64,000 nucleotides of DNA from Dysidea avara (lineage: Eukaryota > Porifera > Demospongiae > Dictyoceratida > Dysideidae): NCBI RefSeq assembly GCF_963678975.1, contig NC_089273.1, forward strand, positions 22,090,356 to 22,154,355, read 5' to 3'. Both the position numbers and the translations under genes were made by a program. Of the stretch, positions 1 to 64,000 are shown piece after piece; the stretch's first letter is position 1, and each line of letters starts with the position of its first letter. The notes beneath the pieces were generated by a model that was not told the DNA's origin, ran no database searches, and was given only the letters and a program-made list of their open reading frames with translations.

Positions 1-21
1 TGGTTAAATGCACACACAATG

Positions 22-357
22 CAGGGGCGGATCCAGAGTTTGGAAAGAGGGGGGGCACCTTTCTGAAAAACAGTTGAAGACCAAAAAAACTTGCTGAAAA
101 CCAGTTGAAGACCAAAAAAAAAAGGTCACGACAATAATAGCTAGTTATCTTTACCAACTATATCACGTCTGTTATGTAAAATAAAATCCTATTTATAGCT
201 TCATAGGTAAGCTACACTGCCTCATGAACATTGTGACTGCTTTATTAGAGTAATTGACTGCTCTATTAGAGTATCTCGATCTTGTATGCAATTTCTTGAA
301 GGGGGGGGGGGGGGGGGGGGCATTTGCCCCAAATGCCCCATCCTGGATCCGCCACTG
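22..357. mobile_element. MITE-like element, GGGGCGGATCC-end family (copy a)
   Basis: Ends are inverted: CAGGGGCGGATCCAG at the left, and at the right the reverse complement of CAGTGGCGGATCCAG. CAATG flanks both sides (17-21 and 358-362), consistent with a 5-bp target duplication. Inside are an A-rich stretch, the box CTCTATTAGAGTATCTCGATC (about 260-283) and a 20-nt G run (301-320). A reversed near-copy lies at 24,199-24,501. It encodes nothing, so it is non-autonomous. A 5-bp duplication would suit a hAT5-like family, but the superfamily is inferred, not shown. Confidence 0.75.
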
Positions 358-362
358 CAATG

Positions 363-1131
363 TAACTTTGACTTTATACCATTCTGTGGCACTACATGCA
401 AGGTTTGCTGTTTCTGTCTGACTATCATAACTGATTCCCATTTACAACTACCCCAAAGTCATTTATAACTCCTTTTAGTCCTTGTGTGGCTGCTTCTCGG
501 TGATAAAATTGATCACCAAATTCTAAAGTAGTCTGCTAGATGTAGACATGTTTGGCTTGCACTGATAAAACTGAGTCAGTTTAGATATAATTAATTCATA
601 TTCATATGGTGTGTACACCTGTGCAACCTGAAACATTTGTTTTTGTAGGTGTCTTTGCACATAACTATCTCACAATAACTAGTAATTTGTGATAGGTGAG
701 ATACTGACAACAATAATACAATTGGAAGAGCAACATGCACATGATGAAGGAATGAGGCAAAAACCAGCCTCATTAAAGCTGATGATGGTTGATAACACAT
801 CATAACTATAGCTATCCACAGTTTAGAGTCATGGAAGTATCTCAGACTGCCATTCGTACTTCTGTCAGCCTCATATAAAAGCAGAGGCAAAGCTATTGAC
901 TAGTAGTGAGAAGAAAGGTATACTAGGTTATTGCTCTATGATTGTACCTATCAAAAGTTGAGGTGATATAACCTCAGAATTATACTAAACTGCATGTTGA
1001 AATTACTTGTGCTGTCATGTAGGAGTTTTCTAGATCCAGTCAAACATTGTTGTGAAAAGGTAGCTGTTACATATTAATTATGCAATTAATACATGTACAA
1101 TATATTGCTGCAAGATACTTTAAATTTCAGT
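363..1131. other. Gene-free stretch
   Basis: No reading frame, RNA gene or repeat that I can support. AT-rich, with scattered short frames that show no conserved residues. It lies between the MITE and the 3' end of the minus-strand secreted-protein gene and probably includes its 3' untranslated region. Confidence 0.5.
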
Positions 1132-1868
1132 TCAGTTACCAAAATAATATCGATAGATACGGAATGCATTTTTAGAGCACAAAGCATAGCTAAGGTAGGC
1201 TGGTGGAGCAACTCCAGGACAAAAATCGAGACTTGTATCATCATTATCATTCTCTCCTTGAATAGACACATACAGTCCAGTATGGGGATAGTAAAGCATC
1301 ACTACATCACCATTGTTGATTACTGCACCATTTGCTTTCCCTCTTGCATAAATGAAAAATGTCTCACCCCAGCATCTATCACTTGTAAAATTCTTTCCTT
1401 GGTCAGTTGTTCCTGGGCAGGTTCTTTTATCACAACGATTGTAATCTGGGCATCCCATCCATGTGTTTTGGTCATGTGGATAACGTAGCCGAATGCGATG
1501 GCCAGACTTAATTGGGCCATAGTTGGGACCTTCACCAATTATTTGGAATTCTTCTCCCCAACATCTCCCAGGGTGACGATATCTTTCACTTTCACTCGGG
1601 CATCGACGCAAATCGCATACATTATCAAGGCAACCAAGCCAAGCATCTCTTGCACCCAAAAACTGTAGTCTCAGCCAGTCTTGATCCCTTAGTTCTAAAG
1701 ATTTATCTGTGATGGGAGATACAATATTATAGTCTCTTATATGTACATTAATACATGACACATACTTTGTTTTAACTCTTGAAATCTTTTCCCTCCAAAT
1801 TCCAGCATCTCCTCAACTGAAAGTGCTTTAACTCCCAAAATTAGCCCAAGTAAAATGATAGGTACCAT
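1132..1868 (-). CDS. Secreted three-repeat 10-cysteine protein, copy 1
   Basis: Two exons on the minus strand: 1868-1766 (103 nt) and 1706-1132 (575 nt), with a 59-bp GT-AG intron; 225 residues. Exon 1 is a signal peptide (short hydrophobic core IILLGLILG) and the start of the mature chain. Exon 2 holds three related units with the pattern hydrophobic-x-L-x-YP, W-x-GC, C-x-x-R-x-CP, then C-x-GE-x-F-x-I. All 10 cysteines are kept, enough for five disulfides. Three repeats of about 55-64 residues suggest a beta-trefoil (inferred). I do not recognise the family and assign no function. The start was chosen because it aligns with the copies at 14.4 and 60.8 kb and lies about 75 bp below a TATA box. 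The donor follows an A rather than the G seen in the other copies but keeps GT. Confidence 0.85.
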
Positions 1869-1942
1869 GGTTGAGATCATTCAATCAGCAGCAGTCATTC
1901 AACTCTTCTTAAACTTACTACAGCATAGTGAACTAGTGCAGT

Positions 1943-1951
1943 CTTTATATA
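1943..1951 (-). promoter_or_regulatory. TATA box of copy 1
   Basis: Reads TATATAAAG on the minus strand, about 75 bp upstream of the start codon. All four gene copies have a TATATAAGG or TATATAAAG box at 75-92 bp. Confidence 0.7.
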
Positions 1952-1980
1952 CAGATACCTACACATTTGTATGGAATCAG

Positions 1981-1994
1981 TGGTTAGCCACATG
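1981..1994 (-). promoter_or_regulatory. Shared upstream box CATGTGGYTAACCA (copy 1)
   Basis: CATGTGGCTAACCA on the minus strand, about 30 bp above the TATA box. Near-identical boxes precede the other copies at 14,263, 44,122 and 60,585 (the last diverges at its 5' end) and persist at the gene-less locus (37,233). Conservation across paralogues suggests a transcription-factor site. The factor is unknown; the CANNTG core would fit a bHLH protein. Confidence 0.5.
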
Positions 1995-1999
1995 TAGGA

Positions 2000-3606
2000 G
2001 AATGATGAGTGATTTAATGTACTGTGGGTTGAGAGGTAGGAGTACAAAGTTGATCAGTAATGATTTCTGTGATTGTTTATGTAATACATGCATAATGTAG
2101 TAAATTCTCACTTGTATCTCCTTCACAGTGTATATGCATGTATGTACATATTATGAAGATGACTACATGAACAGTATACTAGTTGACTACATGCTTCACA
2201 CTATATGTTTTCCTATTATGTTATTACATGATCAACCTTTCAACCAAATTGCTTATAAGTTTGTCCCTGGGGTCATATCTCTTTCCCTTTTATGTCTACT
2301 ATAACGTTATGATCTTATATGATACCATTACTGCTAGCTACAATTTTAACAGGTCAGGTGAATAATTATGCTAGCTTTATAAGTACTATACGTGATGCTA
2401 ATTAACCATAATTTGTTTCTTTAGTACATTTTTAATAGTCCCATGTACACTACAACTCCTAGATAAATACATTTTAGCTCACTGTGAACAAATTGCAACA
2501 GTAGCAATATGGTTAGTTGATGAAGCCATATTCAAGTATATGTGGTAGTGTTGCTAAGATACTGTACTATCTGTCATGTCTACATGTCTGAAGTAAGATC
2601 CTTTATTGTACCATAAAACTTCTGCTGGTCAACCATTACAAATTATTTCTGAACCAATGTACTAAATGATATAGACAGTTTCTACAGTAACTGGTTGACT
2701 ATCATGTTGCTACAGAAGTGACCACGTAGAAAACTGCTGAATTCACTGCTTTGTATCTAATCTAAAGGTAGCAAAATAGTTTGATTCATGGCCACTATGG
2801 ATGTCATTGTAGACCCACTAATAAAATTAGCTGATGTGGGTGTCACATTACTATTTTATAGTTAGGTGATCACATGGATCATTTGTACATTAAGTCATCT
2901 CAGTAGTACAACTGTATTACAGTAACAGTAATGTAGCAGCTCAAATGTTACTCACATTGACGAGGAGTACCAATCATAAGCACCAGTGATGGTAGCTAAC
3001 CTTATAGCACTTTTGTATAGTAGAAAAAACACACAAAAAAAACAGCACTGCACATGTACAGGTTGAATTTTACATGTTCTCTGCATGCATGTAAGTTTAA
3101 GGGGAAGGTTGCTCATGTCTTTTGTGTTGTTCCTCCTGACCAATAGATGACCTTATTCAGCAAACTTATTTTACCGTGCACAGTGATGTACTAGTATTAC
3201 ACATTACATATATACCTGAAACTTAATTTATCAAGTGAGGGGGGATTAATTAGTGATATAGCTAGCAGAGGCATGTTCAGTTATTCCCTATAATCAATTA
3301 ACCTCCACTCCTCCAGCGTGTCTTTGTTTTTATCAACTTTACCAGTCAGGCACTGGAGGGTGAACACTAGTGTGCACATGCATGCAGTTATGTGATAATT
3401 GCTACATAAAGATTTTGGTACTCAGATAGTAAAACTGGTACTCGAGATGACCCAGTTCACCTGAAGTTTGTCATTCTGAATGACACTAGTTTGACTGATG
3501 ATAAGCCTAAAAATATTCACAAGACCAGGTGCATTTCATTTCTTAGCATGTTATTTGGTGTAGCTAATTTAATTGTTAGGAACACAAAAATTAGCACTTT
3601 AATACA

Positions 3607-3646
<40 letters not shown>

Positions 3647-5915
3647 CATTGTTGTTACTTGAAATAGCTACTTTTGCAAACTACAGTACAGTTAAGACCT
3701 ACAACAGTACACCGCACATGCCGGCATGACATTTCGAGTGGAAACAAATGCCGTGCATGTACCTATAATGCATAACGGGCTTGGACTGAATCACGTTAAG
3801 ACACATGCATTAAGGAATATCCCACGCGTGACCTCCAGAGCATGGATTTTATATCGATCTTAGCTGTTACAATGCTAGCTACGTACTCAGGTTAAACTAT
3901 TATTGCTAAGTAACAGGACTGGAGGCAGCAATTCAAGATTTTTTGGCCAATAAGTCTTTGTGTCTGTGTTACTTAGTTAGGGCATAGATATAGCAATTAT
4001 CCATGGTTAGGGTTTCCACTCAAAATAGAAAGATGTCTCTTTTTGTTGCTTACCTATTTGACCTTTAAGGTAAAAGAAACAAGTAGCTATGATTTATTAC
4101 TGGACTACTTTTAGTGCTCGATGTTAACACCCATAAATATCTAAAAAGTGGCATGTAACCACTCATGCGTGCTGTGATGCTGCAAGATGTAAAATCGTTA
4201 TTAAGGTTAAAATATAAATTATAGCAATAACTTTTGTCACCCTTAAAACTGGATATACATACACATAGTAGGGCAGCTTAATGAAAAATTTTTAGTGGAT
4301 GTGGACATTCCGAACAAAAGCACCAAACTTTCTCCAAATGTTGTTTACCCTTTCACCTTTCAATTTATGATAGGAACCAGATCACACTTTCATGGCTTCC
4401 CAACTCTTTGTGCATTTAAAGTACTTGATGTAATGAAACCAAGTGAACATGAAGTCATACATGTGTTCCCATGTGTTTTCTCATCATAGTGTCAATATTA
4501 ATATTGCAGAATGGCCAGAATCAGCTGTAGTAAAGCAGCCACACATATGGTTGTCATTGACAACACATATAGTTACCATTGACAATTACCTTTTACTTGT
4601 GAAACCACTGACATTCCAACTCAATGCAAAAGGGAGACAGGTAGTATACAGCTCATTTCTCACTAATATTAGCGCTTGGAACATTGCCAATTGTCCTAAA
4701 GTTCAGTAATGATTTTACAACTGAAGAACTAGTGCAAAACCAGGCAGCATGGCATAAGTATTGTTATGTAAAATTAGCAATGAGAAATGAAAGAGAGCAT
4801 CCCAAATTAAGGAAGGTACTGTAGGAAGCAGCATTTTCAGGTGTGAAGTCCTGTCAATAGATAAGATGGCTTGTCATGTCTTGTCTTACTTATCTTACCA
4901 ATTGTATATAAGGAAGTTGTATAACCTAGGTGTTTAGAAGGAGATAAACAGAGTTTGATTTAGGGAGAAAGTTCTAGCACATTTTCCATAAGCGCAAGAA
5001 CAAAACAATGACAATAATAAAATTATAGTTTATGAGAAAGGTATACAGGAGATGTTAAAACAGGCTGCTACACCAGATCAAATGGTATTGTTGGCAAGAT
5101 TGTGTGAAAAGACATTACAGGTTACAAAGTATTTTTTTTCATGGTAAGTTTCCACCTGACTGTTAGCAACAGTCAGTGCCAGACTCTATACTAAATGGTG
5201 TTTACTTACAATGTCAAGATTCCACCAATTCACAGGTAAGCTTCGCAATCTCACAAACATTATTTTTAAATTTCAGTAAGCACACACCAGCTACTGTTAA
5301 GTCTCATCATTTATTGGAGAGACAACCTCCATTACCTCTCTATCATATATGATTGGGATGAAAATTCACAGAGGCTAGGTCTAAATAGATAGTAAACCAT
5401 CTATATGACTTAGGTCTAAGTGTATAAGCTAGGACAGGGTTCTTGAAATAGGAACCCAGTTAACAACTGCTGTTTGCAAGGAATATATATGAAAAGAAGG
5501 GAGTTGTAAATTGTCGGTTTGCTGTTGGTGCACTTGACAACCTTGATCACAATCCCTCAAATACCACAGCCAAAGGTCCATTTCACAGAACAGGAATCTG
5601 TCTCTTTTAACAATCAATATAGAAGCTGACACAAGGCTGATTATCCGAAGCTCTTATGAACGGCCACACCAACTACACTGTTGATACAGATTTTAATTGA
5701 CAAGTTCCACGATCTTGTAGCTTTCTGTCAAAGCCTTAATTTTATTTGGGTGGCTTTTAATTTAATAACACTTTAACTACTATCACATAATTAAGTGCAA
5801 TTTGTCAAAAAGCTTGGTACAGAGAGGTTCATTGCTCTATATACCAGTTTTTAATATATATGTAGTTTCATAGGTTGTGACACTACATCTTCTTTTTATG
5901 GTAAGGGTAAAAGAT
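2000..5915. other. Gene-free stretch with a GT microsatellite
   Basis: About 3.9 kb without a supportable gene. The only structure I see is a (GT)n run at about 3,609-3,644. Frames at 4,295-4,709 and 5,429-5,632 show no family features. Confidence 0.5.
3609..3644. repeat. (GT)n microsatellite
   Basis: An almost pure GT dinucleotide run of about 36 bp in unique AT-rich sequence. Confidence 0.9.
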
Positions 5916-5925
5916 CAGAATGGGA

Positions 5926-6395
5926 GGCATGGAATTGTTTCAGTAATGTGATACAAACAATCACCTACATGACACTCCATTCTTTATCTACTGTAGATGA
6001 ACATTTTATAGTAATAATGTATGACAAAACAAGTGAGCTATAATTATACAATGTGTGCTGCATGAATGAAGCTAGAAAGGATTTATTTTACCACAAGGGC
6101 AGGATGATGGAGATGCTACCCCCAACCCAGGAAGCACTGTTGCAGTACACAAAACAAGTGGCATACCAAGCTGCAATACGGTGCTCCAGTAAGCAATATA
6201 AGCTACAGAACCCACCTCCAGAAGGCTGGGGATGGACACTTGATGAGTACAATGTCTGGGTTCCGGTGTGGAGCACATTACCTATAACTGCTAAGCTTGT
6301 AGTGAACTAGTCAAGTGCAAATGTAAGACCAGATGTTCATGCAGAAAAGCTGGTTGGTAGCACACAGAGCTCTGTAACTGTCACTGCTTAGATTG
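5926..6395 (+). pseudogene. Decayed fragment of a multi-copy invertebrate protein (C-terminal region)
   Basis: Three pieces in different frames read as one protein. The first runs from about 5,927 and includes AWNCFSNVIQ and FIVIMYDKTSE. The second (from about 6,059) includes MNEARKDLF, PPTQEALLQ and GWGWTLDE. The third, after a frame change near 6,303, reads ELVKCKCKTRCSC, has an in-frame stop, then HTELCNCHC. I recall this order (YDRTS, VNEARK-LF, PPT-ALLQH, GWGW, then a cysteine cluster) from abundant uncharacterised proteins of cnidarians and sponges, often linked to mobile DNA. That recollection is unverified. At least two frame shifts and one stop make it a pseudogene. No upstream exons or element ends were found. 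Confidence 0.6.
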
Positions 6396-6650
6396 AGAAA
6401 CATACAATAGCTAATACTGACAGTGACGACGCTTGATAGATCACTAATATCACTTAAGTTTTCATATACAGTAAAATTTAGTAAATTATCATTCTTGGTT
6501 GTATGTATTTAGTTGGATATTGATTCATTCATTGTGTACTGTTTTCTAATAGTACAAGTATCATCGACTGTTTTCTGATATTTGCTGAGCTATCATGATA
6601 ATGAATAAAGATATAGAACTTGTGCAGTTTTACATATGGATTATAATACT

Positions 6651-6680
6651 ATTGAAAACACTATACTGAGTGTTTTCAAT
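6651..6680. repeat. Short perfect-type hairpin
   Basis: ATTGAAAACACT pairs with its reverse complement around a short loop. It is isolated; origin unknown. Confidence 0.6.
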
Positions 6681-7466
6681 GTTTCTTTATGGTATGGTTA
6701 GGTTTCTATGGTAACAGATAAGTGTTTAGGTTTCTATGGTAACATTCTACATAAAATAGATGCCTACAAACATGTCTTAATAATGAACTGATCGGGAATT
6801 AGGCATCAAAAACAAACTTCATTGTATTTGTAATTAAATGCGTGGAGGGACCAATTTGATGGGTTTCTGGTTTATATAAATGATCACAACTCTGCAATGG
6901 AACAAACTATTGACTTCAAATAAAAACAAGTTGTTTGACAAAGTAACCCCTATACTGTGATGCCAAATAGTAACAATTTAAACAATGCCTAAGGAAGAAA
7001 TAAACAAAAAGCCACATACTTTACTAACCATGGCAGCCATCTTAAAATGCTTTAGCAAACCATCTCAGGGTGATTGGATGAATTGGTTCCTATCAAAAAC
7101 TGAAAGCTACCAACCTGGGTAGCTTGTAAAAAATATTGGTGCTTTTGTCCAGAGTGTCTACTTCCACCAGCTAAGCTGCATAACTTTTGAATATGACTAC
7201 ATAATATAGCTATTGTGGGTTTTTTTTGGTTATATGCCACTTGAATAATTATACATATTAAAACTACACTGACATCAAGTACTAAAACAGGCCAAGGGGG
7301 GCTTCCAGGGTTTTCAGAAAACCTCTACTGAAATTGTCAGTGGCAAGCAAACCTCAGGCCAGTGTGTTGCTGCTGATTTGATCAGTGACGAGCACAAATT
7401 CAGTGCGAGTACATCAATAGACATTATTACAGTGGTGGATCTGTGGGGGCACAGCCACATACAAAG

Positions 7467-7686
7467 TATGTGTGTGTGTTGTGTTGTGTGTGTGTGTGTG
7501 TGTTGTGTTGTGTGTGTGTGTGTGTGCTGTGTTGTGTGTGTGTGTATGTACATGTGTGTGTGTGTGTGTGTACATGTGTGTGTGTGTGTGTACATGTGTG
7601 TGTGTGTGTGTACATGTGTGTGTACATGTGTGTGTACATTTGTGTGTACATGTGTGTGTACATGTGTGTGTGTGTGAGTGTGTGTG

Positions 7687-7718
<32 letters not shown>
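7467..7718. repeat. TG-rich microsatellite block
   Basis: About 250 bp of TG repeats interrupted by regularly spaced TACATGTG and TGTTGTG units, so it is a compound, locally periodic microsatellite. All long frames through it, on either strand, are low-complexity artefacts. Confidence 0.95.
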
Positions 7719-8077
7719 ATAGTGAGATCATCAAACATGTAATTACATAGGCCACTTAAGTAACTATAAAGTTAACCATAATTATACTTATTATGTTATG
7801 TACTCAAACTGCTGGCATTTGACATTGTACAAAAGCAAGCTTCATTAATATCTGGGGGCTCAGTGTGTGTCCCGATCTACTTTCAAGTGAAAACTCCATT
7901 ATAAAAATCCTATAGCCGGGCATGCCCCTGCTAAAAGTAGTTCAATAATAAAACAGCATTTTAACTGAGGTCAAGGGTCAGGTACTAATGGTAAAGGCCA
8001 AACTTTATGTATAGTGGGTATAGCTACTGTACTTTTATAGGCTGTACCAACAATTCAAATACTTACCAGAAACCTGC

Positions 8078-8408
8078 TAGTCTGGTGCCGCCTGCCCCTT
8101 CACAACAAGTAAGGGTCTAGTGAAATACAGATACCATACACTGTAGTGGATACTGTGACAAATAGTGAATGTCACTGGAAATTCTTACTGACAGTAACTA
8201 AAATGTGCAGTGACCTTCACTATTTGCCACACTATTCATTACTTTTTTTTACAGTGTATTGATCATTTCAAACAATTCAATTAGAAACATTTCATTGCCA
8301 AAGCAATTTGGGTGTAAACATCTACCACCAAATGAGTGGTAGAAATGGTTTAGTATCTGTATTTCACCAGACCCTTACTTTTGTGAAGGGGCAGGCATCG
8401 CCAGACTA
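8078..8408. mobile_element. 331-bp MITE with ends like the 5.7-kb DUF6589/RecQ element
   Basis: Both ends begin TAGTCTGG and continue with GCCTGCCCCTT and AGTAAGGGTCT, then TGAAATACAGATA, giving inverted repeats of about 55 bp. The outer 43 bp closely match the ends of the element at 50,167-55,831, including the order TAGTCTGG, GCC-GCCC, AGTAAGGGTCTGG. There is no coding content. I see no clear target duplication (flanks GAAACCTGC and AATTGATGT), so the insertion is old or its duplication has eroded. It is probably mobilised by the same transposase (inferred from shared ends). Confidence 0.8.
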
Positions 8409-11400
8409 AATTGATGTCTCAAAATTATGACTGCCACAAGATGCTGTACTGGATTGTATGTAGCAAAAAGGAGGACTGCAGCTTGATGATTTGAAGTCTC
8501 CTCCACGGTATGGCTGGCATGAATGCCTGGCTGGTGCACGATGACATTGATGAAGAATTTGCGAAAGTAAGGAAGTGTAGGTATCAATCTACATGTATAG
8601 CTAAGAAAATATTACAAGGTGAACACATACCTGTACTTGTAGTATTATATCAGCTTGATATAATTTGACTTAGAATCAAGTTGTCAATTTTTGGCCACAC
8701 TGTATATTAGTGATATGTTACCTGCAGTTACTCAGTATGATGACATGCTTCACAGTATGATATAAATGCATGTACATCATTATTATTTTTGAAGTATGTA
8801 CACCATACTAAAGTTTCCTCACCATTAATTTACAGTGTTTTACTGTCATCATGTGTGGCATACTGCTCATACATTACTAGTCACAACTGCATCACATCTA
8901 CAATCAAGCTTTTCAAGATAATGAATGTAATAACATACCAACATTTCTCCTGCATCATATAGTATTGCTGACTATGACACATTTTCCAAAAAAAATTTAC
9001 TATTTCTTTTAATCTGTAATTAACTTTGTATATGTAGCCATAGTTTTACTAATTTTTGTAATTGTTTTTTCATACCTTGCAGCTGTTCTGTCTACCCATT
9101 AATCATAATAGATAAAATAGCACACAAAATGTGCCATGGGAATCACTGTGTGGCAAACACATCATGTCTATGCTGTGTGGTTGCATGTCACACATGGAGC
9201 CATGGGTAAAATGTGAAATTATAAGTGCATGGACCATACTGTCGCTACATGCTGTACATCCAACAATGTAACAACAACTGACAATCATTTGCAAAGGTAT
9301 GGATTTTATTTTACAAATAAGGTCATTTGCCAAATTTTAGCTACAGTGTACTTCCATCAAAGCTTCTCTCTATAATATGGTATAATAATTTATGTGTTAC
9401 AGTGTAGCACATTATGTGTATAATATGCACCTCACATGTGACTTAGTTTATTACCCAAAAATTGGGTGACTGTTCTAATAGAGAAATTTCTGATATTTCT
9501 ATTTGTTTCTCCAAAATAATTTCAGCGAAACTTTGGATACACACTCAGTCGTCCATACTTGCAACTGTCATAGGTTATGAAATCCTTATTAGAATTCATA
9601 TGGCTTCTGAGGATGCCTTTTTAAAGTATTCATTCCTCAAAACTTTTCAAGCCACTATTTATAGCATCAATAAATTTATTACTTACTATGCTGCCAATTG
9701 CATTATTCTTGGGGGCCATGCAATAGTGGAATTCAATAGTTATGGCTGGATCAGATAATTCCAAGAAATAGGGACTGTAATAGAGTATTCAGAAAGTGAC
9801 TTCAGTTTCAGCTAATAAAGTAATGAGGTTGAGATCATGGAAACTTGTCAATAAAACATTCAACTCATAAATTATAGCTGCTGCATTTACCATTTAGATA
9901 TATAATTACTATAGACATGTCAAATTTGTCTATACAGTTACTACTAGTTATATATTGAATGTAATCCATGCAAATCCGTCCAAACTAAAAAATGGTGTAT
10001 AGTAGCCTTCAGAAACCAACAATGGCTACTAATAAATGGTTGCAATTATATAGCACAGTAGCATATTGCCATGTTATTTTCATTGCCATGTCATTTTCAT
10101 TGACATTAACATCATTTCAACTCTTTCTTGGCACCCAACATTGATTTGCAGGTTGGTTGTTTTGGCACAGATATCTTGTGCCATATAAAGCCAACTCATA
10201 AATGGATTTTTATAGAATAATATTTAGCTATATATGTAACTTTTGTAATAGTTTCAATTAGTCACCCTAGTAGAACTAATACTGCAATTATTTTCTAGAA
10301 GTGTCAAGTACTTTCATTGTCAATATTGGGGAATTAACTTTCAACTTTATGTCTACTGGAGTTTTGCATTTCAATCTACATGACATTGAGAAAGTATATG
10401 TCAATATCATTTACTTTAAAATTCCTATTTAAAAAGAGGCCTGTATTGTGAATGGCTAGAGCAGCTTGCAGGGTAATGATAATTGTGATGTGTTAAACAG
10501 CTACTAATGCTAATACCTATAGCTATACAATAGAATAGGTCAATTGGGAATAACCAGAGACTGCATGACACAAAATATTTCTGAATCATAAAGTCTGCCA
10601 GCAACTTGTTCTTTTTTAAAACTACAGTAATTGTTGTTTTTCTGAAGATGTGGCTCACTATGTATTATAACAAGCCCACCCTACATATAAACTTAGATTT
10701 CAAGTACAGGGGGTAAGATAGTGCTTACATTTAGTGATTATTAAAGATTGATATAGTGTAGAGCATTCAAAACTGATCATGAGGGGTCTGCAAAACTCCA
10801 ATATAATTATACATAAAGCAATAAGGTACAACTATCCATATTCGTTACATGTAACCAGGCATGTGAAAAAAAGGGCACGTGGAGAGAAATCTGGTAATCA
10901 ACAACATGTGTTAAAATAGCACATATATTTAGCTATAGCTGTGAATTAATTAATCATAATACTATACAGTGACAGTTACACTTAGTCCTTGTTATCTTTA
11001 TCTCAAAAGTTCAGTACTCCCAAACATTTATATTTCATACTGTATAGCTATAGCTACTGTGATCAGTACAGTAAAATATGATGTGACCCAGTCTGATAAA
11101 GCCTTTCCAATTAGCATGACTTGATAACACAAAACATTATCAACTTGAAAAACTTGTTCAGTTTTGAGACTGTGTAACTAAGTGGCAATTGCAAACTGAT
11201 CCATTAAAGACTTGGAAATTATGGTTTATAAAACTTTCCATGGATATCAGGAAAGATTATATTATGTGACCGGGCTTTCAAAAACAGGACAAGTGGGCAA
11301 AAACTACACCCTATCACACAACAGGTCATAGCTTAGTATTGGAAAAGAGATTAGCATTCTATAACATGTGCTATAGAACCATTTATTATAAATGAGTAAT

Positions 11401-11863
11401 TTGTTATAGCTTAATGGTATCAAAAGTTATGAGGCATGAAAACGTGAAAAGTTAGGCAAATTTTATGTACCCACATGCTCTATTATTGCAGGCCCAGTAA
11501 AATATATAAGACTGGTTTGTCAGACCTGGCCACGTATTTCAGTTAACAAGCTTAATTCATAGTTGGCTCTACCCAACATTGTAAAATGAAAGATGAATGC
11601 CTTAACAAAAATTAATGTTGGTTCACTGCATGGAAGTGTTAACAATGTTGATGCATGATAAACATTGTTAACAATGTTGATTCGCCAGACTAGCAAAACA
11701 GGTAATTAGAAAGAAAGTGCATGTGTGTGCCACATTGGTCAGTTTTGCCTAAAAGCTAATTGTAAGTGACTTTTGGCTAGTTGTGAACAATGATCCATTC
11801 AAATACAGCCATGCTGCAAAAAACCCTGGGTGGAAAAAGTTGTGAGACCAAAGATGACAGCAA

Positions 11864-11902
11864 GAAATGGCTGCAATTAATTAACATCATTGCAGCCATT
11901 TC
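11864..11902. repeat. Hairpin
   Basis: GAAATGGCTGCAA at 11,864-11,876 is the reverse complement of 11,890-11,902, with a 13-bp loop. Confidence 0.7.
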
Positions 11903-12819
11903 ATATTTTTAAAGGCCGCACCTTTTTTAACATGGCAGTGCCTGTTTTCAGCTTATTTTTGTATTTTACGGCATGGATCCAAAGCCAGCCATACCTAAAG
12001 TCACTATGGTTGGCTTTGAGGTTGGTATTTACTCACATTTCTTTTTATTTACAGAGCTTAAGTTTATACTTTAAACTATTTATGACAATACAGAGTGAAA
12101 ATTACATACTTAAAATTTGCCACAAATGTTAATTTTGTTTACTGTCAACCAAGTGTAGCAAATACACCTCCTCCCCCATCTTTAGGCTATAGGACTAGTG
12201 GTAAAAAAGATATTTAGTCAATGGCAAGTCATGATCATGCATGCATATGCTTCACATTCAGTACAATCTTGATCCAGGCTAGACATTATGCAGTTTACTA
12301 TCCTGAAAAACTTTTCCCTATACAACTTGTGCACAAAGTACGTAGAAGGCAGTATTATCTGAACCCGTCTGTGAAGATGAAGCTCACTGTGGGCCGGGTT
12401 TTTCAATTTGTGGAAATGTCAGTTTTGACATCTTTTACTGAAGTGAGTTTTGTGTCTTTAATATTATATTAATTGAAGCTTTAAACATACTGTCACATTG
12501 GAGGTATTCACGTGCAATAGGCATTCTATTATCCAAGATTTTGAAGTAAACTGTTCTCTGTAATTTCTCAAATAAGATTCCAGCACAAAATTACTATGCA
12601 TGTGATTGTTTCATTATCACAATATAAAACTCATTTGGGGGTTTTAAATGCATACATTGAACAATGTATAAACTTTAGTTGTATCATCTGCATCATGTTG
12701 CTGTAGACTTTCAGTGCTGGTCACTGTAAAGTGTTAATAATAATAATCACTTCTAATTATAAGTAAGTTTCATTTCATTTCTATATATAGTGAAGAGGAC
12801 TTTGAACTTTTGCATTTAC

Positions 12820-12846
12820 TTATTATTATTATTATTATTATTATTA
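12820..12846. repeat. (ATT)n microsatellite
   Basis: About 27 bp of uninterrupted TTA/ATT repeats. Confidence 0.9.
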
Positions 12847-13815
12847 CTTTCAAGTTGGTTACAAAGTTACTTACTTTGCTTTGAGAGATCCCAATAGCTA
12901 CTGATTTACGTTTCTCATTGATAAATTTACTTCTATGAATGATGTACACATGCATGAAAAGAACAACATAATATAATTATGATAGCTAACTGACTCTTGC
13001 ACTGTTTTGCAACAGTAATGTGGTTCATTCAAGAGTTCATCTATTGGCATGATGAAAGACTGGGTGAATACATTACATATGTATCTTTTGCAAGCTACTA
13101 TATAAATACTGTTGTGAAATGAGAAAGTCATAACAGACAATGACTATAGTACTATGAGCATATAATATTATAATATGTATTATGAACTCTTGGTTTGATG
13201 GAGATGGAAGCCTGTAGCTACACTACCTATAAATGAAGGACTGCTGACTCCCAGTGTGCTGTTATATTTACAATGGTGATGAAGAATGTTTGATAAACTT
13301 TAATTTGTACCAGCTTCCTACTGTATACTTAGGTAGTACGTGTAGGTGTTGTCAGTGGTAATCATGATGTTGTTTGGTATAAAATTTGCTCATAGTACTA
13401 TAGTTATTGTCCGTTATAACTTTCTTATTTCACAACAGTATAGTAACTTGAATTTCTTGCAACAAACACATAGCTCTGACCTGTAATGTGTAGTATATAC
13501 TACTATGACATAGTGGACATACCTTAATGAATTTAGAAAGCAACACACTAGCTACAAACAGAAACAGAAGTCAGCTTATAATGACTGTCATTGCGTACAC
13601 CCCCTTAAATTGCTCCAATTCCAGATGATAATAAAGTGTGGATTACCACAGGCCAAGCAACTATATCTGGTCGGATAAACAATCAGGCAGACACCCCTTG
13701 ATCATATGTTGTGGACACTCCACAAGGCTAGATCAGACGTAACTGTTGCCATTTACGTGTTATGCCAGAGAACACAGTGTCAGGAACAATACAACAACAC
13801 AGTGGCACAACATAC

Positions 13816-13885
13816 CTCAAACTCATTCCACCTTGTTTCCCGATCAATGACTGAGACCGCCATCCAGCCACCAAATAGAGTGAGA
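13816..13885 (-). other. Possible orphan exon
   Basis: A 70-nt minus-strand segment is bounded by a good acceptor (pyrimidine-rich, then TTACAG) and a good donor (GTATGT). It is open in one frame and includes GWMAVSVIDRETRWNEFE. No partner exon was found on either side. It could be an exon of a decayed or long-intron gene, or chance. Confidence 0.2.
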
Positions 13886-14262
13886 CTGTAACCCAAAGAA
13901 AGAGAGATGTAGTGTACTACTGTGACATTGACACTTGCACATAGACGCACCTTATATCACTATTGATTTTTATACCAGCACTAAGATTTTAAATAGTACA
14001 CGTGATTGTATTATTGTGATTGTATTATTGCATGTGACTGTAAAATTGACACTTTCTAATAACAGCACATAATGTATTCACCCAGTCTTTCATTATACCA
14101 ATATTTCATTGAGGAAGTTGTTGTTGTATTATTTTCATCCTATTATGACATAAACACTAATATTTCTGAACTGTTTATATGCATGTCTACATAGTTCACA
14201 ACAGCTAATTAATTAACTTTTTATCTTTTGCCACAACTATTTGGTCACTCACCACATTTCCA

Positions 14263-14276
14263 CATGTGATTAACCA
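14263..14276 (+). promoter_or_regulatory. Shared upstream box CATGTGATTAACCA (copy 2)
   Basis: Same box as in the other family members, here 19 bp above the TATA box, the tightest spacing of the four. Confidence 0.5.
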
Positions 14277-14295
14277 CTGACCTCTGCCACAGAAC

Positions 14296-14304
14296 TATAT
14301 AAAG
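14296..14304 (+). promoter_or_regulatory. TATA box of copy 2
   Basis: TATATAAAG, 84 bp upstream of the chosen start. The in-frame ATG at 14,319 is only 15 bp below it, above the expected transcription start, which argues for the start at 14,388. Confidence 0.7.
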
Positions 14305-14387
14305 GTAAGAGTTGTGCTATGCACGTTATAGTGCATCCAGTGTTATTAGAGGAGTTGTCTGCTGTGGTTGTACGTGCAAACTTAATC

Positions 14388-15124
14388 ATGCTGCCAGTTA
14401 TTTTGCTTGGACTGATTTTGGGAGCTGAAGCACTTTCAGTTGAAGTTGAACAGACATTGAAGGATGGAGGAAAGAATTTTCAAGAGCTAAAACAAGGTAA
14501 ACTTTTAAGAGCTATAGATGACAGGACTTATTTATTACATTATAAAACACAGATAAATCACTGCCACTAAGAGACCATGATTACCTGAAGCTTCAGTTCT
14601 TAGGGGCAAGAAATGCCTGGCTTGGTTGTCCTGATAGTAATAGAGTGTGTGATCTACGTCGATGTCCAAGTGTAAATGAAAATTATCGCTACTTTGATGG
14701 AAGATGCTGGGGAGAAGAGTTTCAGATAATTGGTGAAGGTCCCAATTTCACTCCAATTAAGTCTGGCCAGCGCATTCGACTTCGCTATCCTCGTGAACAC
14801 AACACATGGATGGGGTGTCCACAGAACAAACGTTGTGACAAAAGAACCTGCCCAGGAACAACTGCAACTGCAAAGGATTTTTCAGGTAGATGCTGGGGTG
14901 AAGTTTTAAACATTTATGCAAGAGGAAAAGCAAATGGTGCAACAATCAACAATGGTGATGTAGTGATGCTTTACTATCCTCGTGAAGGACTGTATGTGTC
15001 TATTCAAGGAGAGAACGATAATGATGATACAAGTATCAACTTTTGTCCTGGAGCTGCTCCACCATCATATTTTAGCTATGCTATTTGCTCTAAGAATGCA
15101 TTCCGTATTTATCGGAAAGTTTAA
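14388..15124 (+). CDS. Secreted three-repeat 10-cysteine protein, copy 2
   Basis: Exons 14388-14496 (109 nt) and 14553-15124 (572 nt) with a 56-bp GT-AG intron; 226 residues. Exon 1 encodes a signal peptide (LPVILLGLILGAEA) and a charged stretch two codons longer than in copies 1 and 4. Exon 2 has the same three units: unit 1 with WLGCP, CDLRRCPS and RCWGEEFQI; unit 2 with WMGCP, RCDKRTCPG and RCWGE; unit 3 with LYYPREGLYVSIQGEN, FCPG and ICSKN. All 10 cysteines are present. A further ATG at 14,319 is in frame but lies too close to the TATA box. The protein should be exported and disulfide-bonded. Its function is unknown, and the beta-trefoil fold is inferred from the threefold repeat. Confidence 0.88.
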
Positions 15125-16059
15125 CTAAAATCTGCACTGTGAACTAATAATTAGCTTTTGATTTTGCACTGCACTTTAGATATACAAGTACATAAATATG
15201 TACATATACCTGTACGTAATGCAATTGTTTTCTAGTAGAAATAATGCATGGTCAATACAGGAAATTGTGTGTATCATACAGTTGTGCATGTGTTTGCAAT
15301 CCTTAATCGTTATACTGCAGTCATCAGTAGGTATTGCTTTGATATTGCAACTGCATGCTACTGTGCTATGCATACACTTTCAGTTAATAACCACAGAGAT
15401 TCAAGAGAAGTCAATTAAGTACCCAGGAAGTAGTTAGAAAGGATGAACACTTACGCAAATGTGTACGTACGTACAACAGTAATATTATTGTCAGTATATC
15501 AGGAAGACTTTTGATTAAATGCAACTGTCAATCTTTTGGATCAGTTTACATTTACCAGTCAATAACCCACAATAGTCGTTGCATAGTACATAAGGTTTGA
15601 GTCTGGTCCGCGACAGACTTAGCCACTTGTTAGCTGGCAAAATCAAACCTAAGGAGTCTTAACTGTCTCTGATAACAACTTAGTCTTTAATTATAAATCT
15701 TCATTCGCTAATACTAATAACTACGGCATGAAAAGACCATCCATTGCACTACACTGGGTGTTACCTAAATCTCTGCAATCGAAAACCTTAATACAATAAC
15801 TATTATTATAACGGTGATGTGATAAACAAGGAAATGTCTACTGCGGTGGGCTGTAGCAGCAATGTGATAATTGAGAAACAAGGAAATGTATACCACAATG
15901 AAATAAGATAGCTACAGAAGCACAGGGAAACGTGGATAGAGTGTTATTACAGCTGAGGTGGAAAAGTCTTCTGCGTGATAAACAAAGAAACAGCGAGCGC
16001 CGCTATAAACTCATTAAAAAGCATGCATGTGAGACCTTTGGTGTTTGGTCACCATATGC
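15125..16059. other. Gene-free stretch
   Basis: The 3' flank of copy 2 and about 900 bp of AT-rich DNA with no gene or repeat that I can support. Confidence 0.5.
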
Positions 16060-16066
16060 CCTATCA

Positions 16067-17557
16067 TAGGGTCCGCAATCCGAAAAATCAACTTTCACAA
16101 ATCAATCCCCATACCATTGTGGGATGTTCATTGTAGTATCCCATTGCTAGATCCACCATGAAACCGGAGGCACGATTGTTGTCTTCACAGAAATATCAAT
16201 TTTAGTATTTCGTGATATGTAAAAATTATTTTTAAAATTTCGTGCACCACACAAAGAACAGGATAGAACTTGCTGCTTAGCTAGGTATTATCTAGAGTTA
16301 ATGTAGTTTAAAAGTACGCACAGCAATAAGCAAATGATTCACTGGGTTCCCGGCACAGGGTTACTTTCTCTCAAAAAGCAGAAAACAAAACATGAATTTT
16401 CAAATTCAAACTGCCCTACCAGCCAAGATTAGAAAAGTCAACTCTTCCTCATAGTGATGTGATAAGGTTGGATGCATAGTCTGTCTATGCTGTTAGTCTG
16501 GAAAGGATCTGAGACTTCTCACCATCTGGGTGAAGAACGTCAAAATTTTCGTGCGTCATTTCAAGGGATTCTCTCAATGGTACCAAAGTGCTTTCCAGTA
16601 CTTCTGATGCCACACTGGTCACTTAATTTTGTTTAGAATGATAATAAAATATGGTTCAAAACGTTTGGTAGTAGTATAGTAGTTGGTATTTCTGTAATTT
16701 CATATGATGCAGTATACCAGCAGTTCACCAGGAGCTCCACCCAGCTCGAATCAAAAATGAAAGATTTTGTGAATTTTTCGGTTTGTTTTGGGATGTTTTG
16801 CAGCATAATGGTGATGTAGGGTGATCTAGTAAAAATTTGAAGTTGCTGTGGAGCGTGAGAGGTGAAGTCAAATTTGGACGATTTTGCTGCCTCCCTTGAT
16901 GCATAGCTTAGAGCGAGGCGTGGAAGCTGCGGATGAAATAATAATTGACAACCGCTATTACCAAACGTTCAGGGACATCTTTTGCCATAGTTTTAGTCTA
17001 TAATTGATGGTTGTTGTGGCTGCAGAAGCGCTGGAAATGGCTAGAAAGCGAAACACAATTCTTTGATGCTGCAGAAAATTTTGACGCTCGTCACCCAGAT
17101 GGTGAGAAGTCTCAGATCTTTTCCAAACTAACAGCATAGACAGACTATGCTGCCAACCATATCGAAACACTATGAGGAAGAGTTGGCTTCTCTTGCCCTG
17201 GGTGATAGGGCAGTTTGAATTCGAAACTTCGTATTTCTTTGTCTGTTTTTTCAAAGAAAGCAACCCTGTGCCGGGCACCCAGCAAATCATTTACTTATTT
17301 CTGTGCGTAGTTTTCAACTACAACAACTCTGGATACGATATGGCTAAGTAGCAAGTTTCATCCGGTCCTTTGAGTGGAGCACGAAATTTTAAAAATAAAT
17401 CTTGCATCTTATGAGATACTGAAAATGATATTTCTGTGAAGACAACAATCGTGCCTCCGGTTTCATGGTGGATCAAGCAATGGGATACTACAATGAACAT
17501 CCTACAATGGTAGAGGGATTGATTTCTACAAGTTGATTTTTCGGATTGCGGACCCTA
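16067..17557. mobile_element. Fold-back element with about 500-bp inverted arms and a 7-bp target duplication
   Basis: The left arm (16,067 to about 16,600) is the inverted, diverged partner of the right arm (about 17,020-17,557). Both ends start TAGGGTCCGCAATCCG. The arms are separated by about 400 bp of unpaired sequence. CCTATCA is duplicated exactly at 16,060-16,066 and 17,558-17,564, which fixes the boundaries. No transposase frame is present; frames inside the right arm are incidental. The long arms and 7-bp duplication do not match a family I can name. Confidence 0.85.
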
Positions 17558-17639
17558 CCTATCAATTCTAGGATCTATGGCAGACAGAACAACTGTTAGA
17601 AACGGTTAGCCTCGAAAGTTTGCTAGGCGCCAACTTCTT

Positions 17640-18060
17640 CAGCTTGTGGCTCGCGTAGCTACAATGCGAAGATGGTACTCGCCCCGGGCGAATTATTTTT
17701 TTGGACGCACTTCTGACTTAGAAAATTTTTCATGTTTTGTGACCTTCCCGTTTTTCTTTGCTTTACGGAAAGCAACATTGTTTGCGGAGAAGGAAAAGGT
17801 CACACTGAAACTATTAGCCCCTCTGTATTAAGTGTGTTGGTCGTCTTCAAAGATGTTGTGAACAACAGACGAGACCTACCTGGATAGACATTTCTTCCCT
17901 GCCGCCCTCCTGTCATCTCACAACACTGGCTTGACTCGATCGCTGAAAACTTCCGAGTGCACTGAGGCCAAGGTGAAGGCATGAAAGGATAGAAGGACAC
18001 TTGTAAGAAGGTGTCACAAGTAATAAACACAGTTGGGAACTGAATGTGTAGTATGTGACT
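17640..18060 (+). repeat. About 400-bp repeat, inverted partner at 22,870-23,250
   Basis: Closely matches the reverse complement of 22,870-23,250, including CTTCAAAGATGTTGTGAACA and GCCGCCCTCCTGTCATCTCA. Near one end is AATAAA (about 18,020), so it may come from the 3' part of a transcribed gene. No intact frame. Confidence 0.75.
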
Positions 18061-18265
18061 GTAATATCCTTGTTTGCTGTATGCACTCTGAGAGTGAAAC
18101 TACCTATAGCTATCTTGTACTGTGACTTGAATTGTCATTATGTATGTATCCAGGTTGTGACCACAGTAGTTTGTTTGTTCTGTGTAAAGTTAACATCATT
18201 TTCATTACGCTATGTACTGTAGTATTGTGTGATTGAACAAAGTTTGCAACTAGCACTCACTTTAA

Positions 18266-19095
18266 GCATAGATAATAGAGTAAAGGGATAGGAAACGCAA
18301 TAACGTGACGTCACAAAATACGTACATTTCTATTGGAATTCCGTGTAGTACGTCACGAACATACTCGTTACGCTTGCTGCGCTTGTATCAAAGAGAAACA
18401 AATTGTTGTAACGACAGAATTTTGTAACCAACGACTGTGAAACTTCGCTACAGTGAACTCAAGTAAGTAATCGAGGGAAATAGGATGGTACCAACCCTCA
18501 AGGAAGTTATACGCAAAATTAAAGGAGATTGAAAGTGAAAAAAACGGCCCAAAAATTACTTTAAACCACTTTACTTTCTTCGTAAATATATTCTATCCTT
18601 TTAACTGTGATAAACCTATTCCTTACCATTTAACAGAGGGAACCAGAGGAAATATCGGAGCAAAACAGGAACTGTTGCTTGAAGAAACGACTAAGTATCT
18701 TCCATTTTTAACCAAAAGCTTAAACCACCTTGCAGTACAACGCAACGGTAAAAGACTGTGTTGGTGACACGCCTAGCTTACCACAAGATTCGAAAGTGGA
18801 ACCGGCTATAAAAGAAGCGGTATGGACGAGGCATGAAGGTACGATGAGCGAAAGTGTGACAGCGTGTAACAATCACGGTTAATGCGATACGCTTTGTTAC
18901 AAAATCTACGGTCTGAATTCTCTCGCCAAAATCTCTCACATACGCCTAAATACTTACTGTAGTCTGTTGGATTACTATTTACGCTGCTTAGAACACTAAT
19001 TCTCACAAAACTGTCTTGTCCTTTCAAGTCACGCGTAACGGAAATCAAACCGGAAATCGCTTGCGTTTCCTATCCCTTTACTCTATTATCTATGC
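18266..19095. mobile_element. 830-bp terminal-inverted-repeat element with CRE-like promoter motif
   Basis: Ends GCATAGATAATAGAG, continuing to GGGATAGGAAACGCAA, are inverted copies of about 36 bp. TTTAA lies at both flanks (18,261-18,265 and 19,096-19,100), though TTA with a one-base longer repeat also fits. Near the left end are TGACGTCA (18,306-18,313), an ATTGG box and TACGTCAC, a plausible promoter. Further in are short coding-like pieces: MVPTLKEVIRKIKGD at about 18,485, and a frame around 18,640-18,770 including KQELLLEETTKYLPFLTK. Perhaps the remains of a split gene, or captured exons. Confidence 0.65.
18306..18313. promoter_or_regulatory. CRE palindrome TGACGTCA
   Basis: A perfect 8-bp CRE core about 40 bp inside the left end of the 830-bp element, with an ATTGG (inverted CCAAT) box 24 bp further on. 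Known as a CREB/ATF site in animals; function here is inferred. Confidence 0.4.
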
Positions 19096-19189
19096 TTTAA
19101 GACACTTCAAATAAATTCTGTTTCCCATCCACCACTCACATCTCTTTATTCCCAGCTCTAAGATGTTCCATTATTCCGTATTATTCCAT

Positions 19190-19520
19190 TATTTTCTGCA
19201 TACTGTATAGGCTTAATAAAATTGATCTTGTAAGGTTTGCCAGCTCACATGTCAGAATGTTATCACTGTTCATGTTTGTGTTATTCTTGCAATGTAAATG
19301 ATGAAGGTACAAGCTGAAAATGTTATTACGTTGTTTGCTATGGCTGTACCTAGGAAATAATAACTTGAAAAGCTGCCAATTTCATAATAGAATAATGGAA
19401 ATATATGGACCGCCTGCCCGCATGCTAAGAAAAGCAGAGAATTTATTTGGAGTGGCCTTACTAAGTAAGCTTCATTCAAAGTCTGCAAAATACAAATGGG
19501 ATCCACACTGTAAGAGTTTT
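19190..19520. repeat. Inverted-repeat segment, partner at about 22,160-22,540
   Basis: Shares AACTTGAAAAGCTGCCAAT, GCCCGCATG and AGAATTTATTTGGAGTGGCC with the 22.2-22.5 kb region, where one part is inverted and another is direct. With 17,640/22,870 it forms a nested, partly symmetrical repeat array around about 20.7 kb. Confidence 0.55.
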
Positions 19521-19599
19521 AAATATTGTGTTGTGCCACATCTTTGGCTCTCTGAAGAATTTTGTTTTTGTTCTACAATTGCACTGCACCCTTGAATAC

Positions 19600-21310
19600 T
19601 GCTTTGTGAATTCATGTTACTGATGCTGTTATTCTTACCAATGTTGTAAGTGCCTTCATCATTTGGGTTACATTTTATCCAGGTTTAGCAGGTCTCATCC
19701 GCTTTTGAATAATTATTGGAATGACCACAAATTAGCTAGTAATTACAGGAATAAATCCCAGACCAGGTAGTGACTTGATCCCCAGACTTACTGCAGTATC
19801 CATGATCAAATTAACATATGTTAATACTAACCTGTGACCAAACATCATGCCAATAGCTATCTATAGCTATCCAGTATGCAGTTATGAATCATCAATTTGG
19901 AAGACCTATTTCACAATGTGGTCACATAATGGGCATTCAAAGGTAGCATATTGCCTGGGAATGTAATTTGCTTAGGCTGACTGGTCATGAAATTATAACT
20001 GTTTTGGCTTTTTACCCAAAACAAGTCAGCCGTCGACCAGACCATGGAACAAGATTGTTACTTACAATGAAGAAAAGTAACACTTAGTCCTAACTACTTA
20101 ACTTTACTACTCAAAATTTAGTCACACAGTTATACTTTAGACCACATGTAATTATTGTTGAAGGCCTTGGTTTGATAATTTATATGGACTATCAATATAA
20201 TTGGCAAGAATCAGTCAAATCATTGTACTGGCTATTTCACCGACAAAAGAAGAACCACTACGTCCATCTCTTTTCCACCCAATAATCAAACATGTAAGGG
20301 TAACGATGAGACCAAAAAAATGTAATCAACTGTCAATTAGCCAGCCACTGGAGACGTGTGCATACACATTGAATTCAGCTGCTACACATTTGGAGATAAG
20401 ATGAACATCATTGTAACAACCATTAATGATTGGCTGGATATTGAGGTCGTGCTGCACATCTACCAATTAGTTGATACTTACTTGGGGTCTTACTGGCCCA
20501 CACTACTTCTATAGATTTTAAAAATATATTTCTTGCTATATATTGATTTGCAATAATTATCTGATTGGATCTACCAAATCTGACTATTAGCACAACTTGC
20601 AATTCTGGTATACTACCCCACAACTTGATTGCTACATCCATACATAATTTCCCTTGCTCCACTTTAGCAATACATTCAGCTGCCTTTGTACAAGGCTGTC
20701 AAACGTAAGATGTCTTCAAGCAGCCTGGTTGATTTGGAGGTATAAATGGAAATAGCTTTATTATTATTGAACACTTTAATGTGATACCTGAGAATTTCAC
20801 GAGCATGTACGTACTTACGTATGGGAGCTAACAAATCTAGTCGCATATATTAATTATTACATCGATGTTAAGAATATTCTATGAGTCAGTGATTATTATG
20901 TACAACATTATATAGTTATGTAGTATACTCTTTAGCAGCTTTTTAAAACAATGTGATAGCATTTACTTTTCCTAGTACACTATTTTGCAGACCTCATACA
21001 CACACTCCAAGTTGTCTCATGTATGCATATACAGTAATGCGTAAGTATTGTACTGGCTTCTTGTGTATATGCGACTGGCTCTTCATGATTTTCCAGCTCA
21101 CTAAACATCATGTACAACAAAGCCATGGCTACAGAAGTGCCAAAGCTGCAGAAACCAGACTCTCCAGTTCCGTAAAACAAAGAGCAGAATGTGGTGGTCT
21201 ATTTAGCCAGCAATTCGAAAGATGAGTTTGATTTTGTGTTTGTGGAAGCCAAATCAGTATGTGAACATGACAAGTACATACATACACAGTGATCCCTTAT
21301 AATGCTTAAT
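19600..21310. other. Gene-free stretch
   Basis: Spacer between the inverted-repeat arms. No supportable gene; the minus-strand frame at 20,423-20,662 has no recognisable features. Confidence 0.4.
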
Positions 21311-21314
21311 ATAG

Positions 21315-21765
21315 TAATACTCACGTTGAGTAACAAACATAGTTAAAGTGTACTCGACAACCTCATTGAGACCACCTCATTATAGTGACGATGTCTAGTA
21401 TGTCCCTAGTTAAAGATGTACTGCATGACCTCATTAATAAGACTACCTCATTTTGGTCCCAAACATAGCTAAGGTGTACTTGACAACCTCAGTAATAAGA
21501 CCACCTCATTATAGTGACCATGTCAAGTAGGTCCAAAACATAGCTAAGGTGTACTTCATGACCTCACTATTAAGAACACCTCATTACAGTGACCATGTTG
21601 AGTAACTAGGTGCTAAAGTATACTCGACAAGCTCATTAATAAGATTATCTCATTTAAAGTGACCAACTCAAGTAGGTCCCAAACATAGCTCATGTGTATT
21701 TTAAGACCTTGTTGAAAGATCACCCCATGATATAACGTCCATGTTAATTAGGTCCCAAGCGTTAG
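21315..21765. repeat. Degenerate minisatellite, about six units of 58-76 bp
   Basis: Units share GACCTCATTAATAAGACCAC, then TCATTATAGTGACCATGT and AGGTCCCAAACATAGCTAA. The CCTCA element recurs near 21,361, 21,429, 21,487, 21,562, 21,631 and 21,707. Non-coding. Confidence 0.8.
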
Positions 21766-22159
21766 CTAAAGTATAATTATATACTTCATGCATAATACAA
21801 GTACCATTTTACATAGCTAAACACCACACCACCTTTAACAGTGGCCGAATTTGAGCAGTGTCATAATAAAAAACAACAACATTGTTTTATACTGAGTAGT
21901 GGTCAAGTTTGAATAGTTATTGCATCAATTTTGTGAACAAGTGTATATGCACAGTGAAACCTCTATAACCCAATGCTCAAAAGATTGTATATTTTATTAA
22001 GGCTAAATCTGAACTAAAATTATAATCAAGGTTGCTTGACTATCAAGGTATAGTGTTAAATGATTTGCCCACTGTTCGGGACCAGCTGCCACTGAATTAC
22101 AACAATATTGCTCACCATAATATACCAACTGCTACATATTCACCACTAACTTATGCAAG

Positions 22160-22540
22160 TATAAATTCTCTGTTTCCCGTCCTGGACTCAAGCATATTTA
22201 CATGCGGGCGGGCGATTCATTTCTATTACTTCATTATAAGATTGGCAGCTTTTCAAGTCATTATTTGCCTAGCACAACCATAAAAGCTGCATAAAAGCAT
22301 GCTTAAGCTTGTTCCTTCCTTTTTAAGTTGCAAAAATAGCACAAAATAATGTGAAGTTTGTGCTGACTTGACAGCACTGCTGACACTGTTTCAAAATGGC
22401 TTTTACTGAGTCTGTCATTATACAAGAATAACCGGAAGAATACGGAATAATGGAACAGTTAGAGCTGCCAGTAACTAGATACAGGCGGTGGACAGGAAAC
22501 AGAAAATTTATTTGGAGTGGCCTAAGGCCCCACACATTTT
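22160..22540. repeat. Partner of the 19.19-19.52 kb repeat
   Basis: Holds an inverted piece (22,170-22,280) and a direct piece (about 22,435-22,530) of the same family, so it is a small back-to-back duplication. Confidence 0.5.
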
Positions 22541-22869
22541 TTCCTAAATTCTCTGGACCTAACCTTGCTTCTTGTATTCTAAACCTGGGTACATCCTTGA
22601 TGATTGATGGAACAGGCAGTACAGTGCTAGACTACTGGATAATAGATGTGTCCAATAATAAAAGAGGTTTCACTGTCGTAGAGCTCCACAGATGTTATAG
22701 CAAAAAAACACTATTCCTATGCTATAGTATACAAGTAACAAAAATTTCAAATCCACTGAGTAGCTACATATTGTAAAATTAGTGACATGCATGCAGACCT
22801 TCAGTTCTGGTCACTAAAGATAACAAACATTTAGATACCCAGAGTCTACCATTACAGCTCTCAATAGTC

Positions 22870-23250
22870 ACATAGTACACATTCAGTTCCCAACTGTGTT
22901 TATTACTTGTGACACCTTCTTACAAGTGTCCTTCTATCCTTTCATGCCTTCACCTTGGCCTTCACTCAAAGTTTTCAGCGATCGAGTCACGCCAGTGTTG
23001 TGAGATGACAGGAGGGCGGCAGGGAAGAGATGTCCATGCATCCAGGTAGGTCTCGTCCGTTGTTCACAACATCTTTGAAGACGACCAACAGACTTAATAC
23101 AGAGGGGCTAATAATTTCAGTGTGACCTGTTCCTTCTCCACAAACAATGTTGCTTTCCGTAAAACAAAGAAAAACGGTAAGTTCACAAAAACATGAAAAA
23201 TTTTCTAAGTCAGAAGTGCGTCCAAAAAAAAAATTCGCGCTCGGCCCGGG
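22870..23250 (-). repeat. Inverted partner of 17,640-18,060
   Basis: Reverse-complement copy of the 17.64-18.06 kb segment, with small indels. The two arms are about 4.8 kb apart. Confidence 0.75.
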
Positions 23251-23399
23251 GCAGACCTCTCAACTATCAGAGTCACGATTTGGTCGTGAGACACACGATT
23301 TCAGCCTTGATATCACGACCGCTTGCTGATCTCACGATTTTCAAAAAAATTTCCTAAATCTCTTTGATTTGCTGTAAGGCCCAAAACGTCTTGTACCAT

Positions 23400-24010
23400 G
23401 TATCACGTGATCATTTAATTACAATATCGGGGCGCCTCTAGGAACTTTTGGCGGTTTTCCGTGTTTTTGACTGTGTCTCGAGTGAATATGCTGTCAGACA
23501 GGGTATTGGTAAAACCGAGAGGGGAGCGGGAGCTGGAGATTTCTTGTTGGAGATCACGGGTACACAATACTACAAGCAACTGTTATTTTTGCACTAAAGA
23601 TGGTTTATTGGTGCAGAATAGGACTCATGCAAGTAGTCTCCCCTCCTTCCAAACATGAAATATTATACGAACCAGCTATAAGCTAGGGAATTGCAATACT
23701 TTTTACAAAAGATCGAGATACTCTATAATAGAGCAGTCAGTCACTCTTATAGAACAGTCTCATAATATTATATTCTGTCTCTTAACTGCCAGTAGCTTGT
23801 TAATTTATTTGTAACAACAAGTGAAAAGTCTAAAAGTATAGCCTTAGAGCAACTTAAAAAAAGATTATGCTGGGTGGGAATCATGCTCCCAGAAAGTCAC
23901 CCATCACTGCCTGCATTTTGTAGCTGTATGCTTCAAACTCCATGCATGTGTGACTTTCATTGCTATAAGAATTTGACCTGCTCCACCTCATGCTTTTCTA
24001 CTTAATGGCT
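23400..24010 (-). repeat. Inverted partner of 25,920-26,470
   Basis: Carries in reverse the features seen at 25.9-26.5 kb: CCCGGTTTTACCAAGAAATC, the stretch around GGAGGGGAGACTACTTGCAT, the CTATTAGAG box, and GGGAGCATGATTCCCACCCA. Confidence 0.7.
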
Positions 24011-24198
24011 CTACTAAATCAAAATTAATCTTGGGAAAAATTGTCATTTCAAGTTCTGTCTCCATGCACAGTCCCTGAAGTGATGCATGCTGGTGTGAAC
24101 ACTATATTCTATAAGTCCAATCCATTAGTATTGTCAGACTCACTGTTGTCCTTCTCATGCTATGGCTTGTTCCACTGACTTAATGGTGGAAGCTATAC

Positions 24199-24501
24199 CA
24201 ATGGCGCATCCGGGATGGGGCATTTGGGGCAAATGCCCCCCTTCAAGAAATTGCATACAAGATCGAGATACTCTAATAGAGCAGTCAATTACTCTAATAA
24301 AGCAGTCACAATGTTCATGAGGCAGTGCAGCTTATTTATGAAGCTATAAATAGGATTTTATTTTACATAACATACGTGATATATTTGGTAAAGGATCACT
24401 AGCTATTATTGTTGTGACCTTTTTTTTTTTTTTTTTTTTTGGTCTTCAACTGTTTTTCAGCAAGGTGCCCTCCCTCTTTCCAAACTCTGGATCCGCCCCT
24501 G
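24199..24501 (-). mobile_element. MITE-like element, GGGGCGGATCC-end family (copy b)
   Basis: Reverse-complement near-copy of the element at 22-357, about 300 bp, with the same CTATTAGAG box and an A/T run (T run at 24,420-24,440). Flanks share only TAC, so a target duplication is unclear. Confidence 0.75.
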
Positions 24502-25200
24502 TACACTGTATTAAATGCATTTGCCTGGCAACATCTCAGTTGTTCTTTACATGAAATCCATCCTGATGAATTGACATCATTAATGTGACCCAACTTTGGA
24601 AAACCAAACAGTAAAAATGAGTAGTGAATAGCTACCATGGCGAATAGTGAGCATCACTAAGAATTTGTAGTGAAGTTCACTATTTGCCACAGTATTCACT
24701 ACTCATGATTTTTAAGGTGCATGTATCCTTTTTCAGTTTGGCTCAATGGTCAATTTTTCTCTTTTGTTGTTAAAATATAAGGCACTGAATATTTATCTAT
24801 AATTATCTTGTGTTAAATATTGACTTGATACCTTGAAGCATTCCAGAGATATGGCCAATGTAGCTATATAAACAATGATACATGATATTTTATTTAAGAA
24901 AAGGACCAAGAACGTAACTATCAGAAATCTCTTTTATATAATTATTAAATGGTATGGGAATGGAAATTTGTCCTCAAAGTCATGGTAGCTACACCAAGCC
25001 AAGATAGATCATTTTCAGTCATCAGTGTTGCAGAGCAAGAATTGTCCACAAAAGGCTTCTTATATGTAGTCATGCATTAATAACATAATTGGAAGAATTG
25101 ATACCATAAGAGCAGCATTGAATGATTCATTTACTTCAGACTCTCTTAATCAACGTTTCAAAGCTGTAGCAGTGATGTGTCACTTCATCACGCCAATCTG

Positions 25201-25513
25201 CTAGCTGACAAATTTGCAATACCTGCTACTTCATGTGATACTAATTCATTCACTTTTGCTGAGATTTCTGCATCTTTGGTCCTCTCTCATCTGAACTCTC
25301 TGGATCCTAGGAAGTCCACAGGTCCAGATGGCTTGTCTTAGGTTCCTGAAAGAGATAGGCTGCTCCATTGGGTACCTTATACTGTTAACATTCATTGCAG
25401 AGTGGAGTTGTTCCTTCAGACAAGAAGTGCTCACATATACTCCAGTTCATAAAGGTGCATGGTGCTTTGGACAATCCTGGCAACTTCAGACCAATCTCTG
25501 TTGTGTCTGTTAA
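25201..25513 (+). pseudogene. LINE reverse-transcriptase fragment
   Basis: Frame 1 reads LADKFAIPATS, FAEISASLV, then HLNSLDPRKSTGPDGLS and a stop at 25,339. A shifted frame continues RFLKEIGCSIGYLI and TPVHKG, and a third gives DNPGNFRPISVVSV. KSTGPDGL, PVHKG and NFRPIS are the successive N-terminal motifs of non-LTR (LINE) reverse transcriptases. At least two frame shifts and one stop make it dead. The catalytic YxDD region is absent, so it is internally deleted as well. Confidence 0.8.
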
Positions 25514-26248
25514 TTCTTGCTGTTTTTTGTTCGTGCATTTTTTCAGTCATTCTTATAATTTGCCTTAAGTTAATTGTTGCATTTGTATCCACGTATATTT
25601 GTTTTGTATGCATGTGTTAGTTTGTACTTGTTAGCTAGCTATGTTCATTAATTTTGCCTGTACTGTATGCTGCTCTGGCAAGGAAGAATGGTAGTTGCCA
25701 ATTGACAGAGACTCAGAGGGTAATTTATAAATCAATCAATCAAATCAGTCTGATAATTTAACAAACTTTTATTGCTAACTCACGAAGAAAATTTCTTGCT
25801 GTACAAACTCCAAAATTAATATTTATTGAATTTATAAACTGACAATAGCTAACAGTGAAAGTGCATGCACTGTCTGGTCTAACAACTGTCTACACAACCA
25901 GAGCAACAATAACGCGGTAGAATAAAATCAGTGTAGCAGGTCAAAGAGTCTGGATAAACTTATAGCAATGAAAGTCATACATGGAGTGAAGCATATACAG
26001 CTACAAAAGGGAAGACAATGATATTGTGGGTGACATTCTGGGAGCATGATTCCCACCCAGCAAGATTTCTTTTAAAATTTGAAAGCATTAAAACTTTCAC
26101 CTTGTTATTAAAAATACATTAACAAGCTACTGGCAGTCAGTGGCAGTTAAGAGACAGAATATGAGACTGTTCTATAGAGTGGCCGGCTGACTGCTCTATT
26201 AGAGTATCTCGATCTTTTGTAATATAAGTTCGTATAATAATATTATCT
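25282..26248 (+). repeat. 967-bp repeat, near-identical to 63,033-64,000
   Basis: Matches 63,033 to the window end almost base for base, with a few substitutions and single-base indels. It includes the LINE fragment and about 700 bp of non-coding DNA ending in a CTATTAGAG box. The high identity implies recent spread. Upstream flanks differ sharply, placing one edge at 25,282 / 63,033 in the second copy. Confidence 0.9.
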
Positions 26249-26469
26249 CATGTTTTAAAGGAGGGGAGACTACTTGCATGAGTCCTCTTCTGCATCAATA
26301 AACCATCTTTAGTGCAAAAATAATAGTTGCTTGTAGTATTGTGCACGTGATCTCCCAGCTCCCGGTCCCGGTTTTACCAAGAAATCTCCCGCTCCCGGTT
26401 TTACCAATACCCGTCAGTTTTAAAGACTCAAAGGTAAAAACATTTGGAAACAAAAGATTCAACACGCAC

Positions 26470-27850
26470 TTAAGGTGAGAAATAAGGTGAAATCCTACCA
26501 GTGGTGTTATTCGTTTATTGCTTAGTTTCAGTTGTTGTGTAGCCACTGGTGAGGTGTATTGTCCGGAGAATCTGTGCTGAACACCGAATCTACTGCTGTA
26601 TACTGATTACTCAAGAAATGAGAGGTGATTTCGACGACGAATTATTGCTGAACTAGTGCATCATAAGTTGAAAGACTGAGACATCACGTGATTCTACGAT
26701 GGAGTAGAGATACTGCTGTAACAATATTCACTCACTGCTGTAACAATATTCACTCACTGATGAACAGCGTCTACTACACTTTCAGTGTTTATAAAAATGG
26801 CTAGTAAAATTTTGGCGAATCCGCCAATTTCGCCAAGATTTTCCGCTATACAGTACATGATATAAACAAATTTTGTAGCAGCTTCATTTTAGGTCATACT
26901 GAAGGTACTTCTTGGTCTTAGTTTCATCTAACCAATACTGCCAAGGTACAAGGTATTGTGTGTGTTCAATACATCTGAAACATTCAGTTTTGTCTGTGTA
27001 GTTTTTAATATTATTATGTATACTAGTAGTCAACAAATTTGCAACACAACTATAGCTTATCTCTGGTGCACCAATTTGATAGCTATAAAGCTGTACATTA
27101 AGTGCATGTAAAATATTAGCTATAAATCTGCAGTACAATTCCTTAGCTACCTTGCATGTATATTGTACTTTTGGGTGGAAGTGACTGGTAGAGTTGCTGC
27201 CTCAACCACGTGCATGCTGTTTTGCCATCTGTAAAGTGCTAAATGCATGCAACTATTTTAGTGCGTGGCCTTCTGCAAAGGTAACCTTAGGGTCTTGTTC
27301 AATTGTGCTATTTTGGGATTTTAAGAGGCAGAGAAGAGACAATTACTTAGACACTAATCCTATATAATATTATAATGGATTTTTAAAAACCAAGTGTTTA
27401 TGAGATCTTCATTGCAGGGAAAACTGCACACAAGACTATGCTACGTAAATAAAAACTATTCCCATTAATTTTAAAATTCTCCTGGAATTGCTACTGGGTC
27501 ATTCCATGTCAAATCAACCAGGAATTTAGGGTCACCTCTCAGATTTTGACGAAACTTGGTGTGGTTGTAGTACCTGTGGTGCTTATCACTGGTGCACATT
27601 TTTAGCTCCACACACTGCATAGTTTCCGATTTACAACCTCAAATATATTGAATATTTCATGAAAAATTGGTTCATCTGTAGATACAAAATCAATCGTAAC
27701 TTCACACTGATATTTTTAAACACAATTTTCAAATATGGAAGACTGTTGATTGACCTTTCCAGTGATCCCTAAATTATGGGATGTCTACTTAATTATGGTT
27801 TTAAGGTACTTTATTGAAAACTTTAATCCTTTATATTTCAAAATTCTGCT
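26470..27850. other. Gene-free stretch
   Basis: No gene seen. A short direct repeat of AACAATATTCACTCACTG occurs near 26,720-26,760. Confidence 0.4.
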
Positions 27851-29412
27851 TGAAACTCTTCAAATTTTTTTTATGAATAATTATTCGGTCATGATCTCTG
27901 TTTGATGAAATTTTTGTGGTGGGACCACAATGGGTTCAAGAGATATATTGTTGTATGCAGTGGAATTTTGTAGTCTACTATTGCTGTATGGGAGTGTATA
28001 CCTCCAATAGCCACTCACAACAAAGCCATGACAAATTTGTCTTACAGAGTGAAGGTGTCTAGGTACAGTGCAAACTGTATTAGTGACCACCTGTATTGAA
28101 AAACCACCTATCTGCAGTTTATCTAATTGGATATTAATGTGCAGCACCAAAGTATTAACCCTTTCTAGCAATCCAAAAATGGTCCTTATTAGACAGGTGG
28201 ACTTTAAATGAGACCACCATGCATCCATAAACACATGAACGTTGTACCATCCCTTTGAAAATACTTTATTAAGTCAAATTCCACCATAGTGCACTTACAT
28301 ACTTAGCCACACTATTCAAATTACATACATGGGTGCATAGGTACAACAGACCTCCTTGAAAAGGGTACATGGACACTTTATGTGTTCATGATCTCGTTTT
28401 ATAATTCTACATACAATTGGACCCAAGACAAGTCTGGTTTCTCAAAAAAACAAAAACACTATCAATGGTCCAAGGAATACACAGCATACAGTAGATGCAT
28501 TACTTGTACCAAAAGGTTTTTATAAGCACCTCAATGTGTGATTTATAGAACTGTCATTACTAAATGGTTTTTCGAAGTATTTTGCATTCATGCTTTGAAG
28601 ATCAAGTACAGGCAGATGTTAAATACAGAACATTTTTACCTCAAAAAAGTGGTGAACATGAATTTATGACTTGATTTTCAAAGTGGTTATGAATGTAAAG
28701 TAACTTAGTAATTAATTTCACACATTGAGGTGCAAGTAATGCATGTACTGTATATGGTAAAACCCCTCCATTCCTAGAACCATAATAATAAAGTGTTCAT
28801 ACCACAGAAGCCACAGAAGTATCTTGGTCTATATATATTATTGTAAAACTAGAGTGGGACTATAAACAGGCGTCCTGGTTATCAAGGTGTCCCGGTATCC
28901 TTTTTGAGGAGTTCTGTTGTATACGTACCTATGCAGTCACATATGCAACTTAAATAGAGCTACTGTAAGTCCACTACAGTGGGATTCAACTTAATAAAGA
29001 AGGTATTTGTAAAGAGATGATGTAACATTCACATGTGGACACATGGTGGTTATATCTGTAATATAAAGTCCACCTGTCTAATATAAGGACCATTTTGGAT
29101 TTGCTAGAAAAAGTTGATGCTTTGGTGCTATACATTACTATCCAATTAAAGAACTACAGCACATAGATGGTCTTTCAATACAGGTGGTCACTAATACAGG
29201 TTGCACTGTACCTAGACACCTTCACCCTATAAGACAAACTTGGCATGGCCTTGTTGTGAGTGGTTGTTGGAGGTGTACACTTCCATACAGCAATAATAGA
29301 CTCCAAAATTCCACTGCATACAACAACATATTATCTCTTGAGCCCATTATGGTCCCACCACAACAAATATAGAGATAATGACCCAAATCATTATCCATAA
29401 AAAAATTTGACT
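27850..29412. mobile_element. 1.56-kb palindrome (fold-back element)
   Basis: The left half (27,850-28,600) pairs inverted with the right half (28,700-29,412). Matching landmarks are 27,915 with 29,350 (GTGGGACCACAA type), 28,100 with 29,180, 28,260 with 28,990, and 28,510 with 28,735. Arms are diverged by substitutions and small indels. No gene; the frames at 27,881-28,234 and 29,184-29,372 are the same arm sequence read from each side. No clean target duplication was found. Confidence 0.75.
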
Positions 29413-32400
29413 GGGCAACTGCCCCCAAAATATGTCATACCTTCATATATATGTGCTGATGTGTGCATGTACAAAGATTGTGTTAATTACCACAAAGGCC
29501 TATTACAGTTGTATGTCAATCAACAGTTCTTGCTATACAAAATAATGCTACAAAAATAGATTATAGATACAAAACTACACAATACAATTATTCAATCACC
29601 GTTACACTAAGGCAGCTACAAAGCATCAGTTCGATGCTTAAAGTTTGCATTGTGGGTTTGAATTAGAGCTGCTTAAAGTTTTGCATTATGAGTTTGAGTT
29701 AAACATATTGGTTTAGTTAGGGGCATTGTTGTGAAGCCAAAAGAATTAAACGAGTCAGCATTGCACAGTTTAGTTACTAAGCATCACTAAATAATAATTT
29801 TTGCAATGTGGGGATTGTTTTTCCACAGAGTACATTTCAACTGCATGAAAAGATGCCTAAAAACATTCCCAACCTATATGTCGAAGTGTTTATTATAGTA
29901 CCTTAGGTTACTTTATTCATCCACAAAGTGGTTATTTGGTTTAAAATGGTATCACTACAACCAGTGAAGCCCACAATCATTTCTTTTTTGTACCCACAAT
30001 TGATGTTTGCAAACCTCTGTATAAAAGTAATGTGGTGAATACAGGTTTGTCTTCCTTCACCTATTAGGTGAGCATACCAGAGTGATATATATTACTTATA
30101 CCATGGCCATGCGGGATTTGCCTGATATGTATGCCCAAATCCAAGAGCCAAAGCTGAAAAGCCGTCTGACTGTCATGCCGCTTACTCACCGAACTCGGTG
30201 CGAATCGACACAATCTGTGCTGATAATGAAGAACTCATCATCCAGCTACTCTAAGATTGTTATCACGAGTTCATGCGTGCTTCCGTTCATTCTCTACAGT
30301 GCAGAAGCATAGATACTATATGCTATGTAGCATATAAGATCTTTGGTAGAAGGCCAAGATGTAGTCATTCCTTTGAAAGCCACAGCACATACTATTCAAG
30401 TGGTATGTATAGAACGCCTGACTAGCATGTAAGAGGTCGTGGGTTCAAAACCATGTGTGTGGCATATTTTTTTTCTTTCTATTCAGTATTGTTTTGTGCA
30501 CACCTTTTTAAAACATGACTTTTAGCTCATCATATCTTTCTTCTCCCCAACAACTTACACACCTACAAGAGGTCACAATTTCAAATTATATAAGGAGAGT
30601 TTTAACAAGTTTGCAAGGGCTTTCACATTTTTGAACAGGCTAGGGTAGGTAATGACTGGCCTATTACATTGTTAATACTGATTCATTAACTTCATTTAAT
30701 AACCTCTTAACATTGGACTGATTATCATTATTTTTATAATAGTTGATTTGTATACATGTAATTGAGCAGGATTCACAGGCTATGCCTTTTCCTGAAAATT
30801 AAGAATATCTACATCTTTGTTTTAAGCACATAGGTGTGCACTGACATGCAAAGCTGTTTGTTCAGATTTACCTCATTACTGCTGTAGTAAATAGGCAGCT
30901 TGCATGATTGTACAGATACTATTGTGCATCTGGAAAATGTTAATACTGGAACCATGCAGATACCGCAGTTTACACTGAGGCAACTGTGTCTGACCTGGCA
31001 CAACTGTTTTACTATAATCATGCTTACGTGCTGTCACTTTAAAGGATTATACATTAACAAAAACTGAGTTTTTATATGGCAAGAGGTATATGTGTCACTG
31101 CAACATCAGAACTGAAAGTGCATAGCATAGGACACGTTCTGAACCTTTGCTTGCTATGCAGTAACTGTAATTGCAAATTGTGTTGGCTTTAAATTATGCC
31201 CAAGTTCATTTTGCTTTGTGACAGTTGGTAAGGTAAACATCATCTAGAAACTGAAACTGTACCATGTGTACACCACCTGTAATGTAGGTATACTGTATAT
31301 ACAGTTGCCTTAGCTTGCATGCAGTTTAACTAATTAGCCTTGCATGCTCATTATTTCACTATATGTACTGCATAAGGATCATGTACTTTAAAGCACTATC
31401 GACACACATGCTACACAGCAAATGTAGGACACTAATATTTATGCTTGGTTCCCAATATATTATTGTTGCATTAGTTGTCTTGCATGTAAAGCAGCGAAGG
31501 TTTTGTTTGTTCTTTACAGCACATTGAAGTCACTGGTAGGGAAGACACACTGAATAATTGAACTACATTCCTCAAAACCACAAACAATAAACTTTAGTGT
31601 TTTGCATCATTAGTTTCAGCACGATGGCATAAAGAAACCTCATGCTCTTTAAAATTGTGACATCACCATGTACTCTACATAGCTACATGAGCAGTGCTTT
31701 AATGTGGAGATGGTCCTGCACGTAGAGCAGGTACCAATGCTAGTTCATGGATATAGCCAATTTTATGTGTAGTTTAGTACTGTAATTACTGTACGCATAC
31801 CCTAGAAGAGATTCCATTTTCTGAATTAGCTAGTAATGAGTTGGAAATAATATGTACTGTCTTATTTGTCATTGGGTATCACATTTCAGCAGATAAAATC
31901 TACTATGTATTTCTGGTGAGTGAAATGTTTGTACCTACAATACAATTTATTACATTTTCTTACTTTCTTTCTGATATTAAAAGATAGCCATGGCAAGTCA
32001 CAACATGTTCTGGTAACTTTGTGTGGTATGTGTGACTGTGACCTCATACTGTGTAACACAGTATTTTTAAATTTTGTGCAGAGTTAATCTAATCAGAAGA
32101 ATTCAATAATGTCTTGTTTTATGGAAACCCAATTTACTTTATGATAGTTATATTTCTCTAGGGTTCTGTTTATCTAGGGTTCTGTATATGTATTTCGGAC
32201 TGTGTTTCAATACAATATCGTGATCACCAAGGCCAGATAAAATGTCAATAGTATAATATTATTATTTATTGTTGGGAAAAACGAGTCAAGTATACTTTGA
32301 TGTCGAGTTGGTTGGATTACTATTAAATTCTAAACCATGTTCCTGTATTATTATCAATAAGAGAGCAGTGGGTAGTAACATGTGTTCTGTTTAAGAAGAG

Positions 32401-33574
32401 AGACATAGCTAGCTTCCCAGTCTATTCAAGGTGCAAACTGAGTATGCTATTCTCCTCTTGTAAATTACAGAATCTACAATTTAATTGCATGGAGGGAAGA
32501 ATCTTCTGAGTTTCGGAAACAGCAAACTAATAATTATTTTACGTATAATTATATATTTAAGTCTGGTCACCAGAGTACCCAGCTAGTTAATGCACTAGCC
32601 ACCACCCCAGCACTGGTGGAAAGTACCTGATAGCTGCAGTGGTAGCAGATATACCTATGCCACTACTAGCCGCAACAACTCTTGTCTGTACCCAAACTTA
32701 TAACCAGAGTTAATATGCATATGATACAACACAACACAAGTGAGAAATAGGAATGTTTCTTCCATTGGTCTGTTTTTATTTCTTGTTCTTAATACACATT
32801 CATCATTCTCTACATAAGATATACTTTAGCATTTCTATCAGAGATCGCCTAACATGTTTTTTGCCAAAATCCTACTGTAATAGAACACTCACCTAAACAC
32901 CACCTTAAGAACCCCCCCAAGAAACCTTAAAAGTTATTTATGGGAAGTATAGGTCCTCTGGAAAATATGAAGTCAATATAAAAGCATTTTTTTAAATAAC
33001 TGCAATACGTATGCCATTTTGTTCATCTTATTATTTTTCCACAGGCTAGAGCAAAATGTGAATACTTTTTGGAGATAAAAACTACATAAGTTACCTTCCT
33101 ATGAATTTCTTCACATCCATGACCTATTTTTAGATGCATAATATTACAATGATAGCACCCATTCTTAAGCAAATTTGCTTCTTGTAGGTTCACTTTGTCA
33201 TTGATCTTCTGACTTACTGTAGTCTCTGCAAGGGTAACAAATGTGTTATTGTATTGTATTGTATTGTATCAGTGCTTTACAGTGAAAATGTTAATAAGTA
33301 TCCAATATTTTCATGTTAACACGTTCATTTAGAAACTCTATATCATTACCTATATTAAAACTAAGTTCATACCAGAGCAACAATGTTGTTGTGTACCACT
33401 GTGCACTTGACTTACTGTGATCACAGCTGCACAAGTGTGCATGCCTATATGATAAATTAGAAACCACACTATTGTTGACCACAGCATGCTATACACTACC
33501 TATAGTTGGATATGTCAAAGCTGTATACAAAGTGTAAGGAAACAATACACTGGTGTTTGCTAACTCTGATTGTT
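29413..33574. other. Gene-free stretch
   Basis: About 4 kb with no supportable protein gene. It contains the tRNA-like sequence at 30,379-30,463 and a TATTG pentamer repeat at about 33,245-33,270. Confidence 0.45.
30379..30463 (+). other. tRNA-Ala(AGC)-like relic or SINE head
   Basis: GCCACA at the 5' end pairs with TGTGGC at the 3' end as an acceptor stem. CGTGG-GTTCAAAA-CCATG forms a T arm with a B-box-like GGTTCAAAACC. CTAGCAT resembles an Ala anticodon loop. The anticodon stem has mismatches and the D arm is too long, so it is not a functional tRNA by eye. Pseudogene or tRNA-derived SINE start are both possible. Confidence 0.35.
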
Positions 33575-33767
33575 AACTCAACACGCCAGCATACTAAACA
33601 CACAGAGATCTCTATTTGGACTCAAATAAACATTTATACAGAAACACTATTAGTACTTATCTGATTTATGGAGAAACTACTGTTTTTTTTCTTAGTTTCT
33701 ACCATATCCATTGAGTCCAAATAGAGATCTCTGTACGTGTGTTTAATATGCTGGCTTGTTTGACTCT
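33575..33767. mobile_element. Small MITE with about 45-bp inverted ends
   Basis: GCCAGCATACTAAACACAC and GAGATCTCTATTTGGACTCA at the left recur inverted at the right (33,713-33,767), with about 90 bp between. Non-coding; target duplication not resolved. Confidence 0.7.
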
Positions 33768-34482
33768 TGTTTCTCTATTTTATTTAGTAATTTTTATTCC
33801 TATGTTTTAATTTTAAAATTATTTTTACACTAGTACCGTATTAAAGGAGCAGAGTAGGAAGCTATCTAGACTACCCGTGGCTAAAACCTCTCATCTCAGT
33901 GAGAACTTACTGTTATTCAGTTCCTAGCCTGACTCACCAATCACACACAATATCACTCTAACTCACTGCCTCAACTCCTTCCATCCTCACTACTAGGTGA
34001 TACAAGAGAGGTTGCCTATACCTGAAGATATCATACTCTACTAGTGGACATTTAATCATGGATGGAGAAAGTGAATTGAAGTTATAGTTATGCCACAGGA
34101 CTTTGTAAAATGGGGAATTTGGAATAGTGGAATAACGGAATAAGCAAAACTTACCTTCTGCAGACTATGCAAATAGTCATATACTCTATTGTAATTATAC
34201 TTTTTTAAATCTTGTAACAGCTTTACATGGCACACCACGATGATGGATAGGTGCATTTTGGTTGTCAATGTTGTACATTTGGTGTTTAACACCATTCATA
34301 CTGGACAATATAATCACAGTTATTTCCTAGGCAATAACTACTGTACTGTCCAAGTAAAATTCTTTGAAGTATGGCTTCATAGGGACATAAGTAGGGATTA
34401 ATTGTCCACTAGTATATAACTTCAGGTGTAGGTAATCTCCCTTGTTTTATCCCTAACTGAACTTTAAATTGATATTTTACTT

Positions 34483-34650
34483 GTACTTGTATAGAGACTA
34501 TTGTATGCTGCTCTTATGTACAAGTGAATGTAAAATGACAGGATTTATTTACTTTGCTACATATAGTTTACAGCAAAGTAAATAAATCCTCTCATTTTTT
34601 ACATTCACTTGTACATAAGAGCAGCATACAATAGTCTTTATACAAGTACA
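34483..34650. repeat. 168-bp near-perfect palindrome
   Basis: About 80 bp at 34,483-34,563 is repeated inverted at 34,571-34,650 around a loop of under 10 bp. Unit B has a single copy (about 38,865-38,935), so the palindrome arose in unit A by local inverted duplication. Confidence 0.85.
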
Positions 34651-36353
34651 GGTGGAAGGCAAGCAAAAATTCATTTTGGATTGACATCAGCTGCACAAAT
34701 GAGAACATATGCAGGTGCCAGTGAATGGTTAATGTTTCTCGGTTTTGCATCTCTGACATAATTATACGTAACTACATAACTGAAGGAATGCTGGTTTACA
34801 TTGGTGCTTTCAATGGTTACATTTCTGTTTTCAAATTTGGTGTTTCCTTAGACCTAGTACCAATAATTATTTTCAATGTTTACATTTGGTACTACTGCAA
34901 TATTTCAATGGTTCCAGTGGCCAGGTGTTTTCAGTGTTTCAATGTTTACATTAGTGATCCAGTGTGTGTTTACATTGGCCATAAGGCATGTCTGGCATGA
35001 GCAACTATCCTTATAATGGCTATCACACAATAGTGTATATTATACAATGGTGCCTAATTGTTAAGACTAAATATTATGCCACACATTAAATACTATGTCA
35101 TGCAGTTGAAGTCATGAGCCTGAAATAATATTATGTTTTTATTTGCTTATTATTAATTTTTCTGCTGCTGCAAGACTATTCTTGTCCATAACCTTGTTAT
35201 GTCATTGGCACATGTCAAGCCAAAGTGATACCCGAATGCGAAATAATTAAGCAATAAGGATGTTCCGTTATCTGCTATTACTGTACTGTAACAGCTTAAA
35301 TATTTAAATAAGAAAATTGACTGATTTTGAGGTTTTGGTGGCTAACAACAAAAATTTATCCTTGAAATATTTATACCTCCATTTTTATAGTCTACTACCA
35401 GGAGTTACTAACATGGAGAATGTTATCAACTCTTCTTTGGAATTGTTTGCAAATCTGCATTTTTTTTTTTAAATTTGGTACCATTGCTCAACCTCGAAAA
35501 TATTGCCGCTCAAAATATTTTGGCTGTACATGGTAAGTGTCAGTCAATCAGTCAGTGGAACTGAAATAAAAAGTGAGCTGTTTTAAAAATCTATAGGATT
35601 GCCTTGAAGGCAAACCAAAACCCAGCATTTACCTAATGACAGATGATGTTGTTAAAAAGAGGTGAAAGTGTTAGTTGTACTCTATTATGTAGATGCATGG
35701 ATGATGAATCTGGGTATGGCTGTCAGCACAAGTATATACTGACTCATTGTAGTAGATTTTTTCTGGTTACATGACATTTTCATGTTTGCAGCCATTCTTT
35801 TAAAAAGTGCTGTGTTCAGTGTGATATCAGAAGATTTCCTATTACCAGGAAACCTGTTAACAGTAACCCTATTCCTGTTAACAGGAAACCTAGCAGGAAA
35901 CCAACATATGTTGTTGCATGTATAAGTATATAATGTTTAATGACTGTAAACACTTAGCTTCACATTGTTGCATAAAGCAGCATGCTGCAACATAGCCATT
36001 ATACTGACGGTAGATAATTTGAAAAAAATTTATCATTGGGATATTATTCACGGGTGGTTTAAGTTACTAGCAAGGGTGCAACTTCCAGACAGTAAATATT
36101 GCAAAACTGGAACCAATGAAATTAACTGTAACAAATCCATTCTAGGTTACTATACTCCATCAAAAAAGTGGAATGCAGAATATGTACAATTTTTTCTAAC
36201 AATCATTTGATAAAATCACTTTTCCCCCACAAATTCAGTTGTAAAATCACTGCTTTAATATTCATTTCTACAAAATCATCACTCAGATAACTTTTAGCAC
36301 ACTAAAATAATAATAATGTATAGGTAATAGGTCTTGTAGCTTGCTTCTGTATA

Positions 36354-36768
36354 CAGTGGAACCTCCCTTATCCGGACTTCTATTATCCGGGCACCTCCAT
36401 TGTCCGGACAGCCCAAATTGGTCATGTGGCTTGTACTTTGTTGACCATAATGAAGTTTGGTTTAGATGAAAGCACAAGGAGGGAGCCTAAAGGTTGCTGT
36501 TTACCTGTTTGGTGGCTTGTTTAATAACTACCAGTTGGTTGCTAGGTGATAATGCATTTTTACAGCCCAGGGGAGTGACCATGAATGCTCTGTAGTGACT
36601 TCCCTTCTGCCCACTAAACTGCATAGCACGAACTGATAGCAGTAACAGTAATATTTGTTTTTTAAATTAGTTACTTTAGCATAATAGCATACTATTCTTA
36701 GTTACAGACATTTCTGAGATATGGACAGTACTATGTACCAGACCGCCTGGATAAGAGAGGTTCCACTG
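36354..36768. mobile_element. Tigger/pogo-type MITE
   Basis: Begins CAGTGGAACCTC-CTTATCC and ends with its inverse (GGATAAGAGAGGTTCCACTG), with TA at both flanks (36,352-36,353; 36,769-36,770). TA duplication and CAGTGGAACCTC-type ends are typical of pogo/Tigger elements of the Tc1/mariner superfamily. It is 415 bp with no coding capacity. The same site in unit B (about 43,863) is empty, so it inserted after the duplication. Confidence 0.85.
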
Positions 36769-36929
36769 TAGGTTCTATCCTTAAGTATAAGTCCTATATA
36801 AATTTAGTGCTAAGAAGTGCTAACTGCATACATATTTATTTACTGCATATAGAAGAGCAACCACTCAAGGCTGATTTTCCAAAATGCGGTCACAATTTAT
36901 GTGTTAAGTGTAGATACAACTCTTCACAT

Positions 36930-37760
36930 CAAAATAATCATGTAAGGGATTTTCTGCCTTTTAATGTCACATTTTGACAACTCACATATTTATGACCAAG
37001 GCGGCGCATTTCAAACTATTAATCAATTTAGTTCAGTAGTCAGTAAGTATAATTACGCAAAAAATTTGACGAAATAACTCAACAGGTACATAACTGTCTC
37101 AATGGGAGCACAATGAGTATATTCATTCATATGTTACATTAAGACTGATTATCCAAAATCCAAAATCCAGTCACAATTGCTAATTGTTTACACATTTTAT
37201 CATTGCTGATTAAATCACTCACCACATGCTTACATATGGTTAAACAATTCAGTACAGTACATAAATAATGCACCAGTGTGCATTGTGGTTGTTTCCAATA
37301 GAAATAGGTACAACAGGTCATCATAAGTACAACTTAAGTTTACATTAATACTGGATTACACTGTATGTACTGTAGCATGAATTTCAGGACATACAGAGAT
37401 ATTCACGTGTGCAAATGCATGCCCCCTTTCTTAGTCAGTGTCAATGTATTATTAAAATGACTTCATAATAAAGATAAATATAGTGGTGATAAGATACGTA
37501 CTCGCATTCAGTGTAAAAATATTACAATGTAATATGGACATTTGGACAATGGCAGAGGAAGTAGTTGGTGTGTGGGGGGCTGACCATGCAGAGTATAGAA
37601 TGTTTGGTCTAGGCCGGGCTGTGCTTCCCAGATGCTGCAGTCATTTTTAGCATTTTAAAGTTCACCAGATTTAATCTCTAAGAACATTTCAACTAAAACT
37701 TAGTCAAAAGTATTTAAAACAGGCCATTTTTGTGGTTCCAGTGATGCTACATGCGTATTT
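36930..37760 (+). pseudogene. Gene-less locus of the secreted-protein family
   Basis: Both flanks of gene copy 3 are present: the upstream block (37,139-37,262 against 44,040-44,160) with the box CATATGGTTAAACA (37,233), and the downstream block (from about 37,265 against 45,115-45,600). The roughly 950 bp between, which in unit B holds the TATA box and both exons, is missing. The junction falls in GTAC-rich sequence present at both ends of the missing segment, which suggests deletion between short repeats. Confidence 0.7.
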
Positions 37761-39030
37761 CATTTTTTGCACTTGTCACTATCAAATTCTGTGGAAGAGA
37801 CAAGACTGGCCATGGGGGACCGTGTCAAAGGCTTTACAGAACTTCTAACTAGCTTGAGCGGGTACTGTACATGTCATTTGCCCTCCAGAGCCTAACTTGT
37901 AAAGTTGATGATAAATAAATTGTAAATCATATCAGGCAGAGCAAGAAACCTATTACCAATAATGATACTTTAAATTTCTGGATGTCACTGCAAACTTTAC
38001 TTGTTGTATCACCTACAAATGTCTTGGAAGTTCTTTCAATAGTTAATAGTTAAAGAATATCTTGTACCTTATACATATACACTGTATCAAACAGTACGAT
38101 AGTACTGTTTAAGTAGGGATCGGGGTGGATTTGGCGCGCGCCTAGTATACATAGCACCAAAGCTGTTATACTTACTATTTTCACATGTGTATGTACAAAG
38201 GAATTTTGTATGCAACCATACAGGATTGCAAAAATGGTTATCTACACAAAGTTGATTTCACTTCAAAAAGGTAGCTACATCTATCTAGTATGGGCTTCAA
38301 ATTGCAGAAATCACTTCAAATCAGAGAAAGCCAAAAGCTGTTGTGGGAGAAGTCCACAAACAGGATTGCCACTTGGAATGGCCTTAGACTACATAAGCAT
38401 ACTTTTTGTATTTCTGCTATATTAAAGGAGTACAGCAGGATGCTTACTAGACTACCCTTGGCTAAAAGAAAGACTAGACCAAAGTATTCGCCCCTCACTT
38501 CGTCTTTAGTGAGAACTGACTGTTTATTCAGTTCCTAGCCTCACTCACCAATCACTCTACCGCACATTCATGGTCAGAATAAGCATAACAATAAGTTGAG
38601 TCATACAAAAAAGTAAACAGACAAGTACAAGTAATAATTAGGAATTATAATTTCAATTCAGTAGGGATCAAAGAAGTTGATAGAAGGGAAGATGCTTATA
38701 CCTGAAGATATTAATCCCTAATTCAATCATGGTATAGACTGAAGTGGGAATTAAATGTCCACTAGTAGTATATCTGCAGGTAGAGGTGACCTCCCTTGTT
38801 TTACTACTTTTTATTTCTATGATCCCTAAACAAACTTGTATTTGCACAAAAAAAATTTATTGAGACTCTCGTAAGCTACTACTCTTATGTTCAAGTGAAT
38901 GTAAATAATGAGAGGATTTATTTACTTTGCTGTAATTGGTGGAAGACACATTCACCTAGCAAAGCTTCATTTCAGATATAGAAATCATGTATATGGTGAA
39001 TGGTTGCTGCTTCTCAGTTTCGATTCTCTG

Positions 39031-39060
<30 letters not shown>
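39031..39060. repeat. (AT)n microsatellite
   Basis: About 28 bp of pure AT dinucleotides in unit B, absent from unit A. Confidence 0.9.
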
Positions 39061-39064
<4 letters not shown>

Positions 39065-39529
39065 CCTATAGTAACTATATTGTATATTATTATTATAATA
39101 ATAAGAACCACATATAACCGAAGAATTGTGGATAAAATTGGTGAATCATAACTAAAGGATTGCTGGCTTGGTGCTTTCAATGTTTACATTAATTTGTGCT
39201 TTCAAGTTTGGTGTTTCCTAGTACTACTGCAATATTTCAATGGTTACACTAGCATTTTCAATGTTTAATGCTTACATTGGTGTTTCCTAGTAACTACTAC
39301 TGCAATATTTCAATGGTTCCAGTGGCCAGGTGTTTTCAGTGTTTCAATGTTTACATTAGTGATCCAGTGTATGTTTACATTGGCCATAAGGCATGTCTGG
39401 TAGTTTATACTGGACTTCGTACTATTGAAAATTAAATATTGCTTCTTATACAAATGGCATTAGAGCTTTGTGCATTTGGGACCCAATCAATACTACTAAG
39501 ACAACATGAAGGTAATTAAAAAGGATATT

Positions 39530-39768
39530 TGTGACCGGATTTGCGAAAAGGGGTCTTCCACACACATCCAATTTACGATCTTTGACAATTCATAACTTGA
39601 GATTGGAAAAAGTTATTGACTTGAAATTTGGTCATAGGTGAGCGCCAGCAAAGGTTAATGGATGGAGAAAATTTCAGGATTGTATCTTTCTTGAACACAA
39701 AGTTATGGTCTTCCAAGTTCATAGAATTGGATGTGTGTGGAAGACCCCTTTTCACAAATCCGGTCACA
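39530..39768. mobile_element. MITE with TGTGACCGG ends (copy 1)
   Basis: TGTGACCGGATTTGCGAAAA and GGTCTTCCACACACATCCAA at the left recur inverted at the right, about 45 bp per arm in a 239-bp element. A relative with the same first 25 bp lies at 47,755-47,982. Non-coding. Confidence 0.8.
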
Positions 39769-41649
39769 TTTGCTGATGGCAGGGAAAACACAAACTTTCG
39801 TGATCTTTCCTCCATTGATTGTTACCGTGATAGCCATGAGTAATTTTTTAACAATGCATTATTACCTATAGCACGCAGTAAATATTATTATTATATATTA
39901 CATACTTATTTGTTAAAGTGAATCAGATTTTAACATTATGCCACACATTAAATACTGTATCATGCAGTTGAAGTCATGATCAGTTGAGCCTGATATTTGC
40001 TTACAATTAATTTTTATGGACAAGTGTTGTCCATAACCTTGGAACATGTCAGGCTAATGTGATACCCGACCGAAAAATAATTAAGCCTTTCAATTAGCTA
40101 CTATCCTGTCAGTCAGTGCAACTGGAAAGAAAAAGGAACTGTTTTAAAATTTTACAGAATTGCTTTGAAGGCAAACCAAAACTCACTATTTTCCTAATGA
40201 CAGATTTGTTATAAGAGGTGAAAGTGTTAGTACACTATTATGTAGATGGATGATAAATCTGGGCATGACTGTCCCATTGTAGATTTATTCAGTCTGGTTG
40301 TATGACATTGTCACATTTGCAGCCATTCTTAATTAGGCCACATAGTAATCATTTAAATCATACTGTGTCCAGTTGTGTTATCAGAAAGATTTCCTGCTAC
40401 CAGGAAACCAGAAAATTTATTACCAGGAACCCTATTCCTGTTAACGGGAAACTTAACAGGAAACCAGCACATGTTGTTCTGTATATAACTATATGATTGC
40501 AAAGCTATTAATAGTGCACACAATATGCACCAAGAGTTCATAATATGAACTCTTGATAGCACTGATTAATTGCAGTAGCATACACAAATAATACTTAAAA
40601 TACCACATTTCCTTCACTACTACTATTTTAAGTGAATTAACTGCTGTATAAGTGCTATATAGAACTATTATAATGCCTATACATGCATGGATCAATGAGA
40701 CAAAACACATCACAAACTTAATTATCCCAATATTATTCAGTATTGGAATAGTATTATGTGGTCTCCTCAATCTAGGTAGTGTTTGGACTATATAGTATAT
40801 AGTTCTAATATATAGACAGTACTGGCACATGATTTTTGCTGAGCTGAATCTTACATTAAAACATAATACAAATAGCTAATTATAGAAGGAAGTTACCTGC
40901 AATAGATGGTTTTATGACCCTTGATGTATGGTTTGCACGTATTGGCCATAACATTGTTACTGTTAGCTCTATCCAGAAATGTTGCTTGCCTATCACTTAG
41001 GTAGGTAAGAGCTTTGTACTTTCCATCAACGAAATGAGTTGGTTATACAATTTGTTCATACTAGGTAGTGATTTTTCTTACATCACAACTGTACTTTGTG
41101 CAACTATCACTTAGCTATAGCTTTAATTTGCTGCATGAGGTAGTCTGCTGCAATGACAGTAGATAATTTTTATTATTATTTTAAACATGAAAAAGTTTAT
41201 TATTGCAGCATCATTTATGGGCGGCTTAGTTATAGTTCTCAAGCAGGGTTCTAGATCTGGTGCAACTTCCGGACAGTGAGTATTGTAAAAATGAAACCAA
41301 CGAAATTAACCATAACAGATCCATTCTAGGTTGGTAGCAAACTTACTACACTCCATTAATAAGTGGAATGCCAAGAAAATGATCTATGTACAATTTTTCT
41401 AACAATAATTGGATGAAGCTAAATCAGTTTCATGGGATTTAAACGATTGTTTAAATGAATTAATGTTGGAAGGAGCAACAGGCATATAGCAAAACAGGGG
41501 TATTACAAATGAATCAGCACAGGGAACAAGCGTGCACAAAAGAAAATTAAGGTGGGTTCCAAATAGAATGCTCAGCGCACGTGCACTGAACACGTTTAGC
41601 ACAAACACCTCGTGCCCCTATCACCTTGTGTCCTACACAGTTATCCGCG

Positions 41650-43157
41650 ATGCCAAAGAGAAAGACCGCCGCGAAGAAGACCATCCAGAGATCTGCGAAG
41701 GGCAAATCGGCAGCCGCAACACCGACGTCTCGAAAGAGAACAAGGCAGAGCAGTAAAAATGGCGACGAAGCACGGACAAACGCCAGCGTCGAACAGAGGA
41801 GGAAAGCACAGCCGAGAGTCTCACCGCAGCTGACATCCCCAATATTGTGACCACCATACTCAAATCTCTTTCTGCCAGCGGCTCAGACCGAACGTCGGAC
41901 AGTCGACCCAGTAATTCCGCGACACCCGCGAGCAACAGTCCTTCTACCACGTCGGACTCCACAAACGGATCTACCGATAGCCAAGTCTCCCCTTCGCGTC
42001 CTTTGACAGCAGAAGACATTTCCGCTATTGTCACCTCCATTGTTAAGAGCGGCGCCAACCGGAGTACTCCCGCCAGAGATTCAGCAGGGTCGCCAGCCCC
42101 GGAGCTTGGTCATCCACAAGGGGCAGCCACACTTGCTTATAGTAACATCCAGCAGCTACAAAGCCAAGCCCAACAGTTCATCACTCTTGGTTTAGCTCCC
42201 ACAACAAGATCAACTTACTCCGCAGGCTGGAAAAGGTTTACAAGCTTCTGTGCAGAATTTGGACTGCTGTCCACGCCAGCAAGTGAACACACCCTGCTGC
42301 TGTTTGTCACATCATTGGCGGTTAGCAATCTGTCATATGGCACTATTAAAGTATATTTATCTGCTGTTCGCCACATTCATGTTTTGTCCGGCTTTCACAC
42401 AGACCTCAACAACCAGTTTACCCCCAAGCTTCAGCTTGCACTAGTTGGAATCAAAAGAAGTCAAGCAGCTGCATCCCCCCAGCGAACACGATTACCCATC
42501 ACCCTCCAAATAATGCAGAAAGCCAAACACTTGCTCTCCCAGAAATCGTCTTATGACAACACAATGCTTTGGGCAGCCTGCTGCCTGGCTTTCTTCGGCT
42601 TCCTGAGAGTGAGCGAGTTTACAGTGCCAACCCAACATGATTATGATGCATCAACACATCTATCTCTAAGCGACATCTCGGTCGACAACCGCAATAACCC
42701 CCAGCTCATCAAAGTACACATCAAGCAGTCAAAAACAGATCCATTTAGGCAGGGCACGGATATCTACCTGGGAGCAACCGACAACTCTATTTGCCCTATA
42801 TCCGGGCTAATACCTTATCTCTCCATAAGGGGAGCTCAACCTGGCCCATTGTTCATCACCAAGGATCATAGATATCTTACCCGCTTGCTGTTCAGTCAAA
42901 AATTAGACACTCTCTTAGACCATCTCCAAATAAACACACAGCAATACAATACTCACAGCTTCCGGATAGGGGCAGCTACAACCGCAGCTCAAGCACTCAT
43001 ACCAGACGCCCACATTAAGATGCTTGGAAGATGGAGAAGTGATGCTTACCAGCAATATATCAGGACCCCACCACGACAACTTGCCCACCTCTCCAAGCGC
43101 CTGGTATCAGCACCTATCTCTCAAGGTGGCAGCAGCCATGCCACTTCAAGTCATTAG
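41650..43157 (+). CDS. Tyrosine recombinase (phage-integrase-like), 5' end frame-disrupted
   Basis: The main frame is open from 41,757 to the stop at 43,155-43,157. Counting from 41,847, it shows a SAM-like DNA-binding region (residues about 105-200) and a catalytic domain with R254 (GFLRVSEF), K296 (SKTD), H370-x-x-R373 (HSFR), W396 (LGRW) and nucleophile Y404 (QQYIR). All active-site residues are present. The frame has no ATG near its start. A basic N-terminus beginning MPKRKTAAKK at 41,650 lies one frame away, and the frames meet at an A5 run (41,755-41,759), so a one-base loss there is likely. LTAADIPNIVTTI and LTAEDISAIVTSI form a short internal repeat. Role: strand exchange for integration and excision of its element. 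Activity of this copy is doubtful. Confidence 0.8.
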
Positions 43158-43428
43158 TTACCTTACTAATGTGTTACGTACTCATTTAGTTTATTGCATT
43201 GTTATAGCTCATATCGTACACAAAATTATTCAATCACAAGTGATGAATGATTCAGGTACTTCATTATATAAAAGAATAATAGTAATTAATGTGTTGTTGT
43301 TTTTTTTGTCTTTCATTTTTTGTATAAAGGAATAATACAACGACCACCCAAACACCAATCACAATCAGATCCTTGGGTGAAAGGTCACCTTAACTGCTCC
43401 CTTTCTGTGGCTTAAAAAAGTTGCAAGA

Positions 43429-43465
43429 GTCTGGGGTGGGACTAGTGCTAGTCTTGCCCCCAGAC
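43429..43465. repeat. Strong hairpin downstream of the recombinase
   Basis: GTCTGGGG, then a GGGACTAG-type inner stem, pairs with CTAGTC and CCCCAGAC: about 17 bp of stem with a 2-nt loop and a couple of mismatches, inside the recombinase element. Could act in transcript ending or as a recombinase-related site; unknown. Confidence 0.6.
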
Positions 43466-44121
43466 ATCTTGCTCCCCAAGTATCTGTGTTTTTAAAAATC
43501 CCGATATTAACGGCTCAACACTTTCTCCCCTACATTACAATAAACAAAGAATATTTCAAAAAAATAAAATATCCTACAGCTGTCGGGGCCTTGTACATTT
43601 ACCAAACACCTCTACAATCATTTGATTGGGAGAGGTCTGTGGCAACTGCCGCAGGAAGACGGGTGAAGGACCACCAGATGATTAGCAGCGGAGTAGTAAG
43701 CAGTCGCGAGTCAGCAGTGTAAGGTGAGTGAACAACATTAACCCCACAAATTCAGTTATAATATTGCTACTTTGATCCAAAACCATCACTCCCACAACTT
43801 TTATCACACTAAGTGCCTCTAATAACTAACAGGTCTTGTAGCTTGCTTCTATTATGGCTTCTTTCTATTCTTGGGTATAAGTCATGATACATTTTGTGCT
43901 AAGAGGTGCTATTATGTATGTAGATAATATTGTAGAAGAGTGAAAATCAGCCTTAATGTCACATTTTGACAGCCCAGATATTTATGACCAAAATGGCACA
44001 TTTCAAGTACAATAAATTAATTGTTTCATGTGTTACATCAAGACTGATTATCCAAAATCCAGTCACAATATATTATGCTGATTGTTTATACATTTGACTA
44101 CTGCTGATTAAAATCACCTAG

Positions 44122-44135
44122 CATGTGGTTAACCA
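44122..44135 (+). promoter_or_regulatory. Shared upstream box CATGTGGTTAACCA (copy 3)
   Basis: Same box as upstream of copies 1, 2 and 4, here about 100 bp above the TATA box. Confidence 0.5.
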
Positions 44136-44236
44136 ATGATTTCGTACAAAGTACTACATCACTCACCACACACCTACAGTACATGTGGGCAAATGCATAG
44201 CTACTGATTCCATACAAATGAATGTGAAGGACTAGC

Positions 44237-44245
44237 TATATAAAG
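44237..44245 (+). promoter_or_regulatory. TATA box of copy 3
   Basis: TATATAAAG, 81 bp above the ATG at 44,326. Retained although the coding sequence is broken. Confidence 0.65.
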
Positions 44246-44325
44246 GCTGTTGTGCTACAGTCTGGTGTATCCTGCAATAAGTGTTAAAAGAAGAATTGTC
44301 TGTTGCTGATCAACTGACCTCAACC

Positions 44326-45064
44326 ATGCTACTTATCATTTTACTTGGGAGCTAAAGCACTTTCAGTTGAGGAGGTGTTGGAATTTGGAGGGAAAAGATT
44401 TCAAGAGTTAAACCAAGGTATGCATTGTGTTCAGTGCTAGACAATAAGGCATGCTGATGTATTTTCACAAACTACAGATAAATCACTGCCATTAAGAGAC
44501 CATGATTACTTGAGACTTCAGTTCTTAGGGGCAAAAGATGCCTGGCTTGGTTGTCCTGATAGTGATGATAAAGTGTGTGATCTACGACGATGTCCAAGTG
44601 TAAATCAAAACTATCGCTATCCTGGAAGATGTTGGGGAGAAGAGTTCCAAATCATTAGTGCAGGTGTCAACTTTACCCCAATCAAGTCTGGCCAACAAAT
44701 TCGACTGCGTTATGCTAGTGAAAACAACACATGGATGGGATGTCCATTTAACAAACGCTGTGATAAAAGGACCTGCCCAGGAACAACTGAAGAAGGAAAA
44801 GAGTTTGTAATGGGTAAATCAGCTAGATGCGCTGGTGAAGCTTTTTATATCTATGCAAGAGGGAAAGCAAATGGTGCAGTAATCTACAATGGTGATGTAG
44901 TGATGCTTTACTATCCCCACGAAGGACTGTACGTGTCCATTCAAGGAGAGAATGAACTTGATAATACCAGTATCGACTTTTGTCCTGGAGCTGCTCCACC
45001 AGCCTACCTTAGCTATGCCATGTGCTCTAAGAATTCATTCCGTGTGTATCGATACACTGACTGA
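44326..45064 (+). pseudogene. Secreted three-repeat 10-cysteine protein, copy 3 (signal-peptide exon broken)
   Basis: Exon 1 would be 44326-44417 and exon 2 is 44478-45064, with a 60-bp intron. Against copy 4, exon 1 lacks 11 bp between 44,349 and 44,350, inside the hydrophobic core. The ATG frame meets TAA at 44,353-44,355 after nine codons, and no ATG exists in the correct frame upstream or in exon 1. Exon 2 is fully open with all 10 cysteines, the three repeat units and a normal stop. One glycine-rich motif differs (RCAGE for RCWGE). A transcript could be made from the intact TATA box, but secretion by the normal route is lost. A non-ATG start or an unseen upstream exon could rescue it, so pseudogene is likely, not certain. 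Confidence 0.75.
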
Positions 45065-45849
45065 ATTGAGCTTTGTAACTAACTCTGCATTATAGCTTTG
45101 ACTTTGCAAGTACAGTACATAAATATTGTACCACCTGTATTCATTGTTATTTTTTCAAATAGAATTAGTAATATGTAAGTTCAACAGGTATCATCATAAG
45201 TACAATTTAATTATACTTTTATGATTACACTGCATGTAGGCACTGTAGATAAACTGTCTATGATTTTCAGGATGTACCTACATATTCACATATCCAAATG
45301 TCTGACAGATCTTAATGTAAAACAACTCTCACTTGAAAATGACAAAGACAGTGGTGATAAGATACTCCTATTCAGTATAAAATAATTCCAATGGACATTT
45401 GGAGGAAGTAGTTGATGTGAGGGGTCTGACCAGAGTATAGAATCTCCGGCAGCAGCCAGGGGATCTGAGGGACTGTGCCTCCCAGATGCTGCAGCCATTT
45501 TAGCTTCAAAGTTCACCAGAAGTATAATTATTCATAAGAGCATTTCAACCAAAAAACCAACCTTTTAGTCAAAAGTATTTAAAACTGGCCATTTGTGGTA
45601 AATAAAAATCTCTATTGGCAAAGTTTCAACTGTTGACTGGGTTATAATAAACATACAGCATTTATAAGCACCTGGAAACACATCGTACAATGGTAAGATA
45701 CCAACTCTCAAAGTATAAGTGGTTGGATTACTGCTGTAGGCAAAGCTTCCTTCATTTTTAGAACACCTTTCTATGATGCACTTTGATTTCTCTTTTAGGG
45801 AATTTGAGTATTCTATAAAGAATATCAATCTTTTTCATGGTTTTTAGCC

Positions 45850-47560
45850 CCACTTCAAGAAGGATAATATAGGCGAGATATCATTCTGAGGAGGGATAAG
45901 CCCCCTCAGTAGATTAGCCCTCCTCAGCAGACCAAGGGAGACTTCAGCCGCTAGCCCTATCTTCCCCCTTTTATGCATTTGGGTAAAGTTCTTACAATAA
46001 TAAACTTAATTTAGTTCATATGAAACACACAGCTGCAGTGTATACATAGAGGACACCTTATCCTGTAATGCACGTAACCATGTATGTATATTGTATATAT
46101 AAGCAAAAAACTTCAATCTCAATTTTCAAACAGTAGTTTTCCTTACCATTATATGTATTTTGTATACAAGCTGTATACATGAAACCAGCTCATGCCATTT
46201 AACATGCTGATTGGTGTGGCAACACCCCAGGGCAGTGTGTACTCAGCATATTCGAGCAGTGCACATCCCCGGGGTGCAATTACCACTTATCATGTATTTA
46301 GTATGTGTGCATACAAAACATAGACATGACAATAATAATTGTGATGTTTTCCTAGCTATACACACCACCCTTCCACCGCACCTAGCTCTATTGCCTACTT
46401 TTTCCTAGTTCTAACCACAATAACATTTTCCACAAAGCCATAAAGTGTACGCAACAACACCAAACAAACAAACACTCATGCAAATATCTACCACATAACA
46501 TATTGCACAATTGCCATAAATATACATAACAGCACAAAATAATACAGATATCTATACACAAGTACTTTGGGGAAAGGGCAACTGAGGAAATTGTGGGAGT
46601 GGGGCGTAATAACTTTTGCATATTAAGCTATGCAGACAAGCATTGTGGATATGGCATTGTGGATATGGCACAACACATAACCAGATTTAACAGTTGACCA
46701 TGAAGCAATATGTCTTCCAATTAGTACAAGATTGCAGCAACACACCATATATGCATAGCAACACAACGTGATAGCAGCAACGGATGAATAATCATACAAG
46801 TTAAATTTAGCGTAATTGATTCGGTTTGGCCATGCACAGATAATTAGCACTTCATCCACCTGCCCTTGGACCTCAGTTGTCATTTAACTATATATGTGTA
46901 TCTAAGTTCAGTATCAGTAATTGGACGCACAACAACCAAGCAAACAATGTAACTAAGTTATACATACAAAGGTTCAATTTTAATATGTGGACAACCATAC
47001 AAAGAGCATACAACAATATATGCACTGGAACACATACTTAATGCATGGTTTCGGGTAGGAGGGAGGGAAGAAAGTTTTCTGTCCGCGAACACACCATGCA
47101 CTATGGCATGATCTCGTGATCTCAAACCTGTTAATCCAGTTTATTACAATGAATCATTATGATGTCATTACGTCTCATGTATCCTACAAGATTGGTTCAA
47201 GTTTTACCTGAAACAAGTGTTGATTTCAGTTTGTGGTGCTAGCACTGCTAATATACAATGCCTCTCTAATGGACCTTACAGTCAACTCAAGGATTCTGTG
47301 TTGCTGGATTTAATTACTTTACTCGAAAGGCTAGTTTATCAATAAAGGATGCTGGCTTTATTTACCATGGTATGATACATGGGTTTGCACTGTATCCATT
47401 CTACACCCACACCAAGGCATGTTAATTTCAGTTTATTGCATTGCAATGAATTACATTAAAACCATTTTGGCCCCACCATTATGTTGTGATGGTTGAAACT
47501 TTTACCTGTGAAAGGTGTAGTCACTGCCATGGAGAGCAAGGGACTTAATTAGTGTAAAAT
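45850..47560. other. Gene-free segment unique to unit B
   Basis: Not matched in unit A and without a supportable gene. It may be inserted DNA or a segment lost from A. No inverted ends were found. Confidence 0.4.
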
Positions 47561-47754
47561 ACCAAAAATAATTTGCATTTCAAGTTCAAATTTAGTCTAA
47601 TAAAAATACTTTTCTGGATGTCACTGCAAAGTTTACTTGTTGTGTCACTTATACATTAATGTCTTTGAAGTTATTTGCAGCTCAAGAGTTTCAAAGATTG
47701 ATAAAAACCTACTATTACTATAGTCAGTAGTGCACATACTTTAAAAACACAAAA

Positions 47755-47982
47755 TGTGATCCGGTCTGCGAAAAAGGGCCTTATAGCCTTTCCAAATTGT
47801 CAAGTTTGACTATCCTAATGTTTTCAACCTATCACCTTAATATTACACCAAGCCACAGTGCTATGTTAGGGGTATAGGGGACCAAATTGCAGGGTGATAC
47901 CATATTCACAAGTTATGTTACAGGTTGCCAAGTAAATGCAACTGAAAAGGCTATAAGACCCATTTTCGCAGACCGGGTCACA
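47755..47982. mobile_element. MITE with TGTGAYCCGG ends (copy 2)
   Basis: TGTGATCCGGTCTGCGAAAA and GGGCCTTATAGCC at the left recur inverted at the right, ending GGTCACA. It is 228 bp, the same family as 39,530-39,768; single degenerate ends also occur near 11,269 and 61,830. Confidence 0.75.
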
Positions 47983-49620
47983 AATATAGTCTCGTATATA
48001 GCTACCTGCCAGTTGTCTTTAGTATTGTGTGGTGAAGACATGGGACAAAAGCATGCAGTGGATTGCAATCCTTTTAACAATCCTAGGCACAAGAAGACAA
48101 GTTTAAGGTTAGTGTTACATTGGATGTGCAAAAACATTCCTATACTCTTATATACCCTTGACCAGAGGATATATGATACAAGACACACAACAGCACAGCA
48201 ATTGTCGTATGTACATAATGTATCATATTATAATGCTACTTGAAGTATAAGGATAACATACACTTAGAGTTTTGAGCTGATAATAATAATCAGAGCAGTA
48301 CAATAGATTACATACAATATTTGTACAATAACAGATGTGAAGCTATAATAAAAGTACATGAATGAAGTTCCTAAAAATCCACATTCTTAATGATTGACAT
48401 TATTAAATATTCATCTCTCTATATACATACACCAAATTAATGGCAAGAAGATTTCTCTAGATTTTAATCGCTAAATTCACCATAATCTTCTGATCTTGTA
48501 TACGTGTAGTTTTTATTTATTTTTATTAAGGCTTTACAGCACAATTGCTGAAGGTCTGTAGGACACCTTCCAGTAACACAAATCAAAGATCAACAAATAT
48601 GAACAAGCACAATTAGACATGTAGTGTATTCAGTAGCATGCACCAAAACAGCAGGTAAGGGTACAATGTGGTGATTTGTGTCTTTATCTATAGTGCAACA
48701 TATAAGTTAACGTGTCTACAAAATTACGGTGTGTGGCACAAACTGCATCCCATCACTTAACAGGTCACAGCTCTGTTCTGTCATGGTATAGAATATTGAC
48801 ATTCTGTAAATTATTTGTATCAAAAAGCCAAATAAGGGCTGAAAATTACATCACCATAGTATAATGACATAATAAAGATATGAGTCATATAGCTATGGTT
48901 ATGTTCTATAAACATCATATCAACAAAATGATTTACATTGAATGTACTTAGAAATACAGCTTAGTGTCTGCGGAGTTCTATAATAGCAACAGGTATAGGC
49001 CTGAGTTAAATATACTCAAAAGTTTGCCCAAAATGCGTTCAGAACTTTCCAAAAAAATTCACCTATTATGCTCTTTCAAATTGGTGTTCCCATTATGCTT
49101 GCATTTATGCATTATGTTACATGTACTAGGTTATTAACAACATTTTTTACAATTACAAGCATCTTGGAAAATGCTAATCAGTGAATGCTCTATTAGAATG
49201 CTTCACAACAAAGTGACTGTTCTAATAGAAGAGTATCGATCTATTAAGGAGTATTGGTCTATCAGTCTATTGCCATGGATATGGCTTTGCTACTCAGATC
49301 AATAGCTATTCAATATCTAAGTGAACTAAATTTGCATCAAAGTGGATGTCATCATTGCAATATGCATTTAAATATAGGTCATAGACATGGAGAAGGTTTG
49401 TGTTTATAAGGTAGGAGTTTAGTGGCAGATCCATGCATTCCATTTTGACTCTAGCCCTTGCTCTAGCCAATTGTAGCTATATACAGTAGTCTGGGAATGT
49501 GATAACTAATAATCACTCCTCATTGGTCTTTCACTGTCCCAGCATGGTGTTTACAGAACTTTTAAAAGTGGATGGCTGCAAGAGATAAAGTTAACATGAG
49601 GGGGCCAGGCCAGCTGTAAG
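47983..49620. other. Gene-free stretch
   Basis: No gene supported. It contains several loose CTATTAGAG-type boxes at 49,185-49,265. Confidence 0.4.
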
Positions 49621-49624
49621 TTGA

Positions 49625-49870
49625 AGACTAAAAAAAAAAAGGTCACAGCCTGCTGACAATAGCTGCTCTCCATCAATTATATCTCCTTAATCTCCTTATT
49701 TATAACTACACCTACACATACGTAGCTAAGTAGCTAGCTACATTGCTTCTCTGAATACTATATGACTGCTCTATTAGAGTATCCAGATTCCTGACTGTTC
49801 TATTAGAGTATCTCGATCTTTTCTTGTAAACAGTGTCCCATAAAAGTGGGGGGGGGGCGATGGTCCCCCT
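49625..49870. repeat. Degenerate relative of the GGGGCGGATCC MITE family
   Basis: Keeps the A run followed by GGTCAC, two CTATTAGAGTATC boxes (49,774 and 49,801) and a G run (49,849-49,857) in the order seen at 22-357, but the terminal repeats are unrecognisable. Confidence 0.5.
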
Positions 49871-50157
49871 GGCTTCCCCGTCCCCGCTGCCTATGTAGAA
49901 ATGCAACTACCGAAAATCGGTCAGTGAATTGGACAACTGTCAATTGCCCCGAGGGGTGGGGACAAGAAGCAGTGTCAAATCCCACCTGGGGTGTGGGGAC
50001 GCCCGGGGTGGGGCATGAAATTGACAAGTGCACTCTTTGGCCTGCTCCACCGTCCCTGAATTTTCTAAACAATAAAATCGCACTTTCTATTATTTTACTA
50101 GCTACAGGTGTACCAGGTTTATTACTAGTCTCATGCATGAAATATGCGCTTAGTCAT

Positions 50158-50166
50158 CCTTGAGGT
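50158..50166. repeat. Left candidate target-site duplication of the 5.7-kb element
   Basis: CCTTGAGGT abuts the left end; CCTTGAAGT (55,832-55,840) abuts the right end: 8 of 9 match, in direct orientation. Confidence 0.6.
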
Positions 50167-50200
50167 TAGTCTGGCGGCGCCCGCCCCTTTGCATAGAGTA

Positions 50201-50359
50201 AGGGTCTGGAATGCTTAGTATAGTAGAGTTGAACCGGATTACCAAAAACTGGTGCAACCAATCAGAACGCTCCTCGTTTAATCAGCGCATTTTTGTTTAT
50301 GTTACGTCAAAAGAATGAATCAAATGCCCAACTAGGTGATACTAAGCATACCAGACCCT
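50201..50359. repeat. Palindrome-ended module inside the left terminus only
   Basis: AGGGTCTGGAATGCTTAGTA at 50,201 is nearly inverted at 50,339-50,359, enclosing 117 bp. The enclosed part holds a CCAAT box (about 50,256) and TTACGTCA (about 50,302). The right terminus lacks it. It may be a nested insertion or the transposase promoter. Confidence 0.7.
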
Positions 50360-50539
50360 AGTCTCGCGTGGCCAGACCGCTGTTCCGCGCAGGGGCTTAT
50401 CGATTGTAGATTATAAGCGCCCGCGCCGAATAGGGTCTGGTACACTTCCGTTGTGTTCGCACTTTATTTAACAGTAATATGGCGTTGACCAACTCGTGCT
50501 GGTCTTTGCGCCTGTATTTGAGTGATGGACTCGAGGTAG

Positions 50540-53500
50540 ATGGAGTCTTGTGCTCTGTGTTTACAGCCTCAGTGTGACACTGACGGTTCTCGAAGATACC
50601 GCAAGTTGTTATATGGAAAGGCAAACAGTTGTTCAAATGAGCTGGCGATTTTGAATCGACTTATTTTTGCCACATGGCCAGGATTGTCAGTGAATTCTTT
50701 TGAGAAGCTAACTGAAGAAAAGGCATACTTCTGTGCACATTGTCAGAGAAACTTGATAAACTACAACAAAGCTGTTGTGAAAGTTAACCAGCTATCCTCT
50801 GACATTCTTTCTAATTTAAGTGCACCACCACAGACAGAGTTGTCTTGTTCCAGGCCACACACAGGAGAGAAGCGATCTGCTGAGACTGCCCAACTAGGGG
50901 AACCTGATCAAGAAAGAGAAGCTGATGAAAATGAAGCCATAGTAAGCAATTTTTATGTACCAGTATGCTCCTATACTAAATAGTCAAATAGAACACCACA
51001 TCAACAGTATCCACAGGACCCAATACTCCAGAAGTAACTGTGAGTAGCTATGCATGTTTAAAAATCTATCGAAATCATTATTTTGTAGGTGAAGATTAAA
51101 GGCAGAGATGGCCGCGTAAGGAACCACCGTATTACACCAAAGCGTAAACCAATTGTAACATCCCTAAGCAGAAAGTCGTACAATGCTACATCAGAGAAAG
51201 TTGTTGAGTCAGAGGACCTACATGACTGCACAATAAAAGCAATGGCCAATAAAGCTCGTGAAGAGATGAAGGTATTGAATTCTCCAACACATAAATCAAT
51301 GTTAAGGGAGTCTCCAAAACAACTTGAAAAGTTTAGTTGGGAATTATTGGGCTTAGAATTGAAGGAGGCTGTTCCTACACTTTGGATGTTCCTACATGAT
51401 CTACTGCCTAATGCTAAGGAGAAGTTTATCTGTTTCATAGTTTCGATGGTATTGAAGATGCAATGCAAACAACTTGCCAAATTCAAAAGGCTGTGTCAAT
51501 GATGTTATATGCAAATGGAGTACACAAGCAGGTATTAATGTTGTCTGTTTAATGACTCTTCTACTATTTGTAACAGGTTTTTCGATGCTTACAACCATTT
51601 ATGATCACCGTATCAGTGACAGCAACTGCTAACACTGTTAGAAAACTGTCTGATAATCATGATGCAGATGTGATATCTTGGGTGAACAAGCTATTGATGA
51701 CTATTAAGGTTAGACATGTTCATAATCTCAAACTTTTTAAACACACCTTATCGTCTTAACATCTTTAACAGGCTGTAGGACCAGGTGACTTTTAGCACTA
51801 TAATAAAATAAATAAAAAATAATGGTTATTAGCATTGAAATTAAAATACTTTTAGGTATCCGATGACCAGCCACGGGCCAATAGTGACCCATTACTTTGT
51901 TTGGATATGGCAAATGATGGAAACGACAGCGACGAAGATGATGATTGCAGCTGCTGCAGTGACTCTTCATTTGGAGATTTTTTATCTGATGATGACTTTG
52001 ATCTCAACGATGATGATGAATTTGATCTGGATGATGACGATGACTTTGACCTGAATGATTTGCAAGATGCGAATACTGAGAGTGCTATAAATGAGAGTTG
52101 TCATCCAAGACATGATAACGGTGTCACGGCAGCAGAAGTGCACCAAAGTCCTATGTTGATCCAGTCACCAGTTAGCCCTGATGAGATCAGCTTAACTGTT
52201 TCTGCCAACCAGCCAGTGAATGGATATGTCATAGTAGGGGACAACATAGATAAGAATGTACGGCCTTCGTTCCAACGTCATGACCGTACTACACGGTCAT
52301 TGCATTATTTTCATTCATATGCTGTGCAGAATAGAGTCAACACTGCTGAAATATCAGATGATTGTCCTTCTTCTATTGACATATATCCTGATAATTTTTT
52401 GCCTAGCTCGGATGATGTGGAGAAGTTACTCAGTGAATTTGAAACCCTAGTAGCAAGGTGTGTATTCTGCTGCTTAGTGTCTCTTTGTAATACATTGATT
52501 ATTGTAGGATTTTGGTGCAAAGCATGGAGCAATTCAAGGATCAGCAAAGTTTGGTGACATGGCATATCCCCAGTGCATTTTCTAAGGAAATGGCTTGCAA
52601 GTCTGAAGTGGTATGTATATTCATATATAACTGATTCTATAAAATTTGTACAGTAGATAGGTATGTGTCATGGATTTGTTGTATTAGATATATAATATAC
52701 TGTAGGCGACGTAATCTAAATTTTCTGATACTTGTGATATATGTAATATCTATCTGCATCTAGGTACCACTTGGTGTGATTCTGAAGAATGAAGCTCTGC
52801 TGAAGGAAATGACTGAGGTGTTAGATGATTTGAGTAACTATGTTCCAGTGCATGTTGCAACCAAGACAGTGTCTGTAGAGGGAAAAGATTATACAGTTGA
52901 TGACTCAAGATTAATCAAGATCTTGCTTTTTGGTGATCAGTTAACTGCTGCTCGTGCTAGAGGTGCCATTACATTACGGGATGATGACACATCAGCTTTA
53001 CATCGATTGGAGGGTTTTGTTCCTGCTGTTGCTGACTGGCATGCTAGAATGTGTCTATTACAGGTAACAGGTATATTATTTGAGTACAAGTGTTACTAAT
53101 ATACTACAGGCAATGTGGAAGCGACTATACACCAAGAAGTCAAGTAAAGATAAAGGCACGCTGTATCAACTTAGGAACTTAATCAACCGTACTGCCGTTA
53201 AGAGTGATCCTTCTAAGTGCATGAAGGCAACAGAAGATTTTTTGATGGTTGTGTTGCACGGGTACATTGTTGCTGGTGCCACAAAGCTTATGAAAGATGA
53301 GCCATCCAGAGTTTTTACTTGCAATGATGTTGCCAAATGCGTAGTTCGAAATTGGATCAAGATGAATTTATTCTCAAGCAACTCAAAAATACCACCCAAA
53401 GGAACTGACTACAGTTATGCACTGGATGTCATGAGTTTAGGCTTGCTGTGGCATGGCTTCCATGATGCTGTACAAGAGGGTGATGGCGATCACATTATTA

Positions 53501-54030
53501 GATATTGGCGGTTTCTGATGCCTGTATTTAAACATACTGGCCGCCGAAATTATGCTTTGGAAGCATTCAAATTATTATCTCAGACTATGGTGATGTCACC
53601 TAGACAGGTTACTGAGCTAAAGTGGGGGAGAACTATCAATACTGTTGGAAGAATTGGACACAATATAGCTTGCGATCTACATATGGAACATTTAAATGGG
53701 CGTGTGAAGTCTATGATGGAGAACCTGGGTTCAAATTTGAAGCCCCAGTGCATACAAACTGTAGGACGTACACTGGGCATTATCAATAAGCTGTGTGGTC
53801 GTTTTGAAGATGAGGCTGATGCTAGTAAGAATAAGGACTATCACACATTTCCTGCATTTAAAAAAAATTTGGCTATGATAGTATCTCAATAATTGGTGTC
53901 AGATGATGTGTTCAGTGAAAGTAGTCAACAGAATCTCCAATCGTACAAGAGGAGTCCTTTATTCCAAACATTTGATTGGAAAGCAGTGACTGAGTGGCTT
54001 AAAGAGAAAATTATAAACTTAGATCTTTAA
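50540..54030 (+). pseudogene. DUF6589-like putative transposase, seven exons, two lesions
   Basis: Exons by splice sites and open frames: 50540-50941, 51089-51531, 51577-51708, 51856-52457, 52508-52610, 52764-53063, 53110-53892 (or to 54030). About 920-970 residues. Exon 1 has cysteine pairs (CALC, CAHC) suggesting a zinc finger. Exon 4 opens with a D-rich acidic run, then GYVIVGDNIDKNVR and RTTRSLHYFHSYAVQ. Exon 6 has LLFGDQLTAAR and ADWHARM. Exon 7 has CDLHMEHLNG. I recognise this series as DUF6589-like. The D of GDNID, D of GDQLT and E of MEHLN are candidate DDE residues (inferred). Lesions: a one-base frame break in exon 2 between about 51,410 and 51,440, and TAA at 53,890-53,892 with 45 more open codons to 54,030. 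A short intron could explain the first. Role: cutting and joining element ends in the nucleus. Confidence 0.75.
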
Positions 54031-54039
54031 AATTGTATT

Positions 54040-55600
54040 TTAATTATTGTTTTTACACTTAGCACAAACACACAATCGAGCACACAAATCACAACATCTA
54101 CATGCAACAATATCGTGTTTGTCAACATCACTGAAAAGAAAATCTTTGAACAAGAGCGTTCTTCTACAGTGAGATTGATTCTCTCCATAAATCTTAACGG
54201 GCTTTGAAATGTGTGTCATGGCTCCTTTCCCATAGTATAAAATGGATTCTGCCTCACTACTATCTCGTCCAGCTCTACCAGATTCTTGAACCAATTCTTC
54301 CAAGGAATTGGGTGCACCCCAGTTGATGATTCGAGTTATATCTCGACAATCCACCCCCAAGCCAAAAGCAGTAGTGGCAATGATCAACCTTAAGTTGGTC
54401 TTTTCTTTACAGAATTCTTGTAGGGTCTTCTCCTGTATCACTGTTCTAGATGCCGATGTAAAAAGACTGAGCATTCGAAAAGGAAATATACTGGGAGCTG
54501 TTGGTGGTATAGCAATGTTCTGTTTTAGTAGCCTCTTGATTCTTACATGGAAATCACCACACTGCGGCAAACTTTGACAAAACAAAACTGTTTTAGGCAT
54601 GTCAGCCTTCATGCTTATAAGCTCCTGAGCTAGTATTGAACAAAGATCAGCCATTTTAGGCATAGGGACAACAAAGTACTTGATGTTTGGCCTCTCAGGA
54701 GGAAGTCCGACCATTGTAACATTAGTCATTGACAAACGTTCAAAGATACTCTTCACTGTTTCATGTGTAGCAGTGGCTGTGAGAGCAAGAATGTTTACTT
54801 CCTTATTAATCAAGCTCCGGATTGTCCCTATCTCAGCAAACGTCCTCCGAAACTTGTCACCCCTATATTTTGGAAAACAAATGTGTAGTTAAAATTAATC
54901 ACGTCTACCTAAAAGTGTAGGTGGTACACTAAAGAGGTCTGACACCCCTTTCACCCTTGTAATTACTGCTATAGCAAATTATAAATCAAAAACATGTGGT
55001 GGAACTGTATCAGATATCTCGGAAGTTGCCACACCCCGGCTAAGAGCTGGCTTACCATATCTTCACACAGTGAGCCTCATCTACAACAAATCCTACTAAG
55101 TTTTGGGAGTACACAGAAGTCAACAACATTTTCCTGATCTTTGCATTGCCCAGTAAACTTTCTGGACTGATATACACAAGTTGTACTTTGCCTTTCAATA
55201 CATCATCTATGTTTTCGAGTTTTTCTCCAACATACTCCACTGATAGGCCTTTCTGAGATAAAATTCTTTTTTGATCCATCATCAGGGCTGTCAAAGGGCT
55301 TACAACTAAAACAATGCTTTCCATTTGGCACCCTGTAAGTAAAATAAAACCACTGAACCAAATTACTTACTGATTAGTCTTACCTCTCAGTTTATCAAAA
55401 ATCAGCGGAAGAACTGCATATATGAGAGACTTCCCATAACCAGTCGGCAAAACAACCAACGTGTCATTTCCAGACAAGAAGCTTTGTATCGCATCGCGCT
55501 GCTTGGGTTTGATGGTGTCTAAACCTAGATCTTGAATGGAATCTTCAATTGCTGCATCTATAATAGACGAACTTCCACAGACATGGGCAGTCCTTTCCAT
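54040..55600 (-). CDS. RecQ-type DNA helicase carried by the transposon
   Basis: Exons 55600-55384, 55332-55056 and 54862-54040 (217+277+823 nt; 438 residues) with introns of 51 and 193 bp. Superfamily 2 motifs in order: I PTGYGKS, Ia VVSPLTALMMDQ, II DEAHC followed by the RecQ signature WGDKFRRTF (split by intron 2), III ALTATAT, IV TVLFCQS, V TTAFGLGVD, VI QESGRAGRD. It ends in a cysteine cluster (CCDLCARLCVCAKC). HRDC and a winged-helix domain are not evident, so it is a compact RecQ core. The frame is intact with all ATPase residues, unlike its partner gene. It is convergent with the DUF6589 gene and inside shared inverted ends, so it is element cargo rather than a host RecQ. Probable role: unwinding 3'-to-5' during transposition (family knowledge; not shown here). 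Confidence 0.9.
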
Positions 55601-55831
55601 TTCTAAGTCTTAAATAAAATCTATCCGGCGCCTATAGGTGGATGGAAATAATTTACACCCAACATTTTGCTGGGTCGCGAACACAACTGGCCTATTGGAA
55701 GTGTACCAGACCCTATTCGGCGCGGGCGCTTATAATCTACAATCGATAAGCCCCTGCGCGGAACAGCGGTCTGGCCACGCGAGACTAACCAGACCCTTAC
55801 TCTATGCGAATGGGCGGGCGCCGCCAGACTA

Positions 55832-55840
55832 CCTTGAAGT
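55832..55840. repeat. Right candidate target-site duplication
   Basis: CCTTGAAGT; see the left partner at 50,158-50,166. Confidence 0.6.
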
Positions 55841-56020
55841 GTTGTCTAATCCCCTACTAGGGGGTGGGGGACCTGGGGGCCTAGCCGGATTTGACAGCCG
55901 ATTTTGCCCAAGTAGTGGGGAATTTGACACCACGAATTGTCAAATCCCCTGTATTCCCCCACTGGGGGGGGGGGGGGAGGGTGGGTGGGTGGGCATGATA
56001 TTGACAAGTGCATTTAAAAG

Positions 56021-56077
56021 GTGCTTATCCAGTAATGAGGTGCCTATCCAGTAATGAGGTGCTTATCCAGTAATGAG
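56021..56077. repeat. Tandem 19-bp repeat, three units
   Basis: GTGCTTATCCAGTAATGAG three times, with one C/T change in the middle unit. Confidence 0.95.
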
Positions 56078-56712
56078 GTCATTGAGGTGTAGGAATTAAT
56101 AAAGATATTGCAATTAGGCCGCCGCATAAAAATTAAATTAAAAATATTGTAATCATTACTGTTCATTCTCAGTAAATAGTAGCTATAGGGTCAAAAACTG
56201 TGGTTTTGTGACCAACCACTGGCTAACAAAAGTTTGATAGTTTACTTTTAAACAAAATGAGCCCCCACCTGGGCTACATTTATACGTCCAGTAGCTAGCC
56301 AACATGAAAAAATATAGTAATGAAAATTTTAAATAAGGTTCTTTTAAGACTAATTTAGGGTCAAGGAATCCATTTTTGATGTTATTTTTTGATTGGGTTT
56401 TCCACTAACCAAGTTTGGTAGCTACCGGAAAAGACAACTCTAGCTAGTAGCTGTTTAAATACTCATCCACTTAATAGCATAAAGCATTCTTTCAGCTGCA
56501 CAGTCAGTAGCTAGTACCTTTCTTGACAGTGCACACCTCCTGAGAGTTAGTTAGCTGACTTAAACTTGCCCAACTCTGCACAGACTTGCACTGCTCATTC
56601 ATACCATTTAATGTCTTGCTCATCACTGGTCCTATATATAAAAGGCAGAGACTTTTACTGATTTTTGTCCTTCATTTTGTGCATTAAATCTTTACTAAAT
56701 GTTACCTCCATT

Positions 56713-57576
56713 CAGGGGCGGATCTAGGATTTATAAAAGGGGGGGCTAACTCAAGGTACCAATCTCTTGGGTAGAGGTGTGCGAAGCATATTGGAACTAG
56801 GGGGGTCTGGGGGCATGCCTCCCCCCCCCCCCCCCCCCCACCAGGAAAATTTTGAAAAATAGACGCTAAAATACTGCAATTTGGAGACATTTCCTCATAA
56901 AATTCATAATATTTTCTGCCTGTAGATATTTTATATACTGCCTTTATAGATATGGCTCTCTGAAGCATTTTGCTAATTGAAAAGTTTGGGAGACAACCAA
57001 GTACATGATGCACCCTCTCACAATTGTACAACACTGAATAGGTGCATGTTAGAATAATAATGTTGAAAGTGGAAAATTTTGAAGTTTGAACAATACAAGA
57101 TTGAATCTGAGAGCATTTTCAATGGAAAATGTGTACCTGAATTAAGTATTGCCATACATATTAACTACACAAGTAGATGAATGAAACGCTTTAAACAGAC
57201 CAATGCACTTCATTGTATGTATAGGTGTAGGCAGATTTGGAAAATTCCATAACTGAACCAACTATATACATGTTTCCAGTGAATGTTCTATTAGAGTAGT
57301 TAGCTGACTGCTCTATTAGAGTATCTCGATCTTGTACACCTCCAATGCTGATCCGGGTCCTTGTTGCATAAACTTTAACATAAATCCACTGATAATACCT
57401 TGGAAAGATGTTTATAAGGTGGTTTTATGAGTATTTGTATTATTAGTGATCATATAATTATGCTAAGACAAAATTTCAATATAATACTCAGCATATTGAT
57501 CAAATAAAGCCTAAATATGAAGGAGGGGGGGCTTCAACCCCCAACCCCCCCCCCCTCCCCCCTGGATCAGCCCCTG
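56713..57576. mobile_element. GGGGCGGATC-end element (copy c), 864 bp
   Basis: Begins CAGGGGCGGATCTAGG and ends CCTGGATCAGCCCCTG, flanked by an exact 5-bp duplication CCATT (56,708-56,712; 57,577-57,581). It contains a C run (56,819-56,839), two CTATTAGAG boxes (57,288-57,325) and a C-rich 3' part. No transposase. Confidence 0.85.
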
Positions 57577-57649
57577 CCATTTTAAGTCTCCAACAAGTGT
57601 ACATCACAGGGCTGAAAGTTTGGCTTCAATGCCTATGGTGGTTAGTTGT

Positions 57650-57860
57650 TTTCTTAACCTAACAATAGTAAATTTCTGTCACAACATGTATAGTGAACTG
57701 AACCACAGAGACATCAGTATGTTTCTGTGGGACTATAGTCATATGTTGCATTGTTCATGATCTTTAACTGGCTGTATGAGTCAGCTTGCTGGTAGTCTTG
57801 TTTATGCTATGATCACATGTTATGGACATGGTGATGTGTACATATTGGTTTACTAATCAC
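57650..57860. repeat. About 210-bp direct repeat, partner at 62,110-62,315
   Basis: Shared landmarks: AACAATAGTAAATT, CACAACATGTATAGTGAA, GATCACA-GTTATGG and GTGATGTGTACATATTGGTT-type ends. The two copies bracket gene copy 4, so the gene-bearing segment may have moved or duplicated as a block. Confidence 0.6.
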
Positions 57861-58429
57861 ATAGCCATTATGTTCTTGCTACAGTATAATTATATGTAAA
57901 GTAACTAAATTCAATATGACAAACTTCGATTGTTGTATAACTGTGCATAACGGGTTGTACATAATATAGTATGTACAAGTTGAGCTGGATCCTGAACAAC
58001 AGCTAAAAATTAAAAGTGGATATTTTCTGATGATTAGTGGAGACAGCAAAGGTGTCAATAACATGCACATATGGTTTGGCTACATTACAAGTTTGGGAAA
58101 AGGCTGTAGAATGGACACTGTACTTTTATGGCCTCCCCATAGGAAATGCTGTATGATGAAAATTTTGATTGGCCGTAAATATTATGTCAGATATTTGAAC
58201 GAAAAGATTTTGAAATATTTTTAGCGGGTCAAGCAGTACTACAAATGAGCCAAATTTCAAGATCGTGTGTAATTGCATCCATGAGTTATTAAATGTTTTT
58301 GAGGATCCAGTTCAACGCGTACATACTATAGCTGAAAACAAAGCATAATGGCTACTTTGGATGCATGTAGTTGGAATGTGTGTTCAGATGAAAATGATAA
58401 GCCTGGCGCCATTCTTTTGATGCAGTATA

Positions 58430-58906
58430 CAGGGGCGGATCCAGGAGGTGGCAAGGGGAGGGGCACAAACAGGCTAACTGGCTAAGTTGTAGGTGGTTGG
58501 AGCGGAAAGCCAGTTAGTTGCTGCATTTTTGAAGCAGCAAAAAAATCACCACTTAGTAGTGTCTCACTATTGATTTTTGACATTTTGGCTTTTGTAGATG
58601 GTTGTGGAGTCTTAAATACTGTGTGAAACGCTATGAATCTCTTAAACGACAGCAATACGATAATTATTTTTAGAGGCGCTTAGTACGCACGAAGGTGCTG
58701 GAGGCAATTTCACAGCTATATAGTTTGTTTTGGTTTCAGGTGAATTTGTAATAAATGCTACTAAAATGTGCATATAGTTTTCATGAGTTAATGGATCTGG
58801 CCCTGACATAAAATTTTGTATTTTAATCAGAAGTATATGGTTCCTCCAAAAGGTTAGGAGGAGGGGGGGCATTTGCCCCAAATGCCCCATCCTGGATCCG
58901 CCATTG
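58430..58906. mobile_element. GGGGCGGATCC-end element (copy d), 477 bp
   Basis: Begins CAGGGGCGGATCCAGGA and ends with the inverse of CAATGGCGGATCCAGGA. AGTATA is duplicated exactly at 58,424-58,429 and 58,907-58,912. The right end has GGGGGCATTTGCCCC as in copies a and b; the interior differs. Confidence 0.85.
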
Positions 58907-58912
58907 AGTATA

Positions 58913-60580
58913 TTTGGATTGACCTTTACAGCTACAAAGTTCATTCTCACAACACTGCACTTTTATAGAGTAAACATTAATGCTATTACAGCCAATTATA
59001 TGAAGCCAATTAACATATATTGTGTATGTGGTAGAGTTTGAATTGTATTTGCTTACAATTTTACTTGTGTCATAGCTTTCAGTCTGTAAACAGGAAAACT
59101 ACAGGAAAACTTGACAACTGTACACAGCATGATAAAATTATTTAAGATCTAGCCTTCAAATATGGCAATGTCAGCATTCATCTACAATGTGACTGAATGT
59201 GTCAGATTGCACTAGCTATAGCTAACACAACATACACATAAACAAAGCAACCACATTCCCTTCGACAGGTTAACCAATTTTACAGTGGATGCTACACCAT
59301 ACTGAGCCAGGTTAAAAAAAACAACATTCAAAACACTGCACAGAACTGTCTGTATATGCAGGGTCTGCATGGAGGAATGCCCCATGTTTTTTAAAGATGT
59401 ATGTTTTTGTGATCTTTTTTATTGCAATTGAATAAAAATGAAAGGCTTTGGCTTGTTTAAAAGAGTAACAACAGGAATTCATTATTTTTTTGCAATGATA
59501 CAGGAAAGTGTAAAATTATGTAATTGAGACTCATATACTTGTGCATGTGGATCAAACTACAGTACATTAAATTATAATAGTAGTAGTTAATTAGTTATCA
59601 GCCAAGTTCATACACTATCTAACAGGAGGAATGGTGACTCCTGATGTTTGGATTAGTAATATACCACATGTTGTTCTATTGACTCTGAATATATACACCT
59701 GTATACTTTTGTGGTGTGGGAAAGCTTTACCTATTGTGAGAGCAGTACCATTATGAACAATTAAGCTGTAAGGGACAGCACAAGATTCTAATCTACCCAA
59801 GCAATATATAGGTAAACAAATTTGTAATTAATACTTATAGCTTTAACTTGTTGCATGAGATTTTCTCCTATAAAGTATAGCTCCAGTAGATAATCTCTTG
59901 TATTTATTAACATACAAAAGAAAATATTATTCAGGGATGGTTCTAGAAAAGGTGTGCCAGTTGCAGATATTAGTTCTTAGTGAGGAAACTTGTGGTGCAA
60001 TCCCCAGATACTGAGAAAGGGTCACATTCTAAACAAACGACTGATGAAATTTAACATATTAATCAATTTTATTATACAGACTCATAAAAGATGCAATATT
60101 TAGATTTCATAGCCGTCCAAAATTTGAATGGATTCAACAGAAGTTGTGATGGGCCTGGTATACAGCCAAGATGTAACCAGTATGTAAACAGATTTCTTTC
60201 AAACTTCACAATTGCTTAAATCATGTTGCAAAATCACTATTTCAATGTGTATTTTAAAACCACTCCCCAGCTACATAGTAAAATAATAATTATTGTCACA
60301 TACATGTATAACAGGTATTTTGTAGCTTTCTATGAAAGGTTTTCATCTTTTCATGCTGTGCCATTCAGGGTCTATATTATTTAGTACCAAGAGCTGATTC
60401 GTATTGATACATTTATAGTACGTAGAAGAGTGTCAACTCAAAAAGAGCAAAATCTCTCTTTATACATGATTATTATATTTTGATCATGTGAAGATGTAAT
60501 CTGTAACAGGAGATATACAACATATACACATAGTTCAATGCTGGCTGCCTAGCTAGCTAGTTAACCTCAATCACCACATT
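58913..60580. other. Gene-free stretch, partly paralogous to 41.1-41.3 kb
   Basis: No gene. The part at 59,840-59,950 matches the unit B segment at about 41,110-41,225 (CTATAGCTTTAA, GTAGATAATCT), so the upstream DNA of copies 3 and 4 shares ancestry well beyond the promoter. Confidence 0.5.
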
Positions 60581-60584
60581 CCTA

Positions 60585-60598
60585 TAAGTGGTTAACCA
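60585..60598 (+). promoter_or_regulatory. Shared upstream box, AAGTGGTTAACCA form (copy 4)
   Basis: ATAAGTGGTTAACCA, diverged at the 5' half from the CATGTGG form, about 80 bp above the TATA box. Confidence 0.4.
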
Positions 60599-60678
60599 TT
60601 TCATACAAGTGCTGCATCACTAACCAGAAGCCTACACCTGGACAAACGATTCCCTACAAGTGAACATGAAGAACAAGC

Positions 60679-60687
60679 TATATAAGG
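60679..60687 (+). promoter_or_regulatory. TATA box of copy 4
   Basis: TATATAAGG, 77 bp upstream of the start codon. Confidence 0.7.
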
Positions 60688-60763
60688 CTGCTCAGCTACA
60701 CTCTGAAGTATCAAGCAAGTGCAAGGTGCTTTATAAACTGTTGCTGATTGTTTGAACTCAACT

Positions 60764-61501
60764 ATGCTACCTATCATTTTACTTGGGCTGATTTTGGGAG
60801 CTGAAGCGCTTTCAGTTGAGGAGATGTTGGAACTTGGAGGGAAAAGGTTTCAAGAGTTAAAGCAAGGTATGTATCGGGTGCAATACTAGTTAAAAGCAAA
60901 ATACTGTTATATTTCACAAAACACAGATAAATCACTGTCATTAAGAGACCATGATTACCTGAGGCTTCAGTTTTTAGGGGCTAGAAATGCCTGGCTTGGT
61001 TGTCCTGATAGTAATAAAGTATGTGATCTACGTCGATGTCCAAGTGGAAATGAAAACTATCGCTATCCTGGAAGGTGTTGGGGAGAAGAGTTCCAAATAA
61101 TTGGTGAAGGTACCAGCTTGACTCCAATCAAGTCTGGCCAGCGAATTCGGCTGCGTTATCCCCGTGAACACAACACATGGATGGGATGTCCACAGAACAA
61201 GCGTTGTGACAAAAGAACCTGCCCGGGAACAACCATTACAGCAAAAAACTTTAAAAGTAATAGATGCTATGGTGAAATATTTGTTATCTACGCAAGAGGG
61301 AAAGCAAATGGTGCAGTAGTCAACAATGGTGATGTAGTGATGCTTTACTATCCTCATGGAGGACTGTATGTGTCCATTCAGGGAGAGAATGATAATGATG
61401 ATACAAGTCTCAATTTTTGTCCTGGAGCTGCTCCACCAGCCTACCTTAGCTATGCTATGTGTTCTAAAAATTCTTACCGTGTTTATCGGTACACTAACTG
61501 A
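60764..61501 (+). CDS. Secreted three-repeat 10-cysteine protein, copy 4
   Basis: Exons 60764-60866 (103 nt) and 60927-61501 (575 nt) with a 60-bp GT-AG intron; 225 residues. The signal peptide is MLPIILLGLILGAEA. Three units follow: about residues 45-107 (WLGCP, VCDLRRCPS, RCWGEEFQIIGEG), 108-170 (RLRYPREHNTWMGCP, RCDKRTCPG, RCYGEIFVIYARG) and 171-225 (MLYYPHGGLYVSIQGEN, FCPG, MCSKNSYRVYR). Unit 3 has lost the W-x-GCP cysteine pair. Ten cysteines in all. This is the cleanest copy and the reference I used for the others. It should be secreted. Lectin-like or growth-factor-like beta-trefoils are possible relatives, but I see no diagnostic binding motif and give no function. Confidence 0.9.
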
Positions 61502-62109
61502 ATTGAACTTTGACACTCACTGTGCATATTAGCTTTGATTTTGCACTGCATTATAGTTGATAGACAAGTACAGTACATATTGTACCTGTATGTATTGTCA
61601 TTGTTTTCTAATAATATTAGTAATGTATAAATTCAGTATACAGGTATCACAAGCACATTCACATGGATGACACTGCAAATTAGAGGTGTATGATAACTTT
61701 ATAAACATATATACCAACATCTCAATATTTCTTGAGTATCTAGATATTCATAACAATTTCATGTTTTTGTCAACTGCGCGCCATATCATGGCAGGTGAAG
61801 TAAGTGAATTTCAAATAAATTTGTGAATGGATCTGCAAAAGGCAATCTTATAGCCTTTCAAATGGCATGCACCTGGCAACCCTTGTGAATAATGTACAAC
61901 ACAACGTACCACTAATGCTTGGTGTAATATGAAAGGTGATAGGTCAAACCCACGAGGAGTTATTATTAGTAAAACTTGTAAAATTTGAACTGCTGGAGTG
62001 ATTTAGTGAAAGTGTCCTAGCTGATAATTACATACACACCATAGCTTTCAGAAACATAGCAACAAGTAGTCTTTAATCTTTGTTTATATACATCATGTTC
62101 AGCTGGTTA

Positions 62110-62315
62110 TCACGCTAGCAATAGTAAATTGTAGTCACAACATGTATAGTGAAGCTATCTAGGTTTATCATTACTATAGCAGAGACTTCAGTATGTTTTT
62201 TTAGAGTATATATAACTGCTCATGAACTAGTCAGCCAGGTAGCCTTGTTTACACCATGATCACACATTATGGGCATGGTCATGTGTACATATCAGTTTAC
62301 TATTCACATCGGATG
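62110..62315. repeat. Partner of the 57.65-57.86 kb direct repeat
   Basis: Same landmarks in the same order and orientation, with diverged spacing. Confidence 0.6.
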
Positions 62316-62471
62316 GCTGCAGGTTTGGGTCCAGTCATGGATTTTTTTTTCTCCTTTCTGCACCTTTTCAAACATACTTTATATATTATTGGAATTTTCA
62401 ACTAGAGTAGGGACCATAGCACATCAATAAAAAGTACTGAAACAAGCTGATGTAGTGAATGATATTATATA

Positions 62472-62575
62472 AATCACAGTAAAACAATAAGAAGTGTTAT
62501 ATCCCTACTGTACATTTCCATTTTGGTATCTTGAGCACAGTAGGGATATAACACTTCTTATTGTTTTAATGTGAT
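62472..62575. mobile_element. 104-bp MITE or hairpin with about 40-bp arms
   Basis: ATCACAGTAAAACAATAAGA and AGTGTTATATCCCTACTGT recur inverted with only a few changes; the loop is about 24 bp. It may be a minimal MITE or a hairpin RNA source. Confidence 0.75.
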
Positions 62576-62646
62576 TCCAAATTTTTCTGTGTACTTATTT
62601 GTTAACTTATTTTTGTAAACAATTATTATGACTGGTGAACCTGCGC

Positions 62647-62960
62647 ATACCATGAAAGAAATGGCGCCACATGCCCCAGCTATATCAATTATCATCTGAA
62701 AAGTGAAGTATATCCATTATGCTTCATTGTCAGCTACATTCAACCTGTTACACAGTGTTTCGGATCAAGAACTGTTCGAAAAGCACCTCTGCAATCCATG
62801 CGTACCAAAAGAAAGAAATGGTACTGCGTGCCCCAGTTATATCAACTATCGTCTGAAAAGTGAAGTATCCATTATGCTTTGTTGTCAGCTATGTTCAACC
62901 TGTTACACAGCAGTACAAATCCAGAACTGTTCGAAAAGCACCTCTACAATCAAAATAGCC
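62647..62960 (+). repeat. Two-copy tandem duplication, about 160 bp per unit
   Basis: Both units share GAAAGAAATGG, GCCCCAG, TATATCAA, ATCTGAAAAGTGAAGTAT, CAACCTGTTACACAG and GAACTGTTCGAAAAGCACCT. The frame through it shows no known features. Confidence 0.75.
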
Positions 62961-63032
62961 ACTATGAAAAATACAGATGATTTCCATTATGCAGGGAAGC
63001 CATCACGTGCTACCACCAAATTGACACTTGAA

Positions 63033-63264
63033 CTCTCTCATCTGAACTCTCTGGATCCTAGGAAGTCCACAGGTCCAGATGGCTTGTCTTAGGTTCCTGA
63101 AAGAGATAGGCTGCTCCATTGGGTACCTTATACTGTTAACATTCATTGCAGAGTGGAGTTGTTCCTTCAGACAAGAAGTGCTCACATATACTCCAGTTCA
63201 TAAAGGTGCATGGTGCTTTGGACAATCCTGGCAACTTCAGACCAATCTCTGTTGTGTCTGTTAA
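63033..63264 (+). pseudogene. LINE reverse-transcriptase fragment (second copy)
   Basis: Shares the stop after GPDGLS and the frame shifts before RFLKEIG and before NFRPIS with the copy at 25,201-25,513. It lacks the upstream LADKFAIPATS part. Confidence 0.8.
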
Positions 63265-64000
63265 TTCTTGCTGTTTTTTTGTTCATGCATTTTTTCAGTC
63301 ATTCTTATAATTTGCCTTAAGTTAATTGTTGCATTTGTATCCACGTATATTTGTTTTGTATGCATGTGTTAAGTTTGTACTTGTTAGCTAGCTATGTTCA
63401 TTAATTTTGTCTGTACTGTATGCTGCTCTGGCAAGGAAGAATGGTAGTTGCCAATTGTCAGAGACTCAGAGGGTAATTTATAAATCAATCAATCAAATCA
63501 GTCTGATAATTTAACAAACTTTTATTGCTAACTCACGAAGAAAATTTCTTGCTGTACAAACTCCAAAATTAATATTTATTGAATTTATAAACTGACAATA
63601 GCTAACAGTGAAAGTGCACACACCGTCTGGTCTAACAACTGTCTACACAACCAGAGCAACAATAACGTGGTAGAATAAAATCAGTGTAGCAGGTCAAAGA
63701 GTCTGGGTAAACTTATAGCAATGAAAGTCATACATGGAGTGAAGCATATACAGCTACAAAAGGGAAGACAATGATATTGTGGGTGACATTCTGGGAGCAT
63801 GATTCCCACCCAGCAAGATTTCTTTTAAAATTTGAAAGCATTAAAACTTTCACCTTGTTATTAAAAATACATTAACAAGCTACTGGCAGTTAGTGGCAGT
63901 TAAGAGACAGAATATGAGACTGTTCTATAGAGTGGCCAGCTGACTGCTCTATTAGAGTATCTCGATCTTTTGTAATGTAAGTTCGTATAATAATATTATC
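63033..64000 (+). repeat. Second copy of the 25,282-26,248 repeat, cut by the window end
   Basis: Starts at CTCTCTCAT and follows the 25.3-kb copy to the last base. It carries the same LINE fragment, including DPRKSTGPDGLS then a stop, and the same frame breaks, so both copies descend from an already dead fragment. Confidence 0.9.

Follow-up and report, generated by a model that had tools for sequence, protein, structure and literature searches.

The window analysed here is a 64,000-nucleotide stretch of Dysidea avara contig NC_089273.1 (forward strand, 22,090,356 to 22,154,355; RefSeq assembly GCF_963678975.1). It holds a 5,429-bp element, spanning 50359-55787, whose 91-bp terminal inverted repeats (TIRs) at 50359-50449 and 55697-55787 are 100% complementary to each other, and whose inner ends are flanked by a perfect 9-bp target-site duplication (TSD; 9/9), ACCAGACCC. 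Two genes lie tail to tail between the TIRs, with 9 bp separating their family stop codons: a seven-exon gene on the + strand encoding a DUF6589 protein, and a three-exon gene on the - strand encoding a RecQ-family helicase. The element itself sits inside a MITE. The features are as follows, with strand given where one was assigned.

50158-50166: left TSD of the host MITE, CCTTGAGGT (8/9 match)
50167-50358: left part of the host MITE, with the TAGTCTGGCGGCG end (from MITE copies and continuous loci)
50350-50358: left copy of the 9-bp TSD of the element, ACCAGACCC
50359-55787: whole element, very likely of AcademH type (ends common to five close copies with two TIRs)
50359-50449, + strand: left TIR, 91 bp, a near-palindrome beginning TAGTCTCGCGTGGCC (100% complementary; DNA fold z -3.8)
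50540-50941, + strand: transposase exon 1 (open frame, GT donor)
51089-51531, + strand: transposase exon 2, with a frameshift in the window copy
51577-51708, + strand: transposase exon 3 (reading frame and splice sites assigned by eye)
51856-52457, + strand: transposase exon 4, an acidic stretch followed by GYVIVGDNID, which contains the candidate first catalytic Asp
52508-52610, + strand: transposase exon 5 (splice sites read by eye)
52764-53063, + strand: transposase exon 6; candidate second Asp within LLFGDQLT (PF20231, 43 bits)
53110-54030, + strand: transposase exon 7; candidate catalytic Glu within LHMEHLNG (PF20231, 81 bits)
54040-54862, - strand: helicase exon 3, LTATAT and QESGRAGRD motifs and a Cys-rich C-terminus
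55056-55332, - strand: helicase exon 2, DEAH and the start of the RecQ loop
55384-55600, - strand: helicase exon 1, motif I LPTGYGKS
55697-55787, - strand: right TIR, 91 bp, inverted and identical to the left TIR (folded as + strand, z -4.5)
55788-55796: right copy of the 9-bp TSD of the element, ACCAGACCC
55797-55831: right part of the host MITE (rejoined junction in 7/7 related loci)
55832-55840: right TSD of the host MITE, CCTTGAAGT

The + strand gene was assembled from a six-frame reading and splice sites, with some exon borders read by eye, and both Pfam matches to DUF6589 (PF20231), in exons 6 and 7, exceeded the cut-off of 27 bits. DUF6589 was alone above cut-off among the transposase stretches scanned with Pfam (exons 3 and 5 not as such). 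The spliced product of the - strand gene, of 438 amino acids, matched the Pfam domains DEAD and Helicase_C, scored 207 bits against the RecQ model TIGR00614, just below the curated cut-off of 219.8, and found its best PDB matches in chains of BLM, a bacterial-type RecQ, RecQ1 and WRN. No Pfam match to an RQC, HRDC or RecQ zinc-binding domain was found in the helicase at E <= 0.01. A public 438-amino acid Dysidea avara protein is 98% identical to the helicase over its full length, hence the gene model is sound. These results bear out the original prediction of two split, convergent genes within inverted ends, pairing a DUF6589-like protein with a RecQ helicase. The word 'intact', also used there, suits the helicase, all three exons of which are open in the window copy, but not the transposase gene, which is broken by the exon 2 frameshift and by an in-frame stop close to the 3' end (at 53890 in exon 7; the family stop ends at 54030). 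Both lesions are private among the seven copies aligned, and exon 2 carries a different frameshift in one and a stop in another of the other six.

Conservation of the candidate catalytic residues was assessed across 38 distinct loci, comprising the best 30 DUF6589 loci of the genome, the window and seven further close copies (L039-L045). The first Asp was D in 31 of the 32 loci having a residue at that position, the second was D in 35 and N in 2 of 37 loci, and the Glu was E in 38/38. A candidate D-D-E triad is kept in the DUF6589 protein, which is likely a DDE transposase. The model of a relative may resemble hAT, P and RAG/Transib transposases, in that Hermes, the P element, RAG1 and Transib took ranks 1-19 of a Foldseek search, at E-values that were not significant. 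Named DUF6589 relatives among the protein matches came from sponges, with one from the fungus Mycena pura, for which no linked helicase was seen, and no relevant paper on DUF6589 or PF20231 was found in the limited literature collection searched. With the present element, DUF6589, a Pfam family without an assigned function, joins the likely DDE transposases that are accompanied by a RecQ-type helicase.

The 20-bp end of the element is abundant in the Dysidea avara genome (550.8 Mb, 108 contigs searched), with 1,337 + 1,296 occurrences at up to one mismatch and none for the reversed control. Among 32 MITEs, most of which were picked for two ends lying close together, the TSD scored 9 bp in 28 (two with one mismatch) and 10 bp in two, with none in the remaining two; in one of the 10-bp cases (L071) only the outer base differs, so that it can equally be read as a perfect 9-bp repeat. 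Eleven of the 32 are short elements of 72-161 bp that appear palindromic by eye. Each TIR is likewise a palindrome, in which CCAGACC pairs with GGTCTGG, together with an inner stem. Folding was better than that of shuffled sequences in 8/8 TIRs tested (z -2.9 to -4.5), drawn from six elements and including both window TIRs and both TIRs of one MITE. When arms were swapped among 11 hand-picked TIR classes the native arms paired better (151 of 200,000 permutations as good), but within eight alignable classes they were not clearly better (30,252 of 200,000), and covariation across nine aligned TIRs amounted to a change on both sides in 1/19 pairs. The palindrome is real, and could represent a DNA hairpin or, because within-class swapping was not clearly worse and covariation was minimal, two inverted protein-binding sites.

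The folding of the TIRs, the pairing of native arms across the picked classes and the short palindromic elements down to 72 bp would suit a helicase-dependent transposon that moves by a single-stranded or replicative (copy-out or peel) route, with TIR hairpins opened by the RecQ helicase. We regard this as unlikely, given the within-class swapping and covariation results and the regular TIRs and 9-bp TSDs, which fit staggered DDE integration. A palindromic TIR also creates short direct repeats, and therefore ordinary deletion can yield the short elements without a hairpin. Snap-back synthesis is not claimed as the origin of the mini-elements, since deletion between the TIR direct repeats gives the same products. 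Somewhat more doubtful still is a specific scheme in which the ends would act as single-stranded hairpins, the helicase peeling them apart, the DUF6589 transposase reading the folded CCAGACC/GGTCTGG stem and the folding spawning the palindromic mini-elements of 72-160 bp.

Under the reading preferred here, that of an AcademH-type DNA transposon with a likely DDE transposase, the ends of the element lie at 50359 and 55787. The original prediction had instead assigned to it shared complex inverted ends at 50167 and 55831 with an 8-of-9 direct flanking repeat, and the outer arms are indeed 90% complementary across 51 nt, with flanks matching at 8/9, as would be expected of one transposon with complex ends and a degraded TSD. 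The inner ends were placed by a genome search whose query was the 144-base right arm (55697-55840) and which listed 46 matches, with 40 of 1,149 candidates scored, because the matches listed from outside the window stopped at query bases 89-98. Among the matches listed, none outside the window extended past base 98 of 144, and the sole match to the outer part of the query was the left arm of the window itself. A search with 50167-50358 recovered at least 40 matches from 488 candidates, including the window (39 besides), so that the outer ends (TAGTCTGGCGG) and the 8/9 repeat are those of a distinct and abundant MITE into which the element had inserted. The sequence spanning the insertion, with a single ACCAGACCC, was continuous in 7/7 related MITE loci (six exact, one with one mismatch). 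Three loci for which longer stretches were taken had it uninterrupted in both TIRs (6/6, with 0-2 mismatches), and the left MITE arm of the window also contains it uninterrupted, with one mismatch. Of these three loci, L092 and L094 each show a MITE of 509 bp with 9-bp TSDs, and in L093, 877 bp lie between the ends found and the flanks match at 8/9.

Because related MITE loci hold the uninterrupted sequence, the 'complex ends' and 8/9 repeat are those of a nested insertion, which the original prediction had merged into one element: close copies share the inner ends only, the 8/9 repeat is the TSD of the host MITE, and the element has its own perfect TSD. On the copies listed, a single transposon spanning 50167-55831 is thus very improbable. 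The case illustrates how one element nested in another may pass for a single transposon with 'complex ends'.

The AcademH-type element, so delimited, has close relatives elsewhere in the genome. Both TIRs were present in five of the seven further close copies, each terminating at the bases corresponding to 50359 and 55787, and L042 and L044 had one end only. Four of the five are full length (5,442-5,449 bp), and the fifth, L045, has a further MITE within it. The window element and the four full-length copies differ pairwise by 19-28 substitutions in 5,424-5,444 bases, the latter being approximately 99.5% identical to the window element over aligned bases (the alignment comprised seven copies including the window, with L042 left out). 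Flanks read by eye at 14 loci revealed ten two-ended loci, three one-ended and one without ends; of the ten, eight had a 9-bp TSD, one had 10 bp, and L039 had none that was clean. That two host genes, domesticated or adjacent by chance, merely lie between inverted repeats might be suggested by the several introns in both, but is barely credible when dispersed full-length copies have both genes between the same ends, with their own TSDs except at L039, and the genes lie on opposite strands in 36 of the 37 distinct loci that have both.

Across the genome, PF20231 gave at least 111 exon-level matches (102 of 249 candidates scored). Among the best 30 DUF6589 loci, 29 also carry the helicase in the stretch examined, on the opposite strand in 28, and across the 38 distinct loci both genes occur in 37, the exception to the opposite-strand arrangement being L026. 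The original prediction had looked to other genomic copies with both genes inside the same ends, and for the inner ends such copies exist. When 14 families were defined by a transposase separation of more than 12%, identities between them ranged from 33-72% for the transposase and 31-75% for the helicase, and the distances of the two proteins were correlated (Mantel r 0.84, not equalled in any of 20,000 permutations). On these sequence distances the DUF6589-helicase pairing is old and its partners have been inherited together, which leaves the helicase, previously described as captured, unsupported as a recent acquisition.

A midpoint-rooted helicase tree of 28 rows placed together, in a single 20-row group (98/96), 14 helicases from elements of this genome, three public proteins of Dysidea, two of Amphimedon and one filed as bacterial; two host rows lay on long branches that met, and their placement is unsure. 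Comparisons of dN/dS between families gave an omega of 0.51 for one transposase pair and no usable helicase pair, as the other pairs did not satisfy the length and dS limits applied, hence selection on the helicase is argued from motif conservation and co-divergence.

AcademH is a lineage of the Academ superfamily described in 2020 (Kojima 2020, as related in citing papers, e.g. PMC10799480), and is characterised in the passages cited by a helicase, 9- or 10-bp TSDs, TIRs and a DDE transposase with an RNase H fold, in animals and fungi (PMC10799480, PMC10045372). The element shares with this description a 438-amino acid RecQ-family helicase encoded beside the transposase, the identical 91-bp TIRs and the TSD, which is 9/9 in the window and of 9 bp (eight) or 10 bp (one) in 9/10 other two-ended elements; its host, a sponge, is an animal, which also fits. 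No difference from AcademH was established in this comparison of descriptions. Judged from the described features, the element is very likely a member of AcademH, in agreement with the original suggestion that it may be of this type.

The nuclease of AcademX elements is XPG-like, and XPG_I gave four matches in the genome (from five candidates), none less than 1 Mb from a listed DUF6589 match by coordinate comparison. In the cited passages, AcademX, the other Academ lineage named there, carries a nuclease and has TSDs of 3 or 4 bp, in contrast to the 9 bp found here, and the author suggests that AcademH and AcademX may differ in TSD length in connection with their helicase and nuclease (PMC10045372). 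Helitrons, described as eukaryotic transposons with their own helicase, an HUH nuclease and single-stranded transposition (PMC12730594, in the part cited), resemble the element in carrying a helicase. The present element differs in its long TIRs, 9-bp TSD and DDE-like protein, and no HUH or Rep match was found among the element stretches scanned with Pfam. To our knowledge, Helitrons have neither a TIR nor a TSD. Kolobok elements target TTAA. KolobokH, another lineage of DDE transposons with a RecQ helicase of its own, is reported only from fungi in the cited part of PMC9587614; it belongs to another transposase superfamily and encodes its helicase downstream of the Kolobok transposase, whereas here DUF6589 is accompanied by a 9-bp TSD, and the helicase gene runs on the opposite strand.

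It is highly probable that the window holds an AcademH-type DNA transposon that moved recently, in which DUF6589 is the likely DDE transposase and the RecQ-family helicase would remodel DNA. The DUF6589 protein, probably with an RNase H core, would bind the TAGTCTCGCGTGGCCAGACC ends, excise the element and join it to the target with a 9-bp stagger, and gap filling by the host would produce the 9-bp duplication. Cut-and-paste appears somewhat the more probable mode, with copying a serious alternative. The co-inherited helicase would most likely open either the palindromic ends or the joint formed on strand transfer. The window copy landed inside a TIR of a MITE whose own ends are likewise of TAGTCT type, with 9-bp duplications. 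The near-identical copies with exact ends and TSDs make the role of a helicase in a TIR transposon testable. Since the transposase gene of the window copy is broken, its movement would need transposase from another copy; of the other six aligned copies, one is open in both genes and five are either cut or damaged in one of the two.

The AcademH-type element was inserted into a separate host MITE, which it divides into two parts, and a G-rich direct repeat was listed outside these:

49988-50032 and 55968-56012: G-rich direct repeat, 45 bases, 73% identical, one copy either side of the host MITE
50167-50358 and 55797-55831: host MITE, two parts, ends TAGTCTGGCGGCG

When the G-rich repeat was re-examined, only a 27-base stretch was recovered. 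A genome search demonstrated that the host MITE family is abundant, with 40 matches scored of 488 candidates, including that of the window. Once rejoined, the window's host MITE measures 227 bp, whereas two related loci (L092 and L094) are each 509 bp in length and flanked by 9-bp TSDs. Elsewhere in the window, 8078-8408 was found to have inverted ends resembling those of the host MITE (TAGTCTGGTGCCGCC... / TAGTCTGGCGATGCC...), though comparison of its 9-base flanks revealed no match between them.

Target preference, judged from the TSDs of 39 elements, was weak, with T at position 2 in 18/39, A at position 8 in 17/39 and C at position 9 in 26/39. Symmetry was below expectation, G occupying position 1 in only 12 of the 39. 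The 20-bp ends of the AcademH-type element were also identified, together with 9-bp duplications (one with a mismatch), in three mini-elements of a single contig (C1), L056, L067 and L070, of 73, 72 and 92 bp, respectively, the structure of which resembles a single TIR closed on itself.

In the helicase tree, a protein filed as RecQ from an uncultured Candidatus Thioglobus (P0109) clustered with the RecQ-family helicases carried by sponge DUF6589 elements; owing to this grouping, P0109 may represent a sponge transposon gene sitting in a bacterial bin.
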